A stretch of DNA of 39,397 nucleotides. Source: a virus. Below are positions 1 to 39,397 of the stretch, piece after piece (the stretch's first letter is position 1; each line of letters begins with the position of its first letter). The DNA lies in the IMG/VR virus record IMGVR_UViG_3300025101_000059, positions 1 to 39,397 of that record. One strand, written 5' to 3'. Both the position numbers and the translations under genes were made by a program. Under the pieces are notes generated by a model. That model had not been told where the DNA came from. It saw only the letters and a list, made by a program, of their open reading frames with translations, and searched no databases.

Positions 1-471
1 ATATTGTTCGGCGCATATTTTGAGACGGTGAAGCGATACTTCAAGAGTAGTCTTCTTGTATAGCAACTCTTGGTTTTTTAAATTCGTTCTGACAGATTGA
101 TGGCAAAGGTCAACACCCCGTCCAAATGGAATATTGAATTGCAGGGATGCACCCCAATTTAATGCGTAATTGTCCTTCTCAAATCTTGGGATCTCTGAGT
201 AATACTTTATCTCTCCCGTATCATCGTCATAGATAGGCGTTCTCGTGATTGTTTCTTTAGGTCTTGCAAAACTATGAGAATTTACAACATAAGGCGACAA
301 ACTAACATTAGGACTAACACATTGGATACCTTGAGAAAATCTATTTGTTACACCCGATGATGGGATTATTTGCGTAGCATTGTTGTTAACGACTCCAGAG
401 GAATTACTACTCGGCGAAGCCACAGTTGTATTTGCTATAACAGGAGTTTGACCCCCTATTAATAATATAAT
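1..471 (-). CDS. Secreted protein of unknown function, C-terminus cut by window edge
   Basis: The frame is open from about position 471 to the window edge without a stop, so at least 157 codons are present and the C-terminus is missing. It begins with a hydrophobic stretch (AIILLIGGQTPVIA) like a signal peptide, then a Ser/Asn-rich linker, then a more conserved-looking part with SPYVVNSHSFARP and WGASLQFNIPFGRG, ending in a Lys-rich helical segment. No ATG, GTG or TTG lies in frame near the expected start. ATT at 471 is the best guess, directly after the stop of the preceding gene, so translation may be coupled. It is the last of four leftward small genes with export-type N-termini. I do not recognise a function. 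Confidence 0.6.
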   Translation of the reverse strand, partial: MILLIGGQTPVIANTTVASPSSNSSGVVNNNATQIIPSSGVTNRFSQGIQCVSPNVSLSPYVVNSHSFARPKETITRTPIYDDDTGEIKYYSEIPRFEKDNYALNWGASLQFNIPFGRGVDLCHQSVRTNLKNQELLYKKTTLEVSLHRLKICAEQY

Positions 472-473
472 TG

Positions 474-911
474 CTACTGACCGAAGATGCTTATTGACTC
501 GCTCTGTTGCGTTGTCTCGACAGTTCGAGATACGTTTACAATTGACTCCAGACCAGGTGAAGTTACATGTTCGATTAGAGAAAATGGGGCGGCCTCGTTG
601 ACTATTTGCCATTGCGGAATCGTCTCCATTTGTGGACTTGTCCAGTTGTAATTAACTCCATTAATTGTTTGGGTCGTGGTGGATGTTGCAGAAGGATTAA
701 TAACAGTTCCTTCTTTTGGTTTGATATTTTGACCAGCAGCACTATATGTATATCCTGTGTTAAATGAATGGCTGGTCACTGTTTCCGTCAGTACAGATTG
801 GCTAGTGCTAGAAACACGCATTTCTCCTGACCTAAATGTTGGAACTAATGGTGCTGCTACTACGGTTTGACCTGCTATAAATGATATAAGTAGCAGCGTT
901 AATTTAATCAA
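474..911 (-). CDS. Small secreted Ser/Thr-rich protein, unknown function
   Basis: A 145-residue protein with a clear Sec-type signal peptide (MIKLTLLLISFIAGQTVVAA, cleavage probable near residue 20) and a mature part rich in Ser, Thr, Asn and Gln, of low complexity and without catalytic motifs. The start is TTG, overlapping the stop of the upstream 161-residue gene. Its N-terminus resembles that of the next gene downstream (hydrophobic core, then GGQTxVxA), so the two may be distant paralogues. Function unknown; export to the cell envelope is inferred from the signal peptide. Confidence 0.6.
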   Translation of the reverse strand: MIKLTLLLISFIAGQTVVAAPLVPTFRSGEMRVSSTSQSVLTETVTSHSFNTGYTYSAAGQNIKPKEGTVINPSATSTTTQTINGVNYNWTSPQMETIPQWQIVNEAAPFSLIEHVTSPGLESIVNVSRTVETTQQSESISIFGQ

Positions 912-1389
912 TTAATATCTCACTTTTTATACTTCCAATAGCTGTCGTATTCTCGCCTCCCGCCGTAAGCGAGATAACACCAGCCGATGTCACCCCACCA
1001 GCTAATGAACCTGCTGTGCCTCCTTTTGTACTTGTTTGATCACTGAAATTGCCCACTGTGCCTACTGTTGGAGCTGCACCACTCAGAGCATCGCCCTGAA
1101 AATAACTAGATTGAAAACTATATGACTCGCCTCCAGTAGCGTTCTGAGTCGCAACCACAGTACCGGGGTTATATATTCCTGATGTGATTGTTCCTGCTGA
1201 TAGCTGCCCAGCGTTATCACCTATCGCAGTATCCACCCCACTGCCCGAAATGCTAAACGTACTCGGCATCCTAGTAGAACTGGTTGAAGCAGCTCCAACT
1301 GTAATCTGAGCCGAAGAGACTATGGAGTGTCGTATTTCAGCTTGAGCTGGTGCAGCTAAAAGAAGAAAAAGGACAAACGGTTTAATCAT
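904..1389 (-). CDS. Small secreted Gly/Ser/Thr-rich protein, unknown function
   Basis: 161 residues starting at ATG, with a textbook signal peptide (MIKPFVLFLLLAAPAQA, cleavage after AQA near residue 17). The mature protein is rich in Gly, Ser and Thr, with repeating short turns such as GTITSGIYNPGTV and AGGVTSAGVISLTAGG that suggest a beta-rich surface or structural protein. The ATG overlaps the TGA of the upstream membrane protein (ATGA), implying translational coupling. A near copy of the recurrent ACCACGACC motif lies a few bases before the start, inside the Thr codons that end the upstream gene. I recognise no family. Confidence 0.65.
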   Translation of the reverse strand: MIKPFVLFLLLAAPAQAEIRHSIVSSAQITVGAASTSSTRMPSTFSISGSGVDTAIGDNAGQLSAGTITSGIYNPGTVVATQNATGGESYSFQSSYFQGDALSGAAPTVGTVGNFSDQTSTKGGTAGSLAGGVTSAGVISLTAGGENTTAIGSIKSEILID

Positions 1390-1670
1390 TTGTTCGTCGT
1401 GGTCGTAGTCTTATTGTCTAGTATAACTTTATCTTTCTTATTGTTACCATTCCCACTGCCAGGTTTTTTAACTTTAATTCCTGTTACTGTCGAAAGCACT
1501 TGCGATAATAAGCCGGCTGCAAAAGTCGTGTCTATGACACGGGTTGTGTTAGGCGAAAGGTATGAATACGATATGACCCCCAAGCACCAACAGAGAATAA
1601 TACTGCAAAAAACACTTGCTAATAGGGATGGTTTCTCTTCGCTACTCTTAACGTCTTCTTGTTCATCCAT
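1386..1670 (-). CDS. Small membrane protein, possible holin
   Basis: 94 residues. An acidic N-terminus (MDEQEDVKSSEEK) is followed by one strong transmembrane segment at about residues 17-39 (LLASVFCSIILCWCLGVISY), a second weaker hydrophobic stretch (TFAAGLLSQVLSTVTGI) and a charged tail ending in five Thr and NK. Size, membrane topology and position near the end of the structural module on a circular or terminally redundant map would fit a holin, but no holin family is recognised, so this is only a suggestion. It leads the leftward cluster of secreted proteins and is divergent from the small rightward genes starting at 1723. Confidence 0.55.
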   Translation of the reverse strand: MDEQEDVKSSEEKPSLLASVFCSIILCWCLGVISYSYLSPNTTRVIDTTFAAGLLSQVLSTVTGIKVKKPGSGNGNNKKDKVILDNKTTTTTNK

Positions 1671-1722
1671 AATTGCTCTACGGCCATGTAGCTACTATTC
1701 TAATGATAAGTGCAACTTATTT

Positions 1723-1887
1723 ATGCTTCTTTTAGTACGACCAATTCTTTTTGCTTTTCTTAAAAGCGAAAGCACTAAAAAACTAATCATTGATTTATTA
1801 CATGCGTTAGCTAAGTCAACAGATAACACACTCGACGATGGAGCAGTGGCCCTGATTGAGCGAAGTTTAATGAAAACGAAGAAATGA
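1723..1887 (+). CDS. Small 54-residue protein, unknown
   Basis: A rightward frame beginning with ATG at 1723 encodes a hydrophobic N-terminus (MLLLVRPILFAFL) followed by a charged amphipathic part (KSESTKKLIIDLLHALAKST) and a C-terminus with DDGAVALIERSL. The frame stays open further upstream, but that part is antisense to the leftward membrane protein, so I chose the internal ATG. Its stop overlaps the start of the next rightward gene (ATGA). The layout recalls small membrane-associated phage proteins. No function can be assigned. Confidence 0.5.
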   Translation: MLLLVRPILFAFLKSESTKKLIIDLLHALAKSTDNTLDDGAVALIERSLMKTKK

Positions 1888-2030
1888 ATAATGAGTTAAA
1901 AAATAATATGGATCGTGTGAAATATCAAAACGATCTATATGAAAAATCAGGCCGATCAGATCCGTCTCACCCTATGACTTGCCTTTTTACTGGTCTTCAT
2001 TTAGAAGAGGAGCAAAGGGAAAAGGGCTAG
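1884..2030 (+). CDS. Small 48-residue protein, unknown
   Basis: It starts in an ATGA overlap with the preceding small gene and ends with a few bases of convergent overlap with the leftward gene at 2027-2236. The sequence contains YEKSGRSDPSHPMTCLFTGL, a pattern I associate, from memory only, with tiny proteins of marine cyanophages. No function known. The coupled start and lack of a competing frame support it as real. Confidence 0.5.
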   Translation: MNNELKNNMDRVKYQNDLYEKSGRSDPSHPMTCLFTGLHLEEEQREKG

Positions 2031-2236
2031 GGGGCTGGAACGAGGATGTGTTGAGCATGTTCTGATCTTCTACCGTCAGGCCATTTAACAACGTAGTAGT
2101 AGGAAATACGATTCCTTACGTTGTATTTGTCCTTTACTTCAATGACCGTACCCACTGCTGCACCTGTTGCTAAATAAACGCCTGTGTTTATTTTTTTATT
2201 AACTTGATCGTTAATTTTGTATCTGGGGGTTGGCAT
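2027..2236 (-). CDS. Small basic SH3/KOW-like protein, unknown
   Basis: 69 residues from ATG at 2236 (MPTPRYKINDQV). The frame could begin further upstream, inside the exonuclease gene, but this ATG lies just after the exonuclease stop. The segment GTVIEVKDKYNV followed by YYYVVKWPDGRRSEH looks like a small five-stranded SH3- or KOW-like barrel. A degenerate copy of the ACCACGACC motif (CCACGAC) lies about eight bases before the start. Likely the last gene of the replication cluster; role unknown. Confidence 0.55.
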   Translation of the reverse strand: MPTPRYKINDQVNKKINTGVYLATGAAVGTVIEVKDKYNVRNRISYYYVVKWPDGRRSEHAQHILVPAP

Positions 2237-2238
2237 TG

Positions 2239-3018
2239 TTAGTCGTGGAAATTTGGAATAAATACTTCTCTTGGATATGGAGGTTCCCATAGAATTGGTT
2301 TTCCATTTTCGTGGTCATACTCTCCATTTCTAAGAATCCGAGCACACCTAGCCATTGTTAAAACAGAAGGTGTTTCCTCTGGTTTCTTTTTTGCTGTCTT
2401 TATATAAGTAGCTTTTACGAGTTCCCATAAATCATGCTGATCAGTAGCCCCTGCAATGATCTTGGCTGCAGTTTTTGGACCTACACCTGGACAGCCTGGG
2501 TATCCATCGCAAGCATCTCCAGTTAAAACCTGTGTATAGAAAGACAAATCAGCTTCCCACTCAGAGATCTCTTGCAAAGAACCTTCTGAATCAATATGGA
2601 TTCCAGGAATAGTTCTTAGATCTTTATCTCTTGAATAGATAACGTCATCTTCCTCATAAGAAATACCAACTACATCATCGGCTTCGACATTGGGTAACGT
2701 GAGGATGGGCCATGTTTTATTAAGCCACTTCCGTAATGCTGAATACCCTGCAGGTTTTCTGTATTTGAGGCGATTTGATTTGTAAAAGGGATAGACCGAA
2801 TAGCGGTAATTCGTCCTGTCACCCACGGCCAAGAATATTTCATGGTTGGGGGCAAATGATTGAACACGTTCGATTTCTGAGGTGATGGCATCTTTGGCTT
2901 CAGTGATACGACATTGATAAGTCCAGACATCTGGAGAGAACTCAACTTCATATTCCGCGCTAGAGGCGCAACGATAAAGATCAGGCTCTACGTCATAGAT
3001 CAATTTCGGCTCGGTCAT
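2239..3018 (-). CDS. 5'-3' exonuclease, T7 gp6-like (FEN family)
   Basis: 259 residues from ATG at 3018. Family features: an N-terminal LIYDVEPDLYR segment; GDRTNYRY and the arch-like region with R/K-rich YKSNRLKYRK; the acidic metal-binding cluster VEADDVVG near residues 115-125; SRDKDLR; and the helix-three-turn-helix signature LTGDACDGYPGCPGVGPKTAAKI near residues 165-190. In T7-like phages this enzyme removes RNA primers and degrades host DNA. It ends the leftward replication operon. An upstream in-frame TTG at 3033 is possible, but ATG at 3018 gives the conventional start. Confidence 0.9.
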   Translation of the reverse strand: MTEPKLIYDVEPDLYRCASSAEYEVEFSPDVWTYQCRITEAKDAITSEIERVQSFAPNHEIFLAVGDRTNYRYSVYPFYKSNRLKYRKPAGYSALRKWLNKTWPILTLPNVEADDVVGISYEEDDVIYSRDKDLRTIPGIHIDSEGSLQEISEWEADLSFYTQVLTGDACDGYPGCPGVGPKTAAKIIAGATDQHDLWELVKATYIKTAKKKPEETPSVLTMARCARILRNGEYDHENGKPILWEPPYPREVFIPNFHD

Positions 3019-3121
3019 GGTTTTGTTTCGCAAGAATTAGTTTTGCTTTAAGGAGTTTTAGTTCAGCTATCCGATCATCAATAGCTTTGAGTTGTTCTTC
3101 TCGCCAAGAAGTAGAAGTCAT
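2993..3121 (-). CDS. 42-residue coiled-coil protein, unknown
   Basis: A small frame, MTSTSWREEQLKAIDDRIAE..., linked by an ATGA overlap to the gene upstream and overlapping the exonuclease start by about 26 bases. The sequence is nearly all charged or Leu-rich helix and probably forms a short coiled coil. Tight packing on both sides supports it. No function known. Confidence 0.5.
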   Translation of the reverse strand: MTSTSWREEQLKAIDDRIAELKLLKAKLILAKQNHDRAEIDL

Positions 3122-3240
3122 TTTTCGTGATAGTCCTTAATCCTATGAAGGGCTTCTAAATAGCCATCCCACCACATAGATTTGAGCTTGTTACCTTTAT
3201 CAAACTCATCGCAGTAAGACTCATTAGCGTCAATGATCAT
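3118..3240 (-). CDS. 40-residue protein, unknown
   Basis: Begins at ATG 3240 within an overlap with the preceding gene's stop and reads MIIDANESYCDEFDKG... to DYHEK, ending in an ATGA overlap with the next gene. An AGGAG sequence lies about ten bases upstream as a ribosome site. The longer in-frame extension is antisense-free but overlaps the 93-residue gene heavily, so the short version is preferred. Small charged protein with a WWDGYLEAL helix; function unknown. Confidence 0.5.
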   Translation of the reverse strand: MIIDANESYCDEFDKGNKLKSMWWDGYLEALHRIKDYHEK

Positions 3241-3511
3241 GGCTTTGATCGTCTCCTGACTTACTTTCACTGGAGTCTTTTTCGGCGGTGTCGTTTGGAA
3301 AAGAGTCGTATCCAAGAACGGAGCGTATATTTTCGAGATCAGCGACTCGTTTGGCATAGTCTCTTTCATTTTCTTTGTAAATAATGGTGCAAGATGTTGG
3401 ATAAATTTCAGTAACCATTGCTTTCTTCCAGGTAGAACCAAAGAAGAAGTAAACAGCTTGTGCTTTTCTGAGTTGATTCCAATTCAGAACGGGATGGCCT
3501 GGTCTTCCCAT
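3230..3511 (-). CDS. Small protein with possible SH3-like core, unknown
   Basis: 93 residues from ATG 3511 (MGRPGHPVLNWNQL), overlapping the 3' end of the primase-helicase by about 28 bases. The middle (AVYFFFGSTWKKAMVTEIYPTS) looks like a beta-rich small domain; the C-terminus is acidic and hydrophilic (SSESKSGDDQSHDH). It occupies part of the interval where T7-like phages carry DNA polymerase, but has no polymerase feature. Function unknown. Confidence 0.55.
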   Translation of the reverse strand: MGRPGHPVLNWNQLRKAQAVYFFFGSTWKKAMVTEIYPTSCTIIYKENERDYAKRVADLENIRSVLGYDSFPNDTAEKDSSESKSGDDQSHDH

Positions 3512-5064
3512 GTGTGATTTAGAGATTGGGTTTGTTCGTCGAAGTGAAATGAGCCTGCATACCCAGTCCGTCCCAACATTCGATTTTTCAAGCATTGGGA
3601 GTGAGTAGTGTGTTCTCCTCTTTTTCTAGAGAGGGCCCAAATCGTGTCTGACAACTGGACAATTCCATGTGAACCGCGAATGTTATGTAGCTCTGGTGAA
3701 CTACCGTTTTCAAAATTTTCTCCACTAGAGGAGCGATTGAGATGACTGATAGCGAACACTGTGCATTTAGTAGCAGCAATGAAACTTCTGATCTTGGTGA
3801 TCATCGAATCCAAATGTCTTGTGTCTTGAGCTAAACCACTACCAATAATCGTTAGATGATCAAGGTAGAGATGCTGACAACCAAGACTCATAACCATGTA
3901 CTTCATCCTTTGGAGGATGACCTTTTCATCAAGCGATCCAAAATGATCAAACAACTCAAGGTTTCCAGAACCCGTAACAAACTTGTCAGCTTGTGCGATG
4001 TTCTGAACTTGTTCATCAGTTAGTCCTGCATAGTTTTGTCGAGCGTGAAGCTGCAAACCAGAGGCCATTCCAACGAAGCGAAAGACTGCTTCTTCTGCTG
4101 TCTCTTCTAATCCAATCCAGCCTACTTTTATACCTCTCTCCATATCATGTAATGCCAACGCCCTTGCAAAGGTTGTCTTACCAATGCCTGACCCCGCAAT
4201 TAATACGATGAGTTGGTTGTCATAGAAAGGTGTCTTGTCATTCCAGAAACCAAAAGCACAATTTGTTGCTCTTCGATCTGGTGGTTTCTTTGCTATCCCT
4301 GCATAAGCAGAGGCAGGTTTAATTCCATCAGGTCTTAACTCTTTAGCTGCAGAAATTGCTTCCTTTAGAGCGTGAGCACCTAATTCTTGGAGAGTGTCAT
4401 TGGCATCTTTCTTAGGAAAGACAACACGACGAACTTGGCCTGGTTCAAAGAGAGCGACAAGATCATCAGCAGCAGCATTACCTGGATCATCGTTATCAGT
4501 GCAGACATAAATAACTTTGAACTGACTGAAGAAATTGAACTTCTTTTTTACAAAATTAGCTGCATTCTGTGCTCCATTTGGAACAGAGACTCCAACTATT
4601 TTTCCACTGGTGGCTGCATAGACTGAGGGGGCATCGAACTCGCCTTCGCATATAGCGATTGCATCATGGTGGGTAGGATTTGCGAGATGTGAACCAAACC
4701 CTGCGACTGATTTCGCGTCACCTTTCCAGGAGATTTTTTTCTCATTAGATCTTTGTTTAACTGCAATGTTTTTTCCTGAGTCGTCTCGATAAAGGAAAGC
4801 AACGCCTGTTTCTGTCTTGAGAATGTTGTATTGATCAAGTACACGTTTAGGTATGCCTCGATAATGGTCAGACTCCCAAGGTGGTAAATCTTCAATAGGT
4901 TTCATTGGCCGAAAAGGTTCCTGTCTGGGAGCTTTTTCAGGGGTTTCTCCTTTCGTGAACTTTTGGCAGGCGAAACAGAACGTGTGGTCCGTGTAGATCG
5001 CCAAAGCGTCAGAGCTATCGCAGTCGGGGCAAGAATCGTGACGAACAAAACGGGATTCACCCAT
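3484..5064 (-). CDS. Primase-helicase, T7 gp4-like
   Basis: 526 residues from ATG 5064, overlapping the zinc-ribbon gene by eight bases. The N-terminus has a zinc-binding domain with Cys12, Cys15, Cys30 and Cys33 (CPDC...CFAC). A TOPRIM-type primase core follows (AICEGEFDAPSVYA and VCTDNDDPGNAAA, with the acidic residues expected for metal binding), then a RecA-like DnaB/T7 helicase domain with Walker A GSGIGKTT near residue 290, GWIGLEETAEE, and HLYLDHLTIIGSG as Walker B region. The protein should unwind DNA and prime lagging-strand synthesis. Because no phage DNA polymerase is seen, it probably has to work with a host polymerase or one encoded outside the window. Confidence 0.93.
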   Translation of the reverse strand: MGESRFVRHDSCPDCDSSDALAIYTDHTFCFACQKFTKGETPEKAPRQEPFRPMKPIEDLPPWESDHYRGIPKRVLDQYNILKTETGVAFLYRDDSGKNIAVKQRSNEKKISWKGDAKSVAGFGSHLANPTHHDAIAICEGEFDAPSVYAATSGKIVGVSVPNGAQNAANFVKKKFNFFSQFKVIYVCTDNDDPGNAAADDLVALFEPGQVRRVVFPKKDANDTLQELGAHALKEAISAAKELRPDGIKPASAYAGIAKKPPDRRATNCAFGFWNDKTPFYDNQLIVLIAGSGIGKTTFARALALHDMERGIKVGWIGLEETAEEAVFRFVGMASGLQLHARQNYAGLTDEQVQNIAQADKFVTGSGNLELFDHFGSLDEKVILQRMKYMVMSLGCQHLYLDHLTIIGSGLAQDTRHLDSMITKIRSFIAATKCTVFAISHLNRSSSGENFENGSSPELHNIRGSHGIVQLSDTIWALSRKRGEHTTHSQCLKNRMLGRTGYAGSFHFDEQTQSLNHTWEDQAIPF

Positions 5065-5251
5065 CTCCCTCCCCTGGAGGTTTGTCAACAACTAAACCTC
5101 TGGATTGACCAGCAAAAACAGCTAGAAATTCCTCGGTAGTAAAGGACTTACCGCACTTTTTACAAATGCGATAACGCCTTAGTTTTTGTGTTTTGCTTTG
5201 GACTTCACGAACAGTGCTTTTGTCGTGACCACAGTGAGGGCAAGGAATCAT
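5057..5251 (-). CDS. NrdR-like zinc-ribbon protein
   Basis: 64 residues with Cys4-X2-Cys7 and Cys30-X2-Cys33 enclosing a basic RRYRICKKCGKSFTTEEF stretch. This closely resembles the N-terminal zinc ribbon of NrdR, the repressor of ribonucleotide reductase genes, but the ATP-cone domain that follows in NrdR is missing. The fold would bind DNA or RNA. Its place between resolvase and primase-helicase, with overlaps at both ends, suggests a replication or transcription accessory role. The target is unknown. Confidence 0.75.
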   Translation of the reverse strand: MIPCPHCGHDKSTVREVQSKTQKLRRYRICKKCGKSFTTEEFLAVFAGQSRGLVVDKPPGEGDG

Positions 5252-5622
5252 TCATCTTCCTCCCATGTGATATGGAGAATGATGTGTGCTTCTTTCTCCT
5301 TTGTGTGATGCCATTGAAGTGTCATGTTCCCGATAACTTTTACGTTGTCGTCTTTCCAAATCAGACCATTACCTGCATCAAGAATTGATCCGGCTCTGTT
5401 ATCAAGATCTCCACGAGCAGGGCCGCGAAAACTGATATGCAGATTGTTTACAAACTCAAGTGGTTCTCTAGTCCAGAACTCAGTCATGTGTGCTCTGGCA
5501 TTTTTGATCCACTTCTTGTAAACAGGATCGTTGTATGGTCGGCTTTGACCCATAAAGGATCTAGGTCTTGGCTTTGAAATAGGACGTAAAGGCAGAATTA
5601 CTTCTGCTGTTTTAACGCCCAT
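5248..5622 (-). CDS. RusA-family Holliday junction resolvase
   Basis: 124 residues with the RusA pattern: an N-terminal PRPRS motif, then GDLDNRAGSILDAGNG with Asp72 and Asp74, and IWKDDNVKV with Asp91/Asp92. RusA of E. coli uses Asp70, Asp72 and Asp91, so spacing is close to the family. It would cut branched DNA before packaging, the role played in T7 by the unrelated gp3 endonuclease. It overlaps the genes on both sides by one to four bases, in the operon with SSB and helicase. Confidence 0.85.
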   Translation of the reverse strand: MGVKTAEVILPLRPISKPRPRSFMGQSRPYNDPVYKKWIKNARAHMTEFWTREPLEFVNNLHISFRGPARGDLDNRAGSILDAGNGLIWKDDNVKVIGNMTLQWHHTKEKEAHIILHITWEEDE

Positions 5623-6188
5623 CAGAATGGAGCACCTTCTGCTTCAGCTACTGAATAACCGCCTGAAATTTCCTCGAAGACATCATCTTCTTTAGGTAAA
5701 GATCCACCTGTGTACTCAATAAGATCAATGACTTGCATCATCTTTGGTTGCAAGGTCATTCCTGATCCGGCTTTGTTGTTCCAGGCATAAATATCAAAAG
5801 CAATAATCACTCTTGATCCATTACCGATTTCTGTAGAAACAGGCCAAGCAGTTCTTTTGGAATCAAATACTGTTGGACCTTCTGATCTACTTCCGTCTTT
5901 ACGAGTGAAGCAAGGTAACTTGAATTTCACGACGAGCTTTGCACTGTCATCTTTATCAGGAAGACAGTTGAACCAATAAGTATTCTTTTTGGCTTGAGTT
6001 CCATGCAATTCATAGAACTTTTGCTCCATCATTTCGGTCCATTCGATGACATTTTTATCCCTGCCATCTAGGAATAATTCAGCCGTCCATTCATCAGGCT
6101 TTCCTTCTTCATAGGCTGGTCGTGCGTCGCCTAAGAGTTTGCACCAACGGATCTCTCCTTGTGGTGTCTTGATTAATTCCTTGGCCAA
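5622..6188 (-). CDS. Single-stranded DNA-binding protein, T7 gp2.5-like
   Basis: 188 residues from TTG 6188, with a GGAG ribosome site about eight bases upstream (no ATG is available). The core is a probable OB-fold with many aromatic residues (IRWCKLLGDARPAYEEG, NTYWFNCLPDKDD). The C-terminus is acidic and ends in Phe (EDDVFEEISGG...GAPF), as in T7 gp2.5, where the acidic tail contacts polymerase and helicase. It is placed between RNA polymerase and resolvase, as in cyanopodoviruses. The family call rests on position, size and tail and is less certain than that of the enzymes. Confidence 0.8.
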   Translation of the reverse strand: MAKELIKTPQGEIRWCKLLGDARPAYEEGKPDEWTAELFLDGRDKNVIEWTEMMEQKFYELHGTQAKKNTYWFNCLPDKDDSAKLVVKFKLPCFTRKDGSRSEGPTVFDSKRTAWPVSTEIGNGSRVIIAFDIYAWNNKAGSGMTLQPKMMQVIDLIEYTGGSLPKEDDVFEEISGGYSVAEAEGAPF

Positions 6189-6268
6189 AAGACTCCATAT
6201 ATAGGGTGTTTCATAAAGGTAAACTACTCTCCGCCCCTGTGCAAGTCCTATGATTCAAAGTTGTTATT
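6189..6268 (-). promoter_or_regulatory. Short intergenic leader of the SSB gene
   Basis: About 80 bases between RNA polymerase stop and SSB start. In the leftward sense it contains CACCCTATATATGGAG just before the SSB ribosome site, which could include a promoter or be only an AT-rich leader. It is the only gap in the module from 8674 to 2027. Confidence 0.25.
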
Positions 6269-8674
6269 TCAAGAAAATAAATAAGGGTTAGTTCCTATTT
6301 TTCCAGGATCAAGTGTTCCCATCTTAGGAAGATTAGGAAGAGAGATTCCTGTACTTAACTGAATTTCTTCCTTAATTCCTATTAGCCAGTTAGGTGCATA
6401 TAGAGCCCCAAAAGTATCATGTAACATTGTATGAACCCTGCCTGCATTGGTCGCATGGCAAGCGAAGCAATCGTGATTCGTGATCACTGGGATATTTTGC
6501 TCTGCGGCCTCGTAACAAAAGTTGCTTAGAAAAGTAGCGTCCCAAGCATGAGTGAAATTAGCAGCAATTCCTTTATTTGCTTGTGTTGATGAAAAACGTG
6601 AAGTAATTGGTTGATCATTCAAATGAATATGAATTTTCTTTCCATATAAAATTGTTTTAACAATGGATTTCGTAGGTTCTCTGTCTGCAATCTTCATGGG
6701 CCAACCATTAGGCATTGTCCATTCAACTGGATGACCTTTAGCCATCACTTTTTTAGTGACTTGCATCAACCATTTCTTTAAATCAAGGCAAGGTTGAATA
6801 TGTTCTTTCATCTCAGCCCATAGATGACTAGCTAAATACTTGGAAGGAATTGCGACCTCATAGGTGAAGTCTTCTAAAGGAACGTAACCAAGGTATTCAT
6901 CCAAGTTCTCTACCAATGAATCGCATAAAGACATGAACGAGCCTCCGTATGGGGCTGCAAGTATTGGTTTCTTACAAAGAGATCTAGAAATACCTCTCTT
7001 CAACCAAAGCCCTGCTAGTGCCTTTTCTTTATGCTCTCCGAATTGAAGATCATGGGTCAGTCTTTCGACAACTTTCTCAGCTACAAGGCTGTATAGATCT
7101 GCAGGGGTGTCTCCATATAAATTACATAATCTGCCTATCTCTCTGTTCCTCAACAGGGCTGCCAATATTCCACACCCTGATGTGGTCTGATCGAAGCGAA
7201 CTGGAACCCCTGTTTTACCTTCCTCCAAAACTTCTTTAACACCTTTACAAGCCTGTAAGTATTGCCAAGGATCGTTTGCATTTCTCCATAATTCAACCCT
7301 TCCTAATGGGTTAGATGCCACTGTTTTCATCTCTTCAATATGTTTTTCACCCCACTTCACACGCTCATCCCAAGGTGATCGGCTATATCCGTAATGTCCT
7401 GCTGCTCCTGCTAACAACCATTCAAAACCTGCCTCATCAACAGGTAAAGCTTCTTCAAATTCAAGAATTGACTTCTCATAATCAGGCCCTTGAGTGGTGC
7501 AATATTTATTTGATGTATAAATTCTTGCCCTATGGTCGCTGTGATATGCCTGCCATATAGTCCGTCCAGCTAGTTCTTCTGCCTGTTGCATATATCTTTC
7601 AATCTTGATTCGCCTTGGTCTGTTTTGTTCTCGATCTCGATGGGCCATAACAGCCATCCGATTCCTTTCTCTTAAATCTTCTTTACTTGGCTTATTACCT
7701 AATCTCTCAGGGACAGCTTTAGGAATCTTGGCACAAGGCCAAAGACCATTAAATCCGTTATCCCATGTAATCCTCTGAATCTCAACGATCTCTTGAATGA
7801 CCTTTAAGGGACACGATTGAAGATGATTGATAACTGCAATGTATTTAGATAGATCAGCTCTTCTGTAATGCTCAATAGCAGTTGTGTCTTTCTCTTCTGC
7901 ATCTTGAATTGGTACTCGGATTAAGCATTCCTCATTTCCAAGAACTCCACCTCCATAAAGTCCTTCCCATTCTTCAGGAGGACAAACCATTGCTGAATAA
8001 GCTATTCTGTATTTATGAACCCTGCATTCACGGATAATATTTTCAACTTCTTCAGTCGGTAGAACAAACCTTGGAGTAGTTTTGCCAACCTTGTGAAGCT
8101 CTACTTTGACAAGACCTGTTGGAAGGATGTGGTTTAAAAGGAATTGACCAATATGTAGACGGGTTAAATCATTAAAGACAGGGACAGGACAGCCAAGCTG
8201 TCTCATTATTTGGGTACTGCTGATTTTGTTCCGGCTGATTCCCTGCCTCATTAAATGACGTAACTCAACAGGGCTCTTCCCTTCAAGTCTCATCAACCTG
8301 CATTCTTTTTCTATGGCAGCTCCTAAGTTCTGCGAGAAAGCTGCAAGCCTTTGTTTCCTGCTGAGTTGGTCAATCGTTGCGACTAAAGCAATAGAAGCAA
8401 TTTGATCAACACTTTTAAATGGATCAAAGAAAGGAATAGCAGCTCCATTGATTCGTGCTTGATCAGGATTGAGCAGATATTCCGTAAAGGTTTTATCTAA
8501 GGCATCAGCAACATCAGCAACTAACGAACTGTAAAGATGCTGCCCATAAGAAAGAGCACTCTCTTTCCCAACAGCTTTTAACCTCCTTTGATTTGAATCA
8601 AAAGAATCCTTGGCCCTGGACTCAGCAATTAACTGTCGCTGAATCTGTTCATCGAATGAATTTATAACTGTCAA
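6269..8674 (-). CDS. Single-subunit DNA-dependent RNA polymerase, T7 gp1-like
   Basis: 801 residues from TTG 8674; no earlier ATG fits. Recognisable polymerase motifs: palm motif A RFDQTTSGCGILAALLRN near residue 494 (T7 Asp537 equivalent), the fingers helix RGISRSLCKKPILAAPYGG near 565-580 with the Lys and Tyr used for NTP selection, and the motif C region NHDCFACHATNAGRVH near residue 733 with the catalytic His-Asp pair. It should transcribe phage genes from its own promoters. In transcription order it follows the integrase and tRNA and precedes SSB. Unusually, it is encoded opposite to the late genes it would be expected to transcribe. Confidence 0.95.
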   Translation of the reverse strand: MTVINSFDEQIQRQLIAESRAKDSFDSNQRRLKAVGKESALSYGQHLYSSLVADVADALDKTFTEYLLNPDQARINGAAIPFFDPFKSVDQIASIALVATIDQLSRKQRLAAFSQNLGAAIEKECRLMRLEGKSPVELRHLMRQGISRNKISSTQIMRQLGCPVPVFNDLTRLHIGQFLLNHILPTGLVKVELHKVGKTTPRFVLPTEEVENIIRECRVHKYRIAYSAMVCPPEEWEGLYGGGVLGNEECLIRVPIQDAEEKDTTAIEHYRRADLSKYIAVINHLQSCPLKVIQEIVEIQRITWDNGFNGLWPCAKIPKAVPERLGNKPSKEDLRERNRMAVMAHRDREQNRPRRIKIERYMQQAEELAGRTIWQAYHSDHRARIYTSNKYCTTQGPDYEKSILEFEEALPVDEAGFEWLLAGAAGHYGYSRSPWDERVKWGEKHIEEMKTVASNPLGRVELWRNANDPWQYLQACKGVKEVLEEGKTGVPVRFDQTTSGCGILAALLRNREIGRLCNLYGDTPADLYSLVAEKVVERLTHDLQFGEHKEKALAGLWLKRGISRSLCKKPILAAPYGGSFMSLCDSLVENLDEYLGYVPLEDFTYEVAIPSKYLASHLWAEMKEHIQPCLDLKKWLMQVTKKVMAKGHPVEWTMPNGWPMKIADREPTKSIVKTILYGKKIHIHLNDQPITSRFSSTQANKGIAANFTHAWDATFLSNFCYEAAEQNIPVITNHDCFACHATNAGRVHTMLHDTFGALYAPNWLIGIKEEIQLSTGISLPNLPKMGTLDPGKIGTNPYLFS

Positions 8675-8923
8675 ACGCTAAATAAATAACCTTTACATGC
8701 AAGTTATTCGTTACACGGGCGTATGACCAGCCCTTATCCCTGTTACTGCAATCGAATGAGTTGTTCTCCGAGGGCGTTGACGATGTATAATCGAGTTATG
8801 AGTTCGTTCCAAGCTAGTCATAGCCTGGGATCTTTGTTGCTTACATTCTATCCCTGGGCAGAGGTTCTGCATATTTTTTAATCAGTCGTACGAAGCGAAT
8901 ATTGTTTACAAATAAAGTTGCAA
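8675..8923. other. Non-coding region between tRNA and RNA polymerase
   Basis: About 250 bases with no convincing gene on either strand. It is the leader of the RNA polymerase gene in the leftward sense and probably holds its promoter. Leftward it includes CCAGGCTATGACTAG, which shares GGCTA with other intergenic sites, but I see no clear sigma-70 boxes. Confidence 0.4.
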
Positions 8924-8996
8924 TGGGGGTCGCGAGGATCGAACTCGCCTTAGCTGAATTATGAGTTCAGTGCATTCACCAGATTGCTAGACCCCC
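8924..8996 (-). tRNA. tRNA with CAT anticodon (Met, or Ile2)
   Basis: A 73-base cloverleaf can be drawn: acceptor stem GGGGGTC paired perfectly with GACCCCC, a D arm containing GG in the loop, anticodon stem CTGAA/TTCAG around loop CTCATAA, a five-base variable loop and a T arm GCGAG-TTCGATC-CTCGC. The discriminator base is A; CCA is not encoded. Anticodon CAT reads Met, or AUA Ile if modified to lysidine; the loop sequence fits either. It starts four bases after the integrase stop, the usual place of an attachment site in integrase-bearing phages, so it is probably attP as well as, or instead of, a working tRNA. Confidence 0.9.
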
Positions 8997-8999
8997 TTC

Positions 9000-9872
9000 T
9001 CAAGCTGCGCGTAACCTTGTCAAAGCATTAAAAGCCTTTGCGTGCTGGTCGTGTGGCATGTGGACATATCGTTGGCACATTTGTTCCGAACTGTGTCCAA
9101 GCCAAGCAGCTATTTCCAAACTAGTACATCCACGCCTCCCAAGTTTCGTTCCACAGGTATGTCTTGTTGCTTTGATAACAAAACTTTTCTCAATTCCACA
9201 TCTATTTAGAGATTTCGTGACTTGATAATTTAATTCTCTCTCAGGCGTTGTCCATACTTTGTTTTGTGAAAAAAGTTTCACCTGTCTTTTGGCAATATCG
9301 AAGGCAACAGGAGTGAGAGGAAGTGTTCTATTAGAGGTTTTATTATCATGCGCTCTTTTAAAAAATGTAACTGTCTTCTCTTTAAAATTGTAATCTGATG
9401 CAGTTTGTCTTCTCATCTCAACAGGTCTACAGCCCATCTCACATAAAAAGACCAAGAACCTTGCGATGTCCTCCCTGTTGCGTTGCATTAAATCTTCGCA
9501 AACAGCTCCAAGTTCAAGATCTTCCCAAATAATATCTTTGTGATTATCAACAGGTAAATTCTTAGGCATTTCAGGTAAAATTTTTACTTCTCCATGAATA
9601 ACAGCCATTTCTCGCATTACTTTGATGGTGCTTACCTTTGCATTAATGGTTGCAGGAGAATTATTTAGTTCTTTGGCAAGAAACTTTCTATATCTGATTA
9701 CTTCTTTGGCAGTTATATCAACGATTGGCATCCCTGGACTAAAAAAATTAACAGCTTCTAATGCTCTTTGAACGGTTGTTTTAGCACCAACCTGTCCATT
9801 CCATTGATACTTATCTGCCTTATCAAAGGATTGCTGAATGGTGAACCGATCACCTAATGAAGTTCGTTTCAT
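9000..9872 (-). CDS. int: Tyrosine recombinase (phage integrase)
   Basis: 290 residues. An N-terminal SAM-like DNA-binding part (residues 15-105) precedes the catalytic domain with Arg149 (GCRPVEM), Lys178 (NKTSNRTLPL), Lys234-Arg237-His238 (KATRHTCGT, with Lys at the first His position), His260 (WLGHSS) and nucleophile Tyr269 (CQRYVHM), in the right order and spacing. It would recombine phage and host attachment sites, probably at the adjacent tRNA. The ATG follows directly on two tandem 10-base repeats AACCACGACC (9873-9892), with no ribosome site between. Confidence 0.93.
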   Translation of the reverse strand: MKRTSLGDRFTIQQSFDKADKYQWNGQVGAKTTVQRALEAVNFFSPGMPIVDITAKEVIRYRKFLAKELNNSPATINAKVSTIKVMREMAVIHGEVKILPEMPKNLPVDNHKDIIWEDLELGAVCEDLMQRNREDIARFLVFLCEMGCRPVEMRRQTASDYNFKEKTVTFFKRAHDNKTSNRTLPLTPVAFDIAKRQVKLFSQNKVWTTPERELNYQVTKSLNRCGIEKSFVIKATRHTCGTKLGRRGCTSLEIAAWLGHSSEQMCQRYVHMPHDQHAKAFNALTRLRAA

Positions 9873-9892
9873 GGTCGTGGTTGGTCGTGGTT
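9873..9892 (-). repeat. Two tandem copies of the ACCACGACC motif before the integrase
   Basis: In the leftward sense AACCACGACC occurs twice in a row and touches the integrase ATG. The same 9-mer precedes many small early genes. Possible roles are a promoter element, operator or translation signal; the tandem form here may suggest protein binding. Confidence 0.7.
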
Positions 9893-9898
9893 TGTGGG

Positions 9899-10216
9899 TT
9901 AGACAGCCTCCAAAGATCTGATTACTGACTTACCTTTCTTAGTAAGTCTGACCCTGTAACGTCTTCCTTCTTCAGGGTCGATATAGATCTCTACAAGGCC
10001 GAGGCAGGTTTCACGATGCCTCGCATTCATGCCTAGTGAATGAACGATACGAGAGGCAGAAGCATTTGATACGTCAAATTTGTTTTCTATCTCTCTGTAC
10101 GTGCAGGACTCCTTTTCAGATATGAAGAGAAATACCTGTGCATGATGAACTGGAAAATTACCTGGGGCCAATGAGCCCACAGTTTCAAGAGCAGCGGCAA
10201 GTTTAGATAGATCCAT
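9899..10216 (-). CDS. Winged-helix DNA-binding protein, MarR-like
   Basis: 105 residues from ATG 10216. A helix-turn-helix is visible in TYREIENKFDVSNASASRIVHSLG (about residues 39-62) followed by a wing with basic residues (GRRYRVRLTKKGKSVIRSL), the MarR layout. It is adjacent to, and in the same direction as, the integrase. The 110-residue protein at 10546-10878 has the same architecture, so the pair may be paralogous regulators, perhaps of the lysogeny decision. No ribosome site is obvious before the ATG. Confidence 0.7.
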   Translation of the reverse strand: MDLSKLAAALETVGSLAPGNFPVHHAQVFLFISEKESCTYREIENKFDVSNASASRIVHSLGMNARHRETCLGLVEIYIDPEEGRRYRVRLTKKGKSVIRSLEAV

Positions 10217-10386
10217 GATTCAAACGGATCTTTTCGACAATTTGCCACCCGATAGTTTTCGGTAGAGCTGATACATAGGATAGGCCCTTTCTTTTGAAAA
10301 TGAATATAACAAGCATAGTGCCTTTGTCCTCTGGGGTGTGGACAAATCACCGATGCGACCATTTCTATGATTCCTTCTTTCATCAA
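10087..10386 (-). CDS. Possible small gene overlapping the winged-helix gene
   Basis: A 99-codon leftward frame whose first half (10217-10386) covers otherwise empty sequence and reads MVASVICPHPRGQRHYACYIHFQKK-like protein with plausible codon use; GAAGGAATC upstream of an internal ATG at 10362 could be a ribosome site. The second half overlaps the winged-helix gene in another frame by 130 bases and looks like a shadow. It could be a frameshifted or truncated gene that originally ended near 10217. Confidence 0.3.
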   Translation of the reverse strand: MMKEGIIEMVASVICPHPRGQRHYACYIHFQKKGPILCISSTENYRVANCRKDPFESWIYLNLPLLLKLWAHWPQVIFQFIMHRYFSSYLKRSPARTER

Positions 10387-10545
10387 ACATAGATCGACTA
10401 TTTAATATATCTACACGGTTTTTGACTTTCCGTAAAGTGGGAGTACATAAAAAAGAGGACTACTACGCCCCCATGTATAAAATGTACTTATAAGAGAAAC
10501 ATAATCGCTCTCATTGGTTAATAACTGTTTTAATCAATACATTTT
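10387..10545. promoter_or_regulatory. Regulatory gap between the two winged-helix genes
   Basis: AT-rich sequence without a convincing gene. It contains an imperfect palindrome GTATAAAATGTAC at 10475-10487, a plausible operator for the flanking winged-helix proteins. TTGACT followed 16 bases later by TACATA (rightward sense, near 10422-10450) resembles a sigma-70 promoter, but no rightward gene follows. Function inferred only. Confidence 0.35.
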
Positions 10546-10878
10546 TTAAATTAGCCCTGCTTCTTGAAGTAATTGTTTACCACCTTTAGCCAAACGGTAT
10601 TCATGGCCAGTTAAGGGTGATTTACGTTTCTTCCTGGTCAACAAATGAAGGTGAGGCATTTGTATTACTTCACCTTCAGCATTCCATTGAGGAGTAATAG
10701 AACGAATTGCTCTAGAAACACTACCGTTATGTGCGCCTGTTAGGTGAGTCAATTCTTCTAATGTCCTGGGTGCATCTGCTACCAATAGAAGTGATTCAAT
10801 AGACAAAACACCCATCTGATGATGAGAGTTCATCCTTAGAAAAGAAAGCAGCTTTGCAAATGCAGTGAAGTTGGTCAT
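10546..10878 (-). CDS. Winged-helix DNA-binding protein, MarR-like
   Basis: 110 residues from ATG 10878, in an ATGA overlap with the upstream gene and with a strong AGGAGG site. A helix-turn-helix is visible in TLEELTHLTGAHNGSVSRAIRS (about residues 41-62), followed by a basic wing (LLTRKKRKSPLTGHEYRL) and a final helix. It matches the layout of the 105-residue protein beside the integrase. It closes the leftward early cluster, so it may switch early transcription or control lysogeny. Its target is unknown. Confidence 0.7.
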   Translation of the reverse strand: MTNFTAFAKLLSFLRMNSHHQMGVLSIESLLLVADAPRTLEELTHLTGAHNGSVSRAIRSITPQWNAEGEVIQMPHLHLLTRKKRKSPLTGHEYRLAKGGKQLLQEAGLI

Positions 10879-11168
10879 ACTTCCTCCTTTCCATACCTCT
10901 TGAAATACCATTCACAATATTCTTCAGGTGTTGGCTCTTCCCATTTGAAATCAGGGTTATGTACCTGAGTGGTAAATGCTCCAGTTTTGAAACAATAAGG
11001 TCCATTTGATAAGCAAAGAATTTTCTTGCCATCAGTAAAAATTGCCCCAGTTTGGCAGGTGGGTTGATTAGAGGTTATGAATTGACAGCTTTCCAAATAT
11101 TTTTTGATGTTTTTTTCGTAGTAACATCCAAATTGTCTATAAGGGCTATCAATTCCATGATTTTTCAT
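10875..11168 (-). CDS. Small Cys-containing protein, unknown
   Basis: 97 residues, joined to both neighbours by ATGA-type overlaps. Four or more Cys (GCYYEK, LESCQF, PTCQTG, ILCLSNGPYC) suggest a metal site or disulfides, but no standard zinc-finger spacing is clear. The C-terminus ends EEYCEWYFKRYGKEEV. Not recognised. Its position in a run of small early genes suggests a host-takeover or counter-defence role (inference). Confidence 0.6.
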   Translation of the reverse strand: MKNHGIDSPYRQFGCYYEKNIKKYLESCQFITSNQPTCQTGAIFTDGKKILCLSNGPYCFKTGAFTTQVHNPDFKWEEPTPEEYCEWYFKRYGKEEV

Positions 11169-11395
11169 GGTGATTCCTCCTTTGAAGAATGCAAAGGTTT
11201 GGTAATGTCCTTTACTCTCTCAACTTCTTTAGCCAGTTCTTTCACGTAATACTCACGTTGCTTTTGATTTTTAATCTTGAGCGAGCGTAATTTCCTTAGT
11301 CTTTTCGACTCAGGTGGTTCATTACCTTTAAAGCAGGAACCGATAAGAAAAAAGCCCCCAATAAAGAGGGCTCCGATCACTAGACCTGCGTTCAT
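11165..11395 (-). CDS. Small single-pass membrane protein
   Basis: 76 residues. An N-terminal hydrophobic segment (GLVIGALFIGGFFLIGSCF, residues about 4-22) is followed by a strongly basic, then helical charged tail (RLRKLRSLKIKNQKQREYYVKELAKEVERV), probably cytoplasmic and coiled coil. The GSCF near residue 20 resembles a lipobox weakly. It overlaps both neighbouring genes by four bases. No known family. Confidence 0.6.
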   Translation of the reverse strand: MNAGLVIGALFIGGFFLIGSCFKGNEPPESKRLRKLRSLKIKNQKQREYYVKELAKEVERVKDITKPLHSSKEESP

Positions 11396-11502
11396 TTCTT
11401 TTCCTCCATTTCAGCTTCATGTTCCTCTTGAGCGAGGTTCATGCTGGCTTCCCATTGTTCATAGGTAATGCCATAGCTTTCATAGAACTCAGCATCAGTC
11501 AT
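11392..11502 (-). CDS. 36-residue protein, unknown
   Basis: MTDAEFYESYGITYEQWEAS... to EEKK. Start and stop each lie in an ATGA overlap with the neighbours, and a GGAGG ribosome site lies inside the end of the upstream gene. The overlaps are the main support. Acidic and probably helical; no function known. Confidence 0.55.
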   Translation of the reverse strand: MTDAEFYESYGITYEQWEASMNLAQEEHEAEMEEKK

Positions 11503-11606
11503 TTCTTTTCCTCCTTTAGATCCTTGAGAAGTTTAAGTATCTTCTCAGTAGCAATGGCAATGCGATTTATATCGCGTTCCATATCTGTGTTGAATTGACG
11601 AGTCAT
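11499..11606 (-). CDS. 35-residue helical protein, unknown
   Basis: MTRQFNTDMERDINRIAIAT... to KEEKK, a single amphipathic helix by appearance, with AGGAGG upstream and ATGA overlaps at both ends. Its last residues (EEKK) and end sequence match those of the next gene, so the two could be partial duplicates at the 3' end. No function known. Confidence 0.55.
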   Translation of the reverse strand: MTRQFNTDMERDINRIAIATEKILKLLKDLKEEKK

Positions 11607-11962
11607 TTTTCCTCCTCACAGAATGAATGCCAGGGTCGTGGTAATTGGGCTAAATACTTCAAGCAATTTTCATGTGTCATGTAATGGTCTTCTCTGAAAT
11701 CCTCGTCAAATAAATAAATGACGTGAACTCTGTCTCTATAACAGTCGAAAAAAACCCGTTCTTTCCTGTCATGCCAGTTAATAGTATGATCTTCAACTTC
11801 AAACCCGAAATGAGGTTCTTTAGTAGGATCATAATCTTTGGCCTCTTTTTGAGGCCCTGCATGATGAGCTGTCATAACATCATTATGCTCAAGGTATTTA
11901 GTCCATAAATCTTTTAAACCAGGACAGTGTTCTCCATAGTAATCAGAAGTTTTATAGACCAT
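11603..11962 (-). CDS. 119-residue protein, unknown
   Basis: Starts in a TAATG overlap with the upstream gene. Rich in Asp, Glu, His and aromatic residues (HFGFEVEDHTINWHDRKERVFFDCYRDRVHVIYLF), giving an acidic beta-rich look. Near its end (11634-11642) the codons for LPRP contain an exact ACCACGACC, about 28 bases before the next start codon, as at other gene starts in this cluster. Not recognised; probably an early accessory gene. Confidence 0.6.
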   Translation of the reverse strand: MVYKTSDYYGEHCPGLKDLWTKYLEHNDVMTAHHAGPQKEAKDYDPTKEPHFGFEVEDHTINWHDRKERVFFDCYRDRVHVIYLFDEDFREDHYMTHENCLKYLAQLPRPWHSFCEEEK

Positions 11963-12237
11963 TATTCAGCACGTAAAGAAAGTGACTTAAGAGAAATAAA
12001 TTGTACTTTTAACCATTTAAAAGCTTTAGTCATATCACAGCCGAGGGATGTTGTTTCTTTAACATGCACCCCCCAACGTAACAATATGTCAGCTTTATAT
12101 TGGTCAAAAGAAATGAACTTTGCAGCATTTTTCTTTGCTGCCAGGTCAGTCTTTAACAGTTCGATCTCTGTTCTCTGCTCACAATAAGCAGCGTAAAGAT
12201 CAGCTCTTAAAGACGTTGGCTTTAGTTCTTTTTTCAC
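11962..12237 (-). CDS. 91-residue basic protein, unknown
   Basis: Begins with GTG at 12237 (VKKELKPTS; no ATG is available) after the hairpin-motif leader at 12254-12308. Basic and mostly helical (EQRTEIELLKTDLAAKKNAAKF), ending SLKSLSLRAE, with a TAATG overlap into the next gene. It heads a run of overlapping genes to 10546, which may be one transcription unit. No function known. Confidence 0.55.
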   Translation of the reverse strand: MKKELKPTSLRADLYAAYCEQRTEIELLKTDLAAKKNAAKFISFDQYKADILLRWGVHVKETTSLGCDMTKAFKWLKVQFISLKSLSLRAE

Positions 12238-12253
12238 GAGTAAAAAAGTAAAA

Positions 12254-12308
12254 GGTCGTGGTTGATGCTTTTGAAGGCATCATGGAACCCAACATAAGAA
12301 GGGCTCCA
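12254..12308 (-). promoter_or_regulatory. Hairpin-hairpin-motif leader
   Basis: In the leftward sense: first hairpin TGGAGCCC...GGGTTCCA (12283-12308, ten-base loop), second hairpin TGATGC...GCATCA (12263-12282), then ACCACGACC (12254-12262), then the start of the 91-residue gene. Same order as the leaders at 12724, 13718 and 14110. There is no T-run after the first hairpin, so it is not a typical intrinsic terminator. Confidence 0.75.
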
Positions 12309-12316
12309 GGATGTCA

Positions 12317-12562
12317 TCATTTAATCCACTTATGAAAGACAAAAGTGGAATAATCGCCAGCTAATAACCAATTCAATCGCCAGGGTTTATGGAAATGAGC
12401 ATCGTCTAAAACATCTATACACTCAGCACCTTTTAGGTCTAAATGTTCCAATGTTTCTGCTATCTCTTTCTCTTCTCCCTCTTCTAAAGAATCAGCTACC
12501 CCGTTGACTAAATATGAAGCCCAGGGGCTCGGCAATTGTTCTTTGATAACTTCAAAGTCCAT
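12317..12562 (-). CDS. 81-residue acidic protein, unknown
   Basis: MDFEVIKEQLPSPWASYLV... overlaps the end of the 50-residue gene upstream. The N-terminal half is acidic and helical (ADSLEEGEEKEIAETLEHLDL); the C-terminal half (HFHKPWRLNWLLAGDYSTFVF) looks like a small compact domain. I recall similar small proteins in phages and plasmids but no function. Next to antirestriction genes, so counter-defence is possible. Confidence 0.6.
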   Translation of the reverse strand: MDFEVIKEQLPSPWASYLVNGVADSLEEGEEKEIAETLEHLDLKGAECIDVLDDAHFHKPWRLNWLLAGDYSTFVFHKWIK

Positions 12563-12704
12563 TAGTTTTTTCCTCTTCTCTTCTTTCTTTTATTGGTTTG
12601 TCCAAATGGTCAAACCCTCCTAGAAGTGCCTCTTGATTAGATGTTTCCTCAAGATCAAAAGATTTTGAGTCACCATCCATATTTACAAAAGTAATACTTG
12701 GCAT
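12552..12704 (-). CDS. 50-residue protein, unknown
   Basis: The likely ATG is at 12704 (MPSITFVNMDGDSKSFDLEE), preceded by CTGGAG as ribosome site and the hairpin-motif leader 12724-12778. A longer open frame runs through the leader hairpins and is not believable as protein. The C-terminus is charged (KPIKERREEEKTNGL). No function known. Confidence 0.55.
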   Translation of the reverse strand: MPSITFVNMDGDSKSFDLEETSNQEALLGGFDHLDKPIKERREEEKTNGL

Positions 12705-12723
12705 AAGAAAAAAACTCCAGTTT

Positions 12724-12778
12724 GGTCGTGGTTGATGTCTCAATGATGAGAACATCATGGAAGGCTCGAAAGCCCTCC
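12724..12778 (-). promoter_or_regulatory. Hairpin-hairpin-motif leader
   Basis: Leftward: hairpin GGAGGGCT-TTCG-AGCCTTCC (12759-12778), a second hairpin GATGT...ACATC with a one-base bulge (12734-12756), then ACCACGACC (12724-12732). The first hairpin is identical in sequence to that at 14140-14159. Lies between the ArdA-like gene and the 50-residue gene. Confidence 0.8.
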
Positions 12779-12787
12779 AGGATGTCG

Positions 12788-13366
12788 TCATTCAAAGATT
12801 GCATAGCCTTCACCTTGGATAAATTCAGCCGACCAACTATTGCAGTAAAACTCACCATGCCAGACTTGTTCCCAGTCGATATAAGACCATAAAGGCCCCT
12901 TCTCTTCTTCACGGGTCATGCTGTCATACCGGTCTTCTACAAAGTCGGCTTCACTGTCCCAGATGCCGTGATATTTATCTCGAAATTGTTCTTCAGTTGG
13001 TGGCTCTTGCTCTGACCAACAGCACTCACAAAAATATTTATAAGCTTTTAGATCAGAGTCATTAAGGTCTTTTACTGTTTGGACATAATCAATTAAATGT
13101 TGAAAATCAGGCCACTCAGTACCAACTAGACAATTACAAGACAAACCTTCATGATCATGCATTGCCCACTCTTCAGCCCCTAAAGCTGGAGAATTAGCAA
13201 TTATATGATCTATGCATTCTTGAATATCTTCAACGCTCTCGCATAGTTCCAGGTTTACCCAGGAACCATGCAAATCGCCTTGATTGTATGCAGCTAAGCA
13301 AGCGAAATAAGCATTAAATCTTTTTCCACTGCCAAGAGCTGCTGGTCTTGTTTTTGTTGTAGACAT
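12788..13366 (-). CDS. ardA: ArdA-type antirestriction protein
   Basis: 192 residues. N-terminal YFACLAAYNQGDLHGSWVNLE, then IIANSPALGAEEWAMHDHEGL, then YHGIWDSEADFVEDRY and a C-terminal LWSYIDWEQVWHGEF: these segments and their order match the ArdA family, an acidic DNA mimic that blocks type I restriction-modification enzymes. The sequence is strongly acidic, as required for mimicry. The ATG directly follows the stop of the DUF2958-like gene, so both share one transcript. It plays the role that Ocr (gp0.3) has in T7. Slightly longer than plasmid ArdA, because of a middle insertion with several Cys (YKYFCECCW). Confidence 0.85.
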   Translation of the reverse strand: MSTTKTRPAALGSGKRFNAYFACLAAYNQGDLHGSWVNLELCESVEDIQECIDHIIANSPALGAEEWAMHDHEGLSCNCLVGTEWPDFQHLIDYVQTVKDLNDSDLKAYKYFCECCWSEQEPPTEEQFRDKYHGIWDSEADFVEDRYDSMTREEEKGPLWSYIDWEQVWHGEFYCNSWSAEFIQGEGYAIFE

Positions 13367-13705
13367 CTACATAACCTCTGCAAGAGGAACAGGTGACCAA
13401 TGCAAATCTCTTTCAATCATGTATTTGAGATTGACTAATGGATTACTTTTAAACTTGCCAACACATTCCTTGAGAGACGTTAGTGGGATATATCCCAGTT
13501 CTGCTCCATCAGGATGAGCTGTAAGTTTTGTATATCCAAAAGCCTCAGAGCCCTCTTCATTAACTTCAGTTAAATAAAAGTCTCCAATTGGTCCAAATAA
13601 ATGACAAAGAACCATTGCTTTTTTTCCTTGACTATCTGTTTTGTATAGTCTTGGCATTGAATCAATAACCGTTTGAGGCATTAATTCAAGAGCTGAATTA
13701 GTCAT
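13367..13705 (-). CDS. DUF2958-like protein
   Basis: 112 residues from ATG 13705 (MTNSALELMPQ); an earlier in-frame start would read through the leader and is unlikely. The pattern MPRLYKTDSQGKKAMVLCHLFGPIGDFYLTE, then AFGYTKL, then ELGYIPLTSL and ERDLHWSPVPLAEV matches my knowledge of DUF2958 proteins, which are common on plasmids and phages near antirestriction genes. No biochemical function is established. It is followed without a gap by the ArdA-like gene. Confidence 0.75.
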   Translation of the reverse strand: MTNSALELMPQTVIDSMPRLYKTDSQGKKAMVLCHLFGPIGDFYLTEVNEEGSEAFGYTKLTAHPDGAELGYIPLTSLKECVGKFKSNPLVNLKYMIERDLHWSPVPLAEVM

Positions 13706-13717
13706 AAATAAACCTTT

Positions 13718-13766
13718 GGTCGTGGTAATGCTGAGAGAACCCAGCATGGAACCCCGAAGGGCTCCA
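13718..13766 (-). promoter_or_regulatory. Hairpin-hairpin-motif leader
   Basis: Leftward: hairpin TGGAGCCC-TTCG-GGGTTCCA with a C(UUCG)G tetraloop (13747-13766), hairpin ATGCTG...CAGCAT (13728-13747), then ACCACGACC (13718-13726) and AAAGGTTT as ribosome site. TACCACGACCAAAGGTTT is identical to the leader at 14110. Confidence 0.8.
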
Positions 13767-13775
13767 GGATGAGAT

Positions 13776-14096
13776 CTAAAGACCAGCTCTAAGTTGACTA
13801 ATCTTTCTCATTACTTCTCCAAAATTCCGGTCATAGTTGGCTGGATACGCATCGAAACTTCTTATCCTTGACTCTCCCTCTTCAAAGTAGTCATGCCAAT
13901 CTGGCATCTCTCCCTTTTCAGATCTGAAAGCCTCAATAAATAAGCTCGCATCCATATCCTCTTCAAGCCAAACCTGATCATCTTTTTTAAAACTAAATCT
14001 TGAGATAAAATGCTCAATACCCAGTTCTTTTAAAAGACGTTCAGGAACTTGTAGCCACCCATGGCCAGAGTCATGATGAAAAGCAAACTGTCGCAT
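13776..14096 (-). CDS. 106-residue acidic protein, unknown
   Basis: MRQFAFHHDSGHGWLQVPERLLKELGI..., followed by an acidic part (KKDDQVWLEEDMDASLFIEAF) and RIRSFDAYPANYDRNF. I recall FHHDxGHGWL proteins as common small unknowns on phages and plasmids near antirestriction genes. It has its own hairpin-motif leader and no overlap with neighbours, so it forms a single-gene cassette. No function known. Confidence 0.65.
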   Translation of the reverse strand: MRQFAFHHDSGHGWLQVPERLLKELGIEHFISRFSFKKDDQVWLEEDMDASLFIEAFRSEKGEMPDWHDYFEEGESRIRSFDAYPANYDRNFGEVMRKISQLRAGL

Positions 14097-14109
14097 CTTT
14101 AAAACCTTT

Positions 14110-14159
14110 GGTCGTGGTAAATGCTGGAGAACCCAGCATGGAAGGCTCGAAAGCCCTCC
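14110..14159 (-). promoter_or_regulatory. Hairpin-hairpin-motif leader
   Basis: Leftward: hairpin GGAGGGCT-TTCG-AGCCTTCC (14140-14159), perfect hairpin ATGCTGG-GTTCT-CCAGCAT (14121-14139), then TT and ACCACGACC (14110-14118), AAAGGTTT and the start codon at 14096. This is the clearest copy. Confidence 0.85.
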
Positions 14160-14169
14160 AGGTTAGGTT

Positions 14170-14397
14170 CTATTTGTTGAGCATTGCCGGAACTCTCTTC
14201 AGAGTCTCCTCATACTCAACATCCTCGTCCTCGTCTTCCATCTCTATGCAATCAATTGCACTCTGAGCAAATTCGACGAGGCCCTCTTCTCTTATCACTG
14301 TGTTCTCAAGGTCACTCAATAACCCTTCAGGATCATGTTTATAAGCCTCATGAATCAGTGACAACAGAACAGTCGAGGAAACTTTCTTAGAAGCCAT
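14170..14397 (-). CDS. 75-residue acidic protein, unknown
   Basis: From ATG 14397 (MASKKVSSTVLLSLIHEAYKHD), downstream of the hairpin-motif leader; the frame is open further upstream only through that leader. The C-terminal half is strongly acidic (IDCIEMEDEDEDVEYEE), which would fit a DNA-mimic or inhibitor but proves nothing. First gene of the leftward early cluster. Not recognised. Confidence 0.6.
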   Translation of the reverse strand: MASKKVSSTVLLSLIHEAYKHDPEGLLSDLENTVIREEGLVEFAQSAIDCIEMEDEDEDVEYEETLKRVPAMLNK

Positions 14398-14412
14398 AAT
14401 TAAATTGTCTAG

Positions 14413-14435
14413 GGTCGTGGTAACTCCGAAGAGTT
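14413..14435 (-). promoter_or_regulatory. Hairpin-motif leader of the first early gene
   Basis: Leftward: hairpin AACTC-TTCG-GAGTT with a C(UUCG)G loop (14422-14435) runs directly into ACCACGACC (14413-14421), 16 bases before the ATG at 14397. Unlike the others it has one hairpin only, as expected for the first unit of the array. Confidence 0.75.
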
Positions 14436-14930
14436 GAACCCATTCTATCACGAGTTCTGCAACCTCGCAGATAATTTAGGGACAATTGCAACACACCTTC
14501 GGCGGGTGAGTCGTTAAACGTCAGTGATGCCAAGCCCTCAAGCCCTGCAAATTAATTGAACGAATATGTTATTCGATACAAACCTAGCTGCAGCAATGGA
14601 CCAGGCCCCACCCTGTTTAATAGTTTATTTTTTTTGATGGAATATATAGTATTTTCGAATTTCTGAAGGGGTATCGGGGGAGTGGCCATCATCACGTTTA
14701 TAAATACCCACCTAATCGCGCGAGGCATTTTGGGAATTATGTGTGGATATAGTTAGGTTGTTGTGTTATATCGAGGTAACGGATTGTTGGATATATGTGC
14801 CGCGTGTTGTTAAAAACCCTGCCGTCTGTTTATATGTCTAATCGGATTGAAAGTCAATGTTCCATATTTACATAGTGAAACATATTATGTGTTTATATTG
14901 AGTTTATTCATCAGGGGTGTATGTTTAAAG
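14436..14930. other. Non-coding divergent region between leftward and rightward genes
   Basis: About 495 bases with no convincing gene. It separates the leftward early genes from the rightward gene at 14952, so early promoters for both directions should lie here. CGAAT-ATGTT-ATTCG near 14560-14575 is a small inverted repeat. TATATT- and TATTAA-like boxes in the leftward sense (14600-14660) and TTGAGT with TATGTT 16 bases later (14899-14926, rightward) are possible sigma-70 elements. The base composition from about 14640 is richer in GT and TA runs than the neighbouring genes. Confidence 0.45.
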
Positions 14931-14939
14931 ACCACGACC
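14931..14939 (+). promoter_or_regulatory. ACCACGACC motif before a rightward gene
   Basis: The same motif as in the leftward leaders, here in rightward orientation, followed by AAGGT as ribosome site and ATG at 14952. With a preceding G and following AAG it forms one arm of a 13-base inverted repeat whose other arm is at 15224-15236. Confidence 0.75.
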
Positions 14940-14951
14940 AAGGTATTAATT

Positions 14952-15197
14952 ATGAGTAGGAAGCCTACTTATCAGATGAAATGGATGAAGGATGGTGTAT
15001 CGAAGGATAGAGATCCGTTGGGTGGGGAGGTGACTAGGGATTTTAGTAGTAGTGAGAGAAAGATATATGGAGATTGCATGAGGGAGTATCGAGCAAAGTT
15101 TGGATTAGTGGATGGGTTAAGGACAGATAGGGAAGGGTTTAGTGAATATTTGAGGAAGAGGAGAGAAGAAGATGAGAAAGCGAGAGGATATAGGTAA
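14952..15197 (+). CDS. 81-residue basic protein, unknown, flanked by inverted repeats
   Basis: From ATG 14952 (MSRKPTYQMKWMKDGVSKDRD), after AAGGT as ribosome site. An upstream extension is possible but would read through the motif. The protein is strongly charged and basic with many Arg from AGG/AGA codons (EYLRKRREEDEKARGYR), a codon choice unlike its neighbours and suggestive of recent acquisition. It is the only gene between the early and late modules and is enclosed by 13-base inverted copies of GACCACGACCAAG. Function unknown. Confidence 0.6.
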   Translation: MSRKPTYQMKWMKDGVSKDRDPLGGEVTRDFSSSERKIYGDCMREYRAKFGLVDGLRTDREGFSEYLRKRREEDEKARGYR

Positions 15198-15223
15198 GAT
15201 GAGAGGAGCCCTGAAGCTTGCTG

Positions 15224-15236
15224 CTTGGTCGTGGTC
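15224..15236 (-). repeat. Right arm of 13-base inverted repeat with ACCACGACC
   Basis: Reads GACCACGACCAAG leftward, an exact match to 14930-14942 read rightward. No leftward gene starts after it, so unlike the other copies it does not serve an obvious start codon. Confidence 0.75.
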
Positions 15237-15254
15237 AGCGTGGGTTAGATGAGG

Positions 15255-15274
15255 CCCTCTTAGTTGAGGGTTTT
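15255..15274 (+). terminator. Probable intrinsic terminator
   Basis: CCCTC-TTAGTT-GAGGG followed by TTTTG, about 58 bases after the stop of the 81-residue gene. Short stem, so moderate strength. Confidence 0.5.
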
Positions 15275-15468
15275 GTCGCTAATACTTGAAAAATTAGAAA
15301 AGATAGTTTATTGTGAATTTGTTGAGGAAACCACCTATTAGCTAGGCCTGGAATCCCCAGGTATGCGTAGGGCGTAGCCTCAATCTCTTTAAAGATGAAA
15401 CCCTCGATCACAAGTCGGGGGTTTTGTTGTTTTTGTCTATACAATGGAAATAGTTTCATGGGGGAACT

Positions 15469-15621
15469 ATGCCTTATCTCACAAATAACCAAAGACTTGA
15501 ATTAGGTCTTGTTGGTTCATGCGTCGTCAAAGACGAGACATTGAAAGCAGTTAAGCCTGCTAATTATTATGTGCAGGATGCTCCTGTTGTAGAAGAGGAG
15601 AAGAAAGAAGAGGAAGAATGA
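15469..15621 (+). CDS. 50-residue acidic-tailed protein before the terminase
   Basis: MPYLTNNQRLELGLVGSCVV... ending in VVEEEKKEEEE. GGGG before the ATG may serve as ribosome site. Its TGA overlaps the terminase ATG (ATGA), so translation is coupled. It is the first gene of the rightward late module. Function unknown. Confidence 0.6.
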   Translation: MPYLTNNQRLELGLVGSCVVKDETLKAVKPANYYVQDAPVVEEEKKEEEE

Positions 15622-17393
15622 AGGAACTTTGGGAACCATTACCTCCACAATTAAGAGATAGTTTTCCAAATTTCACTTGTTATCTGTTGCGAGAGTTGGG
15701 GTTAGCAGATGCTCCAACGAAGCAGCAGATTTCTGTGTGTCAATGGATGCAAGAAGGGCCTGATAAAAGTCTGACTGTTGCATTCAGGGGATTAGGGAAA
15801 AGTATTCTTGCGTCTTTTTATGCGTTGTGGAGGTTGAGAGTAGACCCGAATGAAAAGATTTTGATTGTGTCTGCAACTGCAGTGAAGTCAACTGACTTCT
15901 CGTCTTTCATGCTGCGTTGTATTGGTGAAATAGATATTCTCCAGTGTCTTATGCCTGGGACGGAAAATAGATTTTCAAATGTAGCTTTTGATGTGGGCCC
16001 CGCCCAGGTGGAACAGTCTCCGTCTGTTCGTTCGATGGGAATTATGGGTCAGACAACCGGACAAAGATGTACTTGTGCAATTCTTGATGATGTAGAAACA
16101 CTTGCTAATGTCATTACACAGTTAAAACAAGACAGGGTTGCACACGCTGTTGAAGAAATACAAAGTATCATAAAGCCAGAGGAGGGGCAGGTTTTACCCC
16201 GTAAAATATTATATTTAGGAACGCCACATACGGAGACAAGTATATATTTAAGGCTTGTGAGAGAAAGGAACTATGCGGCTAGATATTGGCCTGCGTTGTA
16301 TCCCGACGAGCTTGATTGCTACGAGGGCAACCTCGATCCGACGATTGAACAAGAGGTCTTCTCGAATAGCAGCCTCGTGAAACAACCGACGGACCCAGAA
16401 AGATTTGGTCATGAAGATATTCTCCAGAGACAAGCATCAATGACCAAAGCCAGCTTTGAACTTCAGTTCATGCTGAATACGAGATTGGCAACCTTAGATA
16501 AGTTCCCAATTCGTCTTGGTGATTTGATGGTTGTTGATTTAGATGGAACAGCCCTACCTGAAACATGTGTTTGGTCTAATCAGCCTGATGTCAGATTGCA
16601 AGAATTAGTTTGTGTCGGACTTGGTGCTGATCGTTATTACCATCGTCCTATTTTTCAAAATGGTTGGATTCCGAAATCTGATACTTGGCGGTGTGTCTTA
16701 GCTATTGACCCTGCTGGTCGTGGTGCTGATGAATTGGCTTGGGCTGTTGTAGCAGAGTTAAACGGAAATATGTTTTTACTGGAATCAGGTGGTTCAACTC
16801 TTGGTTATGCAGATGAAGTTCTGCAGTATTTAGCTAAGACAGCAAAGAAATGGGAAGTGAATTATGTAGTCGCTGAAAGTAATATGGGTGACGGAATGTT
16901 TACTGCTTTATTGAAGCCCCATTTGCTTCGCGAGTATCCCGTCACTATTGAAGAAGTTAGACATAATATTCGAAAAGAGCAACGGTTATGTGACACGCTC
17001 GGTCCATTAATTCAGCAGCATCGTCTTATTGTTAATAGTCGCGTTATTAAACAAGATTATCGGTTGACGGATGAAGATCCTGAACATGGATACGCTCGGT
17101 CTTTATTTTTCCAGGCTTCAAGGTTGACAGCAGAAAGAGGTTGTTTGTCTCACGATGACAGATTGGATGCCTTAGCTATTGCTTGTGGTTTCTTTGTCGA
17201 ATCTGCAGCACAAGATCAGGAGAAAGCTAAGAAATCTCGTGCTGATCAATTATTTGAAGATGAGTTAGAAGCCTGGATGGATGAAACTGTTGGCTCTATT
17301 GATTCAATTGCTATGGGTTGGGGTGGTCGTAAATCTAGGGGGAAGGTTCATGGCGGGGTACAGAGGCTACAGGTGGGCGTTTCAAAGGAATAA
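15618..17393 (+). CDS. Terminase large subunit, T7 gp19-like
   Basis: 591 residues. ATPase: Walker A AFRGLGKS (residues 55-62), as in T7 gp19 AFRGVGKS; SATAVKSTDFSSF; Walker B CAILDDVET near residue 155. Nuclease: AIDPAGRGADELAWAVV near residue 362 and LDALAIACG near 516 with conserved Asp. It packages concatemeric DNA into proheads through the portal. Unlike in T7, where gene 19 is nearly last, it stands at the beginning of the late module, as in many cyanopodovirus-like genomes arranged as circles. A leftward gene overlaps its last 59 bases. Confidence 0.95.
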   Translation: MKELWEPLPPQLRDSFPNFTCYLLRELGLADAPTKQQISVCQWMQEGPDKSLTVAFRGLGKSILASFYALWRLRVDPNEKILIVSATAVKSTDFSSFMLRCIGEIDILQCLMPGTENRFSNVAFDVGPAQVEQSPSVRSMGIMGQTTGQRCTCAILDDVETLANVITQLKQDRVAHAVEEIQSIIKPEEGQVLPRKILYLGTPHTETSIYLRLVRERNYAARYWPALYPDELDCYEGNLDPTIEQEVFSNSSLVKQPTDPERFGHEDILQRQASMTKASFELQFMLNTRLATLDKFPIRLGDLMVVDLDGTALPETCVWSNQPDVRLQELVCVGLGADRYYHRPIFQNGWIPKSDTWRCVLAIDPAGRGADELAWAVVAELNGNMFLLESGGSTLGYADEVLQYLAKTAKKWEVNYVVAESNMGDGMFTALLKPHLLREYPVTIEEVRHNIRKEQRLCDTLGPLIQQHRLIVNSRVIKQDYRLTDEDPEHGYARSLFFQASRLTAERGCLSHDDRLDALAIACGFFVESAAQDQEKAKKSRADQLFEDELEAWMDETVGSIDSIAMGWGGRKSRGKVHGGVQRLQVGVSKE

Positions 17394-17598
17394 CTTTTTC
17401 TTCCATACTTGAAAAGTCTAATTTCTTAGCAAGTTTTCCAAGCGAACTGCTACTGGTAGCAACAGCAGTTACATTGTTTTGTTTTAACAATGTCATTGCT
17501 TCTTGTCTTGCTTTGCGATCACCATTTCGTAAGTCATCTAATACTTGTTCGATGACTTCTTCGTGCATTTCTGCAAGTTTTGAATTTAAGTCGGTCAT
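17335..17598 (-). CDS. Candidate terminase small subunit on the opposite strand
   Basis: 87 residues from ATG 17598. MTDLNSKLAEMHEEVIEQVLDDLRNGDRKARQEAMTLLKQNNVTAVAT-like helical N-terminal part, then basic KLAKKLDF and Pro-rich end. The pattern of a short helical domain ending in LLKQNNVTA is what I recall from small terminase subunits of T7-like phages. It fills a gap that lacks a rightward frame, converging on and overlapping the large subunit's 3' end. Antisense placement of a terminase partner is unusual. The assignment is an inference. Confidence 0.6.
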   Translation of the reverse strand: MTDLNSKLAEMHEEVIEQVLDDLRNGDRKARQEAMTLLKQNNVTAVATSSSSLGKLAKKLDFSSMEEKVIPLKRPPVASVPRHEPSP

Positions 17599-17680
17599 TT
17601 ACAACAGCGTAGAATAATACTATTAGTATGGGCTATAAGACATAATATCGGTAGGCTATAAATGTCTACAGCCTTGGAGA
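17599..17680 (+). promoter_or_regulatory. Candidate promoter region of head genes
   Basis: Contains TAATAC (17615-17620) with GGGCTATAAG 15 bases later, then a second GGCTATAA at 17654, and an inverted repeat AGACAT...ATGTCT. TAATAC followed by GGCTA recurs before the tail tube gene (22993). Resembles a T7-type promoter only loosely. Confidence 0.35.
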
Positions 17681-17872
17681 GTGGTTTATTTCCCTTCTAT
17701 TGACGAACGACTCGTGATTGCACTCGCGGAACAATTTCCTGATCAATGTCCTGATTTAGGTCAGTCGGGAGATGAAGTTTGGTTTAAAGCTGGTCAGGCT
17801 TCTGTCGTTCGTTGGCTTCGCAGCAAATACGAAGAACAACAAGATGATGCTTTGTCTATGGAGGTGATCTGA
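17681..17872 (+). CDS. 63-residue protein, unknown
   Basis: Starts with GTG 17681 after GGAGA; the nearby ATG is in another frame with an early stop. VYFPSIDERLVIALAEQFPDQCP followed by SVVRWLRSKYEEQ: small helical protein. Its TGA overlaps the ATG of the next gene. Small unknown genes at this position are usual before the gp6.7/gp7.3-like genes. Function unknown. Confidence 0.6.
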   Translation: MVYFPSIDERLVIALAEQFPDQCPDLGQSGDEVWFKAGQASVVRWLRSKYEEQQDDALSMEVI

Positions 17873-18279
17873 TGTGTTTTGGTGGAGGTGGTAGTGCGGC
17901 AACAATTACGAAGCCTGACTACAACGCCTATGACAAGCAATTCCAATTGCAAAAAGACGCAATTGAAAGGTCAATGGAAGGTAATACTCGTCTTGTCCAG
18001 CAACAATTAAATACTGCACTTAAGAAGAAACAGTCCACGTTAGATCAATTGACGAATACCCAACGTCAATTAGCTGAAAATACAAATGCTCAGGCAATGC
18101 GTCTAGCACAAGTCATTGGGCCACCTCCTCCAGAAAAACATGCTCAAGCTCCTGTCATTGGTGCAAAAGCCAGGGGATTAAGAGGAAAAGGAAAAGGTGG
18201 ATTACGAATTGGCAGGGCAACTGCCACAAAAGGCGGCAAAGGCTCTGGGGCTCAACTAACCCTTAGCAAAACAACTTAG
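17872..18279 (+). CDS. Met-Cys small virion-type protein 1 (T7 gp6.7/gp7.3-like)
   Basis: 135 residues: N-terminal MCFGGGGSA, a Gln-rich coiled coil (residues about 20-80), a Pro-rich hinge (IGPPPPEKHAQAP) and a basic Gly-rich tail with GLRIGRATA near residue 110. T7 gp6.7 as I recall it begins MCFSPKIKTPK, and T7 gp7.3 has a similar Gly/Ser-rich basic tail; both are minor virion proteins ejected early. Position before the portal agrees. First of three adjacent proteins with the same tail pattern. Confidence 0.7.
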   Translation: MCFGGGGSAATITKPDYNAYDKQFQLQKDAIERSMEGNTRLVQQQLNTALKKKQSTLDQLTNTQRQLAENTNAQAMRLAQVIGPPPPEKHAQAPVIGAKARGLRGKGKGGLRIGRATATKGGKGSGAQLTLSKTT

Positions 18280-18290
18280 GAGGTTTAATC

Positions 18291-18692
18291 ATGTGCTTCG
18301 GTGGTGGCGTTAAAACGCCAAACATTATTTATCAAGGGCCTAGCGATGATGACATCGCAAAAAATCAGTCTGCATTAGATGAGTATGAAGCTCGTATTAG
18401 TCAGCAACAATCTGATTTCGATACTCAACTTCAAGCTCAGATTGATTCTGCAAATACTGAAACTGCAGCTTTACAAGACAGGCTTGAGAAGGAATCACTT
18501 GCAGCTCAAGCTGCCATCGCTGCACAACAAACTGGTGCTTATGCAGCCTCTGCTCAGATGAGTGAAGGAACCCCTGAAGGAGCCCAAACAACTGCAGCAG
18601 TGACTAAGAAGAAGAAATCACAGTCCAACCTGAAGATTAATCGGGCTGGTCTTGTTGCTTCTGCAGGTGCTGGTACTAACTACGGAGTTTAA
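18291..18692 (+). CDS. Met-Cys small virion-type protein 2 (T7 gp6.7/gp7.3-like)
   Basis: 133 residues. MCFGGGVKTPNII at the N-terminus matches the first protein of the group and, in KTP, the T7 gp6.7 start I recall. A Gln/Ala-rich coiled coil (residues 25-85) leads to KKKKSQSNLKINRAGLV and ends GAGTNYGV. AGGAGG precedes the ATG. Probably a minor virion or tail-assembly protein. The shared ends of the three neighbours suggest duplication with divergence of the middle. Confidence 0.7.
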   Translation: MCFGGGVKTPNIIYQGPSDDDIAKNQSALDEYEARISQQQSDFDTQLQAQIDSANTETAALQDRLEKESLAAQAAIAAQQTGAYAASAQMSEGTPEGAQTTAAVTKKKKSQSNLKINRAGLVASAGAGTNYGV

Positions 18693-18694
18693 TT

Positions 18695-19240
18695 ATGTGC
18701 CCTAAAAGTGTTGTTAGTTTTGTTGGAGGAGCTGTTAAAGGAGTCGCTAATGTTGCTTCTGATGTTGTCTCTTATGGTGTCAAGAAGGTCGAAAATACAG
18801 TAAAAGATGTTTCTGGTATTACTGCAGCCGAGAAAAAAGCGAAAGAAGAATACAAGAAGAAGCAAGCCGAAGCTGATCGAATGGCTAAAGAAAAGCAAGC
18901 TGAATTAGACCGTCTTGCTAGAGAAAGAGAAGCAACGGTGGCACAACAACAAGCCACGTTAAAAGCACAGGAATTAAGACTTGTTGAACAACGTGATGCT
19001 CAAGGAGAGTTAGTTGCTGGTTTACAAGCTGATCAGGCAACAAGGATTAGCGAGGCTCGTGCTCGTGGTAATGCAGTCACTAATTCTTTAAGGATATTGT
19101 CTCAAAAATCTAGTAAAGCCCCAACTGCTCAGACATCTCAAAAGAAAGGCAGAACACCTAGACCACGCAGCACCACTGCTGGTTTGCGCTTAGGTGGAGG
19201 CCGATCAGGGTCTGGTTCTGGAACCAATTATTCCGTTTAA
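18695..19240 (+). CDS. Met-Cys small virion-type protein 3 (gp7.3-like)
   Basis: 181 residues. MCPKSVVSFVGGAVKGVANVA (possible amphipathic membrane helix), then a long highly charged coiled coil (about residues 45-115), then TPRPRSTTAGLRLGGGRSG and the end GSGTNYSV, almost the same end as protein 2. The three-gene set stands directly before the portal. A role in tail assembly or DNA ejection is inferred from T7 gp6.7/gp7.3. Confidence 0.7.
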   Translation: MCPKSVVSFVGGAVKGVANVASDVVSYGVKKVENTVKDVSGITAAEKKAKEEYKKKQAEADRMAKEKQAELDRLAREREATVAQQQATLKAQELRLVEQRDAQGELVAGLQADQATRISEARARGNAVTNSLRILSQKSSKAPTAQTSQKKGRTPRPRSTTAGLRLGGGRSGSGSGTNYSV

Positions 19241-19242
19241 TT

Positions 19243-20877
19243 ATGCCAACTGCTGAACAACGCTATAGAGCCGGAGAGAGTGATAGAAATTATCACCTTG
19301 AAAGAGCTAGGACATCAGCTCGTCTGACAATTCCGTACATTGTTCCTGCGAGTAATGATCCTGGAGCGAACAATAAAGATACATATCCAGTTCCTTGGAA
19401 TGGAATCGGGGCTCGCGGTTGTCTTAATTTGGCGAGCAGAATGCTTCTTGCATTGCTGCCACCAACTCAGCAGTTCTTCAGGTTCTCGCTAGATGATGCA
19501 GAGTTAGTTAAGCAGGGTGTGCCTCCAGAGGAGAAGGCACAATTTGAGGAGGCGTTAAGCAAGATTGAGCGATTGGTTCTTCGAGAGATTGAAGCGAGTA
19601 ATGATCGCGTGGTTTTCCATGAGGCGTTATTACATTTGGTCATTGCTGGTAATGCTCTTTTATATGTTTCTCCTGAAGGATTAAGAGTTTTTCATCTCAA
19701 TCGTTATGTGATGTTTAGAGATTCAATGGGTAATCCATTGGAATGTATTACATGTGAAGAGCTTCCTTATTACTCATTGCCTGAAAAGGTTTTAGCAATG
19801 TTGCAGGAAGAGGAAGAAACTGAGTTAAAGGGAATACTTGATCCTTATGAAGGAACTTTGGATCGCAAAGAAGAAGAGAAGACTTGTAAGTTATATACCT
19901 ACATCCAATGGAAAGGTGATCAAGTTACCTGGCATCAAGAAGTAAAAGGCAAAATTATTCCTGGAACTGAAGGTAGAGCACCGAAAGATGTTAGTCCTTG
20001 GTTGCCATTGAGGATGACCCATGTGGCTGGACAACCTTACGGGGTTGGATATGTGGAATCTGCTGCTATTGCTGACCTTCAAACAGTTGAAGCGTTATGT
20101 CAAGCAATCGCGGAAGGTGCGCTTGCCTCCTCGAAAGTGTTGTTTTTAGTCAAGCCGTCAGGGGTTACGAAGGCTAATGATCTCGCAAAAGCACCCAATG
20201 GAGCATTTGTTACAGGAGATCCGAATGATGTTCTGGCATTACAAGTTCAGAAGAGCCAGGATTTATCCGTGGCGATGCAAGGAAAACAACAGATAGAAGC
20301 TAGGCTGTCACAGGCTTTTATGCTCGCAGATCAACGTGACGCGGAAAGAGTTACAGCCGAAGAAGTTCGGTTACAGGCACTGCAGGTTGAAAACTCTTTA
20401 GGCAGTATTTATTCAATCCTTACGACTGAGTTTCAAGTTCCTTATGTCGCTAGAAAGCTGGATATTCTTCAACGAGAAGGGAAGGTTCCAAAGCTTCCGA
20501 AGGAATTAGTAAAAGTTGTAATGACAGTGGGTCTTGCAGCCGTTGGTCGTGGTAACGACTTAGAACAGCTAGTGCGGTTTACTACGACCCTGGGGCAAAC
20601 AATTGGCCCAGAAGGATTGGCTACTTATTTGAAGCCATCCGAATTAATCACCCGTCTTGCCTATTCAATGGGTATTGACACTTTAGGGCTGGTTAAGACT
20701 GAGCAAGAGCTGCAAGCAGAACAGCAAGCAGCTCAAGAAGCTCAACAGGCAGCACAGGAACAGGCGCAGCAAGAAGCCTTGTTGCGTTCCAAAATAGCTG
20801 ACCCACAAAACCTAGCCAATGCAGCTCAAACAACTCAAGAGATGCAAATGGCTGAAGAACAACCTACCGAACAGTAA
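19243..20877 (+). CDS. Portal (head-tail connector) protein, T7 gp8-like
   Basis: 544 residues, usual length for the family. N-terminal region with ARTSARLTIPYIVPAS and WNGIGARGCLNLASRMLLALLPP, then FRFSLDD, YVSPEGLRVFHLNRYV and a central wing with RMTHVAGQPYGVGYVESAAIADLQTVE, and the crown-like Gln/Ala-rich C-terminus, all typical of T7-type portals. It forms the dodecameric ring for DNA passage and scaffold-capsid nucleation. The scaffold gene follows after two bases. Confidence 0.95.
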   Translation: MPTAEQRYRAGESDRNYHLERARTSARLTIPYIVPASNDPGANNKDTYPVPWNGIGARGCLNLASRMLLALLPPTQQFFRFSLDDAELVKQGVPPEEKAQFEEALSKIERLVLREIEASNDRVVFHEALLHLVIAGNALLYVSPEGLRVFHLNRYVMFRDSMGNPLECITCEELPYYSLPEKVLAMLQEEEETELKGILDPYEGTLDRKEEEKTCKLYTYIQWKGDQVTWHQEVKGKIIPGTEGRAPKDVSPWLPLRMTHVAGQPYGVGYVESAAIADLQTVEALCQAIAEGALASSKVLFLVKPSGVTKANDLAKAPNGAFVTGDPNDVLALQVQKSQDLSVAMQGKQQIEARLSQAFMLADQRDAERVTAEEVRLQALQVENSLGSIYSILTTEFQVPYVARKLDILQREGKVPKLPKELVKVVMTVGLAAVGRGNDLEQLVRFTTTLGQTIGPEGLATYLKPSELITRLAYSMGIDTLGLVKTEQELQAEQQAAQEAQQAAQEQAQQEALLRSKIADPQNLANAAQTTQEMQMAEEQPTEQ

Positions 20878-20879
20878 CG

Positions 20880-21812
20880 ATGACCACGACCCCAACATCA
20901 CAACCAGAATCACAACTTCCTGATACTTCTCCGCAGATCACGATTCCTGAAGGTCAGGATGGAATGGCCGCGCCTGGACAAGAAAATATTGTCGAGGACT
21001 ACATCAAGGAACAGGAAGCTGCACAACAAGAGGCAAATGTTCCTGAGAAGTTCAGGAATGCTTCTAAGGAAGATCTGATCAAGGCTTATCAGGAGCTTGA
21101 GAAGATGAAGAATAAACCTGAAGAAAGCCAAGAAACAAAATCGGAATCAGAGCCTGAGCAAACAAATGAGCTTAAGGCTCCAGAGACACGAGAGGAATAC
21201 ACTCCTGAATTAGCGAATCAACTTTATGGAGAAGAAGGAGTCGCGAAGTTAAAGGAGAAAGGAATTGACATGACTGAATTGATGTGGAAAGGAGATCAAG
21301 GAGAGGATATAAGTGAGCACTATGACGCTTTAGCTGAATCCCTTGGAGTAACCAAACCAATGGTTGCGATGTTTATGCAGAAAGTACAAGCACAGCAAGC
21401 AGCCGACGGGGGAGCCTCTGAGATCAGCGAAGCAGATGAAGCTGAGTTAATGAATGAGGCTGGAGGTAAAGAGCAGTTTGAGCAGCTTGCAGGGTGGGCT
21501 AAGGGGAATTTATCGGAAGATGTGATCAAAGAATTTGATAGCGTCGTTGATTCTGGTAACAAAGAAGCAGTGAGATGGGCTATTCGAGCATTGAGGGCAG
21601 AACGTAATTCTCCTGATTCAGTTGTAGAGCCAAAACTCTTCGGGGGTGGTGATGCACCAGCCGAGTCAACATTCAAAAGTCAGCAACAAGTTCTTGATGC
21701 AATGAATAAAACCAATTCCAGAGGACAAAGGTTGTACGACACTGATAGTGCATATAGAGAAAAATTCGAGCAATTGTTGAGAAATAGTCCTGATAATCTC
21801 TTTCCACGCTAA
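20880..21812 (+). CDS. Scaffolding protein, T7 gp9-like
   Basis: 310 residues, highly acidic and Gln/Glu-rich with disordered N-terminus and helical C-terminal part, between portal and capsid as in T7. VPEKFRNASKEDLIKAYQELEKM and WAIRALRAERNS are the most structured-looking parts. Directs prohead assembly and is then lost. The ACCACGACC 9-mer begins directly after the ATG, coding for Thr-Thr-Thr. Confidence 0.85.
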   Translation: MTTTPTSQPESQLPDTSPQITIPEGQDGMAAPGQENIVEDYIKEQEAAQQEANVPEKFRNASKEDLIKAYQELEKMKNKPEESQETKSESEPEQTNELKAPETREEYTPELANQLYGEEGVAKLKEKGIDMTELMWKGDQGEDISEHYDALAESLGVTKPMVAMFMQKVQAQQAADGGASEISEADEAELMNEAGGKEQFEQLAGWAKGNLSEDVIKEFDSVVDSGNKEAVRWAIRALRAERNSPDSVVEPKLFGGGDAPAESTFKSQQQVLDAMNKTNSRGQRLYDTDSAYREKFEQLLRNSPDNLFPR

Positions 21813-21912
21813 TATTTAGTCAGAACGCCCCTAAGCAGCAGGCCCTTCAAGGAGGACAACCTGGGTTAGTGATGGATAAAGCGGTCTAATCGTAAATCTT
21901 ATGTATTAACCA
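21813..21912 (+). promoter_or_regulatory. Leader of the capsid gene
   Basis: About 100 bases with CAAGGAGGACAACCTGGG and a five-codon mini-frame ATGGATAAAGCGGTCTAA. A similar ATGGATAAAG sequence lies before the gene at 30131. No strong ribosome site stands next to the capsid ATG. Possibly promoter or leader-controlled; undecided. Confidence 0.3.
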
Positions 21913-22938
21913 ATGGCTGTTACTTTAAGCCGTTCGGGTCAGATTAAGGGTGCTGCAGCCACTTGGGGTGCTGGTGCTGCTGGTCTGGATACCGACAGAG
22001 CCTTGATGTTGAAGTTGGGATCGGCTGAGATCCTTGACGCGTTCATGACTAACACGGTTTTCAAAGGGAAAACTCGTGAAAGAAATATTCGTGGAGGGAA
22101 GAGCGTTGCTTTCCCAATCACGGGTAAAATGACGGCTGCTTATCATCAACCAGGCACTGAACTTACAGGCACTATTAATGATCCAAGTGATCTAAATGAG
22201 CGTGTAATTTCACTCGATGCGTTGATGGTAGCTGATGCCGCCATATACCAAGTTGATGAACTAATGTCATATTTTGACGTTAGACAAATCTATACGAAAG
22301 AACTTGGTAGAGCCCTTGCAGTGGAATACGATAAGCGTGTTGCAAGAATGATCTTTGCAGCCGCAAGTAACTCCACTGAGCCTTTAAACAAAGCTACTAA
22401 CTCAGGTAGAACTGGACAAGGAGTTACACTCGGTACTGATTACACAGCAGGCGGTGCTACTCGTCAGGCAAAAGGTGATGCTCTTGTTAACGCACTCTTT
22501 GATTTAAGAGTTGGTTTTGAGGAGAAAGATGTCTCCATAGATGATATGTATGCTGTATTTACTCCAGCAGATTATTATCTACTAACTCAATCAAGTAGAG
22601 CTATTAATAGTGACTTTGGTGGAGCTGGAACTATTGCTGATGGCCGTACATTACGTGTCGCAGGAATACCAGTATTTGCATCAAATCATGTCACTCAAGC
22701 TAACTACACACTTGTAGCTGGTGATCACTCTGCTGATTACGCTCAGAACCTTTCTAAGTGTAAAGGTCTAGTGTTCAATAAAGAGGCAGTTGGTGTTGTT
22801 ACTCTTCTTTCTCCAAGTCTTCAAATGACAGGTGAAGAATTTAGGGTTGTTCACCAATCGGATTTACTTGTGGCGAGACAAGCCCTGGGGATGGGAGTTC
22901 TTCGTGCAGAAGCTGCAGCGAAGATTGTTATTCCTTAA
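21913..22938 (+). CDS. Major capsid protein, T7 gp10-like
   Basis: 341 residues, usual size. HK97-fold T7 subtype signs: DTDRALMLKLGSAEILDAF, GKSVAFPITGKMTAAYHQPG, EYDKRVARMIFAAA, DDMYAVFTPADYYLLTQS and the C-terminal LLVARQALGMGVLRAEAA. Forms the icosahedral shell. An intrinsic terminator follows at once, as after T7 gene 10, which would keep capsid mRNA high relative to tail genes. Confidence 0.95.
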   Translation: MAVTLSRSGQIKGAAATWGAGAAGLDTDRALMLKLGSAEILDAFMTNTVFKGKTRERNIRGGKSVAFPITGKMTAAYHQPGTELTGTINDPSDLNERVISLDALMVADAAIYQVDELMSYFDVRQIYTKELGRALAVEYDKRVARMIFAAASNSTEPLNKATNSGRTGQGVTLGTDYTAGGATRQAKGDALVNALFDLRVGFEEKDVSIDDMYAVFTPADYYLLTQSSRAINSDFGGAGTIADGRTLRVAGIPVFASNHVTQANYTLVAGDHSADYAQNLSKCKGLVFNKEAVGVVTLLSPSLQMTGEEFRVVHQSDLLVARQALGMGVLRAEAAAKIVIP

Positions 22939-22956
22939 CTTGTAAATTCTCTGCTA

Positions 22957-22987
22957 AGAGGTCAGCTAAAACTGGCCTCTTTTTTTT
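22957..22987 (+). terminator. Intrinsic terminator after the capsid gene
   Basis: AGAGGTCAG-CTAAAA-CTGGCCTCT (one T-G pair) followed by seven or more T. Position corresponds to T-phi of T7, directly after the major capsid gene. Confidence 0.85.
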
Positions 22988-22992
22988 ATATC

Positions 22993-23021
22993 TAATACAC
23001 TGAAGGCTACGAGGCTGTAGC
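22993..23021 (+). promoter_or_regulatory. Candidate promoter/hairpin before tail tube A
   Basis: TAATAC (22993-22998) followed by GGCTACG at 23005, within the hairpin GCTAC-GAGGCT-GTAGC (23006-23021). A restart promoter after the terminator would be expected here. Confidence 0.4.
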
Positions 23022-23027
23022 AAACTT

Positions 23028-23687
23028 ATGGGACTAGCAAATGAAAAGGTAACTCCAGGGAGAACAACGCTCTTAGACGGCGTAAATGTCTTGTTGGAAT
23101 GTATTGGTGAACAGCCAGTCAACACTCTTGATTTAACGCAAATACAAGATGCTCGAATAGCAGAAAGAACTCTTCTTGAATTTCATAAAGAGGGTCAAGT
23201 TAAAGGCTGGAGTTGGAACACAGAACATTGCTATCCGTTCTCAAAGAACTCTTCAGGAGAGATTGAGATACCGACAAATGTAGTTGAGTTTTCATTAGAT
23301 CCTTATCTCTACGCGAATCGCTACATCTTGCGTGGACAAAGGCTTTATGACACGACAAATCGTTCTTATGTAATGGAAACGGTTGTTGAGAAGATAGATG
23401 CTGATGTGATTTGGTTGTTGTCATGGGAAGAAACTCCAGAGGCTTATAACAGGTGGGTAACAATTAGATCTGCTCGTGTATTTGTTGCTCGTGTTTTAGG
23501 TGATGAGGCTGCATATAAGTTCACTGCTCAAGATGAGAAAGATGCACAGATGGCTTTAGAAAGAATGGAGCAAAGGCAGGAACAACCAAATCTTTTAACA
23601 GGTGGTCGTGATCGACTGCCATTTAGAACTTATGAGCCTGCCAGTGGGCTAATGACTCGTCGCCTTAGTGCTGGTATTCGACTCTAA
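23028..23687 (+). CDS. Tail tubular protein A, T7 gp11-like
   Basis: 219 residues, family length. Typical features: TLLDGVNVLLECIGEQPVNTLD near the N-terminus, NTEHCYPF, PTNVVEF, and YNRWVTIRSARVFVARVLGD in the C-terminal half. Forms the gatekeeper ring below the portal. Its stop overlaps the start of tail tube B (TAATG). Confidence 0.93.
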   Translation: MGLANEKVTPGRTTLLDGVNVLLECIGEQPVNTLDLTQIQDARIAERTLLEFHKEGQVKGWSWNTEHCYPFSKNSSGEIEIPTNVVEFSLDPYLYANRYILRGQRLYDTTNRSYVMETVVEKIDADVIWLLSWEETPEAYNRWVTIRSARVFVARVLGDEAAYKFTAQDEKDAQMALERMEQRQEQPNLLTGGRDRLPFRTYEPASGLMTRRLSAGIRL

Positions 23688-26206
23688 TGGCTTTAGTTTC
23701 CTATCCGATTCCCAATCTTTCACAGGGAATTAGTCAACAACCTGACGCACAAAGAGATCCATCTCAGGCAGAGATACAAGTTAATGGAATGTCTTCCATC
23801 ATGGAAGGACTTAGAAAAAGAGATGCAAGTGAGTTATTAGCCGAAATATCTACCTCCTCTTTTGGTGATTGCTTTATTCACAGTATTTTGAGGGATAACG
23901 TAGAAGAATATTTAGCAGTTATTACGAGTTCATCAATCAAGGTTTATGACTTAGAAGGAGCAGCAAAAACAGTTACTCCAGCAACGAATGCTTATAACTA
24001 TCTAAGTACCATTTCTGATGCAAAGCAGGACATTAGAGCTGTAACAATTGCAGATTATACGTTCGTATCTAATACGAAAAAGATACCTGCAATGAAGACA
24101 GCGACGGCTCCAGCAACAGCCCGTCCTACAGCCCACGAAGCAATAGTCTGGGTGAGAGCAGCTTCATACGGAAATACCTACAAATTAACGGTTAATGGTG
24201 TTGCAGCTAGTGTTCAAACGGCTGTTGCTCCTGTTGTTAGTAGTGGCTCTACTGTTACCGAGAATAGAATCAGTTCAGAAGATATTGCTGAGAATTTAAA
24301 AACAGCATTGGCTTCAGGTGGCTTAAGTGGAGTCACGATTACTAGAGCTGGTTCAGTTCTTTGGCTTCAATCTTCTAGTGCGATCACATTGGCTGCGACT
24401 GATGCAAGAGCCAATAGTGATATAACTGCAATCCTTTCAAAAGTTCAGACATTTACTGAACTTCCAACTATTGCTCCGACTGGTTATCAGATCGAGATTG
24501 AAGGTGATCCTGGTAACAATTTTGACGGTTACTACGTTGAGTTTGTACCGAAGAGTGGAACATTTGGTGAAGGCTTGTGGGTTGAAACGGTTAGTCCAGG
24601 CGTTGAATATGAAATAGATAAAGACACAATGCCTCATATTCTGGTGAGGCTGCCTAATGGTAATTTTTGGTTTGGCCCTGCTGATGGAAGTACGCAAGGC
24701 AGTTCTCCTAATCAGATAACGATTCCAACCTGGGGAGAGAGATCAACCGGTGATTATGTAACTGCTCCAAATCCCAGTTTTATCGGCAATGCTATTAACG
24801 ATATTTTCATTTATAAGAACCGTCTTGGTTTCTTGGCTGATGAGAATGTGATTCTTAGTCGTGTAAGAGAGTTCTTTAATTTCTGGCCTGAGACAGTTAC
24901 CACAATTCTTGATAGTGATCCGATTGACGTTGTTGCCTCTAACAACAAGGTTTCAGTTCTTAGATATGCAGTGCCATACCAGGATGAGTTGATTTTATTT
25001 AGTTCTCAATATCAATTTAGGTTTAACGCGGCAGAAACAGTTTTAACTCCAGCTACAGCTCAGATCACTGTGTTGACGCAGTTTGAAGTTGATACAGCAG
25101 TAAGGCCCCAACAAGCTGGTGGAGGAATTATCTTTGCTCAAAATAACGGTGATTGGACTCAGTTCCGTGAGTTCAGTGTTAGAGGTGCTGGTACTGCTTT
25201 AACTGCTGATGCTGCAGATTTAACTGGGTATGTATCTGCTTATGTTCCTAGTGGTTTATTCAAACTAACGGTGAACGATACGAGTAATGCCATGTTTGGT
25301 ATTAGCTCTAAAACAGACCATAAGAATCGTATTTATGTCTATAAATATTTCCTTCGCAATACAGGAGAAGGAGCTGAACGTGCTCAGTCAAGCTGGAGTC
25401 ATTGGGAACTTGGAGGGGCCGATGAAATTCTTCAAGTCTTATGTATCAGGGAAACGCTCTTTTGTCTCGTTAGGTATGGAACGAAAGTTCATTTAGAAAA
25501 GATTCCTGTCATGGATCGTCTCAGTGAGCCTGTTGCAGGATCTCCATATCCTTTCCTTTTAGATCGTCGTGTCTCAACTACTACTGCAACTCCTGCAGGG
25601 GTGAGAGTTTCAGCAGGTAGTTATGACGCGAATACAAAGAAAACAACATGGACATTGCCTTATACGATTACATCGAGAACAGAAGCGTGGTCAGGTTTCG
25701 ACACAAGTGCAAATGGAGGTGTCCTTCTCGGATTTGCGATCAGTGGTAACACCATTGTTGGTGATGGTAATTGGTCTGGTTCTCCAGTTTGGTTTGGTGA
25801 GTCATATAACTTCCGATATAGATTTACCCGTTTCAAACTTTATAAAGAGATAGGAGGAGGAAAAGCAGCAGCGAACGTAGAAAGAACACAGGTTCGTAAT
25901 GCGAAATTGCGTTATCACGAGACACATTATTTTGAAATTCATGTGTTCCCTGAAGGTCGAGATATGGGTAAGTACAAATTTGATGGAACAATTCTTGGAT
26001 CTAGGAACTCAACATTAGGAACTGCTTTACCAAATGGATGGGATACAGATAATGAAAGATTTTATGAGGGTGTATTTAATTTTCCAATTATGAGTCGAGG
26101 TGAAAGATGTATGGTCGAAATACATAACGCTACTCCTCACCCCTGTAAGTTTTCAACTTGTGAGTGGGTTGCGCTAGTTACAGGTAGAGCGAGGTCATTA
26201 AGATGA
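23687..26206 (+). CDS. Tail tubular protein B, T7 gp12-like (nozzle)
   Basis: 839 residues. The N-terminal IPNLSQGISQQPDAQRDPSQAE and the following NGMSSIMEGLRKRDA are typical of gp12-like nozzle proteins; ENVILSRVREFFNFWPETV and NDIFIYKNRLGFLAD are further family marks. Forms the tail nozzle, to which the fibres attach. An insert around residues 135-270 (Ala/Thr/Ser-rich) may be an added domain of the nozzle. Confidence 0.93.
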   Translation: MALVSYPIPNLSQGISQQPDAQRDPSQAEIQVNGMSSIMEGLRKRDASELLAEISTSSFGDCFIHSILRDNVEEYLAVITSSSIKVYDLEGAAKTVTPATNAYNYLSTISDAKQDIRAVTIADYTFVSNTKKIPAMKTATAPATARPTAHEAIVWVRAASYGNTYKLTVNGVAASVQTAVAPVVSSGSTVTENRISSEDIAENLKTALASGGLSGVTITRAGSVLWLQSSSAITLAATDARANSDITAILSKVQTFTELPTIAPTGYQIEIEGDPGNNFDGYYVEFVPKSGTFGEGLWVETVSPGVEYEIDKDTMPHILVRLPNGNFWFGPADGSTQGSSPNQITIPTWGERSTGDYVTAPNPSFIGNAINDIFIYKNRLGFLADENVILSRVREFFNFWPETVTTILDSDPIDVVASNNKVSVLRYAVPYQDELILFSSQYQFRFNAAETVLTPATAQITVLTQFEVDTAVRPQQAGGGIIFAQNNGDWTQFREFSVRGAGTALTADAADLTGYVSAYVPSGLFKLTVNDTSNAMFGISSKTDHKNRIYVYKYFLRNTGEGAERAQSSWSHWELGGADEILQVLCIRETLFCLVRYGTKVHLEKIPVMDRLSEPVAGSPYPFLLDRRVSTTTATPAGVRVSAGSYDANTKKTTWTLPYTITSRTEAWSGFDTSANGGVLLGFAISGNTIVGDGNWSGSPVWFGESYNFRYRFTRFKLYKEIGGGKAAANVERTQVRNAKLRYHETHYFEIHVFPEGRDMGKYKFDGTILGSRNSTLGTALPNGWDTDNERFYEGVFNFPIMSRGERCMVEIHNATPHPCKFSTCEWVALVTGRARSLR

Positions 26207-26658
26207 GGTTTCTTAAGCAAGAAGAAGTTACTGCTGATATGGTTCTTGATATTGGAATGAACTTAAGAGATAGTGATGAAGTTGAAGTCCAATTAAGTCA
26301 TGGAATGTCCGGTCTAAATGCTTGTATGGACAGCTATTGTCACAGTTCTATGTTTCAAGTTTTAGAAGGTGATCGAGGTAATCCTGTTGGAATTACTGGA
26401 ATGTGGCATAACTCAATTTGGTTTCTTGCAACAGAAGAATGTACTGCTACGAAAAGTCACTCTTTGCAATTATGCAGATTAGGTAGACAATGGGTGGATC
26501 TCTGCGTGGCCGAAGTGGGTGAAACTATTGGAAATTACGCTTATTCTAAGAACAAGAAAACTCTTAGATGGTTGAAACATTTGGGATTTACGATTGGAGA
26601 ACCAGAGCCTTACGGAGTTAAGGAAGCACTGTTCTGTCCGTTTTGGAGGAATCCATAA
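26203..26658 (+). CDS. GNAT-like protein at the T7 gp13 position
   Basis: 151 residues. WLKHLGFTIGEPEPYGVKEALFCPF at the C-terminus and the preceding NYAYSKNKKTLRWL match the Gp13/DUF2833 group, related to GNAT acetyltransferases. T7 gp13 is an internal virion-assembly protein. Whether the domain still binds acetyl-CoA cannot be told from here. It overlaps both neighbours by a few bases. Confidence 0.75.
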   Translation: MRFLKQEEVTADMVLDIGMNLRDSDEVEVQLSHGMSGLNACMDSYCHSSMFQVLEGDRGNPVGITGMWHNSIWFLATEECTATKSHSLQLCRLGRQWVDLCVAEVGETIGNYAYSKNKKTLRWLKHLGFTIGEPEPYGVKEALFCPFWRNP

Positions 26659-27545
26659 TGGTTGCTTCTTTACCTGCGACTTCATTTCTATCTAGTGGCC
26701 TCGCATCTGGAGCTGCTGCTGGAGGAATGTCTCCTTGGATGGCTGCGATGGGCGGCCCTCTTGGTCTTGCTTTAGGTGGTGCTCAGATTGGATTAAGTCT
26801 TCTTGGTGGTGCTCAAAAGAGGAAAGCCCAACGACAAGATTATGCAAATCAGGTTGCGTTCCAGGATGCAACGTCTGAGTTCAACGCATGGCAAGCAAAT
26901 CAAAATGCTCAGATACAAGATCTAAATAGTGATTATCAATATTTTGCTGAGACTGTTCAATACAACAACACGATGGCTCAAGTTCAGTCCAATAGGAATT
27001 ATGAATTTGCCAGAGAATTAGCACAGGCCGAAGTTGTTGCACAAACAAGAGCAGGTGCTCAAGCCGAAAGCATGGTTGATGCTGATGCAATTGCAGCTCA
27101 GTTACGCGAGAGAGGGATGCAAGAAAGCATGGCAATCATGCAGCAAAAACGTAGAGCTTTACAAGCAAGTTCTGCTGTAAGAGCAATGGATGGAGGAGGA
27201 CAAGGTTTAGCAAGAAGAGAACGTGATTTTGCTTTTCAATTAGGTGAATACACAGCTATATCACAGATCAATGAAGGGATTAGAGATAGGCAATATCGAA
27301 GAGATCAGTATGGAAATATTGCTAAATATTTAAGTCGTTATAACAGTCAACAGTTTTATCAACCTCAGAAGTTTCTTGATCCAATTGCACCATTTGCTCC
27401 ATTACCAACTCTGGTCAATGCACCGCCGCCTTCTATGCGAGGTGCAGGTCCAGCCAATACAGCGTTGCTTGATACAGCAACTTCTGTTCTTGGTGGTGTC
27501 AACACTGCTCTTAGCTTTGGTTCTAATTTAAAAAAGGTTTCATAA
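26658..27545 (+). CDS. Internal virion protein, T7 gp14-like
   Basis: 295 residues from ATG 26658, with GGAGGA upstream; the TTG 15 bases earlier is part of that ribosome site. N-terminal Gly/Ala-rich hydrophobic segment (GMSPWMAAMGGPLGLALGGAQIGLSLLGG), then coiled-coil and Gln/Arg-rich part with RRALQASSAVRAMDGGG, as usual in gp14-like proteins. In T7 gp14 is ejected and forms the outer-membrane pore. Confidence 0.85.
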   Translation: MVASLPATSFLSSGLASGAAAGGMSPWMAAMGGPLGLALGGAQIGLSLLGGAQKRKAQRQDYANQVAFQDATSEFNAWQANQNAQIQDLNSDYQYFAETVQYNNTMAQVQSNRNYEFARELAQAEVVAQTRAGAQAESMVDADAIAAQLRERGMQESMAIMQQKRRALQASSAVRAMDGGGQGLARRERDFAFQLGEYTAISQINEGIRDRQYRRDQYGNIAKYLSRYNSQQFYQPQKFLDPIAPFAPLPTLVNAPPPSMRGAGPANTALLDTATSVLGGVNTALSFGSNLKKVS

Positions 27546-30065
27546 ATGGCTGATCCCAAACGTCTACCAGAGGGCCAAGTTAATCCAGGTGCAAAACCTG
27601 TATCGGCCTTTATTAATCCAGCTTCTATCAATGTTGCTGCACCAACTAAGTTTCCTAGTACTCCTCAACCGAAAGGAGTTCGTACTGTTTCGACTGGTGG
27701 TACAACTTATGTTCAGGGATATAACCAAGCAAAACAATTAGCTGAAGCTTTAGAGCCTTTTACTAAGCAGGCAATGGCTACTGCTGAGACAGTAGGTTTG
27801 AAATATGTCAGTTATAAAATTGAAGAAGGAGAAAGGAAAGCTTGGGAGGCAGAGGCAGAGGCAACTAAAGCGTTAATGAAAGCTGATGAATCTTTAGAGA
27901 TTTCTCAAAATACGGCTGCAAAAAATAATAGAAAATTATCCAGCAAGGATTATCAAGCAGCTTTATGGGCTAAAGAACTTAATCCTTATACAAGGATAGG
28001 TATTCAAAGAGGACGGGCCAAAGTAGCTGCTGCTGAAGTCCCATTAGGAATGAGAGCTTTTGTTAGTGAAAGTGCAAATAAAATTAATTTTGATGATGGT
28101 GCTAATGGTTTAACTGCTCTTCAAGGAATTAGAGCGCAATATGTTAATAGTGTTTTTGAAAAACATGGTTTAAAAAAGAACGGACCAGGTGTAGATAAAT
28201 ATTTAATGCCTGTTATTGAGAAGACTTCAGAGAAGATTGCTAATGATATTTTTTCACAATCTATAAAATACAATGAAGAAATAAAGCCTCAATTACTTGC
28301 GACTAAATTAAAGCTGGCAATTAAACAGATTAATGGAGCTGGTGCATTTACTTTTAAAGGTGTTGATTATGTAAGGACTGAAGAAAATAAAGATGAATTT
28401 GAGAAGATTGCAAGGTTATATTTAGGAGCAATTATCAGAGAAGATGTTGCTGATGCGATGATGAGTAATGGTGGACAAATAAGAATGCAAGATGCTTATG
28501 AACTTCTCATAAAAGATACAACTTTTAATAAAATTCCAAACAATAAAATATTATTGGATTCTATTCAATCTGTTAAACAAGTTGAATTTCAGGGTCAAAA
28601 ATTTGATTTAACAATAGGCCAAGCTTATGGAGGTTTAGAGATGCCTGATCTTGCAGCAGCAGCTTTAAAACAAAATACAGCAAAAGCAAAATCAATAGCG
28701 GGCGATTTTACTGTGGTTTTAGATAAAGGTTTAGATAATCTTGAAGAAGGTGAAACGGTTGAAGATGGAGTTAATAGAATTTTGGCTGAGTATATTGAAT
28801 CACTTGGAGGAGAAGAAAACATACATCCACTTACGATGAATGCGATAAAAGAAGTTATATCAAAACATCAAAGAAGTTCAAATCAAGGAGGAGTCATTAT
28901 TGAAGGCTTAGATCCTGAAGAGAGGCTTAATATTAATAAAGATATTAATAATTTGAATGGATCAGAATTTTTAGAAAACTATCCTCAGATTAAAGAAAGA
29001 ATATTTAAGGTTGCTTCTGGAATGGAAGCTAAAGATGCTGATACATATATTAGAAGCACACTTAAATTACTTAATAGTAAAAGAGATAGTTTAATTCAAT
29101 TATCAGATTATGATGATACTATTAATAAACTTGTAGATATAAGAGTTGCAGGTTTCCTGAAAAAAGTTTATGTAAGTGCTAACAATTATCCTCTTGATTA
29201 TCCTCGATCACAAGAACTTCTAGAGGTTAAATTTAAGGAGAAAATTATCGAAGAAATCACACAAGCAATAGTTGATAATGGCGGCAAGATTTCTCCTACT
29301 CAAGCACAGAAAGTAGGTAGTGAAGCTATTACTAAATATATAAAAGATAATGCAAATGAGTTTTCTGAGTTATTCCCTGGTGCAAGTAAGGAAGGGTTAG
29401 ACAGATTAAATCTTGGATTAGAACCTTCAGATTCTGTTGATCCTTCTAAGAGGAAAGATATAGTTATACCTGAAGGAGATAATCAAGGCAAAAAGGTGAT
29501 TAGTTTATATGAATTTGATCAGATTGATTCATTCCCTGATCGAGCAAATATTCTTCGTTTATATGAAACAAGACCAATACTTAGGCTTGAATCTTTAAGA
29601 GAAGTAACAAAAGGGATTATCACTACAGGGGAAATTCCTTTGTCTTTAAAGAAAGCAAGAGTGGATTCATTGGCTCCTGATATTTATACATTTTTAATGA
29701 AACAATTTGAGCAATATCCTAAATATGATATTTTCAGTGATTTCACTCAAGATGAATTAAATACACTGAAAGATCAATTGGTATCAATGGGAAGTAATGA
29801 GAATAGCTTGGCAACGAAGATTGTAATGGAGACTACTCATCCGAATATTTCTGAAAGGAATGGTTGGTTAGATCCTTTTAACGACATTAAGGTTTCTGGT
29901 TTAAGGCTTCCTGGTGATCGTTTTCTTCATAACTGGGAGATCAAAATGCTTAGAGATACTTATACAAGAGATAAAAATTCAGGTCGTAGCTTGGATCATT
30001 ACCACAAGTTCTATCCAGAACTTTTTGGAGAGTTAGAGACAAATTCGCTTAAAAGTGTGGGTTAA
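27546..30065 (+). CDS. Internal virion protein, T7 gp15-like
   Basis: 839 residues, mostly alpha-helical by composition, starting directly after the gp14-like stop. Sequence-level family marks are weak: TYVQGYNQAKQLAEALEPF and the C-terminal HNWEIKMLRDTYTRD. The call rests mainly on order (gp14, gp15, gp16) and size. Would form part of the inner core and the ejected periplasmic tube. Confidence 0.75.
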   Translation: MADPKRLPEGQVNPGAKPVSAFINPASINVAAPTKFPSTPQPKGVRTVSTGGTTYVQGYNQAKQLAEALEPFTKQAMATAETVGLKYVSYKIEEGERKAWEAEAEATKALMKADESLEISQNTAAKNNRKLSSKDYQAALWAKELNPYTRIGIQRGRAKVAAAEVPLGMRAFVSESANKINFDDGANGLTALQGIRAQYVNSVFEKHGLKKNGPGVDKYLMPVIEKTSEKIANDIFSQSIKYNEEIKPQLLATKLKLAIKQINGAGAFTFKGVDYVRTEENKDEFEKIARLYLGAIIREDVADAMMSNGGQIRMQDAYELLIKDTTFNKIPNNKILLDSIQSVKQVEFQGQKFDLTIGQAYGGLEMPDLAAAALKQNTAKAKSIAGDFTVVLDKGLDNLEEGETVEDGVNRILAEYIESLGGEENIHPLTMNAIKEVISKHQRSSNQGGVIIEGLDPEERLNINKDINNLNGSEFLENYPQIKERIFKVASGMEAKDADTYIRSTLKLLNSKRDSLIQLSDYDDTINKLVDIRVAGFLKKVYVSANNYPLDYPRSQELLEVKFKEKIIEEITQAIVDNGGKISPTQAQKVGSEAITKYIKDNANEFSELFPGASKEGLDRLNLGLEPSDSVDPSKRKDIVIPEGDNQGKKVISLYEFDQIDSFPDRANILRLYETRPILRLESLREVTKGIITTGEIPLSLKKARVDSLAPDIYTFLMKQFEQYPKYDIFSDFTQDELNTLKDQLVSMGSNENSLATKIVMETTHPNISERNGWLDPFNDIKVSGLRLPGDRFLHNWEIKMLRDTYTRDKNSGRSLDHYHKFYPELFGELETNSLKSVG

Positions 30066-30130
30066 TATCTACAGGGGTGGAAAAGTCCTGCATAATAGAG
30101 GAGACTGACTATGGATAAAGGAATCTGAGC
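30066..30130 (+). promoter_or_regulatory. Leader before the large virion protein gene
   Basis: 65 bases with ATAATAGAGGAGACTGACTA and the mini-frame ATGGATAAAGGAATCTGA, similar to the capsid leader. AAGGA may serve as ribosome site for the ATG at 30131. Confidence 0.25.
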
Positions 30131-33100
30131 ATGAGTGATTTAAGACCTCTTTCCAGTGAAGAAGTAACTCCTAGCAATGTTTTTGTCGTTGAGAACGAGG
30201 AAAACAAAGAAGAAGAGACAGAAGGTAATTGGTTTTCAAGAGCATGGAATGGAGTGTCTAATTTCCTTCTAGAGACTCAAGGAATTTATAGAGATGCTGC
30301 AGGGGAAGTTCATCTTAAAAATAATTCAGGCAGTCGTGGAGGTCTTAGTGGAGCAGTAGAGAATGCTGCTGGTGTGGGCTATGGACAAAATAATATTTTA
30401 AATTTAACGGAAGGATTAAATACATCAAATTCTTTTAGTTATCCGATGTCTGGAATGGGTTCATCTCCTATTCCAAGCACTTTTGATTTTGATTTATCTA
30501 TATCTCAGCCTTGGGTAGATAAGGAATCAGGTGAAGCAACTAAATGGGGTTTTCATCCAACACAGGCACAAATTTATAAAGCTGTTTCCATAGATCCTCT
30601 TTATGGGCTTGGTCAGAACTTAACTGGTCTTGCTCTTGAATTTTCTGGCAGTGAAAATAAAGATCCAAAGCAAACTTCATTTGGTAAGTTTTTAACGAAA
30701 TCAAGAGAACAAGCTACAGATTTTGTAGGAGCAAAACAGGATTGGGAATTTAAAACTCAAGCGCAGAAGAGTGTTTTAAATGATATGTGGGCAACGGTTG
30801 GAGGTGTTGCATATACATCTGCTGGAATGGCTGCAGTTGCTCCTGCTCTTCCTTCATGGGCTAGTTTCTCAATGGTTCCTGGGTATGATTATTTACCTGG
30901 AGCAATGCAAAGTATATTTCGTTGGACTTCTTTATTAGCAATAGAAGAGGGTCTTAATACTGGTTTTGAAGACCGTAATATTTCAGGAAGTATTTTTGAT
31001 TTATGGCCTGATCATCCTTTAGCACTAAAACCAGAGGACACTTATTCTCAGTTCTTATCTAAATCATTTACTGGCAACTTGACGACTGGTGGAGTGGTTG
31101 GTGGAACTTTGGGAACAATATTTCAAACACCTAATATTTTGCGTTATGTCAAAGAAAAAAATGTTTTAGATGAAGTTAGTGCGGCAAGAACATGGCTTGT
31201 AGAAAATAATTTTCAAGATAAAGATGGAACCAGATTTTTCAAGAACTCAGAGGTAGAGGTTAATGATCCAGGGGAACAAGTTTTAATAGATGCTTCAACT
31301 ACTTCTAAATCTGAAGTTCTTGGTAGTAGTGGAACAGTAGGGAAAACGAAGCCGGAGAATGTAAATGAAGCAATAGCAACTTTGATTGAGAAACCAGAGG
31401 CAGATGTTGTTGTTAGAGCTATTGATGAATTAGATGATGTCAGTGCAGAAAAGATTGCTAGTTCAGAAGGTAAGGTTCTTGATCAGCTTGAGCTGGAAAT
31501 AGAAAATCAAACCAAGGCTGTTGATGAGGATCAATTAGCTGAAGGAAGAAGAGTTGAAACAGATGTAAAAGAAGATATTAAATTTGACCAATGGAGAGAG
31601 AACACTCCTCAAAAATATAAAAAGATAGGCAAAGAAACAGATGCTTTAAATCAAGAAATAATAAAAGCTTATAAAGGTGAAAGCGACCAAGACTTAAATG
31701 TTTTATTGAAAAAGATTGATAATCATATTAATAAATTAACCAAAGAAATATATGATAAAAATCCAGCAGAAACAGATAGAGAAATACTTGAAAAAATTGT
31801 TTTAGGTTTTACAGAGAACAGGAATCGTATAGAAAATATAAAAAGACTTGAGCCAAAACTTAATTTTGGAGAAGCAGCATTTATTCCTGATGATTTGCTT
31901 TTAGGCAAGACAACTTATGGAATGGCAGAACTTGAATTTGGTTCTCGTATTGATCAAGCAGCTTGGCTAATTAGACCAGGAAGAAAAAAATATCCTCCAG
32001 TCACAAAACAAATTACTGAGTTAGCACAGAAGAATGGAATTGATCTCAATGAATTAAGAGCACACGGTACGAAAGTACATGAATCAATTAAAGCTCAAGT
32101 CAAAGATAAAACAGGAAGTGCTAAAGCAAGTCCAGACAATACAGCAGGTTTAACTTTCAGAGTTGATGATCAGAAATATGGTCGTGTTGTTGAGACTAAG
32201 AAAGCTCCTGATCCTGTTGTTTCTTATCAAGATCAATGGGCTTCAATGTCTTTTAAAGATCTCAAGAAGTTATCTAGTCCTAAAACAAATGAGGAGTTAT
32301 TTAATTTAATTAGGAAAACCACAGGAAAAGAATATAGACAATTTACAAAGAAGGACATTATTGCTGGTTTACAGAAGTTAAGAGAGAAAGGAATTACAGT
32401 TAGGCCACAAAATACAACGCCAAAGTTAAAAGCTCAAAGGGAGGAGACTAAGAAAAAGATAGTTCAGAAAGCTATAGATCAAGGAGAAGTTAGAACATCT
32501 TCTACGAAGCTTGAAAAACGTGAGGAGTTATCTATTAATCCTGATAATGAGAATTTAACTGTTGAAGAAATCATGGCTCAGGAATTAGCTCTGGCTAAGA
32601 AATATCAAGCAGAAGACGCAGCGAAGCAAGCGGCATTGAAGGAAGCAGATCGCAAAGAGAGTGGTTATTATGATATGTCTTTAGAAGAGAAGAAACAGAG
32701 TGGTCTTTTAGATGGTTGGCAAAGACAGACGGAAGCTGAAACACGAATTGATGAGATTAAAACTAATCTTGAATATTTGAATGATGATATTGCTGTAGCA
32801 GAAAGAATGATTGAAGAAAGGCTTGAAAGGGGATTAGGTTTTAGTGAAGAATTTGATGAAGGTTTAGAAACTTTAAATATTAAAAAACGGGATTTAGAAA
32901 TTGAATTGGCAAGATTACAAGGAGATGATTCAGTTGAATTTAAGTCATTAAAGAATATTAAACAGGAAGTAAGGATTATGAATTTTGATCCTTACATGGC
33001 GCGTGTGATGAAAAATAGAGAGGCTTTACAACAGATGCTTGCAGATTTAATCAGAAGGGTTGGTGGTGATGATGTTAAATTTAAATTTAAAGATGAGGTG

Positions 33101-34042
33101 AAGATTATTAAGGAAGCACCTGATGAATGGGGAGGTAAAGCTACTTTTGAAGCTGGTAAAGAAGCTGGTCATTATGATACTTTAAATGACCATATAACTA
33201 TTTATGAAGTAACTAATGGATTGAAGATTAGTGAGATTCAAGAGAGAATTGGAACCGCAGTGCATGAACCTTTCCATCGTATTCAGTTTGGATATATGAC
33301 ATTAGAAGAGATGAAGATCTTCGATACAATTGATGGTCAGAAACGAATTAAATTGTTTAGTCAATTAAACCCAAATGTCAAAACAGAGTTCAATCAGAAA
33401 GCAACAGCGACAATAGAAAAGATGACAGTAGGTTTTCAGGAAGTTTCAATGTTGAGATTAAGTGGAATGGACCCTTTTGAGTTTGCTGTTACAAATAAAA
33501 TAGGAACATGGTTAGATGCTAATTTTCCTAGACCTGATGGTAATTCATGGCAATTAGGTAAGTTTCATAATACTTTGACCACGATTGCAAAGGTATGGGA
33601 TCGAATATTTGAAGTCGTTAGAGCGTTTGGTAATTATGCAAAAGGTAGAGGATTTAAGACAGTAGATAGTATTTATGAGGAGGCATTCTCTGGATTAATA
33701 GCAAAGAAAAGAAAGTTTAATAGTGCAGTAAATGTTATTTATGCTGAGATGGAATCTGCAAGGTTAATGGATAAAATTAATAAGAGAATAGATCTATTGA
33801 AAATTGCTCAAAAGTCAAATGATCCAGCAACATTGAAAAGAGTTAATGAGTTATATCAGAAAGATGTTTCTGAATTTGAAGCATTTAAAGCTAGAACTGA
33901 TGATTTAGTTGCAAGGGCTAATGTTCTCGAAAGGTGGAAATCAGATAACGAAGGATTCTTGAATTTCGTAGATGATGCGATAGCGAAAAAGAAAAAACGA
34001 ATTGACGATTTAAAAACTCAAGCCCTACAAGGAGGTTGCTAA
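30131..34042 (+). CDS. Large internal virion protein with HEXXH metalloprotease motif
   Basis: 1303 residues. The first 300 residues contain Gly/Ala-rich hydrophobic stretches; the middle (350-900) is long charged coiled coil; near residue 1045 VHEPFHRIQFGYM gives a zincin HEXXH (His1045, Glu1046, His1049). T7 gp16 has a lytic transglycosylase domain at its N-terminus; I do not see one here. So this may be a virion protein that uses peptidase activity to pass or modify the cell envelope, or to mature virion proteins. A third zinc ligand is not identified. Position between gp15 and gp16-like genes. Confidence 0.7.
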   Translation: MSDLRPLSSEEVTPSNVFVVENEENKEEETEGNWFSRAWNGVSNFLLETQGIYRDAAGEVHLKNNSGSRGGLSGAVENAAGVGYGQNNILNLTEGLNTSNSFSYPMSGMGSSPIPSTFDFDLSISQPWVDKESGEATKWGFHPTQAQIYKAVSIDPLYGLGQNLTGLALEFSGSENKDPKQTSFGKFLTKSREQATDFVGAKQDWEFKTQAQKSVLNDMWATVGGVAYTSAGMAAVAPALPSWASFSMVPGYDYLPGAMQSIFRWTSLLAIEEGLNTGFEDRNISGSIFDLWPDHPLALKPEDTYSQFLSKSFTGNLTTGGVVGGTLGTIFQTPNILRYVKEKNVLDEVSAARTWLVENNFQDKDGTRFFKNSEVEVNDPGEQVLIDASTTSKSEVLGSSGTVGKTKPENVNEAIATLIEKPEADVVVRAIDELDDVSAEKIASSEGKVLDQLELEIENQTKAVDEDQLAEGRRVETDVKEDIKFDQWRENTPQKYKKIGKETDALNQEIIKAYKGESDQDLNVLLKKIDNHINKLTKEIYDKNPAETDREILEKIVLGFTENRNRIENIKRLEPKLNFGEAAFIPDDLLLGKTTYGMAELEFGSRIDQAAWLIRPGRKKYPPVTKQITELAQKNGIDLNELRAHGTKVHESIKAQVKDKTGSAKASPDNTAGLTFRVDDQKYGRVVETKKAPDPVVSYQDQWASMSFKDLKKLSSPKTNEELFNLIRKTTGKEYRQFTKKDIIAGLQKLREKGITVRPQNTTPKLKAQREETKKKIVQKAIDQGEVRTSSTKLEKREELSINPDNENLTVEEIMAQELALAKKYQAEDAAKQAALKEADRKESGYYDMSLEEKKQSGLLDGWQRQTEAETRIDEIKTNLEYLNDDIAVAERMIEERLERGLGFSEEFDEGLETLNIKKRDLEIELARLQGDDSVEFKSLKNIKQEVRIMNFDPYMARVMKNREALQQMLADLIRRVGGDDVKFKFKDEVKIIKEAPDEWGGKATFEAGKEAGHYDTLNDHITIYEVTNGLKISEIQERIGTAVHEPFHRIQFGYMTLEEMKIFDTIDGQKRIKLFSQLNPNVKTEFNQKATATIEKMTVGFQEVSMLRLSGMDPFEFAVTNKIGTWLDANFPRPDGNSWQLGKFHNTLTTIAKVWDRIFEVVRAFGNYAKGRGFKTVDSIYEEAFSGLIAKKRKFNSAVNVIYAEMESARLMDKINKRIDLLKIAQKSNDPATLKRVNELYQKDVSEFEAFKARTDDLVARANVLERWKSDNEGFLNFVDDAIAKKKKRIDDLKTQALQGGC

Positions 34043-34044
34043 CC

Positions 34045-37000
34045 ATGTCTAATTGCGACGACACTTTCCAGGAAATTCAAAAGCTTCACGGTGAAATCGA
34101 GAAGCTTGATTCATCAAGAACTTTCCTTAAAAAACTATCTTCTATCGAGAATAGAAAACCTAACACTTTCAAAGTTAGAGGTGTTGATGGAAATCAATTA
34201 GAGATTGATTTTGATCAATGGTGGTATCGAATGGCTAATGATCCTGAAGGGGTTGATGCTTGGGCTGAACGTGCTATTGGTCAAAGATCAAAGCCTGCAG
34301 GTGCAGAGGGAATGTTTGAAAATATTGATCAGTTAGTAAGAAATTTAGGAGAGGTTAATGCAAAAGAAATGCTTACAATGCTTCAAAGAAAGACAGGTGA
34401 TTGGGAATTTTATAATCAACGAGATTTTAATCTTTTTACAGAAAAGATGGGTCCAGGGAAACTGAAAGCATTATTAGAAAAAGGGTTTAAAGATGCTGGT
34501 ATTAATATTAAAGATGGCAAGTTTCAGAATCAATTAGATGCTGCAATCGCAGAAAATGTTGGTCCATTTTTAGGCATCTTAAATAATCAGACCAAGCTGC
34601 AAGTTTACGCAGACACAATGAATGCTGTTCTTAGGAAGCGTTTAGTAGATATAGCAGAAGAGATCAGGGTGAATGGAACTGTTTCCAAAGCAACTAAACA
34701 AGATCTTTTAAAAACTTGGGCAACGGCAATCTTTGCTCATCGTTCTCGCAGTATTGCTAAGAGAAGGTGGGGCCAAATGGGTCTTAATCTTCAGTTCTTA
34801 GGTAAACAAAACCCTGCTGAAATTAATAGTGTTTATAGAACAACAGGGAAAGCTGCAGCAGAAGAAGCACAAGAAATGGCAGAGGAAGTTCTTACTGCAA
34901 CGACTGATGATTTTATGACCAAGGGATCGTTGATAACAAAAGTAATTGAGGCAATAGATAAAGGTACAAAGGGATTGGATGAATTAGAAGACATTCGGAA
35001 GGCAATTAAACTTGATGGTGCTGACCCGAAAATGCCTCTTGAAGATGGATGGGAAAGTGTATGGGAAAGGACAGCTCGTGCTTCATGGAAAGATTCTATT
35101 TTCTTTGCATTCAGTTCTCAATTTAAACACAACTGGTTGTCTCAAAAGATGGTTTATATGGCAGAAGGAATGAAATCGTTCTATGGAACGTCAATGGAAT
35201 TAACAGATTGGCCATTTAAAAAATACACTCAACGAAATTTAGATTTACCTGAGATAGCAATACAAGGTGATTTATTTAAACCTTACGGAACAGAAGCAAC
35301 ACGAAATTATTTTCAAGCAATGTGGGATTCAGGGAAGATGCACCTAAGAAGTCATTTCTCTGTTGATGCTCAAATAAGACAAACATACCGAGAAATATTT
35401 GATCAACATTTTTTTAAAGGTGATACTCCTTTTGCAGGTGCAATTGACAAAATAAATAGTCCTAGAGGAATGATGACTGTTGATGAGCAATACAAAGTCG
35501 CAAAGAAGATTATGGATCAAAAAATTGATTGGCTTGGTGGACCTAAAACTGCAATGCAAGTAAGGGATAAATTCTTTACAGGGTCGAAGATATTTATGAA
35601 TAATTTAATTGAAAAACAAACAGGCACAAGATTACCTGTTTGGTCTGCTTTGCAGATGTTCGCGGCGGTTGATCATCGTGCAGGTAAAAGAGCATTTTTA
35701 GTTCAACGTCACATGGATCTTTCTCTGGAAGCTGCTAGAGCAAATCCACATTTAGGACCAGAAGATTGGGCAACTATGGCTGGAGCTAAAATAGAAGAAC
35801 AGTTATATCAAGCCAAGCCCAGTAAGCAGAATATTGTTGATTACCGAAAGCAGTTTGGTTTAACTGATGAAGTTAGTGATGACGAGATTGCTGCTGCAAT
35901 TTCTATGGACAGAGTTGGTGCTCCTGTCTTGGCTCAACCAGAACAAGTTGCAGCGTATAAGAAATCATTCGCAATGCGTATGCAAAATAAATTAGAGGGT
36001 CCAGTCGTCGCTGGCAGGGATTGGGGTCTTGGTCAAGAAATAGAAGGAATAATGAGCAGAGTTAGATCAAGTGCTTATGGAGATGCAGTAGTACCTGTTT
36101 GGAGGAGTGCTGCAGCTCAGACTGTTTATGACATTGCTTTAGGTAATCCAGTGTTTACAACAGGCAAGCTTATGAAGGCTATTTATCACGGACACAAAGG
36201 GACTTTGACAACCAAGATGATGGTTGATGCTCATTCTGCTGCATTGACTTGGGCTTCTTTGACTGCAATGTGGAAAACTCTTTCTATGTCAGGAAATATT
36301 ACTGGTAATGGGCCAGCACCAGGAAGTCCTGAATATAAAGATTGGAGAGAGAAAATAGCTAACGAAGGGAAAGTTCCAAATAGTGTTTTCGGTATCCCTT
36401 GGAATGTGGGTGGTATGCCTGTTTTGAATACATTATTTATGATGGAGGATACAGATCTTGCTGTTAAAAATGCACAAGCTAATAAATACGACTCCCAAAG
36501 TATTGCGGAAGCATTTTTAATTGTGGGTACGGGGCATTTAATGAGAATGCCTGGACTTAAACAGTTTCAAATGCTATCTGATTTCTTAGCTAATCCAAGT
36601 CCAAGTGCTTTTGGTCGTTTGGCTGGTTTCTTAGGTGCAGCTCAAAATCCAATAGGAGGGCAACTATCTGGTTTAGGAAGAACAGTAGAAGGAATGACGG
36701 GAACAAGTCGCAGTGATCTTTATCAACCAACAGGATCAGTTACTCCAGAAACTAAGCAATTAGAAGATCTAGTTTGGAATCCTCAAGACATAGATCATCC
36801 AATTAGTAAATTAGAAAATTTTTTAAGGAACGTTGCTTACAATACTTCTCCCATAACTGCTGCTGCAATGGGAGTACCAAAGAAAGAATACACTTGGTTA
36901 GGTCGTTCTATTGCTAGGCCTGATGGGCATGTAGGTGAATGGTTAGTTGGTCAGCCTGGCCTTTGGGGCAATGGAGATGGTACTTACAAGGTTGAAAAGA

Positions 37001-37623
37001 TTCTTGATCAACTTGGTTTATTAGAAGTTCCAGAAGTTATAACGAATCAAAGAGTTGGTGATATTCCTATTACGGTTGATTTGACAAAGGAATTAAATTA
37101 TGAGATTGGTCATATAAAAGGTAGCGAAGCTTTTGGTTATTCTGGTGATCCTGCTGCAATCATTTCCGGTACAGATAAATTTGGTTTTGTGAAAAAACTT
37201 TTAAGTTTTACTGGACAAAAACTTGATGGTAATGAAGTAATAGATGAATCAACAACGATTGACATCATTCAAGTTTTAGATGAGGCAGTACGAGGTAATA
37301 CCGTAAGAGAAGCAATGAATCATATTATTGAAAGTCCTGCTTGGCAAAGACTTGAGACACTTGATGAAGGTAGATTTTCTATTAATAATAAAAATCACAA
37401 ATTCCCATTAACTCCTGAACAAATTCGTAATCAGCCAGGTGCAAAGGTATTAAAGATCTTGAAAGATTTTTATGTAGATAAAGCGACAAGGAAAGTTCTT
37501 TTATCTGACCATCCACACGCTAAAAACTATCAAGAGAGATTAAAAGCAATAGTTGAATCTGATGTGCTGAATGACATCCAAAGAGATCAAGCGGTAGCAG
37601 AGAGTGCTTTCTACGGGAACTAG
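34045..37623 (+). CDS. Large internal virion protein, T7 gp16-like
   Basis: 1192 residues from ATG 34045; GGAGG lies upstream and the preceding stop is two bases before. The C-terminal half, with GKLMKAIYHGHKGTLTTKMM, VGGMPVLNTLFMMEDTD, and several membrane-prone helices, looks like the large C-terminal part of gp16-type ejection proteins. No transglycosylase motif is visible. Together with the previous gene it may represent a split gp16 function. Confidence 0.7.
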   Translation: MSNCDDTFQEIQKLHGEIEKLDSSRTFLKKLSSIENRKPNTFKVRGVDGNQLEIDFDQWWYRMANDPEGVDAWAERAIGQRSKPAGAEGMFENIDQLVRNLGEVNAKEMLTMLQRKTGDWEFYNQRDFNLFTEKMGPGKLKALLEKGFKDAGINIKDGKFQNQLDAAIAENVGPFLGILNNQTKLQVYADTMNAVLRKRLVDIAEEIRVNGTVSKATKQDLLKTWATAIFAHRSRSIAKRRWGQMGLNLQFLGKQNPAEINSVYRTTGKAAAEEAQEMAEEVLTATTDDFMTKGSLITKVIEAIDKGTKGLDELEDIRKAIKLDGADPKMPLEDGWESVWERTARASWKDSIFFAFSSQFKHNWLSQKMVYMAEGMKSFYGTSMELTDWPFKKYTQRNLDLPEIAIQGDLFKPYGTEATRNYFQAMWDSGKMHLRSHFSVDAQIRQTYREIFDQHFFKGDTPFAGAIDKINSPRGMMTVDEQYKVAKKIMDQKIDWLGGPKTAMQVRDKFFTGSKIFMNNLIEKQTGTRLPVWSALQMFAAVDHRAGKRAFLVQRHMDLSLEAARANPHLGPEDWATMAGAKIEEQLYQAKPSKQNIVDYRKQFGLTDEVSDDEIAAAISMDRVGAPVLAQPEQVAAYKKSFAMRMQNKLEGPVVAGRDWGLGQEIEGIMSRVRSSAYGDAVVPVWRSAAAQTVYDIALGNPVFTTGKLMKAIYHGHKGTLTTKMMVDAHSAALTWASLTAMWKTLSMSGNITGNGPAPGSPEYKDWREKIANEGKVPNSVFGIPWNVGGMPVLNTLFMMEDTDLAVKNAQANKYDSQSIAEAFLIVGTGHLMRMPGLKQFQMLSDFLANPSPSAFGRLAGFLGAAQNPIGGQLSGLGRTVEGMTGTSRSDLYQPTGSVTPETKQLEDLVWNPQDIDHPISKLENFLRNVAYNTSPITAAAMGVPKKEYTWLGRSIARPDGHVGEWLVGQPGLWGNGDGTYKVEKILDQLGLLEVPEVITNQRVGDIPITVDLTKELNYEIGHIKGSEAFGYSGDPAAIISGTDKFGFVKKLLSFTGQKLDGNEVIDESTTIDIIQVLDEAVRGNTVREAMNHIIESPAWQRLETLDEGRFSINNKNHKFPLTPEQIRNQPGAKVLKILKDFYVDKATRKVLLSDHPHAKNYQERLKAIVESDVLNDIQRDQAVAESAFYGN

Positions 37624-37664
37624 ATTAAATAAAGATTACTAGCAGAAAATCACGATTCAAGGCA

Positions 37665-37690
37665 GAATAGGGGCTACGTCCTTGTAGTTC
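37665..37690 (+). promoter_or_regulatory. Candidate promoter/hairpin before the tail fibre
   Basis: GAATAGGGGCTACG followed by CTAC-GTCCTT-GTAG, similar to the GGCTAC hairpin before tail tube A. Lies in the only gap (79 bases) before the fibre gene. Confidence 0.3.
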
Positions 37691-37702
37691 TCCAGAGATG
37701 TA

Positions 37703-39397
37703 ATGGCATTTTCATTTGAAGAAAAGACAGGTAACGGTAGCACCCATACTTACACCTTCACTTTTAACTACATTCTTAAAGACCATGTAAAGCTCTTTTA
37801 TACGCGAGATATACTTGCAAACACTCAAGCTTCTACGCTTGTTTCAGGAACTGATTATAACTGGACTGCTGATAAAAGTATTCAATTAATAGGTTCAACA
37901 CTTAATTCAGGTACAACAACAGGACAGCCATATAATTTGCCGAATGGAACCAAGTTAATGATTGAGAGGCAAACGCCTGATAGCTCTCAAATTTCTACTT
38001 GGCAAGATGGATCGAACTTAACTGCAGAAGCTTTAAATAATGCTGACTTACAGAATTTATATGTTGTCCAGGAAGTTCAGGACAAACAGGATTTAAGTTC
38101 AGCGAAGGCTATTGCCTCTGAAACTGCAAGTAATACAGCAACGAGCAATGTAACTACATTGACAGGTACACAGTTCAAGTCTGATGGCACTGTGCCGATG
38201 ACTGGAAACCTAAATGCTGGAAATAATAAAGTTATTAATGTCACTGATCCAACTAACGCACAAGATGCAGTAACAAAAGCATACCTAGAACGTACTGGCA
38301 GCATAGCTTCTGCCCAGATCGTAGATGGAACAATTGTTGATGGAGATGTTAATGCTAGTGCTGCAATATCAGGATCGAAGTTACAGGCTTCTTCTGGGTC
38401 TAATGCAGGAAGCATGTCTTCTGCTCATTATTCAAAGTTAGAAGGAATAGAAGCTTCGGCTACTGCTGATCAAACTTCTACGGAAATAAAGAGTTCATAC
38501 GAATCTAATTCAGATACCAACGCTTACACAGACGCAGAGAAAACAAAGCTCTCTGGAATTGAAACCAGCGCAACCGCCGATCAATCTGCTAGTGAAATCA
38601 AGTCGTCTTACGAAAGTAATAGCAATACCAATGCGTTCACTGATGCGAATAAAACTTTAGTTGATGCGATTTCTGCAACTGCAACAGAGATTAATTACAC
38701 AACGAATGTCACTTCTGATATTCAGAGTCAGATCAACAACAAACAACCACTTGATTCTGAGCTAACAACGCTTGCAGGGATGACTTCAGCTACAGCTTCA
38801 AAGTTAGCTGCTGGTACGAACTTAACTTCAGATATTGCAGATCTAAACCAAGTTGATGGATTAACAAAGCAGACAACAATCTCTGATAGTGACGCTTCAT
38901 TCCCTACGTCTGGAGCCGTTGTTGATTATGTCGCTGCACAGATTTCACCTTTAGGTGGATTGGAAGTTGTAGCTACTGAGGTTGCTTTTCCTAATACACA
39001 GCCTGCGTCTGGTGTAGTTATTTCGATTAGTGACGCAGGTGGAGTTGTTATTAATGGATCAGGAGTTAGTACAACAGGCAGGACAGTTGGTGGTGCAACG
39101 ATAACTATTAATGGATTCCCTTCCAGTCTCCATAGCGAAACCTTAGTTGCTGGTGTTGGCTTAATGGTCAGCTCTACTGGCTCTAGTCAAACTTATAACT
39201 ACCATAAAATCCTTGGAAAAGAAGATGATATTAAACAGCTATCAGATGATATTAATGATTTTAATGCAAGATATAGAGTAGGAAGCTCTAACCCTTCAAG
39301 TGCATTAGACGCTGGAGATTTATTCTTTAATACGTCTACATCAAAACTATTAGTTTATAACGCAACTAATACTGCATGGGAAGAAGCACAGTCCATT
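37703..39397 (+). CDS. Tail fibre protein, T7 gp17-like N-terminus, cut by window edge
   Basis: 565 codons to the window edge without a stop. Residues 1-130 form the T7-type fibre attachment domain (MAFSFEEKTGNGSTHTYTFTF, NLPNGTKLMIERQTPD, NLTAEALNNADLQNLYV). Then come GTVPMTGNLNAGNNKVINVTDPTNAQDAVTKAYLE and DGDVNASAAISGSKL, common in phage fibres, two 37-residue repeats, and a later domain (YRVGSSNPSSALDAGDLFF). The receptor-binding end is missing. Binds the host surface. Confidence 0.92.
   Translation, partial: MAFSFEEKTGNGSTHTYTFTFNYILKDHVKLFYTRDILANTQASTLVSGTDYNWTADKSIQLIGSTLNSGTTTGQPYNLPNGTKLMIERQTPDSSQISTWQDGSNLTAEALNNADLQNLYVVQEVQDKQDLSSAKAIASETASNTATSNVTTLTGTQFKSDGTVPMTGNLNAGNNKVINVTDPTNAQDAVTKAYLERTGSIASAQIVDGTIVDGDVNASAAISGSKLQASSGSNAGSMSSAHYSKLEGIEASATADQTSTEIKSSYESNSDTNAYTDAEKTKLSGIETSATADQSASEIKSSYESNSNTNAFTDANKTLVDAISATATEINYTTNVTSDIQSQINNKQPLDSELTTLAGMTSATASKLAAGTNLTSDIADLNQVDGLTKQTTISDSDASFPTSGAVVDYVAAQISPLGGLEVVATEVAFPNTQPASGVVISISDAGGVVINGSGVSTTGRTVGGATITINGFPSSLHSETLVAGVGLMVSSTGSSQTYNYHKILGKEDDIKQLSDDINDFNARYRVGSSNPSSALDAGDLFFNTSTSKLLVYNATNTAWEEAQSI
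38444..38665 (+). repeat. Two 111-base tandem repeats in the tail fibre
   Basis: Encode two 37-residue units that begin GIEASATADQ and GIETSATADQ and share EIKSSYESNS and TNA(Y/F)TDA. The pattern is widespread in fibre shafts. Confidence 0.85.

Follow-up and report, generated by a model that had tools for sequence, protein, structure and literature searches.

A T7-like podovirus, probably of Prochlorococcus, from a lineage without its own DNA polymerase gene and distinct from MPP-C

The replication module and the interval between helicase and exonuclease

The stretch of DNA analysed here (the window) is the whole IMG/VR record IMGVR_UViG_3300025101_000059, 39,397 bases long. It is linear and has no end repeat, and a tail fibre gene is cut by the record edge. 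Early genes lie on the minus strand up to about 14.7 kb and late genes on the plus strand from 15.6 kb. A single-subunit RNA polymerase together with T7-type terminase, portal, capsid, and tail tube proteins identifies the phage as T7-like (Autographiviridae); megablast against phages found no near relative. The replication module runs in the order RNA polymerase, SSB, RusA, zinc ribbon, primase-helicase, three small genes, and 5'-3' exonuclease. The features used below are as follows.

2239..3033, minus strand: 5'-3' exonuclease (T7 gp6/PolI N-domain type), 264 aa; PF01367 2e-8, PF02739 4e-7, phrog_107 6e-45
2993..3121, minus strand: 42-aa gene in the interval, 86-100% conserved in five near relatives
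3121..3240, minus strand: 40-aa gene, likewise in the interval; conserved, and 32-41% to its counterparts in more distant relatives
3233..3511, minus strand: 93-aa gene where a polymerase would lie, kept in most helicase-bearing relatives, 33% in S-SRP02
3484..5091, minus strand: primase-helicase (T7 gp4 type), 535 aa, with zinc motif and toprim; phrog_239 2.5e-117, PF03796, Toprim_2
5057..5251, minus strand: NrdR-like zinc ribbon beside the helicase, 64 aa; PF22811 2e-8
5248..5622, minus strand: RusA-like resolvase; PF05866 3.4e-6
5622..6188, minus strand: gp2.5-type SSB, C-terminus ...EAEGAPF; phrog_112 1.8e-13
6269..8674, minus strand: T7-type RNA polymerase; PF00940 3e-55, 57% to uvMED S37-C6
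8924..8996, minus strand: complete tRNA-Met(CAU) adjoining the integrase gene, probable attachment site; ARAGORN
9000..9872, minus strand: integrase; PF00589 2.4e-10
15618..17393, plus strand: terminase large subunit (TerL), the phylogeny marker used in the trees; 81% to uvMED S37-C6

A sequence-only reading had claimed that the window holds no DNA polymerase gene and that just three genes, of 40, 42, and 93 residues, lie where one would be expected. Both points are confirmed, i.e., the frames in the interval are these three, all on the minus strand, and profile searches of the full record with PF00476, with PF00136, and with a custom T7-type profile found no polymerase. About 450 nt separate the helicase stop (3484) from the start of the exonuclease frame (3033), versus 2.2-4.2 kb for the same interval, measured alike, in nine polymerase-bearing phages; across 57 loci of the window's subgroup (window included) the median is 472 nt and the maximum 1642 nt. 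Since the three ORFs are conserved in relatives, they are true genes and not a decayed polymerase.

The family A profile PF00476 is absent from all 29 related records searched whole, and the outgroup records were positive (7/7). Five phages went into the custom profile, which was run against 27,704 frames from 101 sequences. The profile recovers each of the four polymerase-bearing phages kept out of its construction (E 1e-173 to 1.5e-5) and still detects the distant NMeng1 enzyme; its best E across the window, 94 related loci, and two MPP-C genomes was 1.1. PF00136 is missing from the window and 10 relatives (positive control matched), and PF07733 from 12/12 related records other than the window. 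PF03175 also gave no match, but its control was unmatched as well and this result carries no weight. As a T7-type replisome, the module thus has the primase-helicase and the gp2.5-type SSB, which the sequence-only reading expected the phage to have kept, and lacks the family A DNA polymerase. Its description of the module as otherwise complete has to be qualified: T7 endonuclease I is replaced by the RusA-like resolvase, and a sister subgroup is without the helicase too.

The record is linear and incomplete, profile searches have limits, and a passage of Cai et al. leaves open a divergent enzyme for MPP-C (PMC9860041), so that a polymerase might be sought in the missing piece of the genome or be too divergent for detection. 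We consider this quite improbable. A contig that is 94.6% identical to the window's left 10.9 kb (L005) continues for 6.5 kb to a homologue of the window's right end; about 5.7 kb (an estimate) separates the two ends there and holds fibre-like and small frames only, and PF00476 was not found in the whole contig. Relatives with closed ends are also without polymerase: exact terminal repeats occur in three of the nine IMG/VR relatives of 42-44.5 kb (77, 127, and 127 nt) and in three of the four GenBank genomes (50 nt each), the fourth, S-SRP02, being deposited as circular, and PF00476 is absent from all 13. The divergent variant is countered by the custom profile, which still detects the NMeng1 enzyme, and by the interval, which has no frame of sufficient length. 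Given near relatives with terminal repeats and a contig that bridges the part not sequenced, a polymerase gene could hardly have stayed hidden. Both the absence of a polymerase and the separateness of the lineage from MPP-C are well supported.

Placement apart from MPP-C and a likely Prochlorococcus host

uvMED S37-C6 and S31-C1 are the nearest phages, followed by S-SRP02 and S38-C3. The TerL tree has 39 rows, and the 26 that belong to this lineage make up one side of a 100/100 branch; in a seven-gene tree (17 phages, NMeng1 excluded for its long branch) its five representatives form one clade, again at 100/100; both trees make the window monophyletic with the four phages just named. Like the window, the uvMED G9 phages S37-C6, S31-C1, and S38-C3 (Oinezvirus, Nohivirus, Stopalavirus) and Synechococcus phage S-SRP02 have no DNA polymerase, and they share with it the integrase, the MarR-like gene, and an early-gene order of MarR, integrase, RNA polymerase, SSB, RusA, zinc ribbon, helicase or a substitute, small genes, and exonuclease. 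They differ in GC (55-63% versus 40%) and in labels, their exonuclease being called DNA polymerase I or exonuclease; in S-SRP02 and S38-C3 the helicase is absent too. The polymerase-bearing P-SSP7, S-CBP42, and P-RSP2 also have helicase, exonuclease, and SSB, with a T7-type RNA polymerase in the first two, but a family A polymerase lies between their helicase and exonuclease.

The sequence-only reading had left open whether the window belongs to the polymerase-less cyanopodovirus lineage already reported or is an independent case, and had proposed a terminase or RNA polymerase phylogeny to decide. The terminase and seven-gene trees do not place the window with MPP-C, and the independent case is the one supported. 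Membership of MPP-C, which would imply a single loss, has its attractions: P-SCSP1a and P-SCSP2 are T7-like as well, Prochlorococcus is their host and the likely host here, and in both groups the polymerase is missing and primase-helicase, exonuclease, and RNA polymerase remain. We nevertheless regard it as highly improbable. TerL of the window reaches only ~42% to P-SCSP1 versus 81% to S37-C6; in the seven-gene tree the polymerase-bearing P-RSP2 comes next to the lineage at 96/97 and MPP-C falls elsewhere, on weak branches. Please note that the sister position of P-RSP2 depends on a single long branch that has no RNA polymerase, and that TerL alone puts it elsewhere. A constraint that holds MPP-C and the lineage together, and with it the grouping of the window's core genes with P-SCSP1 and P-SCSP2, is 32.9 log units worse and is rejected (AU p = 0.0111). 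Helicase and exonuclease genes adjoin each other in MPP-C, unlike in the window, and MPP-C genomes are smaller (37.3-37.9 kb), whereas the incomplete record already has 39.4 kb and near-complete relatives have 42.1-44.5 kb. MPP-C carries no auxiliary metabolic genes, and none were seen among the early proteins of the window that were scanned.

Because MPP-C and the lineage as one clade are rejected, and on the premise that the polymerase is ancestral in T7-like phages, the loss in the window's lineage looks independent of that in MPP-C; within the lineage, parsimony suggests one loss only, before the subgroups split. Judged from these trees, this lineage and the known polymerase-less one are distinct. 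A passage of Cai et al. has it that known cyanopodoviruses all contain a DNA polymerase gene, and it makes no mention of uvMED or S-SRP02 (PMC9860041); we found no report of this lineage as polymerase-less in the open-licence PMC literature. Counts of cyanopodoviruses usually take the DNA polymerase gene as their marker (PMC9860041), and a second lineage without it would therefore be missed by such surveys.

The tRNA-Met beside the integrase bears on the host. A 45-base piece of this tRNA matches five contigs in a collection of 84,980 species, and four of the five are Prochlorococcus single-cell genomes in which tRNA-Met is identical over 75-77 nt. The GC content of the window (40.2%) compares with 40.6-44% in 8-kb Prochlorococcus host loci. 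With an exact match of this length and a fitting GC, Prochlorococcus is the likely host. Mizuno et al. could, in the part of their article that deals with G9, assign no host to that group (PMC3861242); the tRNA match suggests one for some members at least of a group that was hostless in 2013. The fifth match is a related phage contig (NZHF01000008, L192) filed as a gammaproteobacterial MAG. It is 69% to the window phage over part of the RNA polymerase and is probably misbinned.

A helicase-less sister subgroup and an exonuclease named as polymerase

In the S-SRP02-like subgroup the place of the helicase is taken by two genes unrelated to it, p028 and p029. Sixteen loci carry both and have no helicase (tblastn), and helicase-bearing loci carry neither. 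PF03796 is absent from 13/13 whole records of this subgroup and present in 18/19 from the window's subgroup, where the one exception breaks off within the RNA polymerase; several of these records are fragments, though ones that cover the helicase position. The p028 product consists of an NrdR-like zinc ribbon, the same one that stands beside the helicase in the window, fused to a helical domain, and p029 encodes a small protein that is mostly helical. In a set of 50,697 phage records, both turned up in S-SRP02 and S38-C3 only. Comparison with known loaders or initiators, by sequence and by fold, gave no relevant match, and the AlphaFold models (pLDDT 76.5 for p029 and 68.4 for p028) gave no useful fold match beyond the NrdR zinc ribbon, a non-listing that excludes nothing. 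From their position and the missing helicase, p028 and p029 may help to recruit the host helicase. Primase loss in the part of the window's subgroup that has 424-aa helicases was considered and rejected: the zinc-binding part is in a separate upstream ORF. Such a split primase-helicase is seen at L038:13632-15205 and similarly among L037-L048, where the zinc-binding ORF overlaps the toprim/helicase ORF in another frame (read in L038 and L045).

The C-terminal tails of SSB were also compared. In T7, the tail of gp4 has a role matching that of the C-terminal Phe of gp2.5 with T7 polymerase. That this Phe matters for work with the polymerase is given by a title cited in PMC9917605. Counted as distinct tails and uncorrected for relatedness, endings in I/M/V-P-F make up 11/12 in the helicase-less subgroup, 8/43 in the window's subgroup, and 2/10 in polymerase-bearing phages, where both end I-P-F. 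All seven host SSBs that were read end I-P-F or V-P-F (four Prochlorococcus genomes; eight loci, one unread). The final Phe is missing from 21/43 distinct tails of the window's subgroup; the SSB of the window ends GAPF and that of a near relative GTPI. The helicase of the window ends ...WEDQAIPF, a QAIPF ending common to its nearest relatives only. The idea that SSB and helicase tails covary with the loss of the polymerase was rejected, as no clear rule emerged: many members without polymerase, though not all, have lost the terminal Phe, and I-P-F endings occur in polymerase-bearing phages too. For the window itself, the argument from the SSB tail is weak.

The exonuclease of the window is 46-48% to genes of S-SRP02 and S37-C6 that are labelled 'DNA polymerase I' (S-SRP02, L003, 22389-23129; S37-C6, L001, 20750-21481). 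The products (246 aa in S-SRP02 and 243 aa in S37-C6) match only 5'-3' exonuclease domains and a helix-hairpin-helix motif. The S-SRP02 paper gives ORF34 as DNA polymerase I and, in its description of the concatenated tree, includes 'DNA polymerase' (PMC8790148); the word helicase is absent from its main text. Judging from the domain matches, the mislabelled gene of a relative has hidden the polymerase loss in published work, and a published phylogeny has treated an exonuclease as 'DNA polymerase', a record that can be corrected. Another S-SRP02 gene (10903-11607 in L003) is deposited as 'DNA polymerase III beta subunit'. Its product, p014, was set aside as a candidate sliding clamp: the match to the processivity-factor PHROG (2e-8, 62 residues) is about equal to that to the RusA PHROG (4e-8), and relatives occur in both subgroups.

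Proposed mode of replication

The window and all near relatives examined are without a DNA polymerase of their own, so the host's polymerase is most likely borrowed. We consider it quite likely, taking all parts together, that the phage is a Prochlorococcus T7-like podovirus of the uvMED G9/S-SRP02-like lineage, that the family A polymerase was lost once, before the two known subgroups split and apart from MPP-C, and that the phage would use the host polymerase. It keeps RNA polymerase, SSB, resolvase, primase-helicase, and 5'-3' exonuclease. The phage helicase would open the duplex and prime, the phage SSB would coat the strands, the host Pol III holoenzyme (less likely Pol I) would make the DNA, and the exonuclease may process ends or remove primers. 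In the sister subgroup, which lost the helicase as well, the two lineage-specific genes in its place would help to recruit the host helicase.

That host Pol I rather than Pol III synthesizes the phage DNA, in replacement of a related T7-type enzyme, seems to us unlikely. Pol I does belong to the same polymerase family as T7 gp5, and a passage of Cai et al. suggests it for MPP-C (PMC9860041); however, it is a repair enzyme, and the SSBs of the sister subgroup end in tails like the bacterial ones, which would serve many host partners. The best reading is a T7-type replisome dismantled step by step, with the host's replisome taking over. A more detailed order of events is offered tentatively, as somewhat short of an even chance: the polymerase would have been lost first; in one branch the p028/p029 cassette would then replace the helicase and bring in host DnaB, and SSB would gain a host-like tip that docks host replication proteins; the window's branch, with its own helicase, would be the intermediate. 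Two independent losses and a graded series, from the full module to no polymerase and then to neither polymerase nor helicase, would offer natural comparisons of how a T7-type replication module passes to the bacterial replisome.

Two minor observations concern the early region of the window. An ArdA-like anti-restriction gene at 12788-13366 (phrog_2059 1.8e-17) is unmatched in the first 17 other loci compared. Related repeats with GGTCGTGG lie near early genes at 12254-12287, 13710-13751, and 14102-14143 and are possibly promoters of the phage RNA polymerase.

Follow-up and report, generated by a model that had tools for sequence, protein, structure and literature searches.

A nine-base leader word of early genes and a complementary candidate small RNA in a T7-like virus contig

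What is the function of a nine-base word that is repeated before the small early genes of a virus, and why does one copy stand near the terminase gene? The window, i.e., the whole stretch of DNA analysed here (IMGVR_UViG_3300025101_000059), is a 39,397-base virus contig of a T7-like (Autographiviridae) podovirus. Its leftward arm carries genes for an exonuclease, a primase/helicase, RusA, SSB, a single-subunit RNA polymerase and a tyrosine integrase, the rightward arm those for terminase, portal, scaffold, capsid and tail proteins, and a tRNA-Met adjoins the integrase gene. The gene at 9899-10216, which shows weak MarR similarity, precedes the integrase gene as it does in the annotated relatives. 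When the early region was compared with phage records by megablast, no match was returned, and relatives were therefore collected via protein. By polymerase identity the closest annotated relatives are AP013546 (57%) and AP013547 (52%) of uvMED group G9, followed by Synechococcus phage S-SRP02 (32%) and AP013548 (28%). Further relatives sit on contigs binned as Cyanobium, and the hosts are likely picocyanobacteria.

The leader word and its hairpins

The word ACCACGACC is present in 14 exact copies in the window, a number that was not attained in any dinucleotide shuffle (mean 0.07), in agreement with the initial annotation that had placed this 9-mer far above chance. The ten copies listed there were all found at the positions and on the strands given; the other four are located at 672 (minus), 16716 (minus), 20545 (minus) and 20883 (plus), the first three of them within coding sequence. 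It had also been proposed that most copies shortly precede a start codon. This holds for seven leftward gene starts and one rightward gene, with the word 0-27 nt upstream, whereas the copy at 15227, with no leftward gene start nearby, is not a leader. The copies cluster ahead of the polymerase gene rather than ahead of the capsid gene. The word is not palindromic; in the leaders it has the orientation of the gene and stands after the hairpin, ahead of the start codon. The following sites were assigned:

14442-14450, minus strand: TGATAGAAT, a putative extended -10 of host type for the leftward early transcript, immediately upstream of the first leader hairpin
14413-14435, minus strand: leader 1, hairpin AACTC-TTCG-GAGTT and then the word, before gene 14170-14397
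14110-14166, minus strand: leader, two hairpins and then the word, before gene 13776-14096; z -4.2
13718-13775, minus strand: leader, two hairpins and then the word, before gene 13367-13705; z -3.7
12724-12786, minus strand: leader, two hairpins and then the word, before gene 12552-12704; z -5.0
12254-12311, minus strand: leader, two hairpins and then the word, before gene 11962-12237 (GTG start); z -4.6
11634-11642, minus strand: the word within the 3' end of gene 11603-11962 and 27 nt upstream of the 35-codon ORF 11499-11606
9873-9891, minus strand: two copies of the word in tandem, at distances of 0 and 10 nt from the ATG of the integrase gene (9000-9872), without hairpins
14931-14939, plus strand: the word, followed after 12 nt by the rightward gene 14952-15197
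20883-20891, plus strand: the word overlapping scaffold-gene codons 2-4; its membership is doubtful

At 12254, 12724, 13718 and 14110 the modules fold in the order described in the initial annotation, i.e., hairpin, hairpin, word and start codon, with minimum free energies of -21.8 to -25.5 kcal/mol and z-scores of -3.7 to -5.0. In most leaders the word follows one or two hairpins; the tandem at 9873/9883 is devoid of hairpins, and the copy at 11634 in the end of the preceding gene is the weakest among the leader sites. At 14413 the only hairpin is short (z -0.7 by itself) and is compensated in relative L045 (AGTTC/GAACT). Hairpin 1 shows the compensatory forms GGAGGGC/GCCTTCC, GGAGCCC/GGGTTCC, GGAGCTC/GAGTTCC and GGAGGCC/GGCTTCC across relatives. 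Thereby, two expectations from the initial reading were borne out among relatives, in which the word is enriched before genes and the upstream hairpins carry compensatory changes; the idea that the modules act as cassettes gains support as well, since an identical leader stands before different genes in different relatives.

In 92 leaders from 18 relatives and the window, the 45 nt upstream of the word fold at -16.5 kcal/mol compared to -9.9 kcal/mol for shuffled sequences, the word is unpaired at 0.74 versus 0.44, and its median distance to the start is 12 nt. The clade sharing the window's word contains 127 distinct exact leader sites, and the 9-mer is exact even where the flanks are unrelated, as at the integrase and SSB genes. 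At these two genes, motif copies lie 0-3 nt from the ATG in several phages. The tandem before the integrase gene is also found in L001 and L002, and other lineages have their own motif at this place. The scaffold-gene copy at 20883 is retained in close relatives, which may reflect conservation at the protein level, and is altered or lost in others; as a conserved target it fails beyond the close relatives. A -10-like box was found only ahead of the first leader, and the putative extended -10 at this position would place hairpin and word at the 5' extremity of the early transcript. Boxes similar to it, TAG(A/G)(A/C)T, were seen by eye only before the first leader of L052, L045, L138, L172 and L184, and a promoter scan of 14000-15700 stayed at background level.

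A complementary structured locus beside the terminase gene

The copy at 15227 had been counted as an ordinary member of the repeat; instead, it belongs to a separate structured locus on the plus strand that is complementary to all leaders. Read on this strand it is GGUCGUGGU and forms part of a hairpin loop not far from the terminase gene, flanked by a -10 box on one side and a terminator-like hairpin on the other:

15195-15200, plus strand: TAAGAT, the putative -10 box for the small RNA, 13 nt upstream of the outer stem
about 15208-15277, plus strand: candidate small RNA (covariance model R1), consisting of outer stem, inner stem-loop with seed, and terminator-like hairpin
15224-15235, plus strand: seed loop CTTGGTCGTGGT, complement of the leader word
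15248-15277, plus strand: terminator-like hairpin in the small RNA, with TTTTGT as its tail

The inner stem-loop, GCTG-CTTGGTCGTGGT-CAGC, is enclosed by an outer AGCCC/GGGTT stem, and model R1 detects the candidate throughout the clade sharing the window's word. Among 26 distinct relatives the 12-nt seed loop is invariant and the stems vary with compensation, while in other lineages the seed loop differs in step with their leader motif. In the stems and terminator, two-sided changes were observed in 11 of 17 pairs, a value equalled by none of 500 shuffles, and all five covariation measures exceeded all 500 shuffles with far lower values for slid controls; the alignment used was fitted to the model structure and is hence biased towards it, and the initial MAFFT alignment already contains changes in both small-RNA stems. 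The 70 nt at 15211-15280 fold with a z-score of -2.6. The terminator T-run is short in the window and absent in L015, L060 and some freshwater phages; a strict T-run scan did not flag the small-RNA hairpin and flagged a second terminator at 15394-15428. Of 23 distinct, although related, upstream sequences, 16 have TANNNT exactly 13 nt ahead of the outer stem and three more have it at 12 nt, with a shuffle maximum of 5 at a fixed offset. As the putative -10 box overlaps the stop codon of gene 14952-15197, and the stop codon is overlapped in some other phages too, part of this signal may be due to the stop codon. A search of the window against Rfam recovered the tRNA and two chance hits below threshold but no other family match, and no homology to GcvB.

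Autographiviridae cyanopodoviruses (uvMED group G9, S-SRP02) have the same leader architecture with lineage-specific C/A-rich motifs. Leader words were searched by counting k-mers before start codons, independently of the window's motif, and most well-covered relatives yielded one. In many of these it was ACCACGACC; other relatives have CCCACGACC, CCCACGACT, TCCACGACC, AACTACCACAACC, CACGACAAC, CACCCGAC, (CCAACCA)n, AACAACCACC or CCAACCAAC, and in several lineages the word is a tandem repeat of varying length. The more distant T7-like phages YIMV22061, P-RSP2, CRP-125 and LUZ100 showed no comparable leader word. In relatives holding the region, each word has its complement on the terminase strand, upstream of the terminase gene and next to a terminator-like hairpin; this comparison covers relatives with both terminase and early genes on the contig, in contrast to, e.g., L205, L208, L065, L066 and L076. 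Between each phage's own small RNA and its own leaders, 54 matches of at least 9 nt were counted compared to 12.4 on average and 43 at most after permutation, and none of 200,000 permutations was as high (twelve motif classes, one genome each); as the small-RNA windows were picked by their complementarity to the motif, this test gauges the specificity of own pairing and not the discovery of the locus. A 19-genome matrix shows the same own-pairing blocks, and the short fragment L072 has no 9-nt match between small RNA and leaders. RNAduplex energies were excluded from the evidence as they allow long bulges.

Proposed regulation and alternative readings

The presence of different motifs with matching complements in relatives points to a trans-acting small RNA. 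We consider it probable that the window encodes such an RNA, which pairs with the C/A-rich leaders of the early genes and of the integrase gene and most likely represses them. The RNA of about 15208-15277 would display GGUCGUGGU in a hairpin loop and stop at the terminator-like hairpin, and the loop would pair with unpaired ACCACGACC between the upstream hairpins and the start codons. Pairing 0-27 nt before the start would mask the ribosome entry site and probably also a translation-enhancing C/A-rich stretch, and it is therefore likeliest that early genes and integrase are repressed jointly; activation, or titration of the small RNA by the leaders, may be alternatives regarding the sign. The gene context suggests that early functions and the integrase would be silenced once the terminase-side strand is transcribed, resulting in a post-transcriptional early-to-late or lysis/lysogeny control. 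A discrete small-RNA species, its pairing in the cell, the repression and its timing are predicted from sequence. Features expected of a small RNA are found: the seed complements several mRNAs close to the start codon, seed and targets co-vary between species, although a shared DNA motif would look alike, and a conserved structure ends in an intrinsic terminator, whose T-run is weak in some phages.

A reverse complement is another copy of one double-stranded motif, and therefore co-variation alone cannot separate RNA pairing from a DNA-reading protein. The RNA level is favoured by the leader RNA architecture that is common across lineages, by motifs that abut the ATG at the integrase and SSB genes of several phages and leave no room for a start site, by tandem repeats of varying length in several lineages, possibly by a polymerase specificity loop that varies strongly while the motif is identical, and by the terminase-side stem-loop, terminator-like hairpin and -10 box all lying in the sense that yields the complement. 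Accordingly, among the roles initially considered, an RNA-level element fits best, and an RNA polymerase signal or a repressor site is less likely.

A promoter of the phage polymerase, alignable with the T3 promoter, was the reading considered first. It would make ACCACGACC the promoter core and 15227 the first leftward promoter, and it draws on the T7-like polymerase encoded by the phage and on motifs that are directional, repeated before genes and lineage-specific, with a terminase-side copy that would change along with the rest. LUZ100, a T7-like phage with a mapped transcriptome, has the order MarR, integrase, polymerase as found here, and its phage-specific promoters are likewise short directional motifs repeated before genes (PMC10134795). 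However, these begin at the polymerase gene, and the promoters annotated ahead of the polymerase region are host-specific (PMC10134795). The motifs in our window are instead mostly located in the early genes that precede the polymerase gene, and they can directly adjoin the ATG. The LUZ100 layout speaks against polymerase promoters across the early genes. Gaps of 0-3 nt at the integrase and SSB genes leave no space for a start site, tandem repeats vary in number, and copies gather ahead of the polymerase gene but not of the capsid gene. The specificity loop, which diverges strongly under an identical motif, may also tell against a promoter. As the RNA structure at 15208-15277 would also be left unexplained, we regard a promoter as unlikely.

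The C/A-rich element might be a mere translation enhancer kept alike by cassette exchange, with the terminase-side copy as a recombinational leftover. C/A-rich leaders are known enhancers (PMC3879156) and the leaders are common to different genes, but the 9-mer remains exact despite unrelated flanks and across the 127 leader sites, and the terminase-side copy is held in a covarying stem-loop in all testable relatives, which makes this explanation quite improbable. A DNA operator for a phage regulator, e.g., the weakly MarR-like protein encoded before the integrase gene here and in annotated relatives, is highly improbable: a protein reader would likewise make all copies co-vary, but instead of palindromic sites at promoters, gene-sense words are found between hairpins and start codons, and the loop-terminator locus has no place in it. 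A primase or packaging signal, raised by the polarity of the motif, was rejected because the motif lies in leaders beside start codons and some variants are devoid of the GAC core, and pairing with rRNA is unlikely as the motif varies between related phages.

Having preferred a trans-acting small RNA, we also lean, with less assurance, towards a wider reading in which, throughout a lineage of cyanobacterial podoviruses, each phage tags its early-gene and integrase leaders with its own C/A-rich word that is read by one small RNA, constituting a private RNA address code. As the word drifts between lineages, exchanged gene cassettes would have to carry or adopt the local word.

Implications and comparison with known systems

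No description of such a system was found in the open-licence literature, although absence there is no proof, and the S-SRP02 paper makes no mention of a promoter, motif or terminator. Passages of a review on phage-derived small RNAs deal with RNAs that target single phage mRNAs or host genes, and none of these involves a leader word common to several phage genes (PMC12197685). If true, the system would be a small-RNA regulon within a phage, with about eight genes under one leader word, and one RNA encoded beside late genes could control many viral genes simultaneously. Integrase-bearing T7-like cyanophages would thereby gain a post-transcriptional switch between early and late functions or integration and lysis. 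Furthermore, about a dozen natural seed/target pairs would become available for studies of small-RNA co-evolution, and a leader word with its complement beside a terminator would serve as search handle in unannotated phages.

In the PeSL cassettes of T4-type phages, a stem-loop and a regulatory element, with an early promoter included, are located between small early genes and are common to different genes. The same stem-loop element before different genes is also found here; in contrast to PeSL cassettes, the repeated element is a leader word beside the start codon and the complementary RNA is encoded elsewhere.

The antisense RNAs sar of P22, OOP of lambda and c4 of P1/P7 pair with phage mRNAs and affect lytic or lysogenic genes; they act on one or two targets, whereas in our window one target word is common to about eight leaders, and the proposed regulon would contrast with such single-target phage antisense RNAs (PMC12197685). 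GcvB targets mRNA-leader sequences containing elements that enhance translation (PMC3879156). The candidate resembles GcvB in a G/U-rich seed directed at C/A-rich elements just before many start codons and in a terminator at the 3' end (PMC3879156). It differs from GcvB, to which it has no sequence relation as judged by the Rfam search, in being phage-encoded, in the targeting of the phage's own early genes, in a seed placed in a hairpin loop and in seeds that are specific for each lineage.

Early-gene leaders and cassettes

The hairpin leader of window 12254-14166, in which hairpins are followed by the motif, recurs in seven relatives (L003, L022, L038, L039, L044, L049, L052), where the gene behind it varies from one relative to another; this suggests that early-gene cassettes are exchanged at the leaders. 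Among the small early genes lies one without a motif copy of its own:
12788-13366, minus strand, ArdA-type antirestriction protein gene (Pfam E 8e-20)

Elements in the late region

Further features were located around the late genes:
15394-15428, plus strand, second, stronger terminator, 3' of the small-RNA locus and 5' of the terminase gene
16716-16724 and 20545-20553, extra motif copies, antisense in the terminase and portal genes
21838-21863, plus strand, GCAGGCCCTTCAAGGAGGACAACCTG, 5' of the capsid gene

Through the two antisense motif copies, late mRNAs carry GGUCGUGGU within coding sequence, which can be read as chance, codon use or an extra complement. Altered versions of GCAGGCCCTTCAAGGAGGACAACCTG also precede the capsid gene in four relatives (L015, L016, L017, L018), and the two outer arms of the element seem to vary in step (CAGG/CCTG, CGGG/CCCG, TCGG/CCGA). 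It may be a phage promoter, or else a late leader with RNA structure.

MAG placement and the tRNA beside the integrase gene

Two contigs of the same phage group (L209, L213) were placed in gammaproteobacterial and sphingomonad MAGs, which probably reflects binning errors and not hosts. The integrase gene is immediately adjoined by a possible attachment site:
8924-8996, minus strand, tRNA-Met

In the annotated uvMED group G9 relative AP013547, a tRNA is annotated at the equivalent place, likewise beside the integrase.
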